A stretch of 64,000 nucleotides of DNA from Brevibacillus composti. Its GTDB lineage: Bacteria; Bacillota; Bacilli; Brevibacillales; Brevibacillaceae. The stretch spans positions 3,459,501-3,523,500 of the forward strand of contig NZ_CP066308.1 of the NCBI RefSeq assembly GCF_016406105.1. Reading direction: 5' to 3'. Positions 1 to 64,000 of this stretch are shown here, piece by piece. Both the position numbers and the translations under genes were made by a program. The notes under the pieces were generated by a model. The model made no database searches. It was not told the DNA's origin and saw nothing but the letters and a program-made list of their open reading frames with translations. How positions within the stretch are numbered: the stretch's first letter is position 1; every line of letters begins with the position of its first letter.

Positions 1-1235
1 GCTAAGAAGTACTTCACCCCGTGGTGCTGAAGGGCACTGCCGCCAAGCGATTCTTCGGGCACTCCTGGTCGCACCGTTGGAAGGAATCTCAACATTTACC
101 ACATTGCAGCGTCGTCTTGAGTTGGATTTGCGTTTCAGATATCAATGCGGTTTCCCTTTAGACCGCTCAGCTCCATCAATCGCTACGATTAGCCGAGTAT
201 TTGCCGAACTGACCAGGAAGGGGTTGGCAGAGCAACTATTTCTGGATCTCGTTCGCTTCTGCCAAAGTGAAGGAATCATCAAGGGGAACCATCTGGCCAT
301 CGACAGCGCAGCCATTGAAGCGTATGAAAAGAAGCAACCGAAGTCTCGCAGTGAGCAGACAGGCAATGCCAATTGGGGAGCCAAATTCGACTCGTTCGGA
401 AATAAGCTTTCGTGGTTTGGGTACAAGATTCACCTTGCGGTGGATACAAAAAGCGAATTGCCCATGGCTCTTAAGGTCACTCCCGCCCATATAAATGACG
501 GAGATATGGGTCCTGTGCTGATGGAGCAGGTAGCGGCTCGTCGGCTAACAAAAGTGGACTTCGTCATGATGGATGCCGGATACGATCAGTTGAAGAATTA
601 CATAGCTGCTCGTAGAATCGGGGCGCAAGCGATTATCCCACTAAATCTACGCAATGAGAAAGAGCCTCCCGCTGGCATGACGTCAAATGGGACTCCCTGC
701 TGCTCCATGGGGTACGAGATGACGTATTGGGGAGCCGATGGCGACCAACTCAAGTTCCGCTGCCCCCATGCAACAGGAAAAGTGGACTGTCCTCTCGGCA
801 TGGCGGCTTGTTCTGCATCGAATTACGGCATGGTGGTGAAAGTCGACATCAAGGATGATCTTCGTCGATACAGCCATCCACATCGAGATACCAAACGCTG
901 GAAAGAACTTTACAACGAACGAACCAGTGTAGAGCGTTGCAACTCTCGCCTCAAATCGTATTTGACAGCCAATTCCCTGCATGTATGGGGCATCGAGAAA
1001 GTCAAGACGCATGTATATCTGAATGCCATCGTCCTTTTGGTTTCCGCACTGGCTGTGGCAAGAATACATAAGATCGAGAAGGAAGCTGCGTAAAAAACGG
1101 AGCGATAAAATTCTGCAGGTCTGCCCAAAATCAGTGTTAGCCCTTGATTTTCTTTTATTTTGATAACAATTCTTCATGCAAGGACTCCTTCGAATTTATC
1201 GCGTCTAATCAAGAAGTGAATTTTGCAAAAGGCTC
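1..1235 (+). mobile_element. Insertion sequence, copy A (5' end outside window)
   Basis: This stretch is the reverse complement of 7906-9140 with the same length of 1235 bases, so it is a second copy of the same element. It ends at the terminal motif TTTTGCAAAAGGCTC (to 1235), the inverted equivalent of the GAGCCTTTTGCA ends of copy B. The base after the end is the start of AGATAAAA, which is also found, inverted, directly outside the inner end of copy B. The left terminal repeat lies before base 1. Confidence 0.9.
2..1093 (+). CDS. DDE transposase, partial at window edge (copy A)
   Basis: Partial transposase; the first roughly 38 residues lie outside the window (complete twin at 8048-9253, 401 aa). 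It has a DUF772-like N-terminal part and a DDE catalytic part: Asp in 'AIDSAAIEAY', Asp in 'MMDAGYD', Glu in 'NERTSVERCNSRLK'. It belongs to the IS4/IS5-type DDE superfamily; I do not name the exact family. The visible part is unbroken and, where I compared it, identical to the twin, so it is probably active or recently moved. Confidence 0.88.
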   Translation, partial: LRSTSPRGAEGHCRQAILRALLVAPLEGISTFTTLQRRLELDLRFRYQCGFPLDRSAPSIATISRVFAELTRKGLAEQLFLDLVRFCQSEGIIKGNHLAIDSAAIEAYEKKQPKSRSEQTGNANWGAKFDSFGNKLSWFGYKIHLAVDTKSELPMALKVTPAHINDGDMGPVLMEQVAARRLTKVDFVMMDAGYDQLKNYIAARRIGAQAIIPLNLRNEKEPPAGMTSNGTPCCSMGYEMTYWGADGDQLKFRCPHATGKVDCPLGMAACSASNYGMVVKVDIKDDLRRYSHPHRDTKRWKELYNERTSVERCNSRLKSYLTANSLHVWGIEKVKTHVYLNAIVLLVSALAVARIHKIEKEAA

Positions 1236-1290
1236 AGATAAAAAACAGCGCATGGAAGCGCTGCAAAGGAAACCAATCCGAGCTTGTCTC

Positions 1291-2028
1291 TCATGGGAAA
1301 TTCGGATTGTAAGGCCTCGGGACCGGAGTCGCCGGCGGCTTGCTGTAATGGGTGATCGTCGGCGGTTGAAAGCCGGCCTGCTGGCTTTGATACATCTTGT
1401 AGGCCGCTTCCGACATCGGCTCGACAAAAGGCTTGATTTCTCCCGTGTAGGGATTTTTTTCGTAAGGGAGGTTAAACGTCCGCGTTCCATCGCTTTTTCG
1501 CATGATAGTGCCGTCGGACAGCTCTACCCAGCCGCTGTTCGGGCTGCCGTAATCGACCACGTATACGCCTTCATCCGAGTAAGCGGGAGCGCCGTATGGC
1601 GAATAGCCTGCTGGCTGTGTCGCTGCCGGATTCGCGGGTTGCCCGGCCGTCTGTTTTTTCGTCTGCGCCGCTTTCTTCGCACTGGCCGTCTGCGCAGCCT
1701 TCTTTACCGGTTTCTTCGCCTGTGCGGCTGTCTTTGCTTGTGCAGCCGGCTTGTGTTGCCCCTGCGCAACGCTCCCCTGAGCGGAGAAGCGCTGTGCAGC
1801 GTCGCTTTTTTCCGCCGACTGGGCCCATTTCTGAAAGACCGCTTGGGCGGCTTGAGGGTCTTGGTTGGAGAAATCGACACCCGCCGCTGCTGCTGTCGCT
1901 TTTTCACGGGCAGTGCCCGCTTCCCCCGCCTTGGCCGAGGCCGACACCGATTTGTACAAGGCAGGCCATATGTAGGCATTCAGCCCAAGCAAAGCCGCCA
2001 TCAGCGTAATTCCCAGGACTTTTTTCAT
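1291..2028 (-). CDS. Secreted or membrane-anchored Ala/Lys-rich protein, unknown function
   Basis: 245 aa, not assigned to a family. Residues 1-30 form a signal or anchor helix (MKKVLGITLMAALLGLNAYI). A low-complexity region at about residues 75-145 is rich in Ala, Lys, Gln and Pro (A-K-K-A-A-Q-T style), like a flexible wall-spanning linker. The C-terminal 100 residues are Tyr/Pro/Gly-rich with a compact segment around 'VDYGSPNSGWVELSDGT'. A GGAG site lies about 10 nt before the ATG. The gene is the last on its strand before IS copy A and lies inside the IS-flanked segment. Envelope location is inferred from the signal and composition. Confidence 0.7.
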   Translation of the reverse strand: MKKVLGITLMAALLGLNAYIWPALYKSVSASAKAGEAGTAREKATAAAAGVDFSNQDPQAAQAVFQKWAQSAEKSDAAQRFSAQGSVAQGQHKPAAQAKTAAQAKKPVKKAAQTASAKKAAQTKKQTAGQPANPAATQPAGYSPYGAPAYSDEGVYVVDYGSPNSGWVELSDGTIMRKSDGTRTFNLPYEKNPYTGEIKPFVEPMSEAAYKMYQSQQAGFQPPTITHYSKPPATPVPRPYNPNFP

Positions 2029-2144
2029 CGCATTCAGCTCCAGTTATCATCTCATCCGTATCGTATCCAGTATGGCGGTCAGATGAACGTGCGACCTGAG
2101 AACTATTATACAAGAAAAAAGTTCCTGGTGACTATAAGAGACGA

Positions 2145-2173
2145 TGCTCCCGTCCCTATTCGCGGAACGGGAG
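2145..2173 (-). terminator. Hairpin, probable terminator of the FAD protein gene
   Basis: GCTCCCGT and ACGGGAGC pair across a short loop just downstream of the stop of the minus-strand gene that ends at 2183. The T-run after it is poor, so rho-independent action is only probable. Confidence 0.5.
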
Positions 2174-2182
2174 CCTCCCGGT

Positions 2183-2755
2183 TTATCCCTCTTTTTTCAA
2201 GATGTCATGGTCGACGTAACGCTCACCGTTCAGCTCACTGATGATGTTGATCGCCACTTTGGCCCCGTCGCCGGCGGTAATAATCGTATGGACACTGACG
2301 CCCGCGCAGGTGCCGGCTGCCCATATCCCCGGGATATTGGTCTTGCCGGACGCATCTGCATCCACGACGGTTTTGATCCGCGGCTCGGTGCCCGGCTTCG
2401 TCGCGACGCCTGCCTTCTCCGCCACATCCACAGAGAGACCGGTGGCCAAAATCACATGCTTGGCCTCAAAGCTGCCGTTTTCTTCTGTCGCAAGGGAAAA
2501 GCCGTCTGCCGTTTTCGTGATTTCTGTCACTTGATCCGCAATCAGCTTGGCGCCGAAATGGGCCGCTTGCTGTTTTCCGATCTCAATCATCTCGGGACCG
2601 GAGATCCCTTTGACGCCGTAATGGTTTTCTACCCAGGCCCGTTTCGTCATGCCCTTGTCGCTGTCAACAAGCAAGGTGCTTTTTCCTGCCTTGGCTGCAA
2701 ACAGTGCCGCACTCGCCCCGGCGGGACCTGCTCCAATAATTGCGATATCGTACAT
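2183..2755 (-). CDS. Thioredoxin-reductase-like FAD protein lacking the NADPH domain
   Basis: 190 aa from the ATG at 2755, chosen because AAAGGTG lies just upstream; a longer in-frame reading of 11 residues has no support. The N-terminus has the FAD dinucleotide motif 'IIGAGPAGASAA', then 'ATGLSV' near the middle and the second FAD motif 'GIWAAGTCAG' near the C-terminus. Thioredoxin reductases are about 310-320 aa and carry an NADPH domain with a CxxC between these two FAD segments. Here the segments are nearly adjacent and no CxxC is seen, so the NADPH/disulfide module is absent. It may bind FAD and take electrons from a partner; the substrate is unknown. Confidence 0.75.
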   Translation of the reverse strand: MYDIAIIGAGPAGASAALFAAKAGKSTLLVDSDKGMTKRAWVENHYGVKGISGPEMIEIGKQQAAHFGAKLIADQVTEITKTADGFSLATEENGSFEAKHVILATGLSVDVAEKAGVATKPGTEPRIKTVVDADASGKTNIPGIWAAGTCAGVSVHTIITAGDGAKVAINIISELNGERYVDHDILKKEG

Positions 2756-2903
2756 GAGAACCACACCTTTCCAAATTCTTTTACTCAACTTAATTATAGA
2801 GTATGTATCGAAAAAGAGAAGATTTTTTTCTGCTTCTTTACAGTTTGGAGAGAAGGAGGCGCTGTTCGTCGGGGCGGAGCGGCCAGGGTTGCAGCGGCAA
2901 TGG

Positions 2904-4106
2904 CTAATTCACCACCTGATCACCGGAAAAAGAATAATCATAGCAAACCCGATACAACTGCAAAATCTCCTCTATCGTCGGAACCCGCGGGTTATTCGCC
3001 GGACTCCCGCTGTCCCAGGCATCCCGCGCCATTTTTTCCAGGGACGCCTGGAACTCCCTCTCCGGGATGCCCCAGCTTCGCAGATTGGGGATCTGCAAAT
3101 GCAGGCACAACTCTTTTACATTCCGAATCACATAGTCAGCCCGCTCTGTGACCGTCACCAGTTCCACGTCTTGCTCCTGCAAAAACAAGGGCGTCAGCTC
3201 GGCCAGCTGCTCCTGGCAGGCCGAGCTGCTGAACTCCAGTACGGCGGGCAGCAGCATCGCATTGGAAATGCCATGCGGGACGTGGAATATTGCCCCGATC
3301 GGACGGGACATCCCGTGCACCAGGGTCACCGAGGCATTGGAAAAAGCCATCCCCGCCTGCAGCGACCCGATGCTCATCCGCTCTCTTGCATCCAGATCGT
3401 GCGGGTTGTCGTAGGAGCGCCGCAGAGACTGGATGATGTGGCTGATCGCCGAACGCGCCAGCATGTTCGTCATCGGGTGAGCTTTCCTCGACAGGTAGGC
3501 TTCCAGCGCGTGGCAAAGTGCGTCGATACCCGTAGCGGCGACGACTTGCGGCGGGGCTGACATCGTCAGCAGAGGGTCCACGATGGCGAGCGCGGGCATA
3601 AAGGCGGGATGCTTGATCATCATTTTCACATGGCTCTGCGAATTGGTGATGACCGTCACATCGGTCGCTTCCGAGCCCGTCCCGGCTGTCGTCGGTATCG
3701 CGATATGGGGGATGCGGGGTTGCACACACGCTTTTTTGCCCCCCATGTAGTCGCCGATGTAACCGCCGTTACTCTCCAGGACGACGATCGCCTTGGCTGT
3801 GTCGATGCAGCTCCCGCCGCCGAGCGATATGACGATGTCACAGGCCTCTTTCCGGAGCACTTCGAGCGACTCTGCCACATACTCGTCCGTAGGCTCGGAG
3901 ATCACACCCTGATAGACGACGCTGTCCACGCCTTCCTCCGCAAGAAGCTGGCGGCACTGCTCCACGTATCCGAGCCTTGCCATGATGGGGTCCGTGACGA
4001 TCAGCGCATTTTTTCCCTTAGCGGCGGCTTCTTTTCCCGCTTGTTGGAAACAACCCCGTCCGTACAGCACGCCTGGCGGAGAGTGAAATTGAGCGAAGGT
4101 ATTCAC
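2904..4106 (-). CDS. Iron-containing (group III) alcohol dehydrogenase
   Basis: 400 aa from the GTG at 4106, preferred over the GTG three codons upstream because GAGGTGATT lies 3-11 nt before it. It shows the family NAD-binding loop 'LGGGSCIDTAKAI', the 'PTTAGTGSEAT' motif, and the metal-binding segments 'GIDALCHALE', 'LVHGMS' and 'HVPHG', which supply the usual Asp and three His ligands. Length fits the family (380-410). It should oxidise a primary alcohol or diol, or reduce an aldehyde, with NAD(P); the actual substrate cannot be read from sequence. It is monocistronic, in the same orientation as its neighbours. Confidence 0.88.
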   Translation of the reverse strand: MNTFAQFHSPPGVLYGRGCFQQAGKEAAAKGKNALIVTDPIMARLGYVEQCRQLLAEEGVDSVVYQGVISEPTDEYVAESLEVLRKEACDIVISLGGGSCIDTAKAIVVLESNGGYIGDYMGGKKACVQPRIPHIAIPTTAGTGSEATDVTVITNSQSHVKMMIKHPAFMPALAIVDPLLTMSAPPQVVAATGIDALCHALEAYLSRKAHPMTNMLARSAISHIIQSLRRSYDNPHDLDARERMSIGSLQAGMAFSNASVTLVHGMSRPIGAIFHVPHGISNAMLLPAVLEFSSSACQEQLAELTPLFLQEQDVELVTVTERADYVIRNVKELCLHLQIPNLRSWGIPEREFQASLEKMARDAWDSGSPANNPRVPTIEEILQLYRVCYDYSFSGDQVVN

Positions 4107-4252
4107 TACAATCACCTCATTTTTGCAGGATCTCGCTTCCGATTACCGCTTTCTCATCTTATTCGGCCTTTACCCGACATTTTCCTTTTTTTGCTATCCC
4201 CGTACGCGTTAGAAAACCGGGCTTCGCCAAGCCTGATAAATTCCTATTTGGC

Positions 4253-4278
4253 CAAAAAAAGCCGCAAAAAGGCGGCTT
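4253..4278 (-). terminator. Rho-independent terminator of tcyP
   Basis: On the minus strand AGCCGCC, a T-rich loop and GCGGCT are followed by a run of seven T. It sits about 80 nt beyond the tcyP stop. Confidence 0.85.
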
Positions 4279-4358
4279 CTTGCGTGCCTTTCTGCGGCTT
4301 TCGGTTCGTACAGATCTACGGGTCACAGCATCCGGACGATCTCCCCCCGAATCAATCC

Positions 4359-5744
4359 TTACGCCGGTATCGACTGCTGTTTATCATGAAATACATCCGC
4401 ATCCAATTCTTTGGTCGCCCGGCTGGTCAACAGCCCCGCTGTCATGCTGCCGCTCACATTGAGCGCGGTGCGGCCCATGTCGATGAGCGGTTCCACCGAA
4501 ATGAGCAGACCGACGATGGCAATGGGAAGATTCATCGTGGACAGCACGAGCAGCGCGGCAAACGTCGCGCCACCGCCTACGCCGGCAACCCCAAAGGAGC
4601 TGATGGCGACCACGGCGATCAGTGTCAGGATGAAGGACGGAGTCAGCGGATCGACGCCGGCGAGAGGCGCTACCATCACGGCCAGCATGGCCGGGTACGT
4701 CCCCGCGCAACCGTTTTGGCCGATGGACAGACCGAACGATCCGGCAAAGTTCGCGATTCCCTCGGGAACTCCCATATCCTGCGTCTGTGTCTTGACATTG
4801 AGCGGCAGCGTACCGGCACTCGTTCGGGACGTGAAGGCAAACGTCAGCACCGGAAACGCCTTTTTCACATACGTCAGCGGATTCAATCCCGCGATCGCAA
4901 GCAAAAGGAGATGGACGGCAAACATGATGAGCATGGCCACATAGGAAGCGGCGACAAATTTGCCCAGCTGCCAGATCGCCTGGTAGTCGCTGGTAGCTGT
5001 CACCCGCGTCATGATCGCCAGCACGCCGTACGGAGTGAGGCGCAGGATCAGTGTGACGACGCGCATGATAATGGTATGGAACGTATCTACGATTTTGGCG
5101 AACAGCTCAGCCTGTTCCGGATTTTTTCGCTTGACCCCGAGAAAAGCGATACCGATGATGGCGGCAAAAATAACGATCGCGATCGTCGACGTCGGCCGCT
5201 CGCCTGTAAAGTCAAGGAACGGATTGGCCGGCAGCAGTTCTGTTATTTTTTGCGGCAGCGTCATGCCCTGGAGTGTGCCCAGTCTATCTTCCACCTGCGT
5301 GATGCGGGCCGTTTCGGCTTCCCCCTGCTGGAATTGGGCGCCGTCCAGATGAAAAGCGAACGTCGAGGCAATCCCGATCGCCGCCGCCAGCGCTGTCGTG
5401 CCGACGAGGATTCCGATGATGAGAGAACTGATCTTTCCGATGTTATGGGTCAGCTTCATTTTGGTGAAGGCCGACACGATGGCGATGAAAACAAGCGGCA
5501 TGACAATCATCTGCAAGAGTTTCACGTAGCCTTTGCCCACGATATTGAACCAGTCGATGCTTGTTTTCAGGATGTCGGACTGCGTGCCGTACGCCAGCTG
5601 CAGGCCGAGTCCGAATACGATCCCGACGCCGAGGGCGACAAACACCCGTTTGGAAAACGAAACGTGTTTTTTCTGCAAAGCATACAATCCATAAATGAAT
5701 GCGAGCATGAGTGCGATGTTGACGATGGTCAGAAACGTCGACAT
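4359..5744 (-). CDS. tcyP: L-cystine:cation symporter TcyP
   Basis: 461 aa from the ATG at 5744, which has GGAGG 9-13 nt upstream; an upstream reading of 9 residues is not supported. This is a dicarboxylate/amino acid:cation symporter (SDF) family protein whose sequence closely follows Bacillus TcyP/YhcL: 'GKGYVKLLQMIVMPLVF', 'LRLTPYGVLAIM', 'FAFTSRTSAGTLPLN', 'SIGQNGCAGTYPAMLAV' and 'SVEPLIDMGRTALNVSGS'. It has about 8 membrane segments plus the re-entrant loops typical of the fold. Known family role: uptake of L-cystine at the plasma membrane as a sulfur source. I see no S-box or T-box leader; in Bacillus the gene is under CymR, which cannot be judged here. Confidence 0.93.
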   Translation of the reverse strand: MSTFLTIVNIALMLAFIYGLYALQKKHVSFSKRVFVALGVGIVFGLGLQLAYGTQSDILKTSIDWFNIVGKGYVKLLQMIVMPLVFIAIVSAFTKMKLTHNIGKISSLIIGILVGTTALAAAIGIASTFAFHLDGAQFQQGEAETARITQVEDRLGTLQGMTLPQKITELLPANPFLDFTGERPTSTIAIVIFAAIIGIAFLGVKRKNPEQAELFAKIVDTFHTIIMRVVTLILRLTPYGVLAIMTRVTATSDYQAIWQLGKFVAASYVAMLIMFAVHLLLLAIAGLNPLTYVKKAFPVLTFAFTSRTSAGTLPLNVKTQTQDMGVPEGIANFAGSFGLSIGQNGCAGTYPAMLAVMVAPLAGVDPLTPSFILTLIAVVAISSFGVAGVGGGATFAALLVLSTMNLPIAIVGLLISVEPLIDMGRTALNVSGSMTAGLLTSRATKELDADVFHDKQQSIPA

Positions 5745-6752
5745 GGCGGTTCCCTCCACTTCCTTTGTCAATTTTGTATGAGCAAGAAAGAAAACCTTAC
5801 TCTTTTATCTTATCTAATAATTCCGATCTGTAAAGTATGTTTTCAAATTATCTCCTTCGAAACTTGGGTTCGCCATGCTGTACCCATAGTTTCGATCCCG
5901 CCTCACCCCTGAAAAAGCCTCTCATCTCCTTGGACGAATAACGGCCGTACTTATGCCCTCCCCACTTGCGGCATAAAGAGCATTTACTCATTCGCTTACA
6001 TTGGATGCTTTTAACCTGACGTTCGTTTATCGTGTTTTAGCTACCACATAATGTCCAAAAGTTGATGAGGTTGGATGACCAGAAACTGATTGCTAAAGTG
6101 ACCAGAGCGGTGAACCAGTCAAGGCCGCGAAGCGTTTATATAGCCTTGACTGGTGTCCCCTTTTTCCCGACGCTATTACACCGCCCAGCAATCCCTTGCT
6201 GGGCCTGCTCACGCGGCAAGCGATGGGGTGCAGGGGACGAGTTCCCTGCTTTTCCCCCTCATGGGGGACGGAAGGGGGAGATTGCTGTGACTGTAAAAAT
6301 TCCCCTCGGCAAGTCGGTCATCAATGTCCAGATCACTATGCCATTTGGCCGATATATCTCATCAACGCTATTTTGCGGTAAAAAACGTGAAGAATTGGAC
6401 AATTCAGCTCATCAAATTTTTCATCTTTATTGGCTTAATCACAGCATTTGGACGTGTTCACCGTCTAAATGAGGACATCTTGTACCATCAACCTTTGGAC
6501 TGGATAGATTAGCATTAACATTATCGTTCCTCGTATTAGTGATTCGAAAATGTGAAAACCTTCAATTGAACTATCTTAGTTATGATTACTTATAATCATG
6601 AAGAAGTATTTTTGTAAAGCAAATACAATATGTGCAACTTTTCCCAATTTATTAAACGTTATAAATAATAAGTATGTATATGGAGGTGATTGATTTTGAA
6701 AATAATTCTATGAAAACTGTCTATATTATTAAAAAGGAAGAGGGAGATTAAA
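5745..6752. other. About 1 kb without a convincing gene
   Basis: Between divergent tcyP and the secreted-protein pair. The only long reading frame (6062-6472, +) has no ribosome binding site, no recognisable domain and spans several hairpins, so I do not call it. Base composition shifts from GC-rich to AT-rich at about 6290, marking the edge of the AT-rich pocket. A hairpin cluster at 6114-6275 is listed separately. Confidence 0.6.
6114..6275. repeat. Cluster of perfect hairpins in non-coding DNA
   Basis: Three or four inverted repeats follow one another: ACCAGTCAAGGC (6114-6125) with GCCTTGACTGGT (6143-6154); GCCCAGCAA (6183-6191) with TTGCTGGGC (6196-6204) across TCCC; GCAGGG (6230-6235) with CCCTGC (6244-6249); then a C-rich/G-rich palindrome around 6253-6268. 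The arms are exact. This could be a structured RNA, the end of a lost mobile element or a repetitive extragenic element; the sequence does not decide. Confidence 0.6.
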
Positions 6753-7343
6753 TTGAAAAAAAGAAAAGTAATGACAAGTATTGTTTTTGTTCTATCAACA
6801 CTGGCAGGTATAGGTTCAGCTCTGGCTGCTCAAACGTTAGTTGATCCGTACTACAACTCTAGTTCAAACTTATATGCTATTGAATTTCTAAAACGAGGAG
6901 ATGTTTATTCAACAATTAATGTTAATAGAAATGCAGATTCAAATAGCAGAATTTGGGCTCAGTACTGGGTAGGACATCCTTACACGAAATCACAACCGAT
7001 GGGGGTAATCCACTCTTACGACAGTACTAAGATGAGTTTAGTTGGAGTACGAGAGCCAGCACCAAATGCACCATATAACAACGTGCTAAATTATAAAATA
7101 GAAAGTGATTCCTTTCATCCAAATATAAGAGATGTAATTGCTAATGGAACTGTTGACCCCAATAAAACAGGCTATATTGGATTTCAATACCAGTTAAAGA
7201 CAACTTCTCAAAAATTTGATTACTCTTATTACGGAAGTAGTGCTCCTCACCACAGTCTATCAGGTTATATGATAGATTATATTATGTCGTGGACCGATGA
7301 TGTTACAGTCGTTAATGGTAACAACATGTATATATATCAGTAA
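6753..7343 (+). CDS. Secreted protein of unknown function (AT-rich)
   Basis: 196 aa from a TTG start with AGAGGGAG upstream. Residues 1-25 are a clear signal peptide (basic MKKRK, hydrophobic core, 'SALAAQ' cleavage site). The mature part is rich in Asn, Ser and Tyr, has no Cys, and looks like a small beta-rich extracellular domain; no family is recognised. It is the first gene of a likely two-gene operon (34 nt to the next start). Base composition is much more AT-rich than the flanking tcyP and qox genes, which suggests horizontal origin. Confidence 0.75.
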   Translation: MKKRKVMTSIVFVLSTLAGIGSALAAQTLVDPYYNSSSNLYAIEFLKRGDVYSTINVNRNADSNSRIWAQYWVGHPYTKSQPMGVIHSYDSTKMSLVGVREPAPNAPYNNVLNYKIESDSFHPNIRDVIANGTVDPNKTGYIGFQYQLKTTSQKFDYSYYGSSAPHHSLSGYMIDYIMSWTDDVTVVNGNNMYIYQ

Positions 7344-7377
7344 AAATAATATATATAACGAAGAGGAGGAGTCATTT

Positions 7378-7788
7378 GTGAAGTTTAAAATGTTTAAAAA
7401 GGTGACAGGTATCTCTGCTCTAGGTCTTGCTTTAGGTTCTGTTATGACATTTGGATTTTCGGTTGTCAGTGCAGATTCGAAGTACATTGAAAAAGATGGT
7501 TTTCTTATTAATTCGGAGACTCAAGCACCTGCGACAGAATATGTAACTATTGAAAAGGGATCACCTGCCGCTAAACAAAAGAAGATTACATTAGTTAACG
7601 GCATAGACAAATCCGTAGTCGCTGAAATCACCTTTGACGAATATATTGAAAGGCAAGAATATTACGAGGGATTGTTAACAGAAAAAACTATTAAAGCAAA
7701 AGAAGCTCTTATAAAGGCGGGTAAATGGGAAGAATTTAAGGAAAAACATCAAAAACGGTATAGACTAGGAAGCGAAAAGGAAAAGTAA
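7378..7788 (+). CDS. Small secreted basic protein of unknown function (AT-rich)
   Basis: 136 aa from the GTG at 7378, chosen because AGGAGGAG lies 8-15 nt upstream; the open frame extends further 5' without a site. A signal peptide covers about residues 1-33 (hydrophobic 'ISALGLALGSVMTFGFSVVSA'). The mature part contains 'EYVTIEKGSPAAKQKKITLV' and ends in a Lys/Glu-rich helical tail ('EKHQKRYRLGSEKEK'). No family recognised. It is followed by a strong terminator, so it closes the operon. A joint role with the preceding secreted protein is inference from their pairing. Confidence 0.75.
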   Translation: MKFKMFKKVTGISALGLALGSVMTFGFSVVSADSKYIEKDGFLINSETQAPATEYVTIEKGSPAAKQKKITLVNGIDKSVVAEITFDEYIERQEYYEGLLTEKTIKAKEALIKAGKWEEFKEKHQKRYRLGSEKEK

Positions 7789-7864
7789 TATTATTAAGGA
7801 TATTTACCTTTAATGTTAACCAATATGGCTTCCACAAGTGAAGATCTCCTTTTGAATAATGGAT

Positions 7865-7895
7865 GGGAGCGGAAACGCTCCCGTTGTCATTTTAT
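7865..7895 (+). terminator. Rho-independent terminator of the secreted-protein operon
   Basis: GGGAGCG and CGCTCCC pair around a GAAA tetraloop (7865-7882), followed by a T-rich stretch that runs towards IS copy B. Confidence 0.88.
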
Positions 7896-7905
7896 TATTT
7901 TATCT

Positions 7906-9378
7906 GAGCCTTTTGCAAAATTCACTTCTTGATTAGACGCGATAAATTCGAAGGAGTCCTTGCATGAAGAATTGTTATCAAAATAAAAGAAAATCAAGGG
8001 CTAACACTGATTTTGGGCAGACCTGCAGAATTTTATCGCTCCGTTTTTTACGCAGCTTCCTTCTCGATCTTATGTATTCTTGCCACAGCCAGTGCGGAAA
8101 CCAAAAGGACGATGGCATTCAGATATACATGCGTCTTGACTTTCTCGATGCCCCATACATGCAGGGAATTGGCTGTCAAATACGATTTGAGGCGAGAGTT
8201 GCAACGCTCTACACTGGTTCGTTCGTTGTAAAGTTCTTTCCAGCGTTTGGTATCTCGATGTGGATGGCTGTATCGACGAAGATCATCCTTGATGTCGACT
8301 TTCACCACCATGCCGTAATTCGATGCAGAACAAGCCGCCATGCCGAGAGGACAGTCCACTTTTCCTGTTGCATGGGGGCAGCGGAACTTGAGTTGGTCGC
8401 CATCGGCTCCCCAATACGTCATCTCGTACCCCATGGAGCAGCAGGGAGTCCCATTTGACGTCATGCCAGCGGGAGGCTCTTTCTCATTGCGTAGATTTAG
8501 TGGGATAATCGCTTGCGCCCCGATTCTACGAGCAGCTATGTAATTCTTCAACTGATCGTATCCGGCATCCATCATGACGAAGTCCACTTTTGTTAGCCGA
8601 CGAGCCGCTACCTGCTCCATCAGCACAGGACCCATATCTCCGTCATTTATATGGGCGGGAGTGACCTTAAGAGCCATGGGCAATTCGCTTTTTGTATCCA
8701 CCGCAAGGTGAATCTTGTACCCAAACCACGAAAGCTTATTTCCGAACGAGTCGAATTTGGCTCCCCAATTGGCATTGCCTGTCTGCTCACTGCGAGACTT
8801 CGGTTGCTTCTTTTCATACGCTTCAATGGCTGCGCTGTCGATGGCCAGATGGTTCCCCTTGATGATTCCTTCACTTTGGCAGAAGCGAACGAGATCCAGA
8901 AATAGTTGCTCTGCCAACCCCTTCCTGGTCAGTTCGGCAAATACTCGGCTAATCGTAGCGATTGATGGAGCTGAGCGGTCTAAAGGGAAACCGCATTGAT
9001 ATCTGAAACGCAAATCCAACTCAAGACGACGCTGCAATGTGGTAAATGTTGAGATTCCTTCCAACGGTGCGACCAGGAGTGCCCGAAGAATCGCTTGGCG
9101 GCAGTGCCCTTCAGCACCACGGGGTGAAGTACTTCTTAGCTGTTGGGCGTAGGGACGTAAATCAAGCACGCTGAAGAAAATAGGCAATCGCTCCCGCGAT
9201 TCTAACTTTTGCAGTTCCTCAAAGGAAAACAGACTTTCTTGGAGAATATACAAAGTGACTTCCCTCCTCTGGGGTTTGTGGTTTGGTCACCGAAAAACTT
9301 CTCCAGGTCGGGGTGAAGTCCTTTTTTTATGCTCAGAAAACCTTGTTGCTCAAGGGTTTAGATTTATGCAAAAGGCTC
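7906..9378 (-). mobile_element. Insertion sequence, copy B (complete, about 1473 bp)
   Basis: The ends carry the inverted repeat GAGCCTTTTGCA (7906-7917, and inverted at 9367-9378). ATCT occurs directly outside both ends (7902-7905 and 9379-9382), a probable 4-bp target duplication. One transposase gene fills it. It is inverted relative to copy A. Confidence 0.88.
8048..9253 (-). CDS. DDE transposase of the flanking IS (copy B)
   Basis: 401 aa from a TTG start (9253) preceded by GAGGAGGG. The N-terminal part resembles the DUF772 domain of IS4/IS5-type transposases ('CRQAILRALLVAPLEGIST'). Catalytic residues are Asp in 'LAIDSAAIEAYEK', Asp in 'VMMDAGYDQL' and Glu in 'RTSVERCNSRLK'. A Cys-rich insert with 'RCPHATGKVDCPLG' may bind a metal. 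It is intact and matches the visible part of copy A at every point I checked. Confidence 0.9.
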   Translation of the reverse strand: MYILQESLFSFEELQKLESRERLPIFFSVLDLRPYAQQLRSTSPRGAEGHCRQAILRALLVAPLEGISTFTTLQRRLELDLRFRYQCGFPLDRSAPSIATISRVFAELTRKGLAEQLFLDLVRFCQSEGIIKGNHLAIDSAAIEAYEKKQPKSRSEQTGNANWGAKFDSFGNKLSWFGYKIHLAVDTKSELPMALKVTPAHINDGDMGPVLMEQVAARRLTKVDFVMMDAGYDQLKNYIAARRIGAQAIIPLNLRNEKEPPAGMTSNGTPCCSMGYEMTYWGADGDQLKFRCPHATGKVDCPLGMAACSASNYGMVVKVDIKDDLRRYSHPHRDTKRWKELYNERTSVERCNSRLKSYLTANSLHVWGIEKVKTHVYLNAIVLLVSALAVARIHKIEKEAA

Positions 9379-9431
9379 ATCTAAAAAAGCTAACCAACTT
9401 CTTAATTTATAAAAAATTGAGGTGTTCACAA

Positions 9432-9632
9432 ATGTGCGATAATTATAATAATAACAATGAGAAGAAAGAAGATGAGCATCAGAAAAACCCATTTTCTAAT
9501 CTCAGGGATACCTTTGATCGTGCTGAATTTGGGGATTTACGGCCTTTGAGTAAATTGGGGATAGTCCCCACAATTGTTATTTTTGTGGCTATCGTATTTC
9601 TAATATGGTTATTCTCAAAAATAACAATTTAG
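9432..9632 (+). CDS. Small single-pass membrane protein, DUF6366-like
   Basis: 66 aa from the ATG at 9432, with GAGGTG 8-13 nt upstream; the frame is open further upstream but that part lies in the IS. The N-terminal 40 residues are polar (Asn/Glu/Lys-rich) with 'NPFSNLRDTFDRAEFGDL', followed by one membrane helix near the C-terminus ('IVPTIVIFVAIVFLIWLF'). This layout resembles the small DUF6366 proteins of Bacillus; I recall that family only loosely. It starts 54 nt outside IS copy B, so its own promoter may have been displaced. Confidence 0.55.
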   Translation: MCDNYNNNNEKKEDEHQKNPFSNLRDTFDRAEFGDLRPLSKLGIVPTIVIFVAIVFLIWLFSKITI

Positions 9633-9704
9633 AGAGTGTGGTCAAGGCCACATTTGAAAATAAGAAAACCCCGGCCAATAGGCCCTTAACTGATGCCTAC
9701 ATTC

Positions 9705-9745
9705 ACATAAAACCGCCCTCGGCACATAAAAGCGCCAGGGCGGTT
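9705..9745 (-). terminator. Terminator of the qox operon
   Basis: On the minus strand AACCGCCCT and AGGGCGGTT (9711-9719 and 9737-9745) form a stem followed by TTTTATG, 20 nt beyond the qoxD stop. Confidence 0.82.
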
Positions 9746-9764
9746 CTTGAAACCGAAAAACGAA

Positions 9765-10082
9765 CTACTGCACCTGCGAGTTAAACGTCATAATCCACAT
9801 CGAACCCGCTACGATAGTAAACACAATCACCGCTCCCAGCACCAGCGCCTGCACATTGTAGCGCGGCTTTTCGCCCTCGCGGATGTGCATGAAGAAGAAC
9901 AGCTGGACAAAAAGCTGGGCCACAGCCATCAACATGATCGTGACCACCAGCGCCGTCCCCGTAAGGATGTGATTCATCACCAGCACCAGCGGAATGATCG
10001 TGAGGATGATCGACAGGACAAAGCCCGTCACGTAAGACTTGAACGTACCGTGGTTTTCACCGTGATTCTCATGCTGCGCCAT
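9765..10082 (-). CDS. qoxD: Quinol oxidase (aa3-type) subunit IV
   Basis: 105 aa with a His-rich start (MAQHENHGENHG) and three membrane helices, the usual size and topology of QoxD/CyoD-type subunits. Subunit IV helps assemble the heme-copper quinol oxidase in the plasma membrane; it holds no cofactor. The gene starts one base after the qoxC stop, so it is the last gene of qoxABCD. Confidence 0.9.
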   Translation of the reverse strand: MAQHENHGENHGTFKSYVTGFVLSIILTIIPLVLVMNHILTGTALVVTIMLMAVAQLFVQLFFFMHIREGEKPRYNVQALVLGAVIVFTIVAGSMWIMTFNSQVQ

Positions 10083-10083
10083 C

Positions 10084-10704
10084 TTACATCACCCCCAACA
10101 GATAGACGACCGTCAGCAGGAAGATCCAGACGACGTCGAGGAAGTGCCAGTACAGGCTGAGGTTGGTCACTTTGCGGCGGGTCACCGGGGTAATCCCGCG
10201 GCGGGCCAGCTGGATCATCAGCGCGAGCATCCAGAAAAGGCCGACTGACACGTGCAGACCGTGCGTTCCCACCAGTGTATAAAAGGCGGAGAGGAATGCG
10301 CTGGTGGAAATCGTCGCGCCCTCTGCCACCAGATGAACAAACTCGTTGATTTCCAAACCGATAAATCCAAGACCGAGCAGCGCGGTCACGACCAGCCAGC
10401 CGATCAGCTGCTTGGTGTTGCCTTTGTGCATGGCCAGTGTAGCCAGGCCGCTGGTGAAGCTGGACGTGAGCAGGATAAAGGTCTCGGCGATGACGCCTGG
10501 CATCTCGAACAGCTCTTTGGCTGTCGGGCCGCCGGCGACATTGTGCATGAGGACGACATAGGTGGCGAACAGGGTGCCAAACAGGATGCAGTCCGTCACG
10601 AGGAAGATCCAGAAGCCGAGGACCTTGAGATTTTCGTGGTCCTCGTGCCCGTGATCATGGCCGTGATCATGACTGTCTCCGTGATGCGTCATGACTTGTT
10701 GCAT
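10084..10704 (-). CDS. qoxC: Quinol oxidase (aa3-type) subunit III
   Basis: 206 aa. The His/Asp-rich N-terminus ('HHGDSHDHGHDHGHEDHE') is followed by five membrane helices, with family segments 'FWIFLVTDCILFGTLFATY' and 'YWHFLDVVWIFLL'. It belongs to the cytochrome c oxidase subunit III family and supports subunit I stability and proton uptake. The start overlaps the qoxB stop by 16 nt, with GGGAGGGGG upstream, indicating translational coupling. Confidence 0.93.
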   Translation of the reverse strand: MQQVMTHHGDSHDHGHDHGHEDHENLKVLGFWIFLVTDCILFGTLFATYVVLMHNVAGGPTAKELFEMPGVIAETFILLTSSFTSGLATLAMHKGNTKQLIGWLVVTALLGLGFIGLEINEFVHLVAEGATISTSAFLSAFYTLVGTHGLHVSVGLFWMLALMIQLARRGITPVTRRKVTNLSLYWHFLDVVWIFLLTVVYLLGVM

Positions 10705-12674
10705 GATATCCCCCTCCCAAAAGAAGCCTCCGTGCGTCGCACTTCATCGACCGGGATATAGTAGTCCGTATCGTATTCGAAGGACCGCGCCCACATCGTC
10801 AGGGCGACGCCGATCATTCCCACGACGGCCATCCATACCCAGCCGAAGACAAATCCGAAGCCGGCGACAAACCAGCAAGCCGACATGACAAACGGAATGC
10901 CGGAGTTTTTCGGCATGTGAATCGGTTCGAGCTGAGCTTTCTCTGCTTTCGCGGTGCCATTGGCCCTCTCTTGCTTCGTCAGCCACCAGTCGTCCGCCCC
11001 TTTTACCTCGGGGACGACGGCGAAGTTATACAGCGGCGCCGGGGACGGAATCGACCATTCCAGCGTGCGTCCATTCCACGGATCGCCTGTCGTGTCACGC
11101 TCGCCGTGCTTGATGCTGTAGAGAATCTGCCACACCTGGAAGACGAAGCCCGCGCCCATCAGGAATGCCCCGACGGTGGAGATCAGGTTGAGCGGCGCCC
11201 AGCCCATATCCCAGCCATAGGTGTACAGGCGGCGGGTCATTCCCATGAAGCCGAGCGCATACTGCGGCATGAAACAGACGTAGAAACCGATGTTCCAGAG
11301 CCAGAAGCCCCATTTGCCGAGGCGCTCATCCAGCTTGAAGCCGAACATTTTCGGCCACCAGTAGTAAATCCCGGCGAGGTAACCGAAGACCACGCCGCCG
11401 ATCAGCACCTGGTGGAAGTGCGCGATCAGGAAGTAGCTGTTGTGATACTGATAGTCCGCAGGTGCTACCGCGAGCATGACCCCGGTGGCCCCGCCGACGA
11501 GGAAGCAAGGAATGAAGGCAATCGTCCATAGCATCGGCTGCTCAAACGAGACACGTCCACGGTACATCGTAAACAGCCAGTTGAACACCTTCGCCCCGGT
11601 CGGGATAGCGATCGCCATCGTCGTGATCGCAAAGAACGCATTCACGTCGGCGCCAGCCCCCATCGTGAAGAAGTGATGCACCCAGGTAAAGAAGGAGAGC
11701 ACGCTGATGGAGATCATGGCGAAGACCATGGATTTGTAACCAAAAATGGTTTTCTTCGCAAACGTCGCCACGATCTCGGAGAAGATCCCGAAGGCCGGCA
11801 GCACCACGATGTACACTTCCGGGTGGCCCCACATCCAGATGAGGTTGACGTACATCATCGGGTTACCGCCGCCGTCCATCGTAAAGAAGTGGGCGCCGAG
11901 GAAGCGGTCGATGTAGAGCAGCGCCAAGGTTACGGTCAAAATCGGAAACGCGAAGATGATCGTGATGCAGCTGGACAAAACAGACCAGGTGAACAGCGGC
12001 ATCTTCATCAGCTTCATGCCGGGCGCGCGCATTTTCAGGATCGTCACCAGGAAGTTAATTCCGGTGGCAAGTGAACCGATACCGGAAATCTGAATCCCCC
12101 AGATATAGAAGTTCTGCCCGACCCCGGGGCTGTGCGAGAGCTCCGACAGCGGCGGGTAGGCGAGCCAACCGGAATCCGGAGAGCCCCCGATGACAAAGGA
12201 CAGGTTGAACAGCATCGCCCCGAACAGAAACATCCAGAAGCTGACGGCGTTCAAAAACGGATAGGCAACGTCGCGGGCCCCGATTTGCAGCGGCACCACG
12301 ATATTAAACAGGGCAAACATCATCGGCATCGCCATGAACAGAATCATGATCGTGCCGTGAGTGGTGAAAATCGCATTGTAATGTTCGGAATGCAGGAATT
12401 CCACGTTCGGGAAAGCGAGCTGCAGACGCATCAGAAGCGCGTCCACCCCGCCGCGGAACAGCATCAGAAGCGATGCGATCAGGTACATAATCCCGATTTT
12501 TTTATGATCGACGGTGGTCAGCCACTCGCGCCACAGCCAGCCCCATTTTTTGTACTTGGTCAGGACAAAAACGATGGCTGCCATGGTCAGCACGATGGAG
12601 ACGTCAGCGCCGTAAATCAATGGATCACCGGTGACAAAGAAGGTAGAGGCAAAATCCTTGATCTTCTCCCACAT
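10689..12674 (-). CDS. qoxB: Quinol oxidase (aa3-type) subunit I, catalytic
   Basis: 661 aa, the size of QoxB/CyoB. It carries the heme-copper signatures: 'WGHPEVYIVVLPAFG' (CuB His and the cross-linked Tyr), 'FTWVHHFF' (two CuB His) and 'HFHQVL' (heme ligands). About 15 membrane helices; the N-terminus 'FFVTGDPLIYGADVSI' matches Bacillus QoxB better than cytochrome c oxidase CtaD. It reduces O2 to water with quinol electrons and pumps protons. Intact itself, but it lies downstream of the IS-disrupted qoxA, so expression depends on read-through or a promoter from the IS. Confidence 0.95.
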   Translation of the reverse strand: MWEKIKDFASTFFVTGDPLIYGADVSIVLTMAAIVFVLTKYKKWGWLWREWLTTVDHKKIGIMYLIASLLMLFRGGVDALLMRLQLAFPNVEFLHSEHYNAIFTTHGTIMILFMAMPMMFALFNIVVPLQIGARDVAYPFLNAVSFWMFLFGAMLFNLSFVIGGSPDSGWLAYPPLSELSHSPGVGQNFYIWGIQISGIGSLATGINFLVTILKMRAPGMKLMKMPLFTWSVLSSCITIIFAFPILTVTLALLYIDRFLGAHFFTMDGGGNPMMYVNLIWMWGHPEVYIVVLPAFGIFSEIVATFAKKTIFGYKSMVFAMISISVLSFFTWVHHFFTMGAGADVNAFFAITTMAIAIPTGAKVFNWLFTMYRGRVSFEQPMLWTIAFIPCFLVGGATGVMLAVAPADYQYHNSYFLIAHFHQVLIGGVVFGYLAGIYYWWPKMFGFKLDERLGKWGFWLWNIGFYVCFMPQYALGFMGMTRRLYTYGWDMGWAPLNLISTVGAFLMGAGFVFQVWQILYSIKHGERDTTGDPWNGRTLEWSIPSPAPLYNFAVVPEVKGADDWWLTKQERANGTAKAEKAQLEPIHMPKNSGIPFVMSACWFVAGFGFVFGWVWMAVVGMIGVALTMWARSFEYDTDYYIPVDEVRRTEASFGRGISCNKS

Positions 12675-12696
12675 ACGGTGTTCCTCCTCCCTATGG

Positions 12697-13297
12697 TTAT
12701 GGATTCAATGTGTGGCTGGATGGCGCTTGTGCCGCTGGATTCGTTGGCGCATGCTCATGCTCCATGTGCATACTCGTCTCATCGGTACTGGTGACAGGAT
12801 GATCGGCATGGTCCGCATGGTCCGTGTTTTTCGCGGGGGAGCGATCGCCCGCATCCGATTGCTCATTATTTTTGTAGTGATTCATCCCGTTCGGATGATG
12901 GTGGCCGTGCCCGTACTTCTTGACGATCTCCTCAAACAAGCCTTCCGGAAACGCAGAGTAGGTCAAGCGGTCGGAGAGACCCGGCTCCGCCAATTTTTCG
13001 TAATCCGCTTGGGTCATCTTGGGCGCCGTACCTTTTACCTCGCTCACCCACTTGTCAAACTCTTCCGGCGTCTTCGCGATCACTTTAAAGTTCATGTGAG
13101 CGAAGCCTTTTCCCGTGAAGTTGGCGCCGGAGCCGAAATACTCGCCCGGCTCATCCGCTTGCATCCACAACCCCATCGCCATCCCCGGCATGGAGTAGGT
13201 CTGTCCCGCGAGCTGCGGCACCCAGAAGGAGTTCATCGGGGCGTCGGACGTAATTTCAAACTGCACAGGCACACCGGCTGGAATCGGAGCATAATTA
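12697..13297 (-). pseudogene. qoxA: qoxA 3' part (subunit II C-terminal domain), separated by IS
   Basis: Encodes the C-terminal cupredoxin-like domain of subunit II, from 'YAPIPAGVPVQFEITSDAP' to a long His/Glu/Asp-rich tail, with 'SFWVPQLAGQTYSM' and 'PGEYFGSGANFTGKGFAHM' as in QoxA. It lacks the CuA Cys pair, as quinol oxidases do. The upstream frame enters the IS and begins there only at a TTG without a good ribosome site. Joined to 14934-15394 with one copy of TAATTA it would restore a continuous QoxA. Confidence 0.9.
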
Positions 13298-13315
13298 GGG
13301 GCTGCTGAACGGTTT

Positions 13316-14812
13316 TCAAACTTCAAAAATGTTTCCAAAAGCAGGAATTCTATAGGAAAGAAGACGGTTTAACCAGGAGACAAAAAAATCCCGCAGCCTA
13401 CGCTCGAGGTTCATCACCAGGAGCTGAAGCGCGATGACGGTTTCACTTGTTTTCGCAAGGCATGCTCGAATACGGCCAAGCCCATACCTGCGCTTGCCCT
13501 CACCAAATTTGCCTTCTATGGCGTTGCGTTTTCGTGCATCTTGTCTTGCGACTCGCCGTTGTTCTGTCGCTTCTTCGCCTTGTACGGGACGGCCAAGCGC
13601 CGGACCGCTCAAACGAATGCCATGCGCTTTGCAAAATGCCCTGTTTTGCCGGGTGCGATAGATTTGATCGGCAAGTACCGCCTTCGGGTAACAACCAAAG
13701 CGTCTCTTGTATGCTTCTACAGATTCGATCAGCGTCACCCCTTCGTTGAAGCTGTCCCATGATAGACGCTCCAGAAAAGCATAACCGTTCACCATGCTGA
13801 CCGATACTTTGGCGCCAAACTCTACTCGCGCTTTCGCTTTGCCGCGTACGACCGGGCGGACGTGCGGTTGGTGGATGCTCACGATTCGATCTTCGATCTG
13901 ATGCGTTTTGCGTTCAAACATCATGCGTTGCTGTCGATACAGTTCCTGAATCACAAGCAAGTCGCGATATTGTTTCCGGCTCAAAAGTGTCAGCGGCTGC
14001 CGTGAGGCCATGTTGCGGATAATTTGAAGGTTACGTGCTACATACCGGAGTTGCTTGCCGATCGCTCGACGAATCACCTTGCCGTTTGCACGACGCTGTT
14101 TGGCCACGGCCAGGTACTCCTTTCGAGCTTTATCCCGATAAGTCCGTGGTTTGCGGGAACGACCAATCTGTGGAGCATGTAACGTATCGATGATCTCCTC
14201 CAGTTTCTCACGCGCCTCGTTCAGCAAGTTCAAATCGGTTGGGTACGCCACATCCGCCGGGGCACATGTGGCATCCAGCAACAAGACACCCTGGTTCGGA
14301 TCTTCCTCGGATGTTGAGTGACGCTTGGTCGTACGTTTACCTTTGGATTTTGTACCTGATTTTGGTTCATCGTCACGGTCGGAATCTGGAATTGATTTAG
14401 CGGCCTCAACCGCGATGATCTCGTTGATTTCACGGAGAACCGGTTCGCCTAAACGTTTGCGAAAATGCGTCATGAGCGACGGGTGGAACGGTGGATGATC
14501 CTGATAGCCTTCCAGCCCGATGAAGTATTGCAGATACGGGTTTTCGACAATCTGCTGGACCGTTTCCCGGTCCGACAGTTGCAAACGTTCCTGAATGATG
14601 AGTGCCCCGAGAGCGACACGGATGGAAACGGCCTTTTGTCCACGAAACGATATGCGGAAGGACTTGGCATACTTTTTCTCTGCATGTGCCCACGGTACCA
14701 ACCGAGCCAACTTGACCCAGCGATTTTCTTTACTCAACTTGCCGCCAAATGGCAAGAAAAAATCATCAGGGAGAAGCAGTTGATTTTCACGATGAGAGAG
14801 AAATTCGTACAT
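13316..14812 (-). CDS. IS5/IS1182-like DDE transposase in qoxA
   Basis: 498 aa, ATG with GGAG 9 nt upstream. The N-terminus 'DDFFLPFGGKLSKENRWVKL' and the DUF772 segment 'VALGALIIQERLQLSDRETV' are typical of a large transposase group with a long insertion between catalytic residues. Likely catalytic residues: Asp in 'LLDATCAPADVAYPTD', Asp in 'AVLADQIYRT', Glu in 'NAIEGKFGEGKRRYG'. Intact; presumably able to move. Runs in the same direction as qox. Confidence 0.88.
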   Translation of the reverse strand: MYEFLSHRENQLLLPDDFFLPFGGKLSKENRWVKLARLVPWAHAEKKYAKSFRISFRGQKAVSIRVALGALIIQERLQLSDRETVQQIVENPYLQYFIGLEGYQDHPPFHPSLMTHFRKRLGEPVLREINEIIAVEAAKSIPDSDRDDEPKSGTKSKGKRTTKRHSTSEEDPNQGVLLLDATCAPADVAYPTDLNLLNEAREKLEEIIDTLHAPQIGRSRKPRTYRDKARKEYLAVAKQRRANGKVIRRAIGKQLRYVARNLQIIRNMASRQPLTLLSRKQYRDLLVIQELYRQQRMMFERKTHQIEDRIVSIHQPHVRPVVRGKAKARVEFGAKVSVSMVNGYAFLERLSWDSFNEGVTLIESVEAYKRRFGCYPKAVLADQIYRTRQNRAFCKAHGIRLSGPALGRPVQGEEATEQRRVARQDARKRNAIEGKFGEGKRRYGLGRIRACLAKTSETVIALQLLVMNLERRLRDFFVSWLNRLLSYRIPAFGNIFEV

Positions 14813-14824
14813 TCAGATCCGCTC

Positions 14825-14870
14825 CATGTGCAAGGAATTTGAAGAAAAATCGTCGATTTCCTTGCACATG
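14825..14870. repeat. 13-bp perfect inverted repeat upstream of the IS transposase
   Basis: CATGTGCAAGGAA (14825-14837) and TTCCTTGCACATG (14858-14870) sit between the transposase ATG and the IS end. As RNA it would form a stem just before the ribosome site region, which in many IS elements shields the transposase from outside transcription. That role is inference. Confidence 0.7.
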
Positions 14871-14933
14871 ATTTCGATGAAAGCGAGGCAAAACCCTTGT
14901 GGTTACAGTATTTTTTATCTGTTCAGCAGCCCC

Positions 14934-15394
14934 TAATTAACGGTTGCGATGTTTTGTTCAGGGTAAGTGAACATCCATTTCCAGTCCAGCGATGTCACCT
15001 GAACGGTAATCGGCTTTACTTCTTGATTGGGCGGCTCCACCAGAGCGTAGGTGTCTCTGACCGTAAAGTAGCCGAGCAAGGCAATAATCACAACGGGAAT
15101 CCCCCACCAAATCACTTCCAGCTTCGTGCTATGCGACCAGTTGGGCTGGTAAGGGGCTTTGTTGTCCGGTTTGTCGCGGTAGCGGTACACGACGTATGCC
15201 GTGAAGGCCAGTACAGGGACCACGACAATCGCACACAAGATAACGGAAATGATGATGAGATTGTACTGCGTCTCCGCAACGGGCCCTTTCGGATTCAGCA
15301 CGATGTAGTCACTGCCGCAGCCCGATACGAGGACGCTGACGAGCATCGCCATGATCCAAAAACTCATTTGACGAAGTCTCTTCAGATTGTTCAT
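14934..15394 (-). pseudogene. qoxA: qoxA 5' part (subunit II N-terminal, lipoprotein signal and membrane helices)
   Basis: Start ATG 15394 with GGAAGGGG upstream. Encodes a lipoprotein signal with lipobox 'LVSGC', two membrane helices and the start of the periplasmic domain up to 'SLDWKWMFTYPEQNIATVN', where the IS creates a stop at once. The 'VTSLDWKWMF' segment is typical of quinol oxidase subunit II. Without the C-terminal domain the subunit cannot be complete, so the aa3 quinol oxidase is predicted inactive unless the IS excises precisely. Confidence 0.92.
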
Positions 15395-16077
15395 ATCTGA
15401 TACCCCTTCCTCTTTCATCACAGAAAAGGAACCAACCGTCCGTCCCCATTCGTTTAACTGAGTTGAACTTTTTTCGCATTACACATCGTAACAGAGGGAA
15501 AAATTTTCTGCAGGGCATTTTTTCAGCTTTCAAGATTCCGCCTCATTTTTGCTACAAACTGTTCAAGAAGGGTTCACGAGATGATCACGATATTGTTACG
15601 GATCCCCTGCATTGGTTCCGGCCTCCAGAAATGGTTGGGATGACAGGGGGGCATCCGTTTTGCCGGCAAGCATAAAAAAGCGAATGCTGCCATCAGGCAA
15701 ACATTCGCTTGGGTATTGTTCATTTTCCATTGGGTTCGGATCAAATGGGTTTGTATGCAGGTCGTTTCGTCCGCAGTCCGCGTCTACTTCCCAGTGTCAC
15801 CTCCCAAGTGACGAATTGCTACTCTTTTGTCATCTCTTCGGGTTATGAGCGGCGGAGGGGTTGTCGGGCAGGCAGCGCACTGGGCGACGGCCAGGGCGCT
15901 CTTCCTGCCGCCGCCCTGATTTTACATTTGCTATCGCCCCTGCTTTTGACTATAATGGAACTTATTTTTATCGGAGGGTTTGACCGAGAAGTCCGGTCGC
16001 CAGGGCTGCAAATCTGAAGAAATAATAGAGAAAAACGTCGCAGAAATAGATAGAAAGTGAAGGGAGAGAACCAGTAC
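15395..16077. other. Intergenic region between qoxA and the MFS gene
   Basis: No credible gene. It holds the qoxA promoter region (not resolved), a minus-direction hairpin AAGCGAATG/CATTCGCTT (15678-15686 and 15702-15710) with a T-run on the minus strand but no minus gene feeding it, and the plus-strand promoter listed next. A small GACCG/CGGTC stem lies near 15981-15998 in the MFS leader. Confidence 0.55.
15928..15956 (+). promoter_or_regulatory. Sigma-A-type promoter candidate for the MFS gene
   Basis: TTGCTA (15928-15933) and a perfect TATAAT (15951-15956) are separated by 17 nt, about 120 nt before the MFS start. Confidence 0.6.
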
Positions 16078-17292
16078 GTGAAAGAACAAAGCATGAAAAC
16101 AGGGCCCCTCGTCATTTTGATGATCAACATGTTTATCGCGATGCTCGGTATCGGCCTGATCATTCCCGTTCTGCCCAAGTTCATGCTTGAATTCGGAGCG
16201 AGCGGGCAGGCACTCGGGTATCTGGTGGCCGCCTTTGGCCTCACACAGTTCATTTTCTCGCCGATTGCGGGAGAGTTGTCCGACAAATACGGGCGCAAGA
16301 ACATGATCGTTTCGGGACTTGCCGCCTTTACGCTGTCCCAGTTCATCTTCGCGGTTGCCGACCAGATGTGGCTCCTGTATCTTTCCCGCCTGATCGGGGG
16401 AATGGGCGCCGCCTTTATGATTCCCTCGATGATGGCTTACGTCGCGGATATTACGACCGACGAAGCACGCGGAAAAGGCATGGGCCTTTTGGGTGCGGCC
16501 ATGTCACTCGGCTTCGTGATCGGACCGGGGATTGGCGGTTTTCTCGCAGAATACGGATTGCGCGTTCCTTTTTATGTGTCCGCTGCGGTTGCCTTCGTAT
16601 CGACGGTCGTATCCCTGATCTTCCTGCGGGAAACCCTCTCGATGGAAGACCAGCTGGCCCACCGCAACTCGGAGAAAAAGCGCTCCAATCTGTTTGTGCA
16701 GTTCGGACAGTCTTTTAAAGCGGCGTATCTGGTGCCGTTGATTCTGGTCTTCACGCTCACCTTTGGCCTCTCCAACTTCGAGGCCATCTTCGGCCTGTTC
16801 GTCGACCAGAAGTTCGGGTATACCCCCAAAGACATCGCCATCCTGATCACCGTCGGCGCACTGATCGGCGTCATCGTGCAGTCTTTTCTGATCGGGCGCC
16901 TGCTCCAGCGCTACGGCGAAAAGCGCCTGATCAACATCAGCTTTTTCGTCTCGGCGGTCACCATGGTGCTGATGCTGCTCTCCGGAAATTTCTGGTATGT
17001 CTTGGCCGTGACGAGCATCTTCTTTGTCTTCACCTCCATCCTGCGGCCGTCCATTAACACCCTGCTCTCCAAAATGGCGGGCAAGGAACAGGGCTTCGTC
17101 GCCGGGATGAACAACGCCTACATGAGCGTGGGCAATATCGTCGGGCCGTCTCTGGCGGGGATCCTGTACGATGTGCATCTCAATCTGCCGTATCTGTTCG
17201 GCGCGTTTCTGCTGCTCTTCAGCTTGTTTTTGTCGGTGTCATGGAATCGCCGGACCGGTGGCAGAGCGGTCACACCGGCAGTGCAGGAGTAG
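16078..17292 (+). CDS. MFS multidrug efflux transporter (NorA/Bmr-like)
   Basis: 404 aa from the GTG at 16078, with AAGGGAGAG 9 nt upstream (a possible ATG lies five codons further). 12 membrane helices; the N-terminal 'LGIGLIIPVLPKFMLEFGAS', the loop 2-3 motif 'GELSDKYGRKNMI', and motif C 'GFVIGPGIGGFLAEYG' mark a DHA1 proton antiporter close to NorA/Bmr/Blt. Expected to export cationic drugs or dyes. Single gene with its own promoter and terminator; no adjacent regulator. Confidence 0.85.
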   Translation: MKEQSMKTGPLVILMINMFIAMLGIGLIIPVLPKFMLEFGASGQALGYLVAAFGLTQFIFSPIAGELSDKYGRKNMIVSGLAAFTLSQFIFAVADQMWLLYLSRLIGGMGAAFMIPSMMAYVADITTDEARGKGMGLLGAAMSLGFVIGPGIGGFLAEYGLRVPFYVSAAVAFVSTVVSLIFLRETLSMEDQLAHRNSEKKRSNLFVQFGQSFKAAYLVPLILVFTLTFGLSNFEAIFGLFVDQKFGYTPKDIAILITVGALIGVIVQSFLIGRLLQRYGEKRLINISFFVSAVTMVLMLLSGNFWYVLAVTSIFFVFTSILRPSINTLLSKMAGKEQGFVAGMNNAYMSVGNIVGPSLAGILYDVHLNLPYLFGAFLLLFSLFLSVSWNRRTGGRAVTPAVQE

Positions 17293-17326
17293 GCTGCATC
17301 CCCGCTCTTCCAGCTCTGTAAGAAAA

Positions 17327-17360
17327 AAGGCGTCTCCCTGGATTGGGGAGGCGCCTTTTT
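17327..17360 (+). terminator. Rho-independent terminator of the MFS gene
   Basis: AAGGCGTCTCCC (17327-17338) pairs with GGGGAGGCGCC followed by TTTTT, 35 nt after the stop. Confidence 0.88.
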
Positions 17361-17384
17361 GTATGCGTGGATCTCCTGCGATTG

Positions 17385-18225
17385 TCATTTTGCCCGGGGC
17401 AGCCTCACTTCAAAGGAAGTGCGGACATCGGGGATCGACTGTACATCTATCCGGCCGCGCTGCCTCTCCACCAACCGCTTGACGATCGCAAGACCCAAAC
17501 CGCTGCCGCTGGAGCTGCGGTTTCGGGAGGCTTCCCCCGTATACAGCCGGTCAAAGATATACGGCAGGTCAGCTTCCGCGATGCCTGGCCCGGCGTCCCA
17601 GATGACAGAGGGGCCGCGCGAGCCCCTCGACTCGTAATTCAGGACCAAAGAGACGTCCCTTGCCCACGGATGATCCCGCCAAAACGCCTCGGCCCCAAGC
17701 AAATTGAGTTCTTCTCCGTCTGAAAACAGAAAGATCAGGTCGTTTTTTGGCTTCGGCCCTGCCTGCGGCATACGCAAGGTCTCCAGCATGGCGGCGACAG
17801 CGACCCCATCGTCATTGGCCCCATAGCTCCCGGGTTCGGAGTCGTAATGCGCCGAGACCAGGATCGCCGAGGTGTGAGAGGTTCCCGCTACGCGGACGAG
17901 GATATTCCGGACGGTCGCGGCCGTCACGAGATTCCGGTTCCCATCTGTCTTGGACACTTCGGCCGTCTGCACCTGAGGCTCCAGCCCGAGCCGGTTTATC
18001 TCGGCGATGAGATAATCCCCCCCCCCGCTGATGACCTGCCGAGCCGGTCGGGTGCGGCTCCTTGGCAATCTCCTGTAAGTAGCGGAATGCCCGCTCTGCT
18101 GAAAATACGTCTGGACTTGCGTCAGCGGCTACCGGACGGGGAGGCTCCAACTCCCGGATGGAAAACCAGATCACTCCGATCAACAACAGCCAAAGACTCA
18201 TCTTTTTTACGCGATTGGCTCGCAT
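17385..18225 (-). pseudogene. M28 aminopeptidase fragment fused to a histidine-kinase tail, with a frameshift
   Basis: Start ATG 18225 (GAGGAGGAG upstream), with a membrane anchor and the M28 prodomain up to 'KEPHPTGSAGHQ'. The frame then breaks at a run of ten C (18017-18026; G10 on the coding strand); nine would keep it open. The second frame has M28 metal-site motifs 'SAHYDSEPGSYGANDDG' and 'SDGEELNLLGAEAF'. After 'NYESRGSRGPSVIW' (about 17600) the protein becomes the end of a histidine-kinase ATPase domain: 'DAGPGIAE', 'IFDRLY', 'SGSGLGLAIV'. So a deletion joined two unrelated genes in frame. Neither half has a complete active domain; treated as decayed. Confidence 0.85.
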
Positions 18226-18449
18226 ATGCTCCTCCTCTATCCACATCTGTCACGTGATGATTTGCATGATTGGATAGAATGGTAGCAGACGAACCTTACG
18301 CCAGTATTTACATGAATCTTAACGAATTCTTAACTCTCCCTGGTTGCATGAGGGAATAGGGACGGGATTTCCGGGAATGTGTTAGAATCGATCTCCAAAG
18401 GGCTTTACGTTATCTTTCTGAAACGTCTGTAAGGGGGAAGGGATCGCCT

Positions 18450-18614
18450 GTGTGGATTCTGCTGCTGCCGGTCCTTTTGCTGGCATTGGTCATACTCATC
18501 GGAATCATCGCTCTCGGCAGGTGGCTCCAGACCCGCTCCCGGCATGCACTCTACACCTGGGTGGTCTGTGCCGTAGTGGTGGCGCTTATGCTGATGATTG
18601 GATACATGTACTAA
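18450..18614 (+). CDS. Tiny two-helix membrane protein (54 aa)
   Basis: GTG start at 18450 with GGGGGAAGGG 8-17 nt upstream; stop TAA 18612-18614. The product has two hydrophobic helices ('LLLPVLLLALVILIGIIALG' and 'VVCAVVVALMLMIGYMY') joined by a basic loop 'RWLQTRSRH'. No family recognised. The ribosome site and clean hydrophobic pattern support a real gene, but it is short and the call stays moderate. It lies about 50 nt before an IS1182-type element that may have removed its neighbour. Confidence 0.55.
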   Translation: MWILLLPVLLLALVILIGIIALGRWLQTRSRHALYTWVVCAVVVALMLMIGYMY

Positions 18615-18662
18615 TGCCGTGACATGCCTCAACGCGCAAAAAAATGAACATCCACAGCACAA

Positions 18663-20575
18663 GGGGCTGTCCAGAAAGTCAGCATAAACTGACTTCTGGG
18701 CGCCCCGTTTTTGTTGAATGTAAAAAATAAGCACAAAAAAACCGTCTTTTCTTGTAAAATGGAAGTTACCACACTACCAATTCAAGAAAGGACGATTTTC
18801 TTGCGTAATCGGACGACTACTAATCATGATTATACCATGCAACTGGCTCTTCCTCTACAGGATGTGGAAGAAAAAATGATGCCCACGCGACATCTTGCCC
18901 CTACCTTCAAACCGTACGACAACAAGCAGGCTCAGATGATTCTGGATTTGGAGATGTATGTTCCCACCCATCATGTGGCTCGTGTCATTGATGAAATGAT
19001 CGAAGCCATTCCGGATCAGCAGTTGTTTGCTCATTACACGGGCGGAGGCCGCAGTTCCTACCATCCCAAAATGATGCTTAAGGTGATCCTTTACGGCTAC
19101 TCACAAAAGGTTTATTCCTGCCGCGGTATTGAAAAGCTGTTGCGTGAGAACCTCCCGGCCATGTGGCTGGCGGCGATGCAGCAGCCTGACTTCCGTACCT
19201 TGAACGATTTTCGCGGCGTGCGCATGAAAGCGTTCATGGACGAACTGTTTGAAACGATGATCCGCAAGCTCATCGCGGACAACTACATTTCGATGGAGCA
19301 GTACTTTTTGGATGGCACAAAGATTGAAGCCGATGCGAACAAGTACTCTTTTGTGTGGAAAAAATCCACGCTTCGCTTCGAGGAAAAGCTCAAGGAAAAG
19401 GTGCAGGCCACCCTTGCGCATATTCATACGCTCACGCAGCAAGAAGCTGGCGAATATGCAGCGGCAGACCCGGAAGAGCTCCCTGCCAAGCTCGAAGAAG
19501 CAGCGGCCGTGCTGGAGGAAAGAGTCGAAGGCTTAACCGAACAGCTCACGCAGACCAGCGGCAGCGAAGAGCGGAAAGCCTTGCGCAAAGCGCGCAGTGC
19601 CTTGAAGAGGCCGCTGAAACAGATTCGGAAGGATTTCCTTCCTCGCTTCGCCAAGTATGAGCAGCAGAAAGCCTGCTTTGGCGATCGCAACAGCTACTCG
19701 AAAACCGATCCGGACGCCACGTTTATGCGCATGAAGGAAGATCACATGAAAAATGGCCAACTGAAGCCAGGCTACAATGTGCAAATGGCCACGGAAAACC
19801 AGTTTGTTTTGTTCTACAGCATCCATCAGCGTCCTACGGATACACGATGCTTTATTCCGCATATGGAGCGATTGGCGGCGTCTTCGTTGCCGATGCCCAA
19901 AACCGTGATTGCCGACGCTGGCTATGGCAGCGAGGAAAACTACTTGTATGCGATGGGCGAAGAAAAACAGCCGCGATTTGAGTTTCTCATACCCTACGGC
20001 AACTATTTGAAGGAGAAAACCCGACGATACCAGAAGGACATCCGGCACGCTTCCAACTGGACGTATGAAGAGCAGGATGATCGCTTTGTTTGCCCGAATG
20101 GTCGATACGTTCGCTTTAAGAAATACCAGACGAAAAAAAACGCTTCTGGCCTGGAGCAAAGCTTCAAGATCTATGAATGTGAGGATTGTAGCGATTGCCC
20201 GCTCAAGCTCTCGTGCACCAAAGCAAAAGGGAATCGCCAGGTACACTGGAACACGATATGGGAAGAGTTAAAGGCAAAGGCCAAAAGAGCCCTTGAGGAT
20301 GACGAGAAGTCCGCGATCTATGCTCGGCGTAAAGTGGAGGTAGAAAGCGTGTTCGGTCACCTCAAGGGCAACCGGTCGTTCCGACGGTTCTCCTTACGGG
20401 GGCTGGACAAGGTTCACGTCGAGTTTGGGATTGTGGCATTGGCCCACAATCTATTGAAAGTGGCAGGCATCCGCCTCGCTACTTTCCTGCAAAAGCAGCC
20501 GCACAAAAAAGTTGGACGGAAAACATTACGTTTTTCCGCCCAACTTTTTATTTTGGGGACTTATTGGACAGCCCC
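18663..20575 (+). mobile_element. IS1182-family insertion sequence
   Basis: Left end begins GGGGCTGTCCAGAAAGTC (from 18663) and the right end is the inverse, ending GGACAGCCCC (20575). No target duplication is evident next to these ends. A strong imperfect hairpin, with arms GTTGGACGGAAAA and TTTTTCCGCCCAAC, lies just inside the right end (about 20509-20546). Confidence 0.85.
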
Positions 20576-20648
20576 TCTTCTTTCCTGCCAAACCGTACCG
20601 TTCACTTCTACAAAAACCGCCGATGCACTTTTTTCCCGTCATACGTAA
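18801..20648 (+). CDS. IS1182-family transposase, reading out of the element
   Basis: 615 aa from the TTG at 18801 (AAAGGA upstream); an ATG 12 codons later is the alternative. The IS1182 pattern is clear: '[20 protein letters not shown]', first Asp in '[15 protein letters not shown]', second Asp in '[13 protein letters not shown]', Glu in '[14 protein letters not shown]', plus a Cys cluster '[13 protein letters not shown]'. A Glu/Ala-rich coiled-coil insert lies near residues 205-270. There is no stop inside the element: the frame crosses the right end at 20575 and stops at 20648, in DNA antisense to the spoVR 3' end. Confidence 0.88.
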
Positions 20649-22041
20649 ACTGCACCGGCCTCTCATCGATCACCGACTCCAGATGCACATTTTTGCCCCA
20701 CATCTGGTAGATGTACGGGATCGTTTTCTCCACGTACTTGACGTCCAGCTCCAGCCCTTCGTAGTGATGCTTCAGGTAGAGCTCGCCAGCCCGCAGATAG
20801 TCGCCGTCATGCACCATGATGTACGGAAAACCGCCGTTCACCCGCGAGACGGCCAGACCGTCGCGCACATCCTCCCAGGCTTTGTCCGTCACCACCCACT
20901 CATTGCCCTGCTTCCCAAACATGTACAGGTCCAGCTTGTTCACCAACTCTTTGGTCAGGTAGTTGCGGATGAAGCTGATGTCCGATTCCAGCTCCCGCAC
21001 TTCAAACAGCTTCTCCCGCCCCTGACCCGGCTTGCGCCCAAAGCGCTCCTGCTCTTCCTGCGTCGGGTGGTCCCAGCGCCGCTCGATATCCTCGAAAATC
21101 TTCAGCCCGAGATGGTAGGGATTGATGCTGGTCGGCGACGGCTGGATGACGGACGAGTGGAGCTTGGCGAACTCGATGGTCTCCGCTTCCGTCAGATCCA
21201 TCTCCCGGAGGATGCGCATATGCCAGTAGGTGGCCCAGCCTTCGTTCATGATCTTGGTCTCCAGCTGCGGCCAGAAGTACAGCATCTCATCCCGGATAAT
21301 CGTCAGCACATCCCGCTGCCAATCCTCCAGCACCTGGCTGTACTCCATGATGAACAGCAGCAGGTCTTTTTCCGGCTGCGGCGGGAATTTGCGAACGGGC
21401 TTCTCCGGCTCCTGCTTTTGGCCTTTCTCATCCAGCTTCCAGAGATCGTCATAGGGGCTGCTTGGCTGCGACTTGGCCGGCGGACGGGCACCCGCCGCGC
21501 TGGCATCCTCGACTTCGCGCTTCCACCTCAGCTTGGGGCGCAAGAGGCTCGGGTCGATATGCTCCTGCACAGCCAAGCAGGCATCCAAGAGCGACTCCAC
21601 CGCTTCCTTGCCGTATTTGATCTCGTATTGGCGGATGCGCTCGGAGCTGGCTGCCATGCTCTCCACCATGTCGCGATTGGTATTGGCGAAGCGGGCGTTG
21701 TTTTTGAAAAAATCGCAGTGGGCCAGGACGTGGGCGACGATCAGCTTGTTCTGGATCAGGCTGTTGCCGTCGAGGAGAAAAGCGTAGCAAGGGTTGGAGT
21801 TGATCACCAGCTCGTATATTTTGCTCAGGTTGAGGTCGTATTGCAATTTCATGCGATAGAAGGACTTGCCAAAGCTCCAGTGCGAAAAGCGGGTCGGCAT
21901 GCCATAAGCGCCGAAGGTGTAGATGATGTCGGCGGGGCAGATTTCATAGCGCATCGGGTAAAAGTCCAGGCCGAAGCCTTTGGCGATTTCGGTGATCTCG
22001 TCGATGGCGCGCTCCAGCTCTTTGCGCTCTTCGTTTGTCAT
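20608..22041 (-). CDS. spoVR: SpoVR family protein
   Basis: 477 aa with GGGGGG upstream. It matches the SpoVR family in length and motifs: '[19 protein letters not shown]', '[19 protein letters not shown]', '[18 protein letters not shown]' and '[19 protein letters not shown]'. In Bacillus subtilis SpoVR affects spore cortex formation; the family also occurs in non-spore-formers, usually with yeaG/yhbH, which are not adjacent here. An IS1182 element ends 32 bp beyond the stop. Insert '[16 protein letters not shown]' near residue 190 is low complexity. Confidence 0.93.
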
Positions 22042-22217
22042 GTCGGTGTCCCCCCATGTCTTTCCGTTTCTTATACCTTATGTATATGGAGGGAGCTTGG
22101 GATTAGATGAAGAATGGCAGATTTTTTCGTCCTGTTTTTCTTTACTAAGAGCTGTGTCTAAAGTCGAACAAAACGATCTACGCTGATGAACAGATAACTG
22201 ACTAACACCATCAGGAG

Positions 22218-22262
22218 AAAAAAGGCACCTCTCTTAGTAGCTTAATAGGGAGGTGCCTTTTT
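22218..22262. terminator. Bidirectional terminator
   Basis: AAAAAGGCACCTC pairs with GAGGTGCCTTTTT around an 18-nt loop. It lies between divergent spoVR and the AT-rich minus-strand genes, and would end transcription from 22296-23771 on the minus strand. Confidence 0.85.
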
Positions 22263-22295
22263 CTTGCGACCCTTCATTATTTGCCAATATTACAT

Positions 22296-22520
22296 TTATT
22301 GATCTTTTTTCATTAATTGATAAAAAATAAACACAATCCCAACGTAAACTGGCAACCAAACCGGATTAAAAAAACCTGGAACTTTGTAGTCGGTTATACC
22401 TATTTTCGAAGGACCAAAATCCAATTGCTGAATCAGGTCAGAGAGCATAAATATCAACACCCAAACGACCATGATTGCAGACAATATTATTGAAATGGCA
22501 ATATTCCTAATAATTCTCAC
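22296..22520 (-). CDS. Small two-helix membrane protein, AT-rich
   Basis: 74 aa from a GTG that follows the preceding stop by 4 nt; GAGGTGAG overlaps this start, so the true start is uncertain. Helix 1 spans about residues 7-28 and helix 2 about residues 52-68 ('WLPVYVGIVFIFYQL'), separated by a polar loop. No family known to me. It is the last gene of an AT-rich operon with the frameshifted secreted protein, and may be an anchor or immunity-type partner; that is speculation. Confidence 0.55.
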   Translation of the reverse strand: MRIIRNIAISIILSAIMVVWVLIFMLSDLIQQLDFGPSKIGITDYKVPGFFNPVWLPVYVGIVFIFYQLMKKDQ

Positions 22521-22524
22521 CTCG

Positions 22525-23771
22525 TTAATAATCGTTTCTTAACTGATCTAGTATATAAAAATCAACATTCTTGTAGAACCCTGCATTTGTACTTAGCCCT
22601 TGTGTTAGGTCAACAGTCAAGAATGTTCCTGCCGACTTTAAATAAGCTGCATAGTTAACACTAAACTTACCAGGCAACCAATCATAGTAATTGTCTTCAT
22701 TAACAACAAAAGTATACGATCCTTTATTTCCTCTCGTTAACTCAGCATCCAGGGTTGCGTGAAAACCATCCCTTGGCCAATCAAAAGAGATACTCACTGA
22801 GGGTGTCCCGGTTCCGTCAATCGAAAACGATACGTTGGTACCTTTGTCAGCGTCCAAGTTGAGTGCATCTGTAACCGGAGCCGCCTTAAGCATTTCATCA
22901 ACAGTACTCGTTAAATATACTCCTGCATCATAACGGTCTAGTTTATTTCCAACCGATCCCCCTGATCGGGAACCATCATAGATCGTGAAATCACCCTCAA
23001 TACTAAAGTAATCATATTCAGAACTGTTATCACTGTGCTTGTAAACAAACCGGTACCCATCAATCTTTCCTGCTGTTGGAGCTCCCGAAGTCCAATTCCC
23101 AAAGTAAAATGTTCTATTGACTCTAATATCATCCCAAATAATATCCCCTGATGTCGTTAAGGACTTATTAAAACTCCTAAGTTCATCCTTAGCTTGGAGT
23201 AACTCTAATCTGTCCTCTATGTAATCTGTTTTCAACATTTCATCAATTTCCATATCTACCTGTTGCAACAATAACTCTCTAGGGCCAAAATTTTCATTTT
23301 TTAAATTCTTTGCAAAATCTTTTGCTTCCTTCTTTGAGTCGAAGGTTAAGTAGGAGATGCCATAGGAAAGCTTTATCTCTCCCCCAATATTTGCCATTGA
23401 TAAATATGTGGAGATAGTCGATCATCTCTTTCTCCATGTTTTTCATTAATCGCCATAAATGAATCTAGGTCAATCCGAAATTTCCCATCGCCTCTTTTAT
23501 ATAGTTTGCTAATCATTTTATCTTTTTCTTTTAAAGATAAGCCTTTAAGAACTACATGGCTACCTTTATTTTCTAAATAGTTAAGTATATCCTTAATATC
23601 ATTATTTTTCAATTTATCTACGTTAATGACCACTGCATCACCTTTTATTGTTTCTGCTTTATCTGAAAGAAGAGAGGATATTTGACTATTAGCAAAAACA
23701 CTCGTATTAGGTGTAGTTACACCAAAAAATAGAACTGAAAGTACTGAGAGAGCAAATAAAGTTTTTTTCAT
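22525..23771 (-). pseudogene. Secreted protein of unknown function, split by a frameshift
   Basis: Start ATG 23771 with AAAGGGGTG upstream; a signal peptide (MKKTLFALSVLSVLFFGVTT...SVFA) and about 100 further residues end at a stop at 23373. A second frame opens at 23397 (290 codons, to 22525) and overlaps by 25 nt. Its ATG has no ribosome site and no signal peptide, so the two frames are best read as one roughly 410-residue extracellular protein broken by a one-base shift near 23370-23400. The second part is Asp/Asn/Tyr-rich and beta-like ('YFGNWTSGAPTAGKIDGYRF'). Translational coupling of two genes is the alternative. AT-rich against its neighbours. Confidence 0.6.
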
Positions 23772-23913
23772 AAGAAACACCCCTTTAATTCAATAGATTC
23801 ATATAATTAAATTAACACATTAATATAATATTGTAATTATATTGTAACTGATGAAGTGGAAAGTACCTCCCAACAAAGTAGGCACTTGAATATGATTCAA
23901 CTATTAATAGCAC

Positions 23914-23941
23914 CGATGCACTTTCATCCCGTTATACGTAA
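23914..23941 (-). repeat. Short echo of the spoVR 3' end
   Basis: 25 of 28 bases match spoVR 20621-20648, in the same orientation. On the minus strand it would read 'ITYNGMKVHRCY' against SpoVR '[12 protein letters not shown]'. No similarity is seen outside it. It is a remnant of a duplicated or displaced spoVR end. Confidence 0.6.
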
Positions 23942-23959
23942 TAGCACGTTTCAAGCCAC

Positions 23960-23992
23960 AAAAGAAAAGCGGTGCCGATCTCTCGGGCACCG
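23960..23992 (-). terminator. Terminator of the small membrane protein gene
   Basis: On the minus strand CGGTGCC and GGCACCG form a stem (23970-23992) followed by CTTTTCTTTT, about 45 nt after the 24038 stop. Confidence 0.8.
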
Positions 23993-24037
23993 TCTATTTC
24001 TTCACAGATATTCGTATCCCCAAATCTTTTCCATGCC

Positions 24038-24220
24038 TTATTTCTGGAACATGTCCCGCACACCGTAATAAATGAGTGCACCGGAGAAAACAAGCATCGT
24101 GATCAGCCCGATTCCGTCCACGATAGGATTCAGACCGGAGAGGAAGGAGCCGTCCAGCGGGGTTTTCAACAAGGCATAACCGCCGACCAGACCGCCAACA
24201 AGCGAGAACCATTTGTTCAT
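24038..24220 (-). CDS. Small membrane protein, two helices
   Basis: 60 aa from the ATG at 24220, chosen because GGGAGGTGA lies 6 nt upstream. Hydrophobic segments 'WFSLVGGLVGGYALL' and 'IGLITMLVFSGALIYYGV' bracket a short loop, and the end is 'RDMFQK'. No family recognised. It has its own terminator and is divergent from the DUF423 gene. Confidence 0.65.
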   Translation of the reverse strand: MNKWFSLVGGLVGGYALLKTPLDGSFLSGLNPIVDGIGLITMLVFSGALIYYGVRDMFQK

Positions 24221-24402
24221 CTGCGTCACCTCCCGTTCATCCAGCTTTAACGATTGCTGGATTTACTACACCCTATGCAAGCGGTGTCCAAGCGGTGTAG
24301 ACGTACATACAGGGCACGTTCATCATTTTGCAATTGGGCAGAGCGGCTGCCCATGAGGTACAATAGATTCGGGCAACTTACGGAAAAAAGGAGCGATCGA
24401 TT

Positions 24403-24777
24403 ATGCGTACCTTTCTGCTGCTGGGCGCAATCAACGGATTTCTGTCCGTCGCGCTGGGCGCTTTTGCCGCTCACGGCTTGAAACAGAAGCTGGATGAATA
24501 TCTGCTTGGCGTTTTTCAGACGGGTGTCACCTACCAAGCGACGCATGCCTTGGCCTTGATTGCCGTGGCTGTGCTGCTCAAGTTTTTCCCGGGATCCTCG
24601 GCCCTCTCCTGGGCGGGCTGGTGCTTTTTCGTCGGAATCATTCTGTTTTCCGGCAGTCTCTACGCGCTCAGCTTAACCAACATTCGGGTGCTGGGAGCGA
24701 TCACCCCGTTTGGGGGCGTGCTGTTCCTCGTCGGCTGGGCACTGCTCGCCGTGCAAGCCTGGAAATCCGCTACTTGA
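24403..24777 (+). CDS. DUF423 family membrane protein (YwdK-like)
   Basis: 124 aa, AAGGAG upstream. Four membrane helices and the family signature 'GAINGFLSVALGAFAAHGLK', plus 'FQTGVTYQATHALALI' and 'TPFGGVLFLVGWALLA'. DUF423 proteins are conserved small membrane proteins of unknown function. Length is normal for the family. Confidence 0.88.
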   Translation: MRTFLLLGAINGFLSVALGAFAAHGLKQKLDEYLLGVFQTGVTYQATHALALIAVAVLLKFFPGSSALSWAGWCFFVGIILFSGSLYALSLTNIRVLGAITPFGGVLFLVGWALLAVQAWKSAT

Positions 24778-24928
24778 CAGATTCGCTCAACCCTTGAGTC
24801 GGCATGTGGACGTGCTTCTTCTTCATAAATAGAAGAAGCCGTGCCTTTGGCTCTCAGAATATTTCGAACTCGGCATCTGCCGTTCAGCTATTCTTACATG
24901 AAGCAGACTTGAAGGAGGTTCAATCCCC

Positions 24929-25789
24929 ATGCCGAAGTCTGAAGCCCTTTCCCTGCCGGACTGGGCATTTGCGTATCTACAGCGATTGGGGCTGGATCGC
25001 CAGACCGCCAGTTTCTCCTTTCTCTCCCAGCTGTGCCGTGCCCACTTGCAAGCCTTCCCCTTTGAAAATGTCAGCAAGCTGCTGGCCGCGGAAATCGCCG
25101 TAACCCCCGCCTCTTTATCTCCTGATCAATTTTTGCGAGCGACTGCTCTCAATCACTACGGGGGTACCTGCTATACCCTGCATACCCATTTTCACCGCTT
25201 CCTGCAGGCCCTCGGGTTTGACGCACAGCTCGTGCTGGTCGGGACTTCACACGTCGCCATCATCGTCAGGCTGCCCGAATGGGAGGGTGAGCCCGTCTAT
25301 GTGGATGTCGGCTCCGCCGCGCCGATTTTTGCTCCCGTCCGCTTTCAGCGAGATCCGGAAAATTGTTCCCGCTTCGGTCCCGATCTCATCCGCATCGCCG
25401 CCGATCCGCACCAGCCGGGTCGATTCCGCTATCTCCGCTACCGGCAGGAGGAATTGGTCAGCGACACCTGGCATTTCCACCCCGATGAGCGGCGGGCAGC
25501 TGCCGATTTCCGCGATCAAGTCATGCGCTCCTTTGCGCCGGATGCTACTTTTCTTACGTGCTTGCGGATTCATCTGTACCAGCTCGACCGCCAGCGCTGC
25601 GTCTCTCTCAAAGATAACGTCCTGCGCATCATCCACGCCGACGGCTCGGAGTCGCAGACCCGTCTTCGTACGGCAGAGGAGATCGAGGAAGCGGTCCATC
25701 GGGAATTCGGCCTTTCTTCCCTCCCCGTGGCCCGTGCCATCGAAGTTCTCCAACGCCGGGGAATCGATCTCTTCCGCGAACCCGCCTAG
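24929..25789 (+). CDS. Arylamine N-acetyltransferase
   Basis: 286 aa, ATG with GAAGGAGG upstream. The NAT catalytic triad is visible: Cys81 in 'HYGGTCYTLH', His108 in 'VGTSHVAII', Asp126 in 'VYVDVGSAAP'. The N-terminal 'HLQAFPFENVSKLL' also fits. It transfers acetyl from acetyl-CoA to aromatic amines or hydrazines in the cytosol; a natural substrate is not known from context. The C-terminal region 'CLRIHLYQLDRQRCVSLKDN' matches the third NAT domain. Length is usual for the family. Confidence 0.9.
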   Translation: MPKSEALSLPDWAFAYLQRLGLDRQTASFSFLSQLCRAHLQAFPFENVSKLLAAEIAVTPASLSPDQFLRATALNHYGGTCYTLHTHFHRFLQALGFDAQLVLVGTSHVAIIVRLPEWEGEPVYVDVGSAAPIFAPVRFQRDPENCSRFGPDLIRIAADPHQPGRFRYLRYRQEELVSDTWHFHPDERRAAADFRDQVMRSFAPDATFLTCLRIHLYQLDRQRCVSLKDNVLRIIHADGSESQTRLRTAEEIEEAVHREFGLSSLPVARAIEVLQRRGIDLFREPA

Positions 25790-25865
25790 CGCTTAGAAGA
25801 AGCAAGCACGGCGAGCGGGCGATTGCCATATCCTGTTGGTGAGTTTCCCTGAAGGAGCGAACCCG

Positions 25866-26483
25866 ATGGCAAAACACCTTTTTTCACAAACGCCCTATTT
25901 TTACGGCATGACGGATATGTATATGCAGATGGGCTATTTTCCTTATCCCGGTCAGTCGCTCGACGAACAGGCGGACATGACGATCGGTATCCCGCTGGCA
26001 GCCGCCATGGCGATGCAGTGCAAATACTATCTGGGGCAGACCGAGCCGATTCTCGCCGGAAATGGCACCAGCAGCTGGGCCGCGCTGGTCAATCCGCCGC
26101 GGTCGGGTATTCATCTGTTCATCAACGAATATGTGATCTCGAACCAGTCCGCAGAGCATACGGCCCGAGTCCAGCTCTGGTTCGGCAAATCGTCCGCACT
26201 GGGGACACCTGCTGTGTCGCCGTCTGTGACTTCCGGGTTCGTTCAGCCCTCGCCTTGTCCGCTGGCACAGGGGCAACTCGTCTCAGATACGGGCTCGTTG
26301 CCGGAGGATGGGGTGGTCGCCGCCACCCGCCTCATCCCGCCCCGCACATCGGTTGCCGCAGAGAAGACCGGCCATTGGATTCTCGCGCCGGGAACGGCTC
26401 TATTGTTTTTCGTTCCGGCGGAGGAGGAAGCCGCGGAGCTGATCGTCTCCGTCGGCTGGTGGGAGCAGCCGATCTATCGTTGA
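25866..26483 (+). CDS. Conserved hypothetical protein, possibly DUF6143
   Basis: 205 aa from the ATG at 25866 (GGAG upstream); the frame is open 10 codons further without a site. No signal peptide or membrane helix. 'CKYYLGQTEPILAGNGTSSW' and 'LVNPPRSGIHLFINEYVISN' resemble a family of Paenibacillus/Brevibacillus proteins I recall as DUF6143, a beta-rich possible spore-surface type; this assignment is tentative. A Pro/Ser-rich loop lies around residues 115-145. It is followed directly by an 18-bp tandem repeat and a terminator. Confidence 0.6.
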   Translation: MAKHLFSQTPYFYGMTDMYMQMGYFPYPGQSLDEQADMTIGIPLAAAMAMQCKYYLGQTEPILAGNGTSSWAALVNPPRSGIHLFINEYVISNQSAEHTARVQLWFGKSSALGTPAVSPSVTSGFVQPSPCPLAQGQLVSDTGSLPEDGVVAATRLIPPRTSVAAEKTGHWILAPGTALLFFVPAEEEAAELIVSVGWWEQPIYR

Positions 26484-26503
26484 GTCCGGCACGATCGTCT
26501 CTG

Positions 26504-26593
26504 CTGCGGCAGTCCGTATCGCTGCGGCAATCCGTATCGCTTCGGCAGTCTGCATTGCCGCCACAGTCAGAATCGCTGCGACAGTCCGCATAG
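26504..26593 (+). repeat. 18-bp tandem repeat, five units
   Basis: Units start at 26504, 26522, 26540, 26558 and 26576 with the pattern CTGCGGCAGTCCGTATCG, drifting in units 3-5. It begins 20 nt after the stop of the 25866 gene and ends 12 nt before a terminator. One plus frame reads S-L-R-Q-S-V repeats but has no start or ribosome site. Confidence 0.85.
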
Positions 26594-26605
26594 CCACAAC
26601 GGTCT

Positions 26606-26636
26606 AAAAAAACCGCTGCGTCCAAGCGGTTTTTTT
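26606..26636. terminator. Bidirectional terminator
   Basis: AAAAACCGCT and AGCGGTTTTTTT pair around a 6-8 nt loop between convergent genes; on the minus strand it adjoins the doxX stop. Confidence 0.9.
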
Positions 26637-27063
26637 ACGTTCGGCCTCCCCTCCCTTTAGCCGCCACATACAGCGTGATCGCCATAAGCAGCAAATCCAG
26701 CTCATATCCTTTTTTCCCCGCCTCCCCGATCAGCCCGTTTTGCCACTTCACCGTCAGGATCGCTCCGGCCATGATCACTGCCAGCGCCCCTGCCGCATAG
26801 CGCGTCGCGACGCCGAGGATCAGCGCCATGCCTCCGGCGAGCTCGATGGCGATGACCGGATAAGCCAGCCATTCCGGCAGTCCCACACTGCCGAACCACT
26901 CGGTCACGCTGCCCATCCCCTGTTTCCATTTGGCGAGGCCATGCGCCCAAAAGACAAGGCCGGTGACGATCCGCAGCAGGGTATAGGCGGCCTGCTCCAG
27001 CTGACCCCGCCATGTGAGCACGCCTGCTGCGCCCGCCTCGCCGCTCCCCTTGTGTCGGCTCAT
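26635..27063 (-). CDS. DoxX family membrane protein
   Basis: 142 aa from the ATG at 27063 with AAGGAGAAG upstream. Four membrane helices and the DoxX pattern 'LLRIVTGLVFWAHGLAKW', 'PVIAIELAGGMALILGVATR' and 'AGAILTVKWQNGLIG'. DoxX-type proteins take part in redox or thiol-stress functions in several bacteria; the specific role here is unknown. Single gene convergent with the 25866 gene. Confidence 0.88.
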   Translation of the reverse strand: MSRHKGSGEAGAAGVLTWRGQLEQAAYTLLRIVTGLVFWAHGLAKWKQGMGSVTEWFGSVGLPEWLAYPVIAIELAGGMALILGVATRYAAGALAVIMAGAILTVKWQNGLIGEAGKKGYELDLLLMAITLYVAAKGRGGRT

Positions 27064-27204
27064 CTCTTCTTCTCCTTTTCCGTCTTTTGCCCTTCCCCTA
27101 CCTACTCTATGCGCCTTGTCCCGCAAACAGAAAAACCCGGACGATTCGTCCAGGTCTTTAATGCAATGCCAGCGTCAACGGGAAGCCAAGCCGTGGGAAT
27201 GTCC

Positions 27205-28464
27205 TCACGAAGCAGATGCGCTTTTTTCAGCTACCCCGGCATCCCTTTGTTTTTTCACGTAAAGATGGCGTCCCGCCGCATAGAAAAAGAGGCTGGCTAC
27301 GGCAAGCACCGCCATCACCAGAAACATGACCGGTCCTCCGTATGCGGACAAAATCAACCCGCCCGCCCAAGGGCCGAGGAAGCTGCCCAGCTCGCTTATG
27401 CCCTGCGCGCCATAATAGGTCCCGCGCATCTGCGGGGGCGCTATCTGGTCGATCTGGGCATATTCGGCAGGAATGATAAGAATCTCACCAAATGTAAATA
27501 CGACCATCGCGATGAGAAAAGCGCTCCAGCCTTGGGAGAAAGCAAATCCTACTTCGCCCACGGCCATCAGCAGCCCTCCCGCCGCAATCCGGTGAAACAG
27601 AGTATAGCGCTCCGCCCAGCGCGTCAGCGGAATCTGCAGCAGCAATACGGTCAAGCCGTTGATGCTCATCATCGCACTGAACAGGGCGACGCCGTCATGA
27701 AATTGGTCGCTGAGGTATTGGGACAGCGTCACCGACATCTCCCCGTGGACGGTGACGAGCAGCACGCTCCCCAGCACAAACATCAGCAAAACGACGTCGC
27801 GGCTCATCACCTGCCAGATCTGGGAGAGGCGCGGCTTGGCGGCAGGATCGTCGCCACCCGGAGCATCCCCGACCTGGTATTTGCGGCAGGCGTAGGCCAG
27901 GACACCCGCGAACAGCACGTACATCACAGCCGTCAGCCAGAACGTCATCCCGCTTCCGGCAATACCGAGATAAGCTCCCAGCATCGGCCCGATGGCATAG
28001 CCGACGTTATTGGCCAGATAGCGGTTGGCAAATACGCGGAAACGCTTGTCCTCCGGGGTCAAGTCCCCCATCAGCGCCTTGGAGATCGTCGCGTAAAACG
28101 AGGCAGCCAAGCCCCTCAAAATGCTCCCCACAAGGAGCAACAGCGGATCATTGGTCACCGTAAATCCGGCAAATGAGGCGGCCATCAGCAGCATGGAGAG
28201 AAGCATCAGCTTGCGCCGTCCAAACAAGTCGGACAAGACCCCGCCGAGAAAACCGCCGACCATCCCCGCCAGCGGGCCCGCCCCGATAATGATCCCGATC
28301 TCTGCCGGTGACAGCGTGGTCGTGTCACTCAGCAAAATCGCCAGAAACGGCATACTCATCGACTGTGTCAGCATGACAAAAACAGTTCCGGCCATCAGGA
28401 GATGGACCACCGGATGCTGCGCGGCCCAGAGCTGCTTCATGCGGTCTTGCACTCGGCTCCTCAT
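27205..28464 (-). CDS. MFS transporter, probable drug exporter
   Basis: 419 aa, 12 helices, with the loop motif 'GVLSDLFGRRKLMLLS' and a motif-C-like 'NNVGYAIGPMLGAYLG'. Its start overlaps the stop of the upstream ArsR-type regulator by 4 nt, so the two are co-transcribed and coupled. That pairing suggests substrate-dependent control of efflux. Substrate unknown. A Lys-rich C-terminal tail extends into the cytosol. Confidence 0.85.
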   Translation of the reverse strand: MRSRVQDRMKQLWAAQHPVVHLLMAGTVFVMLTQSMSMPFLAILLSDTTTLSPAEIGIIIGAGPLAGMVGGFLGGVLSDLFGRRKLMLLSMLLMAASFAGFTVTNDPLLLLVGSILRGLAASFYATISKALMGDLTPEDKRFRVFANRYLANNVGYAIGPMLGAYLGIAGSGMTFWLTAVMYVLFAGVLAYACRKYQVGDAPGGDDPAAKPRLSQIWQVMSRDVVLLMFVLGSVLLVTVHGEMSVTLSQYLSDQFHDGVALFSAMMSINGLTVLLLQIPLTRWAERYTLFHRIAAGGLLMAVGEVGFAFSQGWSAFLIAMVVFTFGEILIIPAEYAQIDQIAPPQMRGTYYGAQGISELGSFLGPWAGGLILSAYGGPVMFLVMAVLAVASLFFYAAGRHLYVKKQRDAGVAEKSASAS

Positions 28465-29390
28465 CGGCGGCGATCTCCGTTTCGGAGAAAGCGGGAGAGC
28501 AGCCCGGGCAGCTCCTCCAGCGCCGACTCCCGCAGACTGTAAGCGTGTGGAGCGGTGTGATCCAGGTAATGAGCGCGGATCAGCCCCGCCCTCCTCAGCG
28601 CCGTCACATGGTGGTGCACCGTGCTTTTCGCCAGCGAGACGGCTTGCTGCAGTTCGCCCAGGGTATGGCTTTTTTCGGCCAAGGCCCGCAGGATCAGCAG
28701 CCGTTTTTCGTCAGCCAGGCACTGGGTGATTCCCAGCAGCTTGGCGATCGGTTCTTCGCGGATCAGCTCTCCGTCGATCACGGGATACAGCACCGTGGCC
28801 ATCGACCCGTGAAAATCCAGGATGGTCGCGGGGGCACAGTGGACCTGCGGCACGAGCACCACCCGCTGCAGACTTTCCGTAGGCTCGATCCAGATGCCGT
28901 TGGTGGCCGCGTCGATCAGGGCAGGACCGTCGAGCGTGGCGGCCAGCTGCTGAAAATGACGCGCACTCTCTCTCACCTGTTCGGAAGAGAAGGTCTGGAG
29001 GCGGGAAAAATACGTCTCGTTCCAGCGGGTGAGCAATGACAGCGACTTGTCGCGAATTTCCCCGAGATTGAGCGGAATGGCGTCCACCCAGGGAGCCAGC
29101 CGCTCGTACATTTCGCCGGCCGGAAGCCCCTCCAGCCAAGCGAGAAAGGCTTCGACGCTCTCCTTTTGCGGAGACTGCGCGGCTAAGAGGACGATCCGGT
29201 GCAACACCTCCCAGCGTTCATCCTCCAGCTCGGCGGCAAAAGAGGCGGGAAGCTGCTGCCGGGTCTGTTCCCTCCAGGCGGAGCCGAGCCAAAAGTGTTT
29301 GCTTTCTTTTTGATTCACATACGCGTAAAAGCTGATCAGGCACTCGTAAATCGGAGAGTATTCGATTTGAATAGAATATACATTTTTCAT
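28461..29390 (-). CDS. ArsR-type HTH regulator with DUF5937-like N-terminal domain
   Basis: 309 aa. The N-terminal 200 residues form a helical ligand-binding-type domain ('IQIEYSPIYECLISFYAYVN' onset). The C-terminal winged helix reads 'QCLADEKRLLILRALAEKSH' and 'LAKSTVHHHVTALRRAGLI', typical of ArsR-like repressors. No metal-binding Cys pair is seen, so it senses something else. It precedes and overlaps the MFS gene, and probably controls it. The 29391-29592 region upstream should hold the operator; I see TATACTGTATC there but do not call it. Confidence 0.82.
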   Translation of the reverse strand: MKNVYSIQIEYSPIYECLISFYAYVNQKESKHFWLGSAWREQTRQQLPASFAAELEDERWEVLHRIVLLAAQSPQKESVEAFLAWLEGLPAGEMYERLAPWVDAIPLNLGEIRDKSLSLLTRWNETYFSRLQTFSSEQVRESARHFQQLAATLDGPALIDAATNGIWIEPTESLQRVVLVPQVHCAPATILDFHGSMATVLYPVIDGELIREEPIAKLLGITQCLADEKRLLILRALAEKSHTLGELQQAVSLAKSTVHHHVTALRRAGLIRAHYLDHTAPHAYSLRESALEELPGLLSRFLRNGDRRR

Positions 29391-29592
29391 TCGATCACCA
29401 TCGAACAGTTATTTTGGATAGGTATACTGTATCTCCCCGTGGATGATTTTGTCAATGGATTTGAAAAAAAAAGAAACGCGGAATCGGCATCCGCGTATTG
29501 TCCCAAGATCTTTATGCGGTTGTCTGCCGGGTGTGGCACACCTTCTCACCCGAGCCCGTCGCACGCGGGGAAAGGGGAAATGATTCCCCCGC

Positions 29593-30555
29593 TTAGACAA
29601 ACGGAGGGCTCCACGCTTTTTTCCGCCAACCCAGCTTCAGCGAGACGACATTCAGCTTGCGGTCCAGACGCACATCCACGCCAAAAGGAAGCTGGCTGTC
29701 ATACCAGAAGCGAACATCGCTCCAGATGACCTCATATCCGTCCTGCAGCTCCTTGCAGGTCACATGGATTCGCTGAGCAAAGCCGAGAAAGGCGCGCACG
29801 CCGTCCACGCCCATCGTAGCCCGGATGATGTCGCTCTCTCGCTCCTTTTGATAGAGATCCTCCAGACAGACCCGTCCGTACTCCACTTTTCCCGTATAAA
29901 ACTGGCGATCCGTCTCCACGACGAACCGCCAGAGAAACGGGTGAAAACTGGGAATCACATGGCAGATGCCCGCGACACCCAGCTGCCTTTGAACCTGCCG
30001 AATCAGCCATTGATGCTGGCAGGCGCGCAGGCCGATATAGCCTGCCGACAGCAGATAAGCCGCTGCGCAGATCGTCCCTGGCTTTCCGCCGAAAAACAGC
30101 CACCACACCACAGCAGCCGCATGCAGGACAAAGAGAAACGGTTCAAAAATGGCCAAGATATCGAGATGCACCCAGCGGCGCGAAAAGGGGCGCAGGCACT
30201 GAACCCCATACGTATTGAGCATATCGAGAAATACATGAAACACGACCGCGGCAAAGGACCACAGATACAGCACCCCGAGCTGCTCCCAGACGCCGCAGCC
30301 CGCCGCGACAGCCAGCGCTATCACGCCCGGCCAGAGAAAGAGAGCCGGAATCGAGTGCGTCACTCCGCGGTGGTAACGGATGTAGGCCGTCGCTCCACGC
30401 ACTCGCACGACCGTGTCAAAATCAGGAGCGTGCGAGCCGACTACGGCCGCAATCATCACAGCCTGCGCCAGCGCCGGATCGCCCGCTACTCCCGGACTCA
30501 GATGCGCCAATCCTCCCAATGTGACTCCCAGCAACAGATGGCTTCCCGTATCCAC
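29593..30555 (-). CDS. yfhP: YfhP-like membrane protein (YdjM/metal-dependent hydrolase family)
   Basis: 320 aa. The start 'MDTGSHLLLGVTLGGLAHL', 'VGSHAPDFDTVVRVRGATAY' and 'YHRGVTHSIPALFLWP' are the YfhP pattern of conserved His/Asp residues at the face of a five-helix membrane domain. The C-terminal 140 residues are soluble. Annotated in relatives as an inner-membrane metal-dependent hydrolase; in Bacillus subtilis it is a predicted regulator near yfhQ. Enzyme activity is not proven. Single gene. Confidence 0.88.
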   Translation of the reverse strand: MDTGSHLLLGVTLGGLAHLSPGVAGDPALAQAVMIAAVVGSHAPDFDTVVRVRGATAYIRYHRGVTHSIPALFLWPGVIALAVAAGCGVWEQLGVLYLWSFAAVVFHVFLDMLNTYGVQCLRPFSRRWVHLDILAIFEPFLFVLHAAAVVWWLFFGGKPGTICAAAYLLSAGYIGLRACQHQWLIRQVQRQLGVAGICHVIPSFHPFLWRFVVETDRQFYTGKVEYGRVCLEDLYQKERESDIIRATMGVDGVRAFLGFAQRIHVTCKELQDGYEVIWSDVRFWYDSQLPFGVDVRLDRKLNVVSLKLGWRKKAWSPPFV

Positions 30556-30764
30556 GCCGATCCCTCCGAGACTTTTTTAGGCCGGCAACCAGCGGCCCTT
30601 TTCCCACATCGACAGCGAAACCTCACTGGACCGCAGCATCCTTTCATCATGACGGCCACTTCTTTTACAGTACGAAAAAGACGTATGGCTTTCGTCAAGC
30701 AGAGGTAAAGGTTTCTTTAAACTTTCTTCGCCGCGCTCGGGCCAGGCCGGAGCAGACAGGCAAC

Positions 30765-30795
30765 AAAAAACCGGCCGCACGCCAGCGGCCGGTTG
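30765..30795 (-). terminator. Terminator of pepF
   Basis: On the minus strand ACCGGCCGC and GCGGCCGGT stack with TTTTTTG following, 60 nt past the pepF stop. Confidence 0.88.
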
Positions 30796-30854
30796 TTCTC
30801 TTTCCCCATTCTTTTCCTTTTGGACAAAGGTGATTCTGTTCTGTCAGTCCCGCT

Positions 30855-32639
30855 CTATTCCGTCAGTCGGAGGAACTCCTCGATATCCGCCACTGCCAGG
30901 TCGACAGCCGTCTGCCAGAAGGCGACCGTCGTAATATCCTCGCCCAGATGGCGCATCGCCAACTCCTCCACCGTCATCCGTCCCGTATCCCGCAGGAGCG
31001 CATCGTATTTCTCGGCAAAGCCGGGCCCCTCCTGCAGCGCCCGAGCGTAGACGCTCAAGCTGAACAGATAGCCAAAGGTGTACGGGAAGTTGTAAAACGG
31101 ATAGCTGGTGATGTAAAAATGCAGCTTGGATGCCCAGAAGTGCGGCTCGTAGGCAGAAAGCGCATCGCAATAGGCTTCTTTTTGCGCTTCCACCATCAAG
31201 CGATTGAGCTCACCCACGCTGACCAGCCCTTTTTTCCGCTGTTCGTAAAAGCGCTTCTCGAACAGAAAGCGCGCCTGGATGTTCATGAAAAAGGCGACGC
31301 ATTGCTGCAGCTTGTCTTCCAGGAGAGAGAGGCGCTCCTCGTCGCTCTTTGCATGCTTCACCGCGGCATCGGCGACGATCATTTCGGCAAAGGTGGAAGC
31401 CGTCTCCGCCACATTCATGGCATAGTTTTGCGCCAGCGGCGGGAGCCCGCTCACGACCTGCTGGTGGTAGGCGTGGCCCAGTTCATGCGCCAGCGTCGAG
31501 ACGTTTTTCGCATGGCCGGCGTAGGTCATGAACACGCGGGATTGTCCCGACACCGGAAAGCTGGAGCAGAAGCCTCCGGGACGCTTGCCCGCCCGGTCCT
31601 CCGCCTCAATCCAGCCCTCTTCAAAAGCCCGGCGGGAGAAGCGGGCCAACTCCGGGTGAAAGCGATCGAACTGCTCCAGGATAAAGGCAGCCGCTTCGTC
31701 ATAGGAGACTTGCTGCTGGTTGCTTCTGATCGGTGCGGCGACGTCATGCCAGCTCAGCTTCTCCACGCCGAGCAGCCGGGCTTTCCGGTTCAGATAGGAG
31801 ACCAGGCGGTCCTTGCGGTTGTTGATCGCCTCCCACATGGCGTCCAGCGTCCCCTCCTGCATGCGGCCGATATCCAGCGGTTCCCGCAGGACGGAGTCCC
31901 AGCCGCGATGGCGGTAGAGCGCCAGCCGGAAACCGGCCAGATGGTTGAGCGCTTTGGCGAACAGCTCCGCTTCCTTCGCCCAGGCTTCATTCCATTTGGC
32001 AAATACCTGTTCGCGCACCGAACGGTCCGGATGATACCCCAGGTTGGCGGCCTGCCCGACAGAGAGCTGCTTGATCTCTCCCTCTATCTCTACTTCCAGG
32101 CTCATGCGCCCGGTGACGGCGTTGGAGAGGTCCTGCCAGGCGTGATAGCCATCGACGGCCAGATCATTGGCCAGCTTTTCCTGTTCGGGAGACAGCTTCT
32201 CCTGGGCGCGTCTCCGCCGCTCTTGGAGCGGAAAAGCAACGGGCTCCACCTCGGGCAGAGACAGCATGCCTTTCCACGTAGTCTCATCCAGCTTCATCAG
32301 ATGCACATCCCAGGCGGTCAGCACGGAGGCGAAGGCGGCGGACAGACTTTTGACGCGTCCGCCCAGCAGGGTCGCCTGCTCATCCTTCACGTTTTGCGCG
32401 GTCAGGCAGGAGATAAAAGCTCCCGCTTCTTTTAGACGCACGGCGATGCTCTGGATGCCAGTCAGGGCCGCCTGAAATGTCGCTTGCTCCGCGAGGGAGA
32501 GGGCCTCCTGCTGCAACTGTCCATCCCATGACGAGATATCCGCTTCCAGTTGGTCTAGATATGTGCGAAACGCTTCCGATGCGCTTCCTCCGGGAAAGAA
32601 AACATCCAGATCCCAGCGCTGCGGCAATTGTTTTTCCAT
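30855..32639 (-). CDS. pepF: Oligoendopeptidase F, M3 family metallopeptidase
   Basis: 594 aa, the size of the PepF/M3 group. The zinc motif HELGH lies at residues 385-389 ('STLAHELGHAYH') with a downstream Glu in 'NVAETASTFAEMI'. The helical N-terminal half matches the PepF substrate-channel domain. It cleaves short peptides in the cytosol and serves peptide turnover. GGAGG lies before the ATG. Single gene with a terminator. Confidence 0.93.
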   Translation of the reverse strand: MEKQLPQRWDLDVFFPGGSASEAFRTYLDQLEADISSWDGQLQQEALSLAEQATFQAALTGIQSIAVRLKEAGAFISCLTAQNVKDEQATLLGGRVKSLSAAFASVLTAWDVHLMKLDETTWKGMLSLPEVEPVAFPLQERRRRAQEKLSPEQEKLANDLAVDGYHAWQDLSNAVTGRMSLEVEIEGEIKQLSVGQAANLGYHPDRSVREQVFAKWNEAWAKEAELFAKALNHLAGFRLALYRHRGWDSVLREPLDIGRMQEGTLDAMWEAINNRKDRLVSYLNRKARLLGVEKLSWHDVAAPIRSNQQQVSYDEAAAFILEQFDRFHPELARFSRRAFEEGWIEAEDRAGKRPGGFCSSFPVSGQSRVFMTYAGHAKNVSTLAHELGHAYHQQVVSGLPPLAQNYAMNVAETASTFAEMIVADAAVKHAKSDEERLSLLEDKLQQCVAFFMNIQARFLFEKRFYEQRKKGLVSVGELNRLMVEAQKEAYCDALSAYEPHFWASKLHFYITSYPFYNFPYTFGYLFSLSVYARALQEGPGFAEKYDALLRDTGRMTVEELAMRHLGEDITTVAFWQTAVDLAVADIEEFLRLTE

Positions 32640-32967
32640 ATGTATCCCTCCTTGATGCCATTGTAACGCAATGCCTGCAGAAAGTGCAGGAAATTGCCAA
32701 AAATGTATAAATTATGAAACAACTGCACCAAATCAAAAAAATAATTCAATTGATCTAAAGGAATTGAAAGAGGTGCATTACCATATGGTACCTCTTTGAC
32801 GGGCCTGTTGTCCATGGGGAAGCGGGGCCGCCGGAAAATCGGGCAGCAGACGGATTCGAACCGGCCAGGAGGCGGCTCGGTTCTCCTCGATTTAAAAAAA
32901 GACGCACAGATGCGCCTTGGCGCTTCCATACGTCCTTTTCATTCGATATTCTCTTCATCCATGCTTC
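32640..32967. other. Intergenic region between pepF and mobB
   Basis: AT-rich in its first half (pepF promoter side), no gene. Contains a perfect 8-bp stem AAAGAGGT/ACCTCTTT (about 32768-32797, with an internal CCATATGG palindrome), a segment on the minus strand resembling a tRNA T-arm (GGTTCGAATCC near 32851-32861) without a matching acceptor 5' half, and the mobB terminator. Confidence 0.5.
32894..32916 (-). terminator. Terminator of the moeA-mobB operon
   Basis: On the minus strand GGCGCA, loop TCTG, and TGCGTC are followed by TTTTTTT, 52 nt past the mobB stop. Confidence 0.88.
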
Positions 32968-33483
32968 TCATTGGTCTTGGGATTGGGTGTACCTATCAAG
33001 AATGAATCTGGCGAGCTCATCCTCATCCCGCTGGAGACGATACACAGGCAAGCCAGGATGGGCGTAGTCTTCCCAGCTGACCACAGCCAGGACATGAGTG
33101 ACCTGCGAAAGCAGCTCCTCATCCCCGGGCTCGCGCAGGAGCACCAGCTTGGGATACCCTTCCCGCTTGAAGCCTTCAACCAGCACCAGATCTGCCCCGG
33201 CCGCTGCCATGCGGGCGATCAGCTCGGCCAATCCGAGCGGCCGCTGCTCCAGCATCGCCGTTTTGGTCCGCGACGAGATCGCCACCAGCGAGGCTCCGGC
33301 TTCGCGGTATTTCCACGTGTCTTTGCCCGGCTGATCCCATTCAAAATCATGGCCGCCATCATGCTTGACGACGCCTACGCGTATGCCTGTCCGCTCCAAA
33401 AGCGGAATGAGCCTGGTCAGGAGCGTCGTCTTCCCGGAGTTGGAATAGCCGACGAACTGGATGACGACCGGCTTCTTCTTCAT
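32968..33483 (-). CDS. mobB: Molybdopterin-guanine dinucleotide biosynthesis protein MobB
   Basis: 171 aa from the ATG at 33483 (GGGAG upstream); the open frame runs further 5' into moeA without a site. P-loop 'FVGYSNSGKTTLLTRLI', 'VGVVKHDGGHDFEWDQPGKD', and 'DLVLVEGFKREGYPKLVL' are MobB hallmarks. It binds GTP and assists MobA in attaching GMP to Mo-molybdopterin. It follows moeA by 20 nt, in an operon. Confidence 0.93.
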   Translation of the reverse strand: MKKKPVVIQFVGYSNSGKTTLLTRLIPLLERTGIRVGVVKHDGGHDFEWDQPGKDTWKYREAGASLVAISSRTKTAMLEQRPLGLAELIARMAAAGADLVLVEGFKREGYPKLVLLREPGDEELLSQVTHVLAVVSWEDYAHPGLPVYRLQRDEDELARFILDRYTQSQDQ

Positions 33484-33503
33484 GCTCTCATCTCCCTGTT
33501 CCC

Positions 33504-34772
33504 TCATACCTGTACCCGCTCCCAGCTCGGCATCGCATGGGGAAGCACCTCGACCAGCTCGCCCGCCTGCTTGCCTCTGCCGCCGGGAGGAATGATGGCA
33601 AAACACTCGCTCATCGACATCGTGCACAGATTGCCGGCTTTGTGATTCCAATCCGGCCAGACGTACAGCCGGCCCCCCTCCTCGGTCAGCCGGCCGCGGA
33701 GATAGCGCGGATAGGGGCAGGGCTTGTCATAGGTCTCCCCGAGAGTGGCCCAGATGGTCGGGCCCGGGCTTGCGCCGGTCTGCTCTCCGGAGAGAGTCCG
33801 CACGGCAGGCAAGAGGAAGAGACAGGCGCCGAGAAAGCAAGCGCCGGGATTGCCGGACAAAGCGCAGATCAGCTTGTTTTGATAGCGCAGGGCAGTCGTC
33901 GGGCTCCCCGGACGCATCGCTACCTTGTTGAACAGGAGCGCCACATCCGGCTCATCCGCCAGGCTGGCGATCACATCAAAGTCGCCTACCGACACGCCGC
34001 CCGATGTCACGAGCATGTCTACATCCTCCAAACAGGCCGCCAGCCGTGCCTTCGCGGCGGCTGGCTCATCGGGCAGACCTTCCAGCATCACCGGGATTCC
34101 GCCCGCCTCCGCGATCATGGCCGCGAGCATGATCGCATTGCTGTTGCGGATTTTCCCCGGCACCAGCGGCTCGTCTATCCCGAGCAGCTCCGGCCCGGTC
34201 GACAGCAGGCCGATGCGGGGCTTTTTGACGACCGGCACCCATTTGTAGCCAAAGGTGGCCAGGATCGCCAGCGTGCCCGGATTGATCCGCTCTCCCGCTT
34301 TGGCCACGACGCTGCCCGCGGGCACCTCCTCGCCTCGACGGGAGAGGTTTTCCCCCGCTCGCAGGGAGCGCTTCAACCGCACCTCCCGTGCGAGCTGGCC
34401 GGGCTGCTCCGTCTGCTCAAACATGATGACGGCATCCGCCCCCTCCGGCAGCATGGCCCCCGTCATAATCCGGGTTGCCTTCCCCGGGCCCAAAGCGATC
34501 CGGGGGACTTCGCCGGCCGCGATGGTTTCCACCACTTCCAGGGTAACCGGCCGATCCGCGCTCGCCCCTGCCGTATCCGCTGCCCTGACGGCAAAACCGT
34601 CCAGTGGCGAACGGTCAAACGGCGGCAAATCACAGGTCGCCGTGATATCTCTGGCCAGGATTCGCCCCGCTGCCTCATAGATGGCGATCTGCTCCTCTCC
34701 CTGTCTTTCCAGCTCAGACAAAAGTCTTCGAGTCGCTTCTTCTACGCTGATCGTCTGCCTGTGAAAGCGCAT
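33504..34772 (-). CDS. moeA: Molybdopterin molybdenumtransferase MoeA
   Basis: 422 aa. MoeA hallmarks: 'CDLPPFDRSPLDGFAVRAAD', 'RIMTGAMLPEGADAVIMFEQ', 'LLSTGPELL' and 'DMLVTSGGVSVGDFDVIASL'. It inserts molybdate into adenylylated molybdopterin. Lies between the FdhF-like oxidoreductase gene (51 nt upstream) and mobB; the three are likely one transcript supplying cofactor to the oxidoreductase. Confidence 0.94.
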   Translation of the reverse strand: MRFHRQTISVEEATRRLLSELERQGEEQIAIYEAAGRILARDITATCDLPPFDRSPLDGFAVRAADTAGASADRPVTLEVVETIAAGEVPRIALGPGKATRIMTGAMLPEGADAVIMFEQTEQPGQLAREVRLKRSLRAGENLSRRGEEVPAGSVVAKAGERINPGTLAILATFGYKWVPVVKKPRIGLLSTGPELLGIDEPLVPGKIRNSNAIMLAAMIAEAGGIPVMLEGLPDEPAAAKARLAACLEDVDMLVTSGGVSVGDFDVIASLADEPDVALLFNKVAMRPGSPTTALRYQNKLICALSGNPGACFLGACLFLLPAVRTLSGEQTGASPGPTIWATLGETYDKPCPYPRYLRGRLTEEGGRLYVWPDWNHKAGNLCTMSMSECFAIIPPGGRGKQAGELVEVLPHAMPSWERVQV

Positions 34773-34823
34773 GGCTCAATCCTCCTTCTCCCTGCTCCCT
34801 GTTCCGCAAACGGTCACCTCCGC

Positions 34824-37172
34824 TCAGCTCACTTCCACTTCCAGATCCTCCACCCGCTTTTCGATATACTTCATATCTTTCCCCGACGTATAGCGGTCTG
34901 CTTTTTCCACGGTGACGGCGGTATTGTATTCCGGGATCCCGGCGTATTTTTCATAGACCCCTTTGGGGAGCAAGACATTCCCCTCCGGCCAGTACACCTG
35001 GAGGTTGCCCTGCAGCGTTTCCGCATAGCGGGCTTTCCCCTGGAAGACGCCGAATTGATTGTACACCACGATGGATTCGCCGTCGCGAATATGCAGCCCT
35101 TTGGCGTCCTCCGGATGGATCAGCACATCGTAGCGGTCCGCATCGTTAAACGGATCCTTCTCCGCGTAGATCATCGAATTGAACTGCTTGCCCCTTCGCG
35201 TCGTGACGTAAAACTGTCCGGACGGCCGCTGCAGCTCCGGCAGCTCGATCGGGATCAGATTGGCCCGCCCGTCAGGCGTCGGACAAATGCCATCCTCGCA
35301 GAGCCACGCCCCGCCCCACTGGAAGACGTCGCCCCGCTTCTTCAGATGCTGGATGCCGTCGTAGTTGGGGTTGGCGAGGGCGATTTCGTTGCGGATCTCC
35401 TGCGCGCTCGCGAAGTGCATCAGATGCTTGCGGGCAGGATCGACGCGGGCCGCCAGATCGACGTAGATTTCCCACTCCGGCCTGGCTTCCTCGATGCGCG
35501 GCCCCTCGACCTCCGCACTGAAATAGACCATCCGCTCCGTACTCGTCGAGGTTCCGCCGCCGGGCTGTTCGTAGCGGGTCATCGCCGGCAGCACGATCAC
35601 CTCTTCCTTGGCGTCGACCAGTGTAGAGGTATTGAAAATAATATCCTGGTGCACTCTCATCTCCATGTTTTCCAGGCACGACTTCATGTAAGCCGGGTCC
35701 GGCATCGTCTCCAGAAAATTGCCGCCGCTGGTGTAGAACAGTCTCGTTTTCCGCTCGTGGCCGTCTGGCAGGAGCGCATTTTCCAGCGAGACGCCGACGA
35801 TATCTCCCTGCCAGTTCGGAATCGGGAAGCCCCATACCTTTTCCACGCGCTTCCTGTTCTCTTCGTCAAAATCGCCGCCCGGCAGGCTGAACGGGTCCGC
35901 CCCCATCTCGCCCGAGCCCTGTACGCCGGAGTGGCCGCGAATCGGCATCAAACCGCATTTTTCCCGGCCGATAAAGCCGCGCAGGATGGCCAGATTGGCG
36001 ACTTGCGAGATGTTGTCCGTAGCGAAGTGATGCTGCGTCAGTCCCATCGACCAGACGAATACCCCGGTCTTGGAGCCGGCGATCAGCTCGGCGAATTCCT
36101 TCATCCGCTCCCGGCTCATGCCCGCCGACTTCTCCAGCGCCGCCCAGTCCTGTGCCTGCACATGGGCGCGCAGCTCCTCCAGGCCGTTTGCGTGCTCCCG
36201 CAAAAACTCGTGGTTGATCGCAGAGCCCGGCCGCTCCTCCTCCATCTCAAACCAGATCTTCATGACCCCGTTCATAAAGGCGATGTCTCCGCCGATGTTC
36301 ACCTGGTAAAAATCGTCGACGATCTTGGTCCCGAACAGCGCGCTCTCCGGAATCGACGGAATCCAGTAGTTTTCCATCGCCGGTTCCTTGTAGGGATTGA
36401 TCAGGATGATTTTCGTCCCCGCTTTTTTGGCTGCGTACATGTACTTGGTCGAGACGGGCTGGTTATTTGCCGGGACCGATCCCCAAAAGACGAGGACGTC
36501 CGTCCCGATCCAGTCCTTGTAGTTGCAGCTGGACGCCCCGATGCCGAGCGAGCGCTTCAGCGCCGTCTTGCTCGGCGAGTGGCAGATGCGGGAGGAGTTG
36601 TCGATATTGTTGGTCCCGAGAAAACGGGTCATTTTGGCTGCGGTGTAGAACACTTCATTGGTAATCCCGCGAGAGGTCAGGAAAAAAGCCATCTGCTTAG
36701 GTGTGATCGACTTGATCTTCGCCGCGATCCGGTTCAGCGCCTCGTCCCAGCTGATGCGGGTAAAGCGGTTTTCCCCCGGCTTGCGCGACAGCGGATAAGG
36801 AATCCGCCCCAGCTTGCGAAGCTCCGTGCTGGACAGCTTTTTCATTTCCTCGACGTTATCCAGCCACTTGGGATCGATCGCCGGCATCGTATTCAGCCTC
36901 AGGACGTTCAGACGCGTCGTGCAAAGATGCGGGCCGCTCAGCGTCTGATCGTACAGCCCGGACACGCCGAGCGCGCAGCCGTCGCAGACGCCTTGCGTCA
37001 GGATGCGGTACGCATACCCCAGATTGTCCCGATTCTCGTAGATGACCTTCATCGTATCGCGGATGTGATGAGGTTTTACCTTTCCCAGCCCCATCGGCAT
37101 CAGTGATGACCACAGGGAAGGCTTCAAGGATGTATCCAGCTTGATGGGCCCTGTGTGTTTTGTCTTACCCAT
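34824..37172 (-). CDS. FdhF/YdeP-family molybdopterin oxidoreductase
   Basis: 782 aa. The N-terminus has 'LTQGVCDGCALGVSGLYDQT', a Cys pair in place of the Fe-S Cys set of true formate dehydrogenases, then 'ISWDEALNRIAAKIKSI', 'NIDNSSRICHSPSKTALKRS' at the Mo site region, and a C-terminal cofactor-binding domain with 'PFNDADRYDVLIHPEDA'. This is the YdeP-type alpha-subunit family, widely annotated as formate-dehydrogenase-like; the substrate is not established. It clusters with a DUF2294 gene, an OFA carrier and fdhD, which makes a formate link plausible but not proven. Cytosolic; no Tat signal. Confidence 0.88.
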   Translation of the reverse strand: MGKTKHTGPIKLDTSLKPSLWSSLMPMGLGKVKPHHIRDTMKVIYENRDNLGYAYRILTQGVCDGCALGVSGLYDQTLSGPHLCTTRLNVLRLNTMPAIDPKWLDNVEEMKKLSSTELRKLGRIPYPLSRKPGENRFTRISWDEALNRIAAKIKSITPKQMAFFLTSRGITNEVFYTAAKMTRFLGTNNIDNSSRICHSPSKTALKRSLGIGASSCNYKDWIGTDVLVFWGSVPANNQPVSTKYMYAAKKAGTKIILINPYKEPAMENYWIPSIPESALFGTKIVDDFYQVNIGGDIAFMNGVMKIWFEMEEERPGSAINHEFLREHANGLEELRAHVQAQDWAALEKSAGMSRERMKEFAELIAGSKTGVFVWSMGLTQHHFATDNISQVANLAILRGFIGREKCGLMPIRGHSGVQGSGEMGADPFSLPGGDFDEENRKRVEKVWGFPIPNWQGDIVGVSLENALLPDGHERKTRLFYTSGGNFLETMPDPAYMKSCLENMEMRVHQDIIFNTSTLVDAKEEVIVLPAMTRYEQPGGGTSTSTERMVYFSAEVEGPRIEEARPEWEIYVDLAARVDPARKHLMHFASAQEIRNEIALANPNYDGIQHLKKRGDVFQWGGAWLCEDGICPTPDGRANLIPIELPELQRPSGQFYVTTRRGKQFNSMIYAEKDPFNDADRYDVLIHPEDAKGLHIRDGESIVVYNQFGVFQGKARYAETLQGNLQVYWPEGNVLLPKGVYEKYAGIPEYNTAVTVEKADRYTSGKDMKYIEKRVEDLEVEVS

Positions 37173-37247
37173 GCTACTCGCCCCTTTTCATAGTCTCTTA
37201 CTGTAGTGCTGTGAATCTTCGGTATTGTCCCCGTTACAAGAAAATAA

Positions 37248-37298
37248 CCACCGCAAAACCATCCCTCAGTCGGATACGTACGGGAAAGTCCACGGTGG
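37248..37298 (-). promoter_or_regulatory. Structured leader or terminator between DUF2294 gene and fdhF-like gene
   Basis: On the minus strand CCACCG and CGGTGG (37293-37298 and 37248-37253) enclose a second pairing of GGACTTTCCC with GGGATGGT, followed by TTATTTTCTTG. It sits about 75 nt before the oxidoreductase ATG, so it can act as terminator of the upstream gene or attenuator of the downstream one. It does not match a riboswitch I can name. Confidence 0.5.
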
Positions 37299-37388
37299 CT
37301 CTATGGCAGGAACGCTACCAAGCAACCTGTCGTGTGTTCGTGATACGCCGTCCGGCCTCTTCGCGGGCAAAGGCTGCCTCGCGCAGGC

Positions 37389-37754
37389 TTACGGCAAGTT
37401 CTTGAACTTTTTTTCAATGTCCTGGTCGAAAACGAAGATGGACATACCAAAGTCGCGTTCGATGTCGATATCGACGAATAATTCCACGAAAGTCGCCCCC
37501 AGAAACGCCTCCATCTCAACAGGACGGTTCTTGCGGTACATTTCCTTGACCATTTCCGTCCGGGCCGCGCGGAGCATCTGTTTGCCTTCATCAGCAGTCG
37601 CGATGAATTTTTCGACAGGAGAGAGGTTCCCTTCCATTTCACAGATTGCCCAATTCTTGCAAAAAGTGGTGTTGATTTTGCTCGGTCCCTTGCCCATGTG
37701 GCGCTTGCGGAAAGCTCTCACCAGATTGCTGAACTCAGCTTCATATTTATTCAT
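37389..37754 (-). CDS. DUF2294 family protein
   Basis: 121 aa, AAAGGTG upstream. 'AFRKRHMGKGPSKINTTFCK', 'EGNLSPVEKFIATADEGKQM' and 'FLGATFVELFVDIDIERDFG' follow the DUF2294 pattern, a small single-domain family of unknown function often found beside FdhF/YdeP-type genes. Immediately after the stop another frame stays open for 25 codons ('VSLREAAFAREEAGRR'), hinting that the C-terminus may once have been longer. Confidence 0.82.
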   Translation of the reverse strand: MNKYEAEFSNLVRAFRKRHMGKGPSKINTTFCKNWAICEMEGNLSPVEKFIATADEGKQMLRAARTEMVKEMYRKNRPVEMEAFLGATFVELFVDIDIERDFGMSIFVFDQDIEKKFKNLP

Positions 37755-37806
37755 CGATGCAAGTCACCTTTACTATCCGTAATCTTACTTACGACTTTAC
37801 CATCAA

Positions 37807-39082
37807 TTAGCTGGCCAGTTCAACAGAGTTTTCCCCGCGCTCCGCTTCCGCCTTGAGCTTTTTGATATCCAGACGCACGAGCAGAGAGACGATCAGCGCT
37901 ACGACGAACATCCCGACGAAAACCGAGAGTGTGCCTGTGTAGCTGCCTGTGGTATCCCGCACCCACGCGGCAAAGATCGGACCGACGAGTCCCGCCGCCG
38001 CCCAGGAGGTCAGCACATACCCGTGAATCGCTCCCAATTGCTTGGTGCCGAACAGATCGCCGATATACGCCGGGATCGAGGCAAAGCCGCCGCCGTAACA
38101 GGTCATGATGATAAACATCGCGGCCATGAAAAGGCTCGGCAAGGTCAGGCTGGGCAGCAGGAAAAACAGGACGATCTGAATCGCGAAGAAAGCGGTATAG
38201 GTGTTGGGACGGCCGATATAATCCGATACGGACGCCCAGCCGATGCGGCCTACTCCGTTGAACAGACCGTTGAGCCCCACCATGGTCGCCGCAAGCCCTG
38301 CGGACAAACCGGCAATTTCCTGCGCCATCGGGGAAGCCACGGAGATGATAGCGATTCCGCAAGTCACGTTGATAAACAGCATCAGCCACAGCCAGTAGAA
38401 TCTGCGCGTCTTCACCGCTTCATTGGCAGTGAGCTGGCAGTAGTCCTTTTTGATCTGCTTCAGGCCTGCGGCAGCATCGGCGGAGTAGCCTTTTGGCACC
38501 CAGCCTTGCGGAGGCGGTGCAAGGTATTGCGCGGATGCGAACATCAAGATGAAATAGATGATACCCAGAACAAAGAACGTATTCGGAATGCCGACGGAGC
38601 CGATCAGCATCTGGATGATCGGACCGGCAACGACCGATGCAAAGCCAAAGCCCATGATCGCCAGGCCCGTGGCCAATCCCCTGCGGTCGGGAAACCACTT
38701 AACCAGCGTCGAGACCGGCGTGATATAGCCGACTCCAAGGCCAATTCCGCTGAGCACGCCGTAGCAGAGATAAAGCAGCGGCAAATTGCCCATCTTCATG
38801 GCAAGGCCGGAGCCGGTAATGCCCAACCCGAAAAAGATCGACGCGAGAATGCCCGACTTGCGCGGACCATGCTTTTCTACGTAAGACCCGAGAAATGCGG
38901 CAGATAGGCCGAGAAATAAGAATCGCGATACTAAACGTCAGCTGTACCTGCCTCAGCTCCCAGCCGTATTGAGACATGATGGGGTTGGTGAATACGCTCC
39001 AGGCGTAGACGGATCCGATCGAGATGTGGATCCCCACCGCAGCCGCTGCGATCAGCCAGCGATTTTTCTGTTTTTGCTCCAT
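37807..39082 (-). pseudogene. OFA-family MFS antiporter (oxalate/formate type), frameshifted
   Basis: Start ATG 39082 with AAAAAGGAG upstream. The N-terminus ('AAAAVGIHISIGSVYAWSVF') is typical of the OxlT-like OFA family. The frame breaks at about 38905-38920: the first frame leaves after 'LTFSIAIL', the second continues as 'LGLSAAFLGSYVEKHGPRKS' through 'GLGVGYITPVSTLVKWFPDR' to a normal C-terminus. Removing one base restores about 425 aa with 12 helices. So it is either a recent pseudogene or a sequencing error. An intact product would exchange formate/oxalate-type anions, fitting the FdhF-like neighbour. Confidence 0.82.
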
Positions 39083-39456
39083 ACCATTCATCTCCTTTTT
39101 GATAAAATGGGGGGCGATCCCGAAGCAACATCCCCAAACAACAAAAACTGCCGAATCCATCTTCGCTTCCGGCCCCAGGACGGGCAGGCGGGCAAAGACG
39201 AGACACGGCAGTTAATCATCAGCAGGGTCGCTACTTCAGCATCAACAGCAAGTGCTTGGTATTCAATTGGAGCAGCTCTGACAAATAAACCGGCGACAGG
39301 TTCGCTATCCCGTGTCAATTTGTGAACTCCCGGGCAAATCGTGAAAATTTTGTGACAACCGAAACCTCACATAGTATACTACCATGTGAGCGCTTACTCG
39401 ACAATACATTCTCGTCAAATTTTCCAATTTTTACGACATCAGAAAGGAGGCTCCCC
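39083..39456. other. Divergent promoter region between OFA carrier and fdhD
   Basis: No gene. Near 39360-39385 TTGTGA and TATACT are spaced by 19 nt and could drive fdhD, but the fit is weak. No clear FNR or ModE site is seen. Confidence 0.35.
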
Positions 39457-40254
39457 ATGTCTCATTTGTCCAAAACCATCACCAGAGAAGTGTTAAAAGT
39501 GCAGGTGGGCCAGTCCGCCTGGGAAGAGGATGAGATCGTCACCGAATACCCGCTGACGATTTTTCTGGGGGACGAGGAATTTGCCACCATCGTCTGCACG
39601 CCCGCAGATTTGGAGGAGATGGTGATTGGCTTTTTGGCCGCCGAAGGGGCGATCCGCTCCTATGACGATATCAAGCAGGTCACCATCGACGAGGCGAAGG
39701 GCTTTGCCTACGTGGATACCCATCAGCAGACGGTGTTGTCGCAGAGCTTTTACTCCAAGCGGCGCATCACCTCCTGCTGCGGGAAAAGCCGGCAGTCCTT
39801 TTACTTTTTCAGCGATGCCCGCACGGCCAAACCGGCAGCGGACGGCGTCACCGTCACACCGGAACAATGCCTGCATCTGATGGACACGCTGCAAGCCTCC
39901 TCGGCCATCCACCGGCAGACGGGCGGCGTCCATAACGCTGCGCTCTGCTCGCCGGAAGAGGTGCTGCTGCAGTACTCTGACATCGGCAGGCACAATGCGC
40001 TGGACAAGATATACGGCTACTGCCTGCGCCACAAAATCGCCACCGACGACAAAATTCTCACCTTCAGCGGGCGCATCTCCTCCGAGGTGCTGCTGAAGTC
40101 CGCCAAAATCGGGGCCAGCATCCTCTTGTCCAAATCGGCTCCCACCGACCTGGCCTTGCAGCTGGCTGAAGAGCTGAACATCACGGCGATCGGCTTTATT
40201 CGCCAGGACCGGATGAATGTGTACACCCATCCGCAGCGGGTGCTGCTGGCCTAA
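39457..40254 (+). CDS. fdhD: Formate dehydrogenase sulfurtransferase FdhD
   Basis: 265 aa from the ATG at 39457 with AGAAAGGAGG upstream. 'DEEFATIVCTPADLEEMVIG' near the N-terminus, a Cys pair in 'RRITSCCGKSRQSFYFF', 'TGGVHNAALCSPEEVLLQYS', 'DIGRHNALDKIYGYCL' and 'FSGRISSEVLLKSAKIGASI' are FdhD signatures. It passes sulfur from a desulfurase to the Mo cofactor of formate dehydrogenase. Divergent from the OFA carrier; together with mobA, moeA and mobB it supports maturation of the molybdoenzyme here. Confidence 0.94.
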   Translation: MSHLSKTITREVLKVQVGQSAWEEDEIVTEYPLTIFLGDEEFATIVCTPADLEEMVIGFLAAEGAIRSYDDIKQVTIDEAKGFAYVDTHQQTVLSQSFYSKRRITSCCGKSRQSFYFFSDARTAKPAADGVTVTPEQCLHLMDTLQASSAIHRQTGGVHNAALCSPEEVLLQYSDIGRHNALDKIYGYCLRHKIATDDKILTFSGRISSEVLLKSAKIGASILLSKSAPTDLALQLAEELNITAIGFIRQDRMNVYTHPQRVLLA

Positions 40255-40262
40255 GCATAGAC

Positions 40263-40310
40263 TGCTTGCCTTTGCGTGGGATGCTTGCCTTTGCGTGGGA
40301 TGCTTGCTCT
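40263..40310 (+). repeat. 19-bp tandem repeat after fdhD
   Basis: TGCTTGCCTTTGCGTGGGA occurs at 40263-40281 and exactly again at 40282-40300, followed by a partial third copy. It starts 8 nt after the fdhD stop. Confidence 0.85.
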
Positions 40311-40355
40311 TTACCGGGGCTGCTTCTGCATCCCCATGGGGAAGGTCCGCCTGCG

Positions 40356-40979
40356 CTATCGCTCGGACTCCCGCTTTTTCTGTTCCCTGAGGGCGGCGCG
40401 ATATTCTTCCGGGGTGTTGACATTACAGGCCGCCCAAGGGTCGATGAGGCCTGGCGGCGTCTCGACGACGCGCAGCTTTTGCAGCACATCCATCAGACGG
40501 TACTGCCCCGCCTGGAGGGCCTCCTCAAAATGGTCTTGCGTCCGTCTGTGGTACAGGGCGAACAAGGGGTGAAGCCGCTCCTGCGCCCGGACCACGACCG
40601 CATCCCACGACCCCGCTTGGCCGGCGAAAGCGATCAGCCGCCTAAGCTGTGACCGCTCCGCAAAGGGCAGATCGCAGGAGAGCATCAGCAGCACCTCCTC
40701 GCTGCGCATCCGAAAGGCCGTGACGATCCCGCTGACCGGCCCGGCCGACGGCACCAGGTCCCGCGTGATTTCCACATCTGCGCCGGATATCAGCTGCCCC
40801 TTCTCTATCAACGTCTCCGGTCTGTTGGAAACGATCAGGCAGGGCAGACCTGTGCCGGCGATCTCCTGTTGCAGGTGGGCAATCAGGGTTCTCCCCCGCC
40901 ACTCCAGCAGCTCTTTAGGCGTGCCCATCCGGCTGCTTTTTCCCCCGGCCAAAATGACGCCGGCCAGCTCCTCTCTCAC
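40356..40979 (-). CDS. mobA: Molybdenum cofactor guanylyltransferase MobA
   Basis: 207 aa. The nucleotidyltransferase start 'GVILAGGKSSRMGTPKELLE', 'LVPSAGPVSGIVTAF' and 'LMLSCDLPFAERSQLRRLI' identify MobA. It adds GMP from GTP to Mo-molybdopterin to make the guanine dinucleotide cofactor. Convergent with fdhD. Slightly basic C-terminal tail 'REQKKRESER'. Confidence 0.92.
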   Translation of the reverse strand: MREELAGVILAGGKSSRMGTPKELLEWRGRTLIAHLQQEIAGTGLPCLIVSNRPETLIEKGQLISGADVEITRDLVPSAGPVSGIVTAFRMRSEEVLLMLSCDLPFAERSQLRRLIAFAGQAGSWDAVVVRAQERLHPLFALYHRRTQDHFEEALQAGQYRLMDVLQKLRVVETPPGLIDPWAACNVNTPEEYRAALREQKKRESER

Positions 40980-41109
40980 TCTCGCTCCCCCGTTCCTGTT
41001 CGGTCACTCCTGCGCTTCGCTTTTCCATCCAACTGAAAGCAGCAAACCTTTCGCCCTCGTTTACCGATAATAGAATATGCTTCGAATATAGCAAATAAGG
41101 AGCGGTCAC

Positions 41110-42387
41110 ATGCACTTTTTCCGTAAATTATCAATCAGATCCAAAATACACCTGCTCGTTTTCGCCGTTTCGCTGTTCATGGCGGGCGCTGTCCTGACCA
41201 GTGCGGTGCTGATCCAGGCAGGAGGCGTCCAGACCGATACGCTGCTGCTCCTCGCAGGCGTCCTGATCGCTCTGCTCGGAGTCGGGCAGATGCTGCTCTA
41301 CCCGTTTACGAGACGCCTCCATAAGCGGCTTTCCGCAATCGCGGCCGCGATGGAGAGTGCGGCGGCGGGCGATTTTTCCCGCAGGCCAAGCGACACCGCC
41401 AGCGATGAAGTCGGCCGCATTTCGCAGGCCTATGAACAGATGGTCGGCGATTTGCAAGATGTGCTCGGGACGGTTGTGCTCTCTTCGCGCGAGCTGGCGG
41501 CCTCTCTGGACAGCCTGTCCTCCCGTGCCGTACTGGCGGGCGAGAGGGGGACGGACATCGCGGCGCACGCGACCGAAGCCGCTATCAGTGCCGAGGAGCA
41601 GCTCCGTCGCATCGAAGCGAGCATCCGGGCGATCCGGGACATCGCGGCGGATGCCGCGATCATCAGCTCCCAATCGGAAGAAATCTCCCATGCCGTCAGC
41701 CGGACGGGGCGGAAAAGCGCCGAGGGAGACGAAGCGATCCAAGAGCTGGCCGAGCAGATGGACAGCATCTACACCATTATGGATCAACTGGCCCTGGTGA
41801 TTCAGGAGCTGGGGGGACGGTCCCAGGAGATCGGCCAGATCACCAGCGTCATCACCGGCCTGGCAGGACAGACCAACTTATTGGCCCTGAACGCCGCGAT
41901 TGAAGCCGCCCGCGCAGGCGAGCACGGACGAGGCTTCGCGATTGTCGCAGACGAGGTGCGGAAGCTGGCCGAAGAATCGGCGCGCTCTGCGGAGAGAATC
42001 GAAATCTTGATCACCAGCATTCAGAAAGAAACGGAGCAGGCCGTCCTGACCATGGCCACCGGCAGTGCCGAGGTCGCCGAAGGGATCCGCGCCGCGGGCG
42101 AGGCCAGAGCTTCGTTTGCGGAAATGCGCGACGCCATTCTCTCCCTGGCAAGCAGTGTACAGGCTGTCTCCGAGCGGGCGCAAAGCATGTCCCGTACCTC
42201 TGCATCGGCGCTGGATGCTGTCACGGAGGCCGCTGAGACCGCCGCTCGCTCCGCGCATCAGACGCAGGCGGTATCCGCTGCCTCCCGCGAGCAGACGGAA
42301 GCCTTGCAGGAAGTATCCGCCGCGGTCCGCAACTTGACCGATACCTCAGCCGAATTGGGCCGCCTGACCAGCCGCAAGCGCCTTTAA
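41110..42387 (+). CDS. Methyl-accepting chemotaxis protein without a large sensor domain
   Basis: 425 aa. Two membrane helices at about residues 14-35 and 43-64 are separated by only a few residues, so there is almost no extracellular domain. A HAMP segment ('[20 protein letters not shown]') follows, then a methyl-accepting coiled coil with the hairpin tip '[29 protein letters not shown]' cut here as '[20 protein letters not shown]'. It likely senses membrane or cytosolic state and talks to CheA/CheW elsewhere. Single gene. Confidence 0.88.
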
Positions 42388-42411
42388 GCGCCTAGAGGCT
42401 CCAACTTGGCA

Positions 42412-42531
42412 TCTCGGGGCTTCTCTTGACTTCTCGCTCCCGTGGCTTCTCCTGGCTCCAGTGGTTCTCGTGGTATCTCGTAGCTTCTCTTGGCTTCTCG
42501 ACTCCTTTTGTCCTCTCGACTCCTTTTGTCC
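42412..42531 (+). repeat. Degenerate short repeats after the chemoreceptor gene
   Basis: About ten imperfect copies of a 9-10 nt unit GGCTTCTC(G/T) run from 42412 to 42500. Two exact 18-bp copies of TCTCGACTCCTTTTGTCC (42496-42513, 42514-42531) then follow, directly before a terminator. No start, ribosome site or stable product. Confidence 0.75.
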
Positions 42532-42537
42532 TCACAT

Positions 42538-42563
42538 GCCGGGCAACAAGCCCGGCTTTTTTC
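42538..42563 (+). terminator. Terminator after the chemoreceptor gene
   Basis: GCCGGGC, loop AACAA, GCCCGGC, then TTTTTTC. Confidence 0.9.
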
Positions 42564-42585
42564 TTTTTCTTCCCGAGATAAATAT

Positions 42586-42599
42586 TCTCAAAATTGAGA
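42586..42599 (+). promoter_or_regulatory. Palindrome upstream of the sigma-54 activator gene
   Basis: TCTCAA-AA-TTGAGA is an exact inverted repeat about 135 nt before the activator start. It could be an operator or autoregulatory site; nothing more supports it. Confidence 0.35.
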
Positions 42600-42733
42600 G
42601 GATTATATCAATTGCCCGTCGAAAGGGTTGTTACCTGTCTGTTTGCGTATGGGCAAGCAGCCTGCGAACCGGGTTTCCCACGAGGGAGAAGCCTGCTTTT
42701 CCCATTAACCATGCGAATAGGAGGAGAGAGGCG

Positions 42734-44554
42734 ATGAGCATTTTGCGCGACTTCCAGGAGATCACGCAGCAGGTGGCCGAGGCGATCTCAGCCGCTCTGC
42801 AGGTCGAGACGGAGATCGTCGATGATACCATGACGATTATTGCCGGCACAGGCAAGTACAAAGAGCGGATCAATCTGCAGGAGGAAGGCGGAGAAATCGA
42901 TGCGGGCTATCTGTACGGCCGGGTGCTGCGAACCAACCAGCCCTTTTTCATCGAGGATGCGCGGAGCGATCCTTCCTACGATCCTTCTGTGCTGGAGGGC
43001 GTGACCGAAGAGCTGGCCGAGCTCTGTACTCCGATCCACTACAAGGGCAAGGTCATCGGGGTCATCGGCCTGATCGCCTTCAACGAGACTCAGCGTCGGC
43101 AGCTGATCCACAATCGCCTGGCCTACCTCACCTTCCTGCAGCGGATGACCGAGCTGCTCACGGGGAAAATCGCCGAGCAGGAGGCGTGGAACGAGTGGAA
43201 AAAAACCTTTACCAAGCTGGAGACGCTGATCGAATCGATTCACGAGGGCATTATCGCGATCGATGATCAAGGCATCGTCATCACCTGCAATCGCACGGCC
43301 CAGCAGTTGATTCAGCGGTCCAAGGATGAGCTGATCGGCACTCCGCTGGGCGAAATCTGGGCGGACTCTCCGATGCTGCAGGTCTTGCAGACGGGCAGCG
43401 GCTATGTCGAGCAGGAGGAGATCTATCAGCTCGGGGATCACGAAATGCACTTCATCGTCACCGCCCGCCCGATCCACGTCGACGACCGCGTGACCGGCGT
43501 GGTCGCCTCTTTCCGGCGGATGGCCGACATGCGCCGCCTCGCCTACGTATTGACCAATGAGCACAAGGACCTCTATTTTTCCGAGATCATCGGCAAAAGC
43601 CGCTCGCTGGCCCTGGTGATCAAACAGGCCGAACAGGTAGCCAGAGGCACCTCCAATATCCTGATCACCGGCGAGAGCGGCACGGGAAAAGGCATGCTGG
43701 CTGCGGCTATCCACTTCGCCAGCAACCGGCGGAGCGGCCCTTTCATCATCGTCAACTGCGGGGCGATCCCGGAGACCCTCTTGGAAAGCGAGCTGTTCGG
43801 CTACGTCGCCGGCGCTTTTACGGGAGCGAAACGGGAGGGCAAAGCGGGCAAATTCGAGCTGGCTGACGGCGGGACGATCTTTTTGGATGAGATCGGCGAC
43901 CTGCCGCTCCATCTGCAGGTCAAGCTGCTCCACGTCCTGCAGAGCAAGCAGGTGGAGAGAGTCGGCTCCAATCAGCTGATCCCGGTCAATATCCGGGTCA
44001 TTTCCGCCACCAACAAAAATCTGGAGGAGATGGTGCGCGACCGGGAGTTCCGCGAAGACCTCTACTTCCGGCTGAACGTCATCCCGCTGCACATGCCCGC
44101 CCTCAGGGAGCGGGTCGAAGACATCCCTTTGCTCATGGACTACTTTTTGGCGAAATACCGGGATCTGCTCAACCATCCCATACTCGACTTCACCCCCGAG
44201 GTGAGGGCGCTGTTCATGCATTACCACTGGCCGGGCAATGTGCGGGAGCTGGAAAATGCGATCGAATACGCCGTCAATATGGAGGTCTCCCCTTATATCG
44301 GGATGGACAGCGTCCCGATGCGCATCCGCCAGCATCACAGCGTCAGCGGCATCGCCTCCCCCGTCGAGGGCGACCAGCCGCTGAAGGAGAGGCTGCAGCG
44401 CCATGAGCGGCAGATCCTCTACAGCATGCTCCAGCAGTACGGCCATTCGCTGGAGGCCAAAAAGCTGGTAGCCGAAAAGCTGGATATCGGCCTGGCTACA
44501 CTCTATCGAAAACTGGAGGGACATCGACTTCTCAACGATGAGAAAGTATTCTAA
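42734..44554 (+). CDS. Sigma-54-dependent transcriptional activator (GAF-PAS-AAA-HTH)
   Basis: 606 aa from the ATG at 42734, with GGAGGAGAG upstream; the longer open frame is unsupported. A GAF-like domain covers about residues 1-140 and a PAS domain about 160-265. The AAA+ domain has Walker A 'GESGTGKG' (313-320), the sigma-54-contacting loop 'GAFTGA' (360-365) and Walker B 'GTIFLDEIGD'. The C-terminus is a Fis-type helix-turn-helix ('LVAEKLDIGLATLYRKLEGH'). It hydrolyses ATP to open promoters held by RpoN. A -24/-12 promoter and potABCD follow at once, making polyamine uptake the probable target. Confidence 0.93.
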   Translation: MSILRDFQEITQQVAEAISAALQVETEIVDDTMTIIAGTGKYKERINLQEEGGEIDAGYLYGRVLRTNQPFFIEDARSDPSYDPSVLEGVTEELAELCTPIHYKGKVIGVIGLIAFNETQRRQLIHNRLAYLTFLQRMTELLTGKIAEQEAWNEWKKTFTKLETLIESIHEGIIAIDDQGIVITCNRTAQQLIQRSKDELIGTPLGEIWADSPMLQVLQTGSGYVEQEEIYQLGDHEMHFIVTARPIHVDDRVTGVVASFRRMADMRRLAYVLTNEHKDLYFSEIIGKSRSLALVIKQAEQVARGTSNILITGESGTGKGMLAAAIHFASNRRSGPFIIVNCGAIPETLLESELFGYVAGAFTGAKREGKAGKFELADGGTIFLDEIGDLPLHLQVKLLHVLQSKQVERVGSNQLIPVNIRVISATNKNLEEMVRDREFREDLYFRLNVIPLHMPALRERVEDIPLLMDYFLAKYRDLLNHPILDFTPEVRALFMHYHWPGNVRELENAIEYAVNMEVSPYIGMDSVPMRIRQHHSVSGIASPVEGDQPLKERLQRHERQILYSMLQQYGHSLEAKKLVAEKLDIGLATLYRKLEGHRLLNDEKVF

Positions 44555-44559
44555 TTTCT

Positions 44560-44604
44560 AGGAAGCAACGAACGAGGTCTCGCCGGTCGTCTGCTTCCTT
44601 TTTG
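44560..44604 (+). terminator. Inverted repeat and terminator between activator and pot operon
   Basis: AGGAAGCA (44560-44567) and TGCTTCCT (44592-44599) form a stem ending in TTTTT just after the activator stop. It lies 40-80 nt before the -24 element, so the same repeat could also be an activator site. Confidence 0.7.
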
Positions 44605-44638
44605 CTGTACGGGCGCTCCGTTTTTCGAAAATTCAAAA

Positions 44639-44655
44639 TTGGCATTGTTTTTGCT
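44639..44655 (+). promoter_or_regulatory. Sigma-54 (-24/-12) promoter of potABCD
   Basis: TTGGCATTGTTTTTGCT has GG and GC separated by 10 nt, as sigma-54 promoters require, 40 nt before the potA ATG. Confidence 0.85.
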
Positions 44656-44694
44656 AGTACCCAGTAGTACGAAAAGAAAGCGAGGGGGGTTCCC

Positions 44695-45777
44695 ATGCTA
44701 GGTCCTATGGTGGAGCTTCAAAATGTCGTCAAACGCTTCGGCCAACATACAGTCGTTCACGATCTGTCCCTCCACATCGAGAAGGGCGAGTTTCTCACGC
44801 TGCTCGGCCCGAGCGGCTGCGGCAAGACCACGACGCTGCGGATGATCGCCGGTTTTGAGCTTCCGACATCCGGCCATGTGAAGCTGGATGGAGAGTTCGT
44901 CGAAAATTTGCCCGCCTACTCCCGTGATGTCAACACCGTCTTTCAAAGCTACGCCTTGTTTCCGCATCTGAACGCCTTTGAAAATGTGGCGTTTGGTTTG
45001 CGTGTCAAAAAAGTGGCGAAGACAGATATCGAGCAGCGGGTGCGGCAGGCGCTCCGCCTGGTTCAGCTCGAGGAGTACGCCACGCGAAAACCGGACCAGC
45101 TCAGCGGCGGACAGCGGCAGCGGATCGCCATCGCACGCGCCCTGGTCAACAACCCCAAGGTGCTGCTCTTGGACGAACCTCTGGGCGCCCTGGACCAAAA
45201 GCTGCGCAAGCAGATGCAGGTCGAGCTGAAGCATCTGCAAAAACAGCTCGGCATTACCTTTGTCTTCGTCACCCACGACCAGGAAGAGGCGCTCACCATG
45301 TCGGACCGTATCGCCGTCATGAACAAAGGCATTCTGGAGCAGGTGGGCACGCCGGCCGATATCTACGACCGTCCGGCGACCCGCTTTGTCGCGGAATTCA
45401 TCGGAGAGACCAATCTGCTCACCGGCACGGTCAAAGCCCGGGACGCCGAACGGATGCTGATCGACTGCGAGGGGCTGCAGGTAGCCGCGGCGGCCCAGTC
45501 CATCCCGGAAAATGAGCAGGTCACGGTGGCGATCCGGCCGGAGAAATCGGCTCTGAGTCTGGAGCCTGTGCAGACGGATGCCGGACGGCTGGTCCAGATT
45601 CCAGGGAGGCTCACGGAGCGCATCTACTGCGGCGGAATCACGCGCACGGTCATTACCCTGAAGGGCGGCATCCCCTTTGTCGCCGTGGAAAAGACGGATC
45701 AGCTCCTCCCTGTCGGGGAAGGCGACGAATTGTTCGTCAACTGGCAGCCCGAGCACGGGGTGGTGTTAACCCGATGA
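44695..45777 (+). CDS. potA: Spermidine/putrescine ABC transporter ATPase PotA
   Basis: 360 aa, ATG with GAGGGGGG upstream. Walker A 'LLGPSGCGKTTTLRMIAGFE', signature 'LSGGQRQRIAIARALV', Walker B 'VLLLDEPLGALD', and a C-terminal TOBE domain ('ETNLLTGTVKARD' onward) match PotA-type ATPases. It drives import of polyamines through PotBC. First gene of the sigma-54-driven operon; potB starts 4 nt inside its end. Confidence 0.93.
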   Translation: MLGPMVELQNVVKRFGQHTVVHDLSLHIEKGEFLTLLGPSGCGKTTTLRMIAGFELPTSGHVKLDGEFVENLPAYSRDVNTVFQSYALFPHLNAFENVAFGLRVKKVAKTDIEQRVRQALRLVQLEEYATRKPDQLSGGQRQRIAIARALVNNPKVLLLDEPLGALDQKLRKQMQVELKHLQKQLGITFVFVTHDQEEALTMSDRIAVMNKGILEQVGTPADIYDRPATRFVAEFIGETNLLTGTVKARDAERMLIDCEGLQVAAAAQSIPENEQVTVAIRPEKSALSLEPVQTDAGRLVQIPGRLTERIYCGGITRTVITLKGGIPFVAVEKTDQLLPVGEGDELFVNWQPEHGVVLTR

Positions 45778-46688
45778 AAGCCCCGGTCATCGACTCTGCC
45801 TCCTCTGCAAAAACCGCGATGGCACCCCCCAAACGGCTTGTCCGCGATTACGGGAAGACCTGGACGATCGGGCCCATCCTGATCTGGATGACGGCTCTCT
45901 TCCTCTTGCCGTTGATTTTGATATTCGGCGTCAGCTTTTTTACCCGCAGTTCGTTTGGCGGGATCGAAGCCCCGCTCACGCTGGAAAACTACGTCCGTTT
46001 TTTCGACCCGCTGTATTTGAAAATTCTCTGGGTTTCCTGTGTGCTGGCCTTTTTTACGACGGCGATCTGCCTGGTGCTGGGCTATCCCTTCGCCTATATC
46101 ATCGCCCGCTCTCCCGCCTCCTGGCGCAATATTTTGATGCTGCTGATCATCGTACCCTTCTGGACCAATTCGCTGATTCGCACCTACGCCTGGATCGTCT
46201 TGCTCCGGACCGAAGGCGTGATCAACACTTTTTTGCTCCAGCTCGGCATCATCAGTCAGCCCTTGCCACTCCTCTATAACGAGACGGCCGTCCTGATCGG
46301 TCTGGTCTATACCATGCTGCCCTTCATGGTGCTGCCGCTGTACGCCTCGATCGAAAAGCTGGACCGCTCGCTGCTCGAAGCATCCGCCGATCTGGGCGCC
46401 CGACCGCTGCAGACCTTCTGGAAGGTGACGCTGCCGCTGACCGCTCCGGGCATCATGGCCGGTTCCTTGCTCGTCTTCATCCCGTCGCTCGGCCTCTTCT
46501 TTATCCCCGATCTGATGGGAGGCAGCAAGACGGTGCTGATCGGCAATCTGATCAAAAATCAGTTTCTCACGGCGCGCGACTGGCCGTTCGGGTCTGCCAG
46601 CTCCATTATTCTGATGGCGCTGACGCTCTTGTTCATCACGGCGTACATCCTGATCAGCAAAGACAAAGAAGGAAAGGAGCTGATCTAG
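45774..46688 (+). CDS. potB: Spermidine/putrescine ABC transporter permease PotB
   Basis: 304 aa, six membrane helices. The ABC-permease loop 'EASADLGARPLQTFWKVTLP' contacts PotA. N-terminal 35 residues are polar, longer than in many PotB. ATGA overlap with potA; 1 nt before potC. Membrane channel for polyamines. Confidence 0.92.
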   Translation: MKAPVIDSASSAKTAMAPPKRLVRDYGKTWTIGPILIWMTALFLLPLILIFGVSFFTRSSFGGIEAPLTLENYVRFFDPLYLKILWVSCVLAFFTTAICLVLGYPFAYIIARSPASWRNILMLLIIVPFWTNSLIRTYAWIVLLRTEGVINTFLLQLGIISQPLPLLYNETAVLIGLVYTMLPFMVLPLYASIEKLDRSLLEASADLGARPLQTFWKVTLPLTAPGIMAGSLLVFIPSLGLFFIPDLMGGSKTVLIGNLIKNQFLTARDWPFGSASSIILMALTLLFITAYILISKDKEGKELI

Positions 46689-46689
46689 G

Positions 46690-47469
46690 ATGCGCTCCTC
46701 GCTCGGCCAAAAACTATCCGTTCTCTACGCTTCGCTGGTCTATCTCTTTCTGTATATGCCCATCGCGATCCTGATCCTCTATTCGTTCAACCAATCCAAG
46801 CTGAACGCCGTCTGGACCGGCTTTACCTTTGACTGGTATGTCAAGCTGATGCAAAACAGCGATGTCCTGGACGCGATGAAGACCTCTCTCATCGTCGCGC
46901 TGATCAGCACGATCGCGGCGACAATGATCGGGACGCTGGCCGCTGTGGGCATGTACCGCTACCATTTTCGCGGCAAGACGGCGCTCGATGCCATGCTCTA
47001 TCTGCCAATCGTCATCCCCGAAATCGTGATGGGCATCTCCATGCTGGCCCTGTTCGCCCAGCTCCAGGTGCCGCTCGGCTATCTGACGCTGATCGCTGCG
47101 CACATCACGTTTTCCGTCCCCTTTGTCGTCGTCGTGGTCCGCGCCCGCCTGGCCGGCTTTGACAAGAGCATCGAGGAAGCCGCGATGGACCTCGGCGCCA
47201 CTCCCTGGCAAACCTTTGTCAAGGTGACGATGCCTGTCATCGCGCCGGGCATTCTGGCCAGCGCCCTGCTCGCCTTCACCCTGTCCATCGACGATGTGAT
47301 CATCAGCTTTTTCGTGGCGGGGCCGGCCAGCGCAACGCTGCCCTTGAAGATTTTCTCCATGGTGAAATTCGGGGTGACACCGGAAATTAACGCCTTGTCG
47401 ACGCTGATGCTGGCCGTCACGCTCGTCATCGTCATTTTTGCGGAGCGACTGCGGATGCGCAAGCAATAG
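46690..47469 (+). CDS. potC: Spermidine/putrescine ABC transporter permease PotC
   Basis: 259 aa, six membrane helices; permease loop 'EAAMDLGATPWQTFVKVTMP'; 'LYLPIVIPEIVMGISMLALF' and 'FTLSIDDVIISFFVAGP' are characteristic of PotC. Partner of PotB in the import channel. 109 nt separate it from potD. Confidence 0.93.
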   Translation: MRSSLGQKLSVLYASLVYLFLYMPIAILILYSFNQSKLNAVWTGFTFDWYVKLMQNSDVLDAMKTSLIVALISTIAATMIGTLAAVGMYRYHFRGKTALDAMLYLPIVIPEIVMGISMLALFAQLQVPLGYLTLIAAHITFSVPFVVVVVRARLAGFDKSIEEAAMDLGATPWQTFVKVTMPVIAPGILASALLAFTLSIDDVIISFFVAGPASATLPLKIFSMVKFGVTPEINALSTLMLAVTLVIVIFAERLRMRKQ

Positions 47470-47578
47470 GGCGCCGCCCTCGAGGCACAGCTTGCCAGCT
47501 ATCGCGCACGCCATCGCGAGCAAAACAAAGCGCTTGTCACCGGTTACAAATACGCATCGATCCAAAAGGGGGATGTTT

Positions 47579-48655
47579 ATGAAGAAAGGCTTCAGGCAAA
47601 TCGCTGCGGTCGCTATTTTGTCGCTGTCTATGGTCCTGACAGCGGTGGGATGCAGTTCATCGACCTCGTCACAGGGGGAGAATGGCCTGTCCAAGGAGTT
47701 GAACGTCTTTAACTGGTCCGAATACCTCCCGGACCGCGTCATCAAGGGATTTGAGGAGAGGTATGGCGTCAAGGTGAATTACAGCACGTTTTCCTCCAAC
47801 GAAGAGATGCTGGCCAAGGTATCTGCGGGCGGGGGCATTTACGACCTGATCGTAGCCAGCGACTTTTTGATCCAATCGATGATCAAGCAAGGGCTGATCG
47901 AGCCGATCGATCTGAACAACATACCCAACTTCAAGAATCTCGATCCCGATCTGATCAACAAAGAGCATGACCCCGGCAACAAGTACAGCGTTCCCTATAT
48001 GGGCAATACGGTGTCGCTGGGGTACAATCCCGACCAGATCAAGACCAGCATCACTAGCTTTGAAGATCTGTGGAAGCCGGAGTTGAAAGGGCAGATCGTA
48101 ATGGTAGACGATCAGCGCTTTATTCTCGGGATGGTGTTGAAAACGCTGGGCTATTCGGGGAACGACACCGACCCGGCCCATCTGGAGGAAGCCAAGCAAA
48201 AGATGCTGAAGCTGATGCCGAATATCAAGGCGTTTGACAGCGACAGCCCGAAAACATTGCTGATCAATGGAGAAGTGAATGTGGCGGTCGTATGGGGGCC
48301 GGAAATCGCGCTGGCGCAGCGCGAAAAGCCGCAGATCACCACGGTGATGCCCAAGGAAGGGATGATGATCACCTTTGACAATCTGCTCATCCCGGCCAAA
48401 GCCAAGCACAAGAAGACCGCGGAGGCCTTCATCAATTATCTGCTGGAGCCGGAGGTCAATGCGGAGATCGCCAAGGACTTCCCGTACATCAGCCCCAACA
48501 AAGAGGCACGCAAGCTGATCGACAAAGAAACACTGGCGAACATCGCCATTTATCCGCCGCCCGAAGAGATGAAGCGGATCGAAAGCCTTGCCGATATCGG
48601 CGATGCGGTCAAGTTATACGACCGCATCTGGTCTGAGGTGAAAAGCTCGCAGTAG
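47579..48655 (+). CDS. potD: Spermidine/putrescine-binding lipoprotein PotD
   Basis: 358 aa from the ATG at 47579, with AAAAGGGGG upstream; an ATG two codons earlier overlaps that site. A lipoprotein signal ends at 'LTAVGCSSS'. The mature protein follows PotD: 'ELNVFNWSEYLPDRVIKGFE', 'YSVPYMGNTVSLGYNPDQI', 'VVWGPEIALA'. It captures polyamine outside the membrane and delivers it to PotBC. Last gene of the operon, followed by a terminator. Confidence 0.94.
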   Translation: MKKGFRQIAAVAILSLSMVLTAVGCSSSTSSQGENGLSKELNVFNWSEYLPDRVIKGFEERYGVKVNYSTFSSNEEMLAKVSAGGGIYDLIVASDFLIQSMIKQGLIEPIDLNNIPNFKNLDPDLINKEHDPGNKYSVPYMGNTVSLGYNPDQIKTSITSFEDLWKPELKGQIVMVDDQRFILGMVLKTLGYSGNDTDPAHLEEAKQKMLKLMPNIKAFDSDSPKTLLINGEVNVAVVWGPEIALAQREKPQITTVMPKEGMMITFDNLLIPAKAKHKKTAEAFINYLLEPEVNAEIAKDFPYISPNKEARKLIDKETLANIAIYPPPEEMKRIESLADIGDAVKLYDRIWSEVKSSQ

Positions 48656-48683
48656 TTCGGCAAATCATAGGAAAAGAGAAGGG

Positions 48684-48720
48684 AACGGCTCCGATGCAGG
48701 CGATCGGAGCCGTTTGCTGT
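48684..48720 (+). terminator. Terminator of potABCD
   Basis: AACGGCTCCGAT (48684-48695) pairs with ATCGGAGCCGTT (48703-48714), followed by a short T-rich tail. Confidence 0.85.
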
Positions 48721-48870
48721 TTCGATTCACCGCGCTCCGCTGCGTTTTCCCTGTTCATCCGGGAGAGAGGTGCAAGCGGTATTTTGGACTTTTTTCTACC
48801 TCAATTCGTCCAACCAACATTACAAACGCCCGAATATGATAGGGAAGCACAAATAGAAAGGGAGTGCTTC

Positions 48871-49780
48871 ATGAGTAAAGAGGATATGCTGCGTCCAGGA
48901 ACGGTGGAAGCTGGCAACAACATCTAGCGCGTGTTCGTGCAGGATATCTCCGGTTCCGGCATCGGATTGTATACGGCTAAGACTGGTCCGGATCATCCCG
49001 CTGGACCTGGCCTAAAGGTGCTATTCGGGGGCGGCCCGGGGACAACCTTTCATACGATTCGCTCCTATACCGGTGGAACCGATTATATTCAAGACGTAGA
49101 AGCCAAGAATTCCACGAATACGGTTGTGTTTCTCGATCCATTTGGTACGGTTATCCCAATCGGCACCACCGGCTTTCGGACCATCTATGAACTGCCTGGT
49201 CCGCCCGATACTCCCGATGCACTCTTCATTCAGTCCAGATGTCAATGTGAACGGGACCACCTTTGAGGACTCCACGATCGAGGTGACTACAACCGTCGTC
49301 AACAATGGATTGACTCCGGTTACGATCGGTATCCGATACCTCTTGGATTTTCAGATTGGCGCAGACGATGGTCCCATTTTTCAAGCGATGAATCCGGATG
49401 GTCCCGTTCTGACCCATGAGACAGAGTTTCTGAATCCATTGTTTGAATCGTTCCGCATCGAAGACAATGACCGCAACCCGAACCCGCCTACCTTTAACGT
49501 TTTTGGAACCGTAACCGGGCCTGCGACAGTCGTTCCTCCTCCGACACCTCCCGACTTGCTGCAGTATGTTGACTGGGCCAATGCGTTCCAGACTGCCTTT
49601 GAATACACCGTTGACCCTAATCTGGAGATCGCTTCCCCGGGAGACAGTGCGGTACATTACTTTTTCGGCCACAATCTGGCGAGCGCCATCACACTCCTTC
49701 CCGAAGGCAGGGTCACTGTTTCCGCCTCTCTGTTCCTCACCCTTCCGCAGCCGCCTGTGCCGCCAAATGGAGGGTATTGA
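48871..49780 (+). pseudogene. Decayed hypothetical protein gene: in-frame stop plus frameshift
   Basis: ATG 48871 with AAAGGGAG upstream opens 18 codons to a TAG at 48925. The same frame then continues for over 100 codons ('VFVQDISGSGIGLYTAKTG', 'TTFHTIRSYTGGTDYIQDVE') until about 49220. There reading passes to the next frame ('SFSPDVNVNGTTFEDSTIEV' to 'VTVSASLFLTLPQPPVPPNG', stop 49780). The joined product would be about 300 aa, beta-rich, with no membrane helix; I do not recognise the family. Two separate lesions argue for true decay rather than one sequencing error. Confidence 0.72.
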
Positions 49781-49795
49781 AGGTAGCGATCCATC

Positions 49796-50505
49796 GTGAG
49801 AATCTTGCTTGCCACATATTGGAGGATGCCGCATGTCGGAGGCGTGAACACATTTCTTCAGACACTCAAAAAGGAGCTGGGGCTTCAGGGGCATCAGGCA
49901 GATGTGCTCGCCTATCATCCTAGCAGGACAAAAATCTATCTCGTCGATAAAGAGAAGGAAATAGACATACGCGAGATTACAAACCTGGTCGCCAATAAGG
50001 TATTTCATTACTACGAGAGGTATTTTCCCACTGTTGAGCCTTGGATTCGCTGGCAGGAGGTAGAGCGGTATGCCTTTGAACTGGCCATTTCCTTGTTTGA
50101 TTTGAGCGGGTATGACTTGATTCACACCCAGGATGCCGTATCTGCGAGAGCCTTTTGGCGAATAAAACCCGATCACATCCCCCAGGTGGCTACATTGCAC
50201 GGTTTGATCGCTTATGAATACGTCCATTCCGGCATGATTGTGCGCAAAGACAGTCTCCGGTGGAAATACCTGGCCAGGGGAGAATACTATGGCGCCGTCT
50301 CGTCCGACTGTACCATGGTTCCCACGAGATGGCTGCTGCAAGAATGACACGACGCTTGCGGTGTTCCCGAGGGCAAATTTGCAATCGTTCCCTATGGGAT
50401 TAATCTTTCTTATTTCGATAGACATGGAAACGACGATTGTTTTTCCCGGGAGCGCTCCGCCTCGAAGCCGTTTGTGATTGCGTGCCCGGCGCGGCTGGTG
50501 CAGGG
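49796..50505 (+). pseudogene. Glycosyltransferase family 4-like gene, frameshifted and truncated
   Basis: N-terminal domain of a GT4-type glycosyltransferase: 'LLATYWRMPHVGGVNTFLQT', 'YDLIHTQDAVSARAFW', 'HIPQVATLHGLIAYEYVHSG'. It stops at 50347 after 'MVPTRWLLQE'. A shift of one base there gives 'GVPEGKFAIVPYGINLSYFD' and 'KPFVIACPARLVQG', the expected continuation into the nucleotide-sugar domain, ending near 50505 where foreign sequence begins. The catalytic C-terminal half is missing, so it is non-functional. Confidence 0.8.
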
Positions 50506-50512
50506 ATGTTGT

Positions 50513-50612
50513 CCGGCGACGGCTCCGGCGCAGCATAGCGAGCTGCCGCCAAAGGTAGAGGAACCGAGCTGGAAGGGATTTTCCTCCATCTGGCCCTACC
50601 ATTTTTTCTTGA
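50513..50612 (-). pseudogene. Fragment of a second class-III aminotransferase
   Basis: 50521-50610 matches patA 52681-52770 at 81 of 90 bases, in the same orientation. It encodes the segment 'MEENPFQLGSSTFGG'. It is fused to the truncated glycosyltransferase gene and has no start, stop or further homology. Divergence of about 10 percent points to a paralogue or an old copy, not an assembly duplicate. Confidence 0.78.
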
Positions 50613-50669
50613 TATCGGGTTCGGAGCCGTTTTCTTGTGGCGTTTTACGCAATGGAGGATCTGCTTGTC

Positions 50670-51518
50670 TCAAGACCAGTGTGCCGGACGCTCCAGGGAC
50701 GGCGGCAATTTTGTGCGGGCGTCGCCCTTTGCCGCATTGAGCTGGGCTTGGGTGAGAAAAATGCTCCCGGTGAGGTCAGCTCCGCTCAGGTCAGCGTCCC
50801 GGAAATCGGCCCCGATGAGGTCGGCTGCACGGAGGTCTGCCTCTCTGAGGTCGGCCGCGATCAGATACGCGCCTCTCAAGTTGGCGCACCGCAGATCCGC
50901 TTTTTTCAGTTTGGCTCCGATGAGGTCAGCTCCCCGGCCATACTTTTGTTTGCTTGGTGCCCCCTTATGACGCGAACGGGCTTCATCCCGGACAAGCTCG
51001 CTGGTTTTGAGGAGCAGTTCATTCACCTTGGCACGGTGGGCGGCTGCGTCTACTTTCAGGAGAGCGTCGGCATCGAGGTCAGTGAGGCGCAAGGTTTCCT
51101 CGAGCGCTGAGCGGATCTGGCCGTGGATCAAACGAGCCGGCTGCAAAGTCAAAGCCTCGCTCAGATACCAGAGCAGTTCATGCAGCTGCCGCATTACCGG
51201 CAGCACCTCAAACATTTTTTTCGCCGTTTCCGGAAACTTGCGCCAGTCACGTCCCCCGAATGTTTGCTGAGACACCTTTTGTCCGGCGCCAAAGCAATCG
51301 TAGACCGTGCATCCGCGAAAGCCCAGTTGCCTGAGACGGTTGTGAACGCCGCAGCGAAAGTCGGCCTGCAGGTTTTGACAGGGTTGTCCAGCTTCTTTGT
51401 TTACGGCGAAGTCTGCCGAAGCTGCAAAAGGCAAGGCGACACAGCACAAACCAAAGCATTTTTCGCAGTCTGCTTGCAGAGTCGGCAAAAGATCCCGAAT
51501 CTCGTCATTTCCAGTCAT
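50670..51518 (-). CDS. Pentapeptide-repeat protein with an N-terminal Cys-rich domain
   Basis: 282 aa from the ATG at 51518, with GGGAGGAAA upstream. The N-terminal 80 residues hold six or more Cys in a fixed pattern ('DCEKCFGLCCVALPF', 'GQPCQNLQADFRCGVHNRL', 'FRGCTVYDCFGAGQ'), likely a metal or Fe-S site. A helical middle follows. About ten A(D/N)LxX repeats lie near the C-terminus ('ADLIGAKLKKADLRCANL', 'ADLREADLRAADLIGADF'), forming a right-handed quadrilateral helix. Similar Cys-rich pentapeptide proteins occur in actinobacteria and Bacillota with unknown role. Some pentapeptide proteins shield DNA gyrase; not shown here. Confidence 0.85.
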   Translation of the reverse strand: MTGNDEIRDLLPTLQADCEKCFGLCCVALPFAASADFAVNKEAGQPCQNLQADFRCGVHNRLRQLGFRGCTVYDCFGAGQKVSQQTFGGRDWRKFPETAKKMFEVLPVMRQLHELLWYLSEALTLQPARLIHGQIRSALEETLRLTDLDADALLKVDAAAHRAKVNELLLKTSELVRDEARSRHKGAPSKQKYGRGADLIGAKLKKADLRCANLRGAYLIAADLREADLRAADLIGADFRDADLSGADLTGSIFLTQAQLNAAKGDARTKLPPSLERPAHWS

Positions 51519-51813
51519 GGGGTGATTTCCTCCCGCTCTATCGGATTCCAAATCTACTTTTCTATGATCGTAAGGCAAACATGCGAGCGAATGCAATCCG
51601 CCTGACATACTCTAGCATTTCTTTTACACACTCGCAATTGTACCATTCTCGTCTGTTTCCAGTAGACACGGAAGATCACGGAGAGTGGTGGGGGCGCTCA
51701 CTGCAGGGAGGTAAAGTTTTTTCCATGGAGAACTCCCCCTTATAACCGCGCCCGGCAAAGCCTCAACACAGAGCGCAGAAACAGGGAAATGAAAACGGCA
51801 GAAGGAGAGAAAA

Positions 51814-52230
51814 ATGAAAAGCAATCCCTTCGCATTGGCATTGGCAGGAATTATGGCTATCATCGCACTGGGCTGTTCCGCCCCCACATCATCCCCGTCA
51901 TCAAAACCGACAGGGAAAGAAGAGCCTCCTCACGAAAACGTGATGCGGTTGGGGCGAAATGAAGGAACCGGCGTAAACCGCGAAACCCTGCTTGTTTTGC
52001 ATACAGATGACTTACGTACAGCAGAGGGAAAGGAAACGACAGGCAACTGGCAGGATCACTCGATTTTTAACGGGGAAATCAGCTTGCCGATCCTGAATTA
52101 CGCGTGGAAGGACGCCTTTACGCTAGAGGTAACCTTCCCCAAGATCGATTCGGCTTCTTATGAAGAGATCAGAAAGTGGATGAATACCGAGGGGGGACAG
52201 CAGCAAACACTCGCTGTCCGCTATGAGTGA
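51814..52230 (+). CDS. Small lipoprotein of unknown function
   Basis: 138 aa, ATG with AGAAGGAGAG upstream. The lipoprotein signal ends at 'AIIALGCSAP'. A Ser/Pro/Thr linker precedes a compact mature domain with 'RETLLVLHTDDLRTAEGKE' and 'WKDAFTLEVTFPKIDSASY'. No family recognised. Single gene convergent with patA. Confidence 0.75.
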   Translation: MKSNPFALALAGIMAIIALGCSAPTSSPSSKPTGKEEPPHENVMRLGRNEGTGVNRETLLVLHTDDLRTAEGKETTGNWQDHSIFNGEISLPILNYAWKDAFTLEVTFPKIDSASYEEIRKWMNTEGGQQQTLAVRYE

Positions 52231-52326
52231 ACATTCGGTTGGAAAAGCGCTGCGCTTACCGGCAGGGCGAAAGGAGGAGCGGGAGCATACATATGCTTCC
52301 GCTCTCGCATCTGCCCCTGTGAAGAG

Positions 52327-53691
52327 CTACCGTGCCACTTTCATCTCCTTGGCGAGCTGCGCGATGCCCTCTTCGATGCATGCCAGCACGTAATCGATCT
52401 GCTCGTACGAGATCACGGCCGGCGGCTCGATGCGGATCACGGTGGCATTATTCAGCGTGCCGCCGACGAGAATTTTTTTGCCGAAAAGCATCTTGGCCAG
52501 CGTGTAGCCGAGGCTGTTGTTGGCGAACTCCATGCCGATCAAGAGACCGCGTCCGCGCACCTGCACCATCACCTCGGGATACTGCTCCTGGATTTCGCGG
52601 AGCCGCAGCATGATATAGTCGCCTTTTTCCTTGGCCATCTGCGGGATGTTGTCCTCCAGGATCGTGTGGATGCCGGCGATGGCTCCGGCGCAGCAAAGCG
52701 GGTTGCCGCCAAAGGTAGAGGAGCCGAGCAGGAAGGGATTCTCCTCCATTTTGCCCCACCATTTTTTCTTGGCGACCATCGCCGCGATCGGCATTACTCC
52801 GCCGCCAAAGGCTTTGCCAAGCGTCATAATATCCGGCACGACGTTCCAGTGATCGACGCCAAACAGGGTGCCCGTGCGGCCCATCCCGGTCTGGATCTCA
52901 TCGACGATCAAGAGGCACTCGTACTTGTCGCAGATTTCGCGCAGGCGCGGCAGATAGTCGTCTGGCGGGATATTGACGCCGCCTTCTCCCTGGATCGGCT
53001 CGACGATCACCCCGGCCACCGTCTCGCCTGTCGCGATCAGCATGCGGATCGCCTGCTCCACTGCGTCCGCGTCGCCAAAGGGCACGTGCTGGAAGCCAGG
53101 CACGAGCGGCATGTACGGCTCGCGGAACGTCGCTTTCCCGGAAGCCGAGAGAGAAAACATCGTCTTGCCGTGAAAGCCCTTTTCAGTGGAAATGAAATAT
53201 TTCTTGCCAGTCGCCAGCCTCGCCAGCTTCAGCGCCATTTCGTTGGCTTCGGTGCCGCAATTGACTAGATAGGAGTGCTGCAAATCCCCCGGAGTGATAT
53301 ACGCGACCAGCTTGGAAAGATAGCCGCGCAGCGGGTCCACCATCTCCTGACTGTGCAGCGCGTACCGCTTCAGCTGAGACTCCACCGCCTTGACTACCTT
53401 GGGGTGGCGATGGCCGAGCAGGTAAACCCCGTACCCGCCGAGACAATCGATATACTCATCCCCCATCGTATCGCGGAAGATCGCACCCTCATCTTCCCAT
53501 TCCACCACGGAGAAATCGTTGGAGACGGACTTGCGGTGGGCCAGAATCGCTTTGGTCACATGATTCGTAAAGTTCTCGATGGAATCGCTCACGATCTTCT
53601 TCTTTTGCTCCACATTCAGGGTCTCACTTTCGATAAAAGTGAGTATTTCCTTTGCCAGTTCCAAAGACTCTTCCCGGGTTTTGCGCTCCAT
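52327..53691 (-). CDS. patA: Putrescine aminotransferase
   Basis: 454 aa from the ATG at 53691, with AAAGGATGAGGAG upstream. It follows E. coli PatA closely: 'EFIDCLGG'-type start here 'DEYIDCLGGYGVYLLGHRHP', 'NCGTEANEMALKLARLATG', 'GFHGKTMFSLSASGKATFR', 'PIQGEGGVNIPPDDYL', PLP motif 'LIVDEIQTGMGRTG' and Lys in 'IMTLGKAFGGGVMPI'. It moves the amino group of putrescine to 2-oxoglutarate, giving 4-aminobutanal (pyrroline). Close to potABCD, it fits a polyamine-use module. A partial paralogue lies at 50513. Confidence 0.9.
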   Translation of the reverse strand: MERKTREESLELAKEILTFIESETLNVEQKKKIVSDSIENFTNHVTKAILAHRKSVSNDFSVVEWEDEGAIFRDTMGDEYIDCLGGYGVYLLGHRHPKVVKAVESQLKRYALHSQEMVDPLRGYLSKLVAYITPGDLQHSYLVNCGTEANEMALKLARLATGKKYFISTEKGFHGKTMFSLSASGKATFREPYMPLVPGFQHVPFGDADAVEQAIRMLIATGETVAGVIVEPIQGEGGVNIPPDDYLPRLREICDKYECLLIVDEIQTGMGRTGTLFGVDHWNVVPDIMTLGKAFGGGVMPIAAMVAKKKWWGKMEENPFLLGSSTFGGNPLCCAGAIAGIHTILEDNIPQMAKEKGDYIMLRLREIQEQYPEVMVQVRGRGLLIGMEFANNSLGYTLAKMLFGKKILVGGTLNNATVIRIEPPAVISYEQIDYVLACIEEGIAQLAKEMKVAR

Positions 53692-53930
53692 GCTCCTCAT
53701 CCTTTCCAAATTGGTTATTCAATACGGGAAAGTTGCAAGAACAATGCCAGAGGAAAAAAGGAAAAGGAAGCGATGGAATCCCCTGTTTCCGCACGGCAGG
53801 GAACGTAAAATGAGAATGTTATTTCTCAAAATGTAGAAAACCGGCTTCGCCAAGACTTTGGCACAGGCGAGGGAGAGGACAGGACAGGAAAAGACGGACA
53901 GCCCCCCCTTTTTTTCGTGCAAAGAACAGA
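53692..53930. other. Region between patA and the dps promoter
   Basis: No gene. It includes the patA promoter side and a C-run and T-run (53902-53915). No sigma-54 element like that of potA is seen for patA on the minus strand. Confidence 0.4.
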
Positions 53931-53958
53931 TTGACAATCCTGGTGAAATGCTTATAAT
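53931..53958 (+). promoter_or_regulatory. Sigma-A promoter of dps
   Basis: TTGACA (53931-53936) and TATAAT (53953-53958), 16-nt spacer, both perfect to consensus. Confidence 0.85.
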
Positions 53959-53962
53959 AGGT

Positions 53963-53984
53963 ATTAGATAATAATAATTCTAAT
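53963..53984 (+). promoter_or_regulatory. PerR/Fur-type operator at the dps promoter
   Basis: ATTAGA and TCTAAT enclose ten A/T bases (TAATAATAAT) just downstream of the -10, where a repressor would block initiation. In Bacillus the mrgA dps gene is controlled by PerR through such AT-rich inverted repeats; assignment to PerR over Fur is inference. Confidence 0.65.
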
Positions 53985-54001
53985 TTAGGAGTGATTCTAC
54001 T

Positions 54002-54436
54002 ATGGAAAATCTTTTCCCGGTATTGAATAAACAACTCGCCAACTGGACGGTCCTGCGCATGAAGCTGCAAAATTACCACTGGAATGTAAAGGGGCCTGCT
54101 TTCTTCACGCTCCATACCAAATTTGAAGAACTGTACAATGAAGCTACCAGCCTCATCGACACTTTGGCCGAGCACATCCTGGCCCTGGGCGGCAAACCTG
54201 TCGCCACACTGGGCGATAGTCTCCGCGACGCCAGCATCGAGGAAGCCAGCGATCGGGAAACGGCGGAAGAAATGGTCCACACCTTGGTGGAAGACTTTAC
54301 TCTTCTCATCGACGAATTGAAAGACGGCATGAAAAAGGCGGAAGCACTTGAGGAAGAGGGCACGGCTGATCTGTTCCTGTCGATCAAGACCGGATTGGAG
54401 AAACACGTCTGGATGTTCAAAGCTTTTCTGGGATAA
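54002..54436 (+). CDS. dps: Dps/MrgA family DNA-protecting ferritin-like protein
   Basis: 144 aa, AGGAG upstream. The ferroxidase signature 'NYHWNVKGPAFFTLHTKFEE' and the following 'ATSLIDTLAEHILALGG' are typical of Dps. Dodecamers oxidise and store iron and protect DNA from peroxide. The strong promoter and PerR-like box indicate peroxide or metal control. Single gene with a terminator. Confidence 0.93.
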   Translation: MENLFPVLNKQLANWTVLRMKLQNYHWNVKGPAFFTLHTKFEELYNEATSLIDTLAEHILALGGKPVATLGDSLRDASIEEASDRETAEEMVHTLVEDFTLLIDELKDGMKKAEALEEEGTADLFLSIKTGLEKHVWMFKAFLG

Positions 54437-54517
54437 GGCATCGCAAAGGAGAGAAACCATCTTCGCGCTCCCTTCCCAGTTGTGAAGTCTCAAGCTGCCC
54501 GCATATCGGGCGATACA

Positions 54518-54559
54518 AAAGAGGGCACTTGCGCTGGATGCACAATTGCCCTCTTTTTT
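54518..54559. terminator. Bidirectional terminator between dps and the Rok-like gene
   Basis: AAAGAGGGCA and TGCCCTCTTT form a long stem followed by more T; usable by both convergent genes. Confidence 0.88.
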
Positions 54560-54568
54560 GCTGCCATT

Positions 54569-55045
54569 CTATGACTCCAAGGAAAATACAAGTTTTCTCC
54601 CATCCTTTTCAATTTTCACATTTGGTAAATGCTTGATGGCTTTGTGAATCCCGATATAAGGACTCGCGAACTCCACGCCACATCGTTTTTTCAGCTCGTC
54701 GCAGAGATCGTTCAGCGTCATGGCGGACATCTCTTTCAGGATGCGCTCCACCTGTGCAGCTACGGCTTCATAGTCGTGGCGGATATGGGTCTTCCTCGTC
54801 TTTACCCGCCCCATCGCTTCTGCCATCGCGCTTTCGGAAAAATCCTGCTCTTCTTCGGCCGGGACATATTCGTCGACCGTCCCGTCCAATTGGTCCAACT
54901 CACGCACACGGGCCAAAATTTGCTTAATATCCTGTCCGAGCTGCTTGTCCTGATCAACGTATTGGCGCCGAAGGGAAGCTCGTTGCTCCAAGAGAGATTG
55001 CAAAGTCATATGCAAAGCTTTACGTTCCGTCAGGTATTCAACCAT
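54569..55045 (-). CDS. Rok-like coiled-coil/winged-helix protein
   Basis: 158 aa, AAGGAGAAAG upstream of the ATG. The N-terminal 50 residues are a coiled coil ('ERKALHMTLQSLLEQRASLR', 'KQILARVRELDQL') like the oligomerisation part of Bacillus Rok. An acidic linker follows. The C-terminal 65 residues ('MTLNDLCDELKKRCGVEFAS') resemble a winged helix. Rok silences foreign AT-rich DNA in Bacillus; here the link is by architecture only. Neighbour of two group II introns. Confidence 0.5.
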   Translation of the reverse strand: MVEYLTERKALHMTLQSLLEQRASLRRQYVDQDKQLGQDIKQILARVRELDQLDGTVDEYVPAEEEQDFSESAMAEAMGRVKTRKTHIRHDYEAVAAQVERILKEMSAMTLNDLCDELKKRCGVEFASPYIGIHKAIKHLPNVKIEKDGRKLVFSLES

Positions 55046-55187
55046 AGCTTTCTCCTTTTTTCAACGATTTTGATATCCCTTATCATAATAGAATTGTCTT
55101 TACTTGAAAACGGTTGATTTGTCAACAACAAAGCAGTTAACAAACAGGGCTATTTACAAAACCGGCCGACCAGGGACAGCTGCAAAA

Positions 55188-57134
55188 GTAGAGTAGAGAA
55201 CTGAAACTTTTGGGCGACCATATGGTCGCCTTACTCATTTCAGCTCCCCCTCATCAAACCGTACGTGAGGTTTTCCCTCATACGGCTTTCCGATGCTCTT
55301 CTTTCTTTGGCATTCGGTAGTCCTCTCCGGCAAGTTTCACCAATGATCCCCGTGTGGCTTTCATTACCTCCCCGACCCTGGAATGCTTGTTTCGCACATT
55401 CCTTTTCTTGTTAACGAATAGCGTCAGCCTTTCTATTACATACCAATCAATTCTGTTTAACCATCTTGCTGCTATAGTTGAAATTGAATAGTAGTTCTTG
55501 AATCCCTTAAGCTTTCGATTAAGCCCTTGTACCACCTCATGCAGCGGCCAGTACAACTTGCTGCGCGGTTCGGTGTACATCTTAATTTTCCGTCTCATTT
55601 CTTTCATTGCTTTCTTGCTTGGAATATGTGACATGACATATATCCTTTTTCCACCTTTAATGAGAACGGGAAATTTTCGATGATGAAAACCGAGGAAGTC
55701 AAAGCCTGCGGTGTTGTCCCAGATATTGATCAATCGAGACTTTTCCTTGCTAAGAGTCAGGTCAAGTTTGCTCATAATGGCCTTTATAACCTGAATGCTT
55801 TCCAAGGCATCCTTTTTCGTCTTGCACATGACCACGAAATCATCGGCGTATCGAACTAATTTGCCAAGATGAGAAAATTGTTTCTCCCAGATTGTATCCA
55901 TGTAGTTGAGGTAAATGTTCGCAAGCAGCGGCGAAATTACTCCTCCTTGCGGAGTTCCCCAATCCGTTTCATGGAACTGTACACCTTCCATGACACCTGC
56001 TTGCAGCCATTTTCGAATCAGTTTTAGTACTCTGCGGTCCGAAATCCTTTGCTCAACCAGTTTCATCAGCTTCTCCTGATTGATGTTGTCAAAGTACCCC
56101 TTGATGTCTACATCAACTACCCAATATGCCTGTTTGCTCGCTTTTCTGATTTGTGCAATCGCCTGGTGGGCATTTCGTTTCGGTCGGAATCCATATGAGC
56201 AATCTTTAAAGTCCGCCTCGAAAATTGGCTCAATGACCATTTTGGTTGCCATTTGGACAACTCGATCTCGTATCGTCGGGATGCCAAGCGGTCTTTGCTT
56301 CCCATCCGCTTTTGGAATGTACGTGCGTCGAACTGGTGCCGGATGGTACCGTTTTCTCTTTAGGTCGAGGTAGATTTCATTGAGGAATTTACTCTCTCCG
56401 TATTCATGTACAATTCTTTCGATTGTCTGTCCGTCCACTCCGCCGCTTCCTTTGTTGGCACGCACTCTGCGCCATGCTTCGGCGAGGATGTCAGGACGAT
56501 ACACCTTGTCATACAGAGCATGAAATCGCCGTTTTGGATTTTCCTTGGCACAAAGATATAGGGTTGTCCAAAGTTGTCGAGCTTTTGCATCGGTGTAGTT
56601 AGCAAGTTTACTTGCATTCACTCACTCTTACCTCCTTTCAACCCGTGAACAAAGCAGGGCTCCTTTCCTCCATGGAGTTTTGTTGTCTCCACTTCTCTGG
56701 TACTATGAGCCCCTCCGACTCCCTCTCTGCCGTCCACCACTTCCCTTACGGTTATAGGTTTCCGCTTTACACTCCGACGGAGTGTGCAAAGTAGGGTCTC
56801 CCCAGTTCCGTTCCTTACTTTCTCAGCATACCGTTCCCCTTACCCCGAGAGGTTCTTGAGTGCTGCGATCCAAGTTCTACACACCTTCCGTGGCCTTCGC
56901 CCACTTCCCCCAGGCTCGGCTCCTCCTTGTCCATCTTACAATGGTCTTTCTTAACGAGGCGGCAGGATTCACTTTATGTTACGGTCTGCTGATTTGCTTG
57001 CACCCTTTCGGGTTACTTTGTCACAGGGCTTCAACCTTAGGATCACTCCACCAGTTGCCTGTCAGCTACGAGGCGACTTGGCTCTTACCTCGGTTGGACT
57101 TTCACCAACTAGCAATTAACGGCTTGCTGGGCAC
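55188..57134 (-). mobile_element. Group II intron 1 (downstream copy)
   Basis: 5' end at GTGCCCAGC (57134, minus strand), close to the GUGYG consensus. Domain V hairpin lies at about 55256-55288 (AGCCGTATGAGG, GAAA loop, ACCTCACGTACGGTTT). Domain VI follows with a long stem that includes GGCGACCATATGGTCGCC. The 3' end is ...CTCTAC at about 55188. It encodes one reverse transcriptase in the domain IV position. End points are inferred from consensus. Confidence 0.8.
55278..56621 (-). CDS. ltrA: Group II intron reverse transcriptase/maturase (intron 1)
   Basis: 447 aa, GTG with AAAGGAGGT upstream. RT motifs: '[15 protein letters not shown]', '[18 protein letters not shown]', '[13 protein letters not shown]', '[16 protein letters not shown]' and catalytic '[12 protein letters not shown]'. 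A maturase/thumb region ends in a GIIM-type segment ('[20 protein letters not shown]'). No HNH endonuclease domain. It splices and mobilises the host intron. Full length and apparently intact. Confidence 0.92.
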
Positions 57135-57140
57135 GCGGGA
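57135..57140 (-). other. 6-nt spacer between the two introns
   Basis: TCCCGC on the minus strand is all that separates the inferred 3' end of intron 2 and the inferred 5' end of intron 1. Confidence 0.55.
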
Positions 57141-59041
57141 ATCGGGTAGGGGGCTACCCATTAGTTGAGTAGCCGACCTCCCACACCACCGTACGTACCG
57201 TTCGGTATACGGCGGTTCCTTAGTTCACGCAGTCACTTGTCGATAATAATCTGAGAAGAAAAGAAATCCGAGGCCTTTAATGGTGTTGTTATCGAGGGCT
57301 TTCGCGAGGATGGGGCTATTGGAGATTCTCCAGTAGCTCTTTCTTGTATTTGCGTATTCCCATGCCTTGAACTTTGGGATTCCAAACGAGATCAGCTTTT
57401 CGAATTTTGTCCTTATTCGTTTCCATTGTTTCCAGTAGATCATTCGAATCCTTCTTCTCATCCATTCATCCGTTGTTTGGAGCAGGTTCTTCATATCCGC
57501 AATCTTGAAGTAGTTGACCCATCCCATGATATAGCGTCTGAGCCTTTCGGCTCTCTCTTCATTTCCCATGCCATTGCTTCTTGCGGTTAGTTCCTTCACT
57601 CTTGTTTTCATTTTGGCGATGGATTTGGGATGGATGCGGACTTTCACTTGCCCTCGTTGGTTGTAGAATGAGAATCCCAGAAACTTCACTCGAATGGCTA
57701 GGTCCACCACGGTTTTCTCCCGATTTACTTTTAGGAACAGCTTCTTTTCAATGTAGGGGAGAATGTTGGTTAGTGTCCGTTCGGCACTTCGTCTGCTCTT
57801 GCAGAAGATGAGTAAATCATCTGCGTATCGCACAAACTTGTGTCCTCTCTTCTCCAGCTCCTTGTCCAACTCATTCAGCATGATATTACTGAGAATTGGA
57901 CTCAGATTCCCGCCCTGCGGTACGCCGACTTCTGTTTCCTCAAACTTGTGCTTCACGACAACTCCTGCCCGAAGATATTTATGAATTAGTGAAATGACTC
58001 GTCCGTCCTTAATCGTTCTTGAGAGTACTTCAATGAGCTTGCTTTGGTTGACGGTGTCAAAGTATTTCTCTAGATCCATATCCACAACATAGCGGTAGCC
58101 TTCCTGAATATATTGCTGGCTGCGCCTTATGGCTTGGTGGGCACTTCGTTTGGGTCGGAACCCGAAGCTGTTGTCCGAGAACTGTTGCTCATAGATCGGC
58201 GTGAGCATTTGTGCAATTGCCTGCTGGATTACTCGATCAACCACCGTTGGGATGCCCAGGTTTCTTTTCTTTCCGTTCTCTTTTGGGATTTCTACCCTTC
58301 GAACGGGATTTGGGCGATATCTGCCCGCCAGGATTTGTTCCTTGATGGTTTCACCGTTTTCTTTGAGATATTGTAGAAGTTCATCTACGCCCATCCCGTC
58401 GATTCCGTGTGAACCTTTATTCGCTTTGACTCTTTTGAACGCTTCGTTCAAATTGTCTCTGCTTATGATTTTCTCAAGTAACCTTTCCTTCGACTCGTTT
58501 GCGTTGGTGTCGTCGGTTTCAGCTATCCTCTCAGGAACGTGCACTCCCGCATATCCTTCGTGTTCCGCACTATTCTTTTGCGGTGAGCCTTCCGTTGGAA
58601 GTTGGCTGCCCTTATCTCCTGTTTCGGTAACATTCATTGACGACCACCTCCTAAGGTTCAGCCCTTCCCTCAAGCCGTCGACTGCTCGAGGTACTATGGC
58701 GTCTGCTGACTTCTCATGATAAATCTTGTTTCAACCGTGATTCGAATGTCATCTTCTCACGTCCATGAGACCTCCCACGGTAAGACGACTCACTTTCCTC
58801 CCATATACCCGCATCATTTACACCGGAATGTCCGTGTAGTGTATTGGACTTTGCTTTGTCTCGCAAGCTTGTCCCATTCCATATGCCTGATGATGTTCGT
58901 GTTCCTCGGGCCGGGATTTTGCCTCCAGCTTCCTTCAGATTCCACCTCACGGTGGACACCCTTGCTCTTGGCTAGTGGTTGGCCACTACCAGCCCCCACA
59001 GCGGACTTTCACCGCCTAGTTAGTCGCCATGCGTGGCGCAC
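57141..59041 (-). mobile_element. Group II intron 2 (upstream copy)
   Basis: 5' end GTGCGCC at 59041 (minus). Domain V at about 57184-57219 (ACCGCCGTATACC/GGTACGTACGGTGGT). Domain VI follows, with 3' end ...CTACCCGAT at about 57141. It starts 6 nt after the stem of the ABC-F gene terminator, a placement known for class C-type introns. One RT gene inside. Confidence 0.8.
57225..58634 (-). CDS. ltrA: Group II intron reverse transcriptase/maturase (intron 2)
   Basis: 469 aa from the ATG at 58634 with TTAGGAGGTGG upstream; 13 further in-frame codons upstream are not needed. RT motifs: 'KGSHGIDGMGVDELLQYLK', 'NLGIPTVVDRVIQQAIAQ', 'FGFRPKRSAHQAIRRSQ', 'VPQGGNLSPILSNIMLNEL' and 'FVRYADDLLIFC'. The thumb/maturase region ends 'GWVNYFKIADMKNLL' and 'SYWRISNSPILAKAL'. 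No endonuclease domain. Clearly different in sequence from the RT of intron 1, so the two introns are separate lineages. Confidence 0.92.
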   Translation of the reverse strand, partial: NVTETGDKGSQLPTEGSPQKNSAEHEGYAGVHVPERIAETDDTNANESKERLLEKIISRDNLNEAFKRVKANKGSHGIDGMGVDELLQYLKENGETIKEQILAGRYRPNPVRRVEIPKENGKKRNLGIPTVVDRVIQQAIAQMLTPIYEQQFSDNSFGFRPKRSAHQAIRRSQQYIQEGYRYVVDMDLEKYFDTVNQSKLIEVLSRTIKDGRVISLIHKYLRAGVVVKHKFEETEVGVPQGGNLSPILSNIMLNELDKELEKRGHKFVRYADDLLIFCKSRRSAERTLTNILPYIEKKLFLKVNREKTVVDLAIRVKFLGFSFYNQRGQVKVRIHPKSIAKMKTRVKELTARSNGMGNEERAERLRRYIMGWVNYFKIADMKNLLQTTDEWMRRRIRMIYWKQWKRIRTKFEKLISFGIPKFKAWEYANTRKSYWRISNSPILAKALDNNTIKGLGFLFFSDYYRQVTA

Positions 59042-59076
59042 AAGAGAAACCCTTCCCGCACGAGCTGGGAAGGGTT
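59042..59076 (-). terminator. Terminator of the ABC-F gene, intron target
   Basis: On the minus strand AACCCTTCCC and GGGAAGGGTT pair, followed by TCTCTT and then the intron 5' end. The intron has cut the T-tract short. Confidence 0.85.
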
Positions 59077-59107
59077 CGCCTCCGTTCCGGTCTTGGTCAA
59101 ACCGATC

Positions 59108-61078
59108 TTATTTTCCTTGCTCCAGCTCCTCGATCAACAGCGACAGCTCCGTCCAGCGCTCAATCGCCGCTTCCAAATCAGACGCGACCTGCTGCTCTTC
59201 GGCATACAGCTTTTCGATCTTGGCGTAATCGCTGCCGGCCCGCGCGATCTCCTGCTTGAGTTGTTCGCTTCTCTCCTCCAGCGCCGCGATCTTTCCTTCG
59301 ATTTCGTCCCATTCCTTCTGATCCTTGTAGGAGAGCTTGCGGGTCCGGTTTTGCCCCCGGCCTGACGCGCTTTTCTCACTCTCGCCGGCTTGATCTCCGC
59401 CGGCACTCGCCTTGGGACTCGACTTGATGTCCGCTTCGTCCCGCCCGGCCCTGCGCTTTTCGGCCGCTTCCTGTTCCAGCTCTGCACGGCGCACTTCGAG
59501 GTACTCGGAATAATTGCCCGTAAACGGGCGGATTCGTCCCTCCCCTTCGAAAGCAAAGAGATGGTCCACCGTCCGGTCCAGGAAGTAGCGGTCATGGGAG
59601 ACGGTAATCACCGCGCCCGGGAACTGCTCCAGATAATCCTCCAGGATGCTCAGCGTCTGTATATCCAGATCGTTGGTAGGTTCGTCCAGAAAGAGGACGT
59701 TGGGCTCGCCCATCAGTGTGCGCAGAAGGTAGAGACGGCGTCGTTCCCCGCCGGACAGACGGGAGATCGGGGTCCACTGCAGATGCGGCGGAAACAGGAA
59801 CCGCTCCAGCATTTGCGAAGCGGTAATCACTTCGCCATCGCGGGTGTGGACGACCTCGGCCGCCTCCTTGACGTACTCGATGACGCGCAGCTTTTCATCC
59901 ATCTCTACGTTTTCCTGCGTATAGTAGGCCAGCTTGACCGTCTGCCCTGTCTCAATCAGCCCGGAATCCGGCTCCACTCTGCCCGCCAGCATGTTCAGAA
60001 GCGTCGATTTCCCGCTGCCATTGGGCCCGATGATGCCGACCCGGTCCCCCGGCAGGACGATGTAGCTGAAATCCTCGATCAGCTTCCGCTGTCCATACGC
60101 TTTGCTGATGTGCTCGATCTCCAGCACCTTTTTTCCCAGACGACTCGCACCCAAGGCCATCTCCAGCTTTTCCGCCGGTCCGTCCACCTGCCGATCGCGC
60201 AGCTCCTCGGCTCGCTGCACGCGCGCCTTTTGCTTGGTCGTACGGGCTTTGGCACCGCGGCGCAGCCAGGCCAGCTCCCGCCGCAGCAGATTCTGCCGCT
60301 TGCTCTCGGCAGCCGATTCGTTTTCTTCCCGCTCCGCCTTTTTCTCCAGGAAAACGGCGTAATTGCCCTCGTAGCTGTACAGCTTTCCGCGATCCAGCTC
60401 GAAAATCCGGTTCGTGACGCGGTCGAGGAAATAACGGTCATGCGTGACGAGCAAGAGCGCCCCCTTGTAGCGGGAGAGGTACTCCTCCAGCCACTCCACG
60501 GTCTCATTGTCGATGTGGTTGGTCGGCTCGTCCAGGATGAGCAGATCCGCCGGTTGAATCAGGGCGCGCGCCATCGCCACCCGCTTGCGCTGCCCGCCGG
60601 AGAGCTCCTGCACCCGCTGGGAAAAATCGTGGATGCCCAGCTGGGTGAGGATGGTTTTGGCCATGGTGCTGGCCTCCCAGGCATGGGCCTCATCCATTCG
60701 GCCCTGCAGACGCAACAAGCGGGCCTGCTTCTGCTCGTTCTCCGGATCGGCCTGGAGCTCTTCCACGGCCTGCTCGTATTCCCGCAGCAGCTGCATCAGC
60801 GGGCTGTCGCCGTAGAACACCTGCTCCAGCACGCTGGAATTGTCCGCGAAGACCGGATTTTGCGGGAGGTACTCGACGCGGAAATGGTTGGCGTGGATCA
60901 CCTTGCCGCTGTCCGCGGTGTCCAGGCCCGCGACGATTTTCAAGAGGGAGGACTTCCCCGTGCCGTTCACGCCGATCAGGCCAATCCGCTGGCCCTCGGC
61001 GATATGAAAAGAGATCGAGTCAAACAATACCTTCTCTCCGTAGCTTTTGGAGAGATTTTCCACTGATAGGATTTGCAT
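59108..61078 (-). CDS. ABC-F family ATP-binding protein (Uup-like)
   Basis: 656 aa with two ATP-binding domains and no membrane part. Domain 1: 'IGLIGVNGTGKSSLLKIVAG', 'LSGGQRKRVAMARAL', 'LLILDEPTNHIDNETVEWL'. Domain 2: 'GIIGPNGSGKSTLLNMLAGR', 'LSGGERRRLYLLRTL', 'VLFLDEPTNDLDIQ'. A linker helix pair and a C-terminal coiled coil (residues 560-656) typical of Uup are present. ABC-F proteins act on ribosomes; Uup-type members influence translation or DNA element excision. Single gene. Confidence 0.9.
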   Translation of the reverse strand: MQILSVENLSKSYGEKVLFDSISFHIAEGQRIGLIGVNGTGKSSLLKIVAGLDTADSGKVIHANHFRVEYLPQNPVFADNSSVLEQVFYGDSPLMQLLREYEQAVEELQADPENEQKQARLLRLQGRMDEAHAWEASTMAKTILTQLGIHDFSQRVQELSGGQRKRVAMARALIQPADLLILDEPTNHIDNETVEWLEEYLSRYKGALLLVTHDRYFLDRVTNRIFELDRGKLYSYEGNYAVFLEKKAEREENESAAESKRQNLLRRELAWLRRGAKARTTKQKARVQRAEELRDRQVDGPAEKLEMALGASRLGKKVLEIEHISKAYGQRKLIEDFSYIVLPGDRVGIIGPNGSGKSTLLNMLAGRVEPDSGLIETGQTVKLAYYTQENVEMDEKLRVIEYVKEAAEVVHTRDGEVITASQMLERFLFPPHLQWTPISRLSGGERRRLYLLRTLMGEPNVLFLDEPTNDLDIQTLSILEDYLEQFPGAVITVSHDRYFLDRTVDHLFAFEGEGRIRPFTGNYSEYLEVRRAELEQEAAEKRRAGRDEADIKSSPKASAGGDQAGESEKSASGRGQNRTRKLSYKDQKEWDEIEGKIAALEERSEQLKQEIARAGSDYAKIEKLYAEEQQVASDLEAAIERWTELSLLIEELEQGK

Positions 61079-61539
61079 ATGGGTTCACCTGTACTTTTAT
61101 GGGATAGGCCGTGTCCTTTTGGGAAAAGGGCTGCGGCTCGCGAGGTCGGTTCGTGAACTTGCTCATAAGGCCAACCGTAGACACTCTATCAAATCGTACC
61201 ATGTTTTCCGGCTCCGCTCTATAGGAAGGGAATAGAGCAGAAGCATTACGATGAAGGGAGCGAAAGATCAAGCATACGGTTATCGCTATTTGATGAAACA
61301 GATGCAGTCTCGGACTTTTTTATGTTCAAATAATATGTCTTTACCACAGAATACATCTTATTGTACGATATATAACAAAAGGGAGGGAAATATCTGTCTT
61401 CTGAACTAATCTAAGGAAAATGGGAACCCTTTTCGACAGTCGGGATCTCCGTAGAGACCGAGAATGAAATTGAGGGTTCGGGTGCGGGGAAACCCATTAC
61501 TCCGCGGGATACGGACAAAGAAAACGGGAGAGAATGACC
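61079..61539. other. Intergenic region upstream of the marR-like gene
   Basis: No credible gene. TTGT-N10-ACAA at 61361-61378 lies in the likely promoter region and could be a MarR-type operator. A plausible ribosome site AAAGGGAGGG (61378-61387) is followed by no start, so the leader may be a decayed 5' gene end. Confidence 0.4.
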
Positions 61540-61965
61540 ATGAACTCACAGCTCATCACTTCACTCAATCAATCGTATGCTTCCTTGTATTATTATCTTC
61601 ACTATCCTCATCAGGACTCAATTACTCACCAAGCAGTACGGATGCTGCAGCACATCGATATGCAAGGGGATGTTACGATAGGAAAGCTAGCGGAGCTTCT
61701 TTCCATTAGCCATAATACAGCCTCTGAGCATGTAAAACGATTACTACATAATGGATATGTCGTGAAGGAGCGATATTCTTCTGACGAACGTAAGGTATTT
61801 GTGCGACTGACGGAAAAAGGAAGGGCAGCCCTGTATATGAATACCAGACTGGACGAGAGCAAATTGTCAGACATCTTGGAGCGCCTGTCGGTAGAGCAAC
61901 GCGAAATCATTGGGGAGGCATTTCACCTGCTAGCTGAGGAGGCAAAAAAATGTTCTTCTTACTAA
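61540..61965 (+). CDS. MarR family transcriptional regulator
   Basis: 141 aa from the ATG at 61540 (GGGAGAGA at 8 nt; an ATG two codons earlier is too close to the site). Winged helix 'MQGDVTIGKLAELLSISHNTASEHVKRLL' region, shown in parts as 'GKLAELLSISHNTASEHVKR' and 'VVKERYSSDERKVFVRLTEK'. A MarR repressor normally acts on its own promoter and the coupled gene. It overlaps the DUF3147 gene by 16 nt, so that protein is the probable target product. Confidence 0.9.
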   Translation: MNSQLITSLNQSYASLYYYLHYPHQDSITHQAVRMLQHIDMQGDVTIGKLAELLSISHNTASEHVKRLLHNGYVVKERYSSDERKVFVRLTEKGRAALYMNTRLDESKLSDILERLSVEQREIIGEAFHLLAEEAKKCSSY

Positions 61966-62285
61966 AAATCTTGACTTCTGCTTTCGTAATTGGAGTCGTC
62001 ACCGAAATAGCGAAACGATTTCCAACGGCGGGTGGGATGATTGCCGCATTGCCCATTGTAAGTTTATTGAGCATTATCTGGTTGTCTGTTCAAGGAGAAT
62101 CGTCAACTACGCTTAGTCAATTTGCACGGGGAGTACTCTTTGGATTTCCTTCCACGATAGTGTTGCTGGTAATTGTCTCCCTATCCTTGCGTTTTTCATA
62201 TTCAGTGACAACCTCTATATTACTGGGGGTTGCCGGATGGTTTTTGATTATCTCTATCCAGAATTTCGTGATGAATCCCTCCTAG
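61950..62285 (+). CDS. DUF3147 family membrane protein
   Basis: 111 aa, four membrane helices. 'GVVTEIAKRFPTAGGMIAAL' and 'RGVLFGFPSTIVLLVIVSLS' match DUF3147, a small membrane family of unknown role that often accompanies MarR regulators. Translationally coupled to the regulator. Confidence 0.88.
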   Translation: MFFLLKILTSAFVIGVVTEIAKRFPTAGGMIAALPIVSLLSIIWLSVQGESSTTLSQFARGVLFGFPSTIVLLVIVSLSLRFSYSVTTSILLGVAGWFLIISIQNFVMNPS

Positions 62286-62438
62286 GAAGATAGACAAGCC
62301 AACCCACAATGACATAAATCGCCCTGGCGGGAAATCGAGCGGGACAAAATGCTGGGAGAGGAGAAACCCGCCTCTCTCTGACGTAGCTTCGGACTGTGCG
62401 GTCCGTTTTTGCCTGCCGTCCGCCGTTCCGTGAAGCTT

Positions 62439-62900
62439 TCACAACTCCTCCCTCCCCTCCTCCGCATAGACCTCCATCCCGAGCGCGCCGGCCAGCTTGC
62501 GAAACGCGCTGTTTCGCAGCCGGTAATACGAGGAATGCGTCAGATTGAGCATGATGTAGGCCTCGATATCTGTCCGGTCCTCCCGGTCGAACCAGCGGGT
62601 GAGGATCAACTCCCTCTCCCGCGTTGAGAGGCGGTTGACGGCGGTGAGGAGCTGCTCGACAAATTCCCGTCGCTCCTGCTCGATCGTCGCGTTGCGGACG
62701 GCCACCTCCTCCGTGCTGCTGCGGAAGCGATTCGTCACCGATACTGGCGAGGCGTGCCAGCCTGCCGTGGTCCTCGCTTCCCATCCCGGATGAAACCCCA
62801 TGCGGATAAAGTCCCGAGCCAAATCTAGCGCTCGCTTTACCCTGCGCTGCGTGGCTTGTACGTCAATTTGCGCGGGTGCGGAAAGAAACCAGGCGTTCAT
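62439..62900 (-). CDS. ArpU-like phage transcriptional regulator
   Basis: 153 aa from the ATG at 62900, GAGGAG 11 nt upstream. Length and pattern fit the ArpU/RinA-like late regulators of Gram-positive phages: an N-terminal helical half with 'TQRRVKRALDLARDFI' and a sigma-like C-terminal half 'RLSTRERELILTRWFD' and 'LTHSSYYRLRNSAFRKLAGA'. These activate phage late or packaging genes. It is divergent from an ImmR-like repressor, a phage or ICE-like arrangement, but no structural phage genes are in view. Confidence 0.8.
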   Translation of the reverse strand: MNAWFLSAPAQIDVQATQRRVKRALDLARDFIRMGFHPGWEARTTAGWHASPVSVTNRFRSSTEEVAVRNATIEQERREFVEQLLTAVNRLSTRERELILTRWFDREDRTDIEAYIMLNLTHSSYYRLRNSAFRKLAGALGMEVYAEEGREEL

Positions 62901-63005
62901 TGTATGCAACACTCCTCTATACAAAATTTTCATACACTATTTCCTAAATCACACCAATGTTGTACAATGTATTTGTACCTATTCACAGGAAGGACTGGTT
63001 CGTTC

Positions 63006-63455
63006 ATGATCTCCCAGCGCTTACGAACGGCCCGCCGGGCAAAAGGACTGACGCAGGAAGAACTGGCGGAAAAAGTCCGAACAACAAAAGGGACCATCAG
63101 CAATTACGAAAACAACCACAGTTCGCCTCCCAACGATATGCTTATGCAGCTTGCCGATGTGCTCCAGGTCTCTACAGACTGGTTGCTGGGCCGCGTCGAT
63201 GACGCGCTGGAACTGGCGCCTGCAGGCGGTCAGCCGCACCAGCGATCACTGGACGATTTATTACAGGAAAAAATCGATGACCCCGACGACTACTATTTTC
63301 TCGACGGCTATCTCGAAGCCACCGAAGACGAGAAAAAAGAGATTCGCCGGTATTGGTATGAATTAAAGAAACAGATGCGGGTTCATCAGGTGAATGAATC
63401 CAGACCGCCGTCCCTGTACGCGATTACGGAAAAAGGGAAAAAGACAACGAAATAA
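63006..63455 (+). CDS. XRE-family repressor, ImmR-like
   Basis: 149 aa from the ATG at 63006 with AGGAAGGA upstream. The helix-turn-helix spans about residues 5-62 ('RTARRAKGLTQEELAEKVRT', 'GTISNYENNHSSPPND'), with 'LQVSTDWLLGR' as in phage cI-like repressors of Bacillota. The C-terminus is short and charged. It is followed by an ImmA/IrrE-type protease gene, the pairing that controls ICEBs1 and related phages through repressor cleavage. Confidence 0.88.
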   Translation: MISQRLRTARRAKGLTQEELAEKVRTTKGTISNYENNHSSPPNDMLMQLADVLQVSTDWLLGRVDDALELAPAGGQPHQRSLDDLLQEKIDDPDDYYFLDGYLEATEDEKKEIRRYWYELKKQMRVHQVNESRPPSLYAITEKGKKTTK

Positions 63456-63462
63456 AAAAGAG

Positions 63463-63492
63463 CCCCATGGATAAACCAGGGGCATTCTTTCC
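63463..63492 (+). terminator. Weak terminator after the repressor gene
   Basis: GCCCC ... GGGGC with adjacent ATGG/CCA pairing, followed by ATTCTTTCC. Incomplete T-run. Confidence 0.5.
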
Positions 63493-63540
63493 ATCCTGAT
63501 AACGAACATACGTTCCAACTCTTCAAAGGAGGTCTTCCCA

Positions 63541-64000
63541 TGCACTCTCTGATTGCCGAGGTGTTCGAGCCGCAAACCTGGCTGGAGGAGCGCGTCTATG
63601 AACTGCTGGAGCTTCATGGGATCCGGCAGCCCCGGGAGATTCGCGTCTCCGAGCTGTGCTCCGCTTACGGAATCGAGCTGTGGGACATCGCCGGCCGCAG
63701 TCGCGCCCATCCGCATCCGTACCTCCCCGGCCGCTTCGTCATCGCTGTGGATCACAGCCTCCCTTTGCCGCAGAGACGGGAAAAAATCGCCCATGAGCTC
63801 GGCCATCTGCTGTTGCACGAAGGCATGCAGCCCTGGGGCAAAGACGCGATGATCGATTGGCAGGAGGCACAGGCCAATCATTTTGCGGAGCATCTGCTGA
63901 TGCCCTACCCGATGTTTGGGCCGCTGCTGGAAAACTGCTCCCGATACGAAGCCCCTTCCCGTCTGGCCGCCATTTTTCGCGTGCCGCTGTCACTCGCCCA
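63541..64000 (+). CDS. ImmA/IrrE family metallopeptidase, partial at window edge
   Basis: ATG 63541 with AAAGGAGGT upstream; the frame stays open to the window end (153 codons seen). The zinc motif lies at residues 85-89 in 'EKIAHELGHLLLH', with 'WQEAQANHFAEHLLMPYP' following, the third ligand region. ImmA/IrrE proteases cleave XRE-type repressors on DNA damage or signal; the upstream ImmR-like protein is the obvious target. The 3' end lies outside the window. Confidence 0.88.

What the first reader, a model, noticed from the sequence alone, without database searches (positions are those of the whole stretch)
17385..18225. In-frame chimera of M28 peptidase and histidine-kinase ATPase end, with a G10 slippage tract
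The reading frame passes from M28 zinc-site motifs into kinase G-box motifs at about 17600 without a stop, a deletion fusion. Upstream, ten G in the coding strand put the signal-anchor part out of frame, and nine would restore it. A homopolymer of this length is prone to slippage, so the N-terminus could switch on and off.
Basis: partly seen in the sequence, partly recalled or inferred. Interest (0 to 1): 0.65.

Follow-up and report, generated by a model that had tools for sequence, protein, structure and literature searches.

The report
Broken fused gene with G run
Parts of two unrelated genes, a peptidase and a signalling kinase, lie joined in one reading frame in a Brevibacillus-type bacterium, and a run of ten Gs also knocks the front out of frame, so this is most likely a decaying gene remnant rather than a working switch.

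Summary
On the minus strand one open frame runs from M28 aminopeptidase sequence into the C-terminal end of a sensor histidine kinase at about 17607-17598. A G10 run (18017-18026) puts the ATG-18225 N-terminus one base out of register with homologues. The comparison points to a pseudogene. The M28 part stops at position 112 of a 193-position model, before the last zinc histidine; the kinase part starts at position 40 of 111, without N-box or phosphoacceptor domain. Fifteen relatives carry the M28 in frames of 555-875 aa. Six M28 neighbourhoods hold no match to the two-component genes, and five kinase loci hold no M28. The lost M28 half has no match in the genome (no positive control), which argues against a simple assembly join. 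The tract is unusual: one of two G runs of nine or more in 4.47 Mb, and the other also splits its gene, a chemoreceptor. Slippage or a read error at G10 therefore stays open, but no whole domain is left here to switch. Low interest; the chemoreceptor tract is the better candidate.

The parts
18027..18225 (-). M28 peptidase N-terminus: ATG start, membrane/signal anchor, PHPTGS motif, in the frame upstream of the tract
   Evidence: aligns to the B. invocatus M28 N-terminus (L053)
18017..18026 (-). G10 tract (C10 on the + strand), one base longer than the register of homologues
17604..18014 (-). M28 peptidase core up to the junction: HYDS, NDDG, GEE and NYES motifs; last zinc His missing
17598..17607 (-). 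Fusion junction (GPS, VIW, DAGPGI)
17385..17603 (-). C-terminal part of a sensor histidine kinase ATPase domain (G1, F and G2 boxes, names recalled), stop codon included; N-box and HisKA missing
18662..20576 (+). IS1182-family element next door, one of nine near-identical copies in the genome (context only, not shown to have caused the deletion)

Best explanation
A gene remnant. A deletion (or other illegitimate join) fused the first ~207 codons of a membrane-anchored M28-family aminopeptidase gene of some 760 codons to the last ~73 codons of a sensor histidine kinase gene like those beside a response regulator, and happened to keep frame. Separately, codons that homologues mostly use for V-R became part of a G run that is one base too long, so translation from the native ATG goes out of frame. 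Shown: the two homologies, the junction in the assembly, the missing domain parts, the frame offset, and no match to the lost M28 half in the genome. Inferred: that a deletion made the junction, the order of events, and that the product is inert. This reading does not depend on whether the tenth G is real.
For: Domain truncations. In one search, five M28 homologues (of 13 loci given; 8 were dropped by a crude filter in my script) run on for hundreds of residues after GPS and hold a YH motif the chimera lacks; a recount found the motif in 11 of 12 M28 frames caught among 15 loci, and a kinase G2 box in none of the 12. That His aligns with YwaD 6hc6 (its zinc role is recalled). Full kinases carry HisKA and an essentially complete HATPase_c. 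16 of 398 class genomes including own have the M28 at E<=1e-30; the 15 others have open frames of 555-875 aa. Kinase-tail matches of 36 other genomes lie elsewhere than the M28 matches. No RR or HK match in 6 of 6 M28 neighbourhoods, no M28 in 5 of 5 kinase loci. The 551-aa M28 C-terminus of B. invocatus has 0 matches in the own genome. Recent insertion-sequence activity: nine near-identical IS1182 copies and a quinol oxidase subunit II gene split by an IS5 element.
Against: Both halves are still open and conserved (65% identity to B. invocatus over 137 residues). GC3 after the tract is 0.74 and 0.73, near that of three neighbouring genes (0.76-0.82); before the tract it is 0.62. So decay is recent or something still protects the frame. 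No relative shows the two genes adjacent, so the parental arrangement is not seen. One search had no positive control, as the tool itself warns.
Confidence: 0.85

Rival explanations
1. The G10 is a slippage tract (contingency locus) that switches the N-terminus on and off in the living population.
For: Two G runs of 9 or more in 4.47 Mb, both exactly ten, both inside genes, both with gene halves offset by one base: this one and a dCache-HAMP chemoreceptor split into 461-aa and 245-aa frames at C1:998207-998216. None of the four G8 runs splits its gene.
Against: No G run at this site in 14 of 14 M28 rows printed, 12 distinct genes. The downstream product lacks domain parts whatever the tract length. 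Two of three random lengths would be out of frame, so 2 of 2 is weak. Brevibacillus with homopolymeric phase variation gave 0 papers, Brevibacillus with phase variation 6, none on topic by title (listing).
Confidence: 0.08
2. The tenth G is a sequencing or polishing error, and the N-terminus is really in frame with the rest. (Compatible with the best explanation for the fusion.)
For: Homopolymers are a usual place for indel errors in long-read assemblies (established knowledge; one search lists PMC8011154 and PMC12007338, of which I saw only titles and abstract starts). Both G10 runs of this genome split their genes while the four G8 runs do not.
Against: Neither reads nor the sequencing method are known; the completeness figure of 99.92% says nothing about homopolymer accuracy. 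It would not restore the truncated domains.
Confidence: 0.3
3. The junction at 17600 is an assembly join error between two separate intact genes.
For: The two genes are not neighbours in the 11 loci of relatives tested.
Against: The missing M28 C-terminal half has 0 matches in the assembly (no positive control), and no close copy of the kinase tail is found (other matches at E<=1e-12: 45-55% identity; full-kinase query). A mis-join would normally leave the other halves elsewhere. The assembly has two contigs in all.
Confidence: 0.05
4. A functional new fusion protein using M28-like and ATPase-like parts for another purpose.
For: Frame kept across the junction and on to the kinase stop; no internal stops after the tract.
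Against: Both domains lack core parts, no second genome with it found in 398 of the class at the thresholds used, native start out of frame.
Confidence: 0.03

Closest known systems
Peptidase family M28 (Pfam PF04389), membrane-anchored form as in Brevibacillus invocatus (L054, 781-aa ORF)
   Same: N-terminal anchor, PHPTGS, HYDS, NDDG/NDNG, GEE and NYES motifs; 65% identity over 137 residues
   Different: About 70% of the protein, with the last zinc His, is missing; frame offset at the tract
Sensor histidine kinases beside a response regulator (L130, L131, L132, L133, L055; L130 and L055 also have ABC genes after them)
   Same: C-terminal ATPase motifs; up to 67% identity over 64 residues
   Different: Only the last ~73 residues; no HisKA, no N-box; no response regulator before it and no ABC gene directly after it
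Poly-G contingency genes of Campylobacter (recalled; papers seen in the listing only)
   Same: Run of about ten G inside a coding frame
   Different: Here in a truncated gene, not conserved in homologues, variability not shown

Membership tests
Functional M28 aminopeptidase | Complete set of zinc ligands (H, D, E, D/E, H; recalled) | tested here: not met
   Last His lies after the junction in homologues (11 of 12 frames; YwaD alignment) and is absent in the chimera
Functional M28 aminopeptidase | Full-length domain | tested here: not met
   Model positions 1-112 of 193
Functional histidine kinase | HisKA phosphoacceptor domain | tested here: not met
   No HisKA match in the chimera at E<=1; present in L130 and L055
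Functional histidine kinase | Complete HATPase_c with N-box | tested here: not met
   Model positions 40-110 of 111; 1-108 and 6-110 in L130 and L055
Phase-variable (contingency) locus | Homopolymer inside a coding frame whose length sets the frame | tested here: met
   G10, one base out of register with homologues
Phase-variable (contingency) locus | Length variation among cells or strains | not testable with these tools
   No reads and no second strain held
Phase-variable (contingency) locus | Intact gene product in at least one tract state | tested here: not met
   Both domains truncated whatever the tract length
Pseudogene by deletion fusion | Relatives have the two genes whole and separate | tested here: met
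Pseudogene by deletion fusion | Lost parts absent from the genome | tested here: inconclusive
   M28 C-terminus: 0 matches but no positive control. Kinase N-terminal half: many other kinases match, so its absence was not settled

The most novel reading that the evidence does not exclude
The genome carries a small set of G10 slippage switches, in a chemoreceptor and in this M28 remnant, the latter a former phase-variable surface peptidase that later lost its C-terminus.
Probability: 0.07. Interest if true: 0.5.

Novelty: new member of a known kind. Interest (0 to 1): 0.15.

Why it matters
Mostly as a caution: an in-frame two-domain architecture here is best read as a deletion product, not a new protein family. 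If both G10 tracts proved variable in reads, it would point to homopolymer phase variation in a genus for which two searches of the held library found no report on topic (the second judged by titles).

Tried and rejected
Looked for the parental arrangement: relatives with M28 and two-component genes adjacent; none in the 11 loci tested (L130 is only a 3,044-base contig). Among genomes with both kinds of match, one pair lay on one contig about 33 kb apart (G267); one other shared a contig much further apart (G172).

Checked a possible second fusion: locus L056 matched the query on both sides of the junction (residues 123-209), but it is an ordinary 495-aa kinase-like frame with HATPase_c only in the matched stretch. 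Of the 19 loci I examined L054, L055 and L056; by the matched ranges listed, L054 passes the junction by only about five residues, L071 and L072 start at it, and the rest lie on one side.

Looked for a source of the kinase tail in the own genome: four other matches at E<=1e-12, 45-55% identity, so no recent copy. Looked for the M28 C-terminus elsewhere: none (no positive control). Looked by eye for the TTAAGA repeats upstream of M28 or RR genes in L054, L127, L130 and L055: none evident. Looked for chemoreceptor orthologues to test the second G10: none at E<=1e-60 in the 40 genomes besides own, so its tract could not be compared.

Paper searches on Brevibacillus with homopolymeric phase variation, on poly-G with phase variation and chemoreceptors, and on the domain pair each gave 0 papers; Brevibacillus with phase variation gave 6, none on topic by title (listing only). 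No paper was opened. No structure prediction was run.

Rows dropped: 8 of 13 loci and 4 of 18 were not caught by my script's patterns; 3 of 15. Of eight G runs of ten or more seen in other genomes in the truncated listing, seven were fetched (G025 left out, near a contig end) and printed but not judged one by one.

Full report
What is there. The window lies in a 4.47 Mb, two-contig genome. The genus is that of Brevibacillus by inference: the same-genus relative holding this M28 gene, G016, has a contig of 210,018 bases, the length of the B. invocatus JCM 12215 contig that carries the same gene. On the minus strand an ATG at 18225, preceded by a GGAGG-type ribosome site, opens a signal-anchor and PHPTGS segment. 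At 18026-18017 stands a run of ten G. After it the M28 sequence continues in another frame and is open to a stop at 17387-17385.

The fusion. Pfam gives Peptidase_M28, residues 55-165, E 1e-27, and HATPase_c, residues 154-226, E 2.6e-16, in the same 227-aa frame. Separate searches place the end of M28 homology at about 17604 and the start of kinase homology at about 17603. The five full M28 homologues aligned (of 13 loci given; the rest missed by my filter) continue past this point with FET and later a YH motif; the chimera turns to DAGPGI.

Relatives. Of 398 class genomes, 16 including the own one have the M28 at E<=1e-30; the 15 others have open frames of 555-875 aa. In the 26-genome genus set only own and G016 have it at E<=1e-12. 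In 12 of those 15 loci my script caught the M28 frame; none of the 12 holds a kinase G2 box and 11 hold the YH..D motif. The kinase tail is nearest to the kinase of G104, 64% over 67 residues, whose 3,044-base contig also holds a response regulator and the start of an ABC ATPase-like frame (the ABC and regulator names are by eye). In six M28 neighbourhoods of 12-15 kb no match to that RR or HK was found at E<=1e-5, and in five kinase loci, all with an RR match, no M28. The genes are thus apart and not neighbours in the loci tested.

Why it looks broken. The M28 model is covered to 112 of 193, and the last zinc His, aligned to YwaD (6hc6) in the B. invocatus protein (zinc role recalled), lies beyond the join. 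The ATPase model is covered from 40 of 111, so the N-box is gone, and HisKA, present in two intact relatives, is absent. The 551-aa M28 C-terminus of B. invocatus has no match in the own genome (no positive control), so the lost half does not seem to be merely elsewhere in the assembly. The kinase N-terminal half cannot be excluded in the same way, because the genome has many kinases (31 matches).

The tract. Fourteen M28 rows (12 distinct genes: L053/L054 and L084/L127 are the same; 18 loci given) have no G run at this place, and all 14 keep the register that nine bases would give. The run of ten is therefore particular to this genome among those compared, and one base long. Genome-wide, six G runs of eight or more exist: four of exactly eight, none of nine, two of ten. 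Of the four G8 runs, three lie inside open frames whose Pfam domains are whole or nearly so (TerC; B12-binding/glyoxalase; NlpC/P60) and one lies just before NAD kinase, near its start. Both G10 runs split frames: this one, and a chemoreceptor whose dCache-HAMP part and MCP signalling part lie in two frames offset by one base that meet at the run. With two cases, and two of three random lengths being out of frame, this is suggestive only. Runs of ten or more also occur in other genomes of the genus (eight seen in the truncated listing), so such runs are not peculiar to this genome.

Reading. The simplest account is a recent pseudogene: a deletion fusion plus a homopolymer frameshift, in a genome with insertion sequences that look recent (nine near-identical IS1182 copies; quinol oxidase subunit II split by an IS5 element). 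GC3 of the parts after the tract (0.74, 0.73) is close to three neighbouring genes (0.76-0.82), that of the short part before it lower (0.62); the first fits recent decay.

Noticed in passing
G000:C1:998207-998216 (L135 2208-2217): The only other G run of nine or more in the genome, also ten, lies where a dCache-HAMP chemoreceptor gene passes from one frame to another. Better phase-variation candidate than the finding itself, or a read error.
   Followed up: partly
12697-15421: Quinol oxidase subunit II is split by an IS5-family element (transposase 13316-14812, inverted repeats at 13292 and 14939); subunit I downstream is an open 661-aa frame.
   Followed up: partly
18662-20576: IS1182-family element with inverted repeats, nine near-identical copies in the genome, about 30 bases from the end of the spoVR gene.
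   Followed up: partly
18317-18333: Two TTAAGA repeats eleven bases apart upstream of the M28 start, on the minus strand, resembling a response-regulator box (resemblance recalled).
   Followed up: partly
18403-18605: Short possible membrane-protein frame on the + strand between the M28 promoter region and the IS element, read by eye.
   Followed up: no
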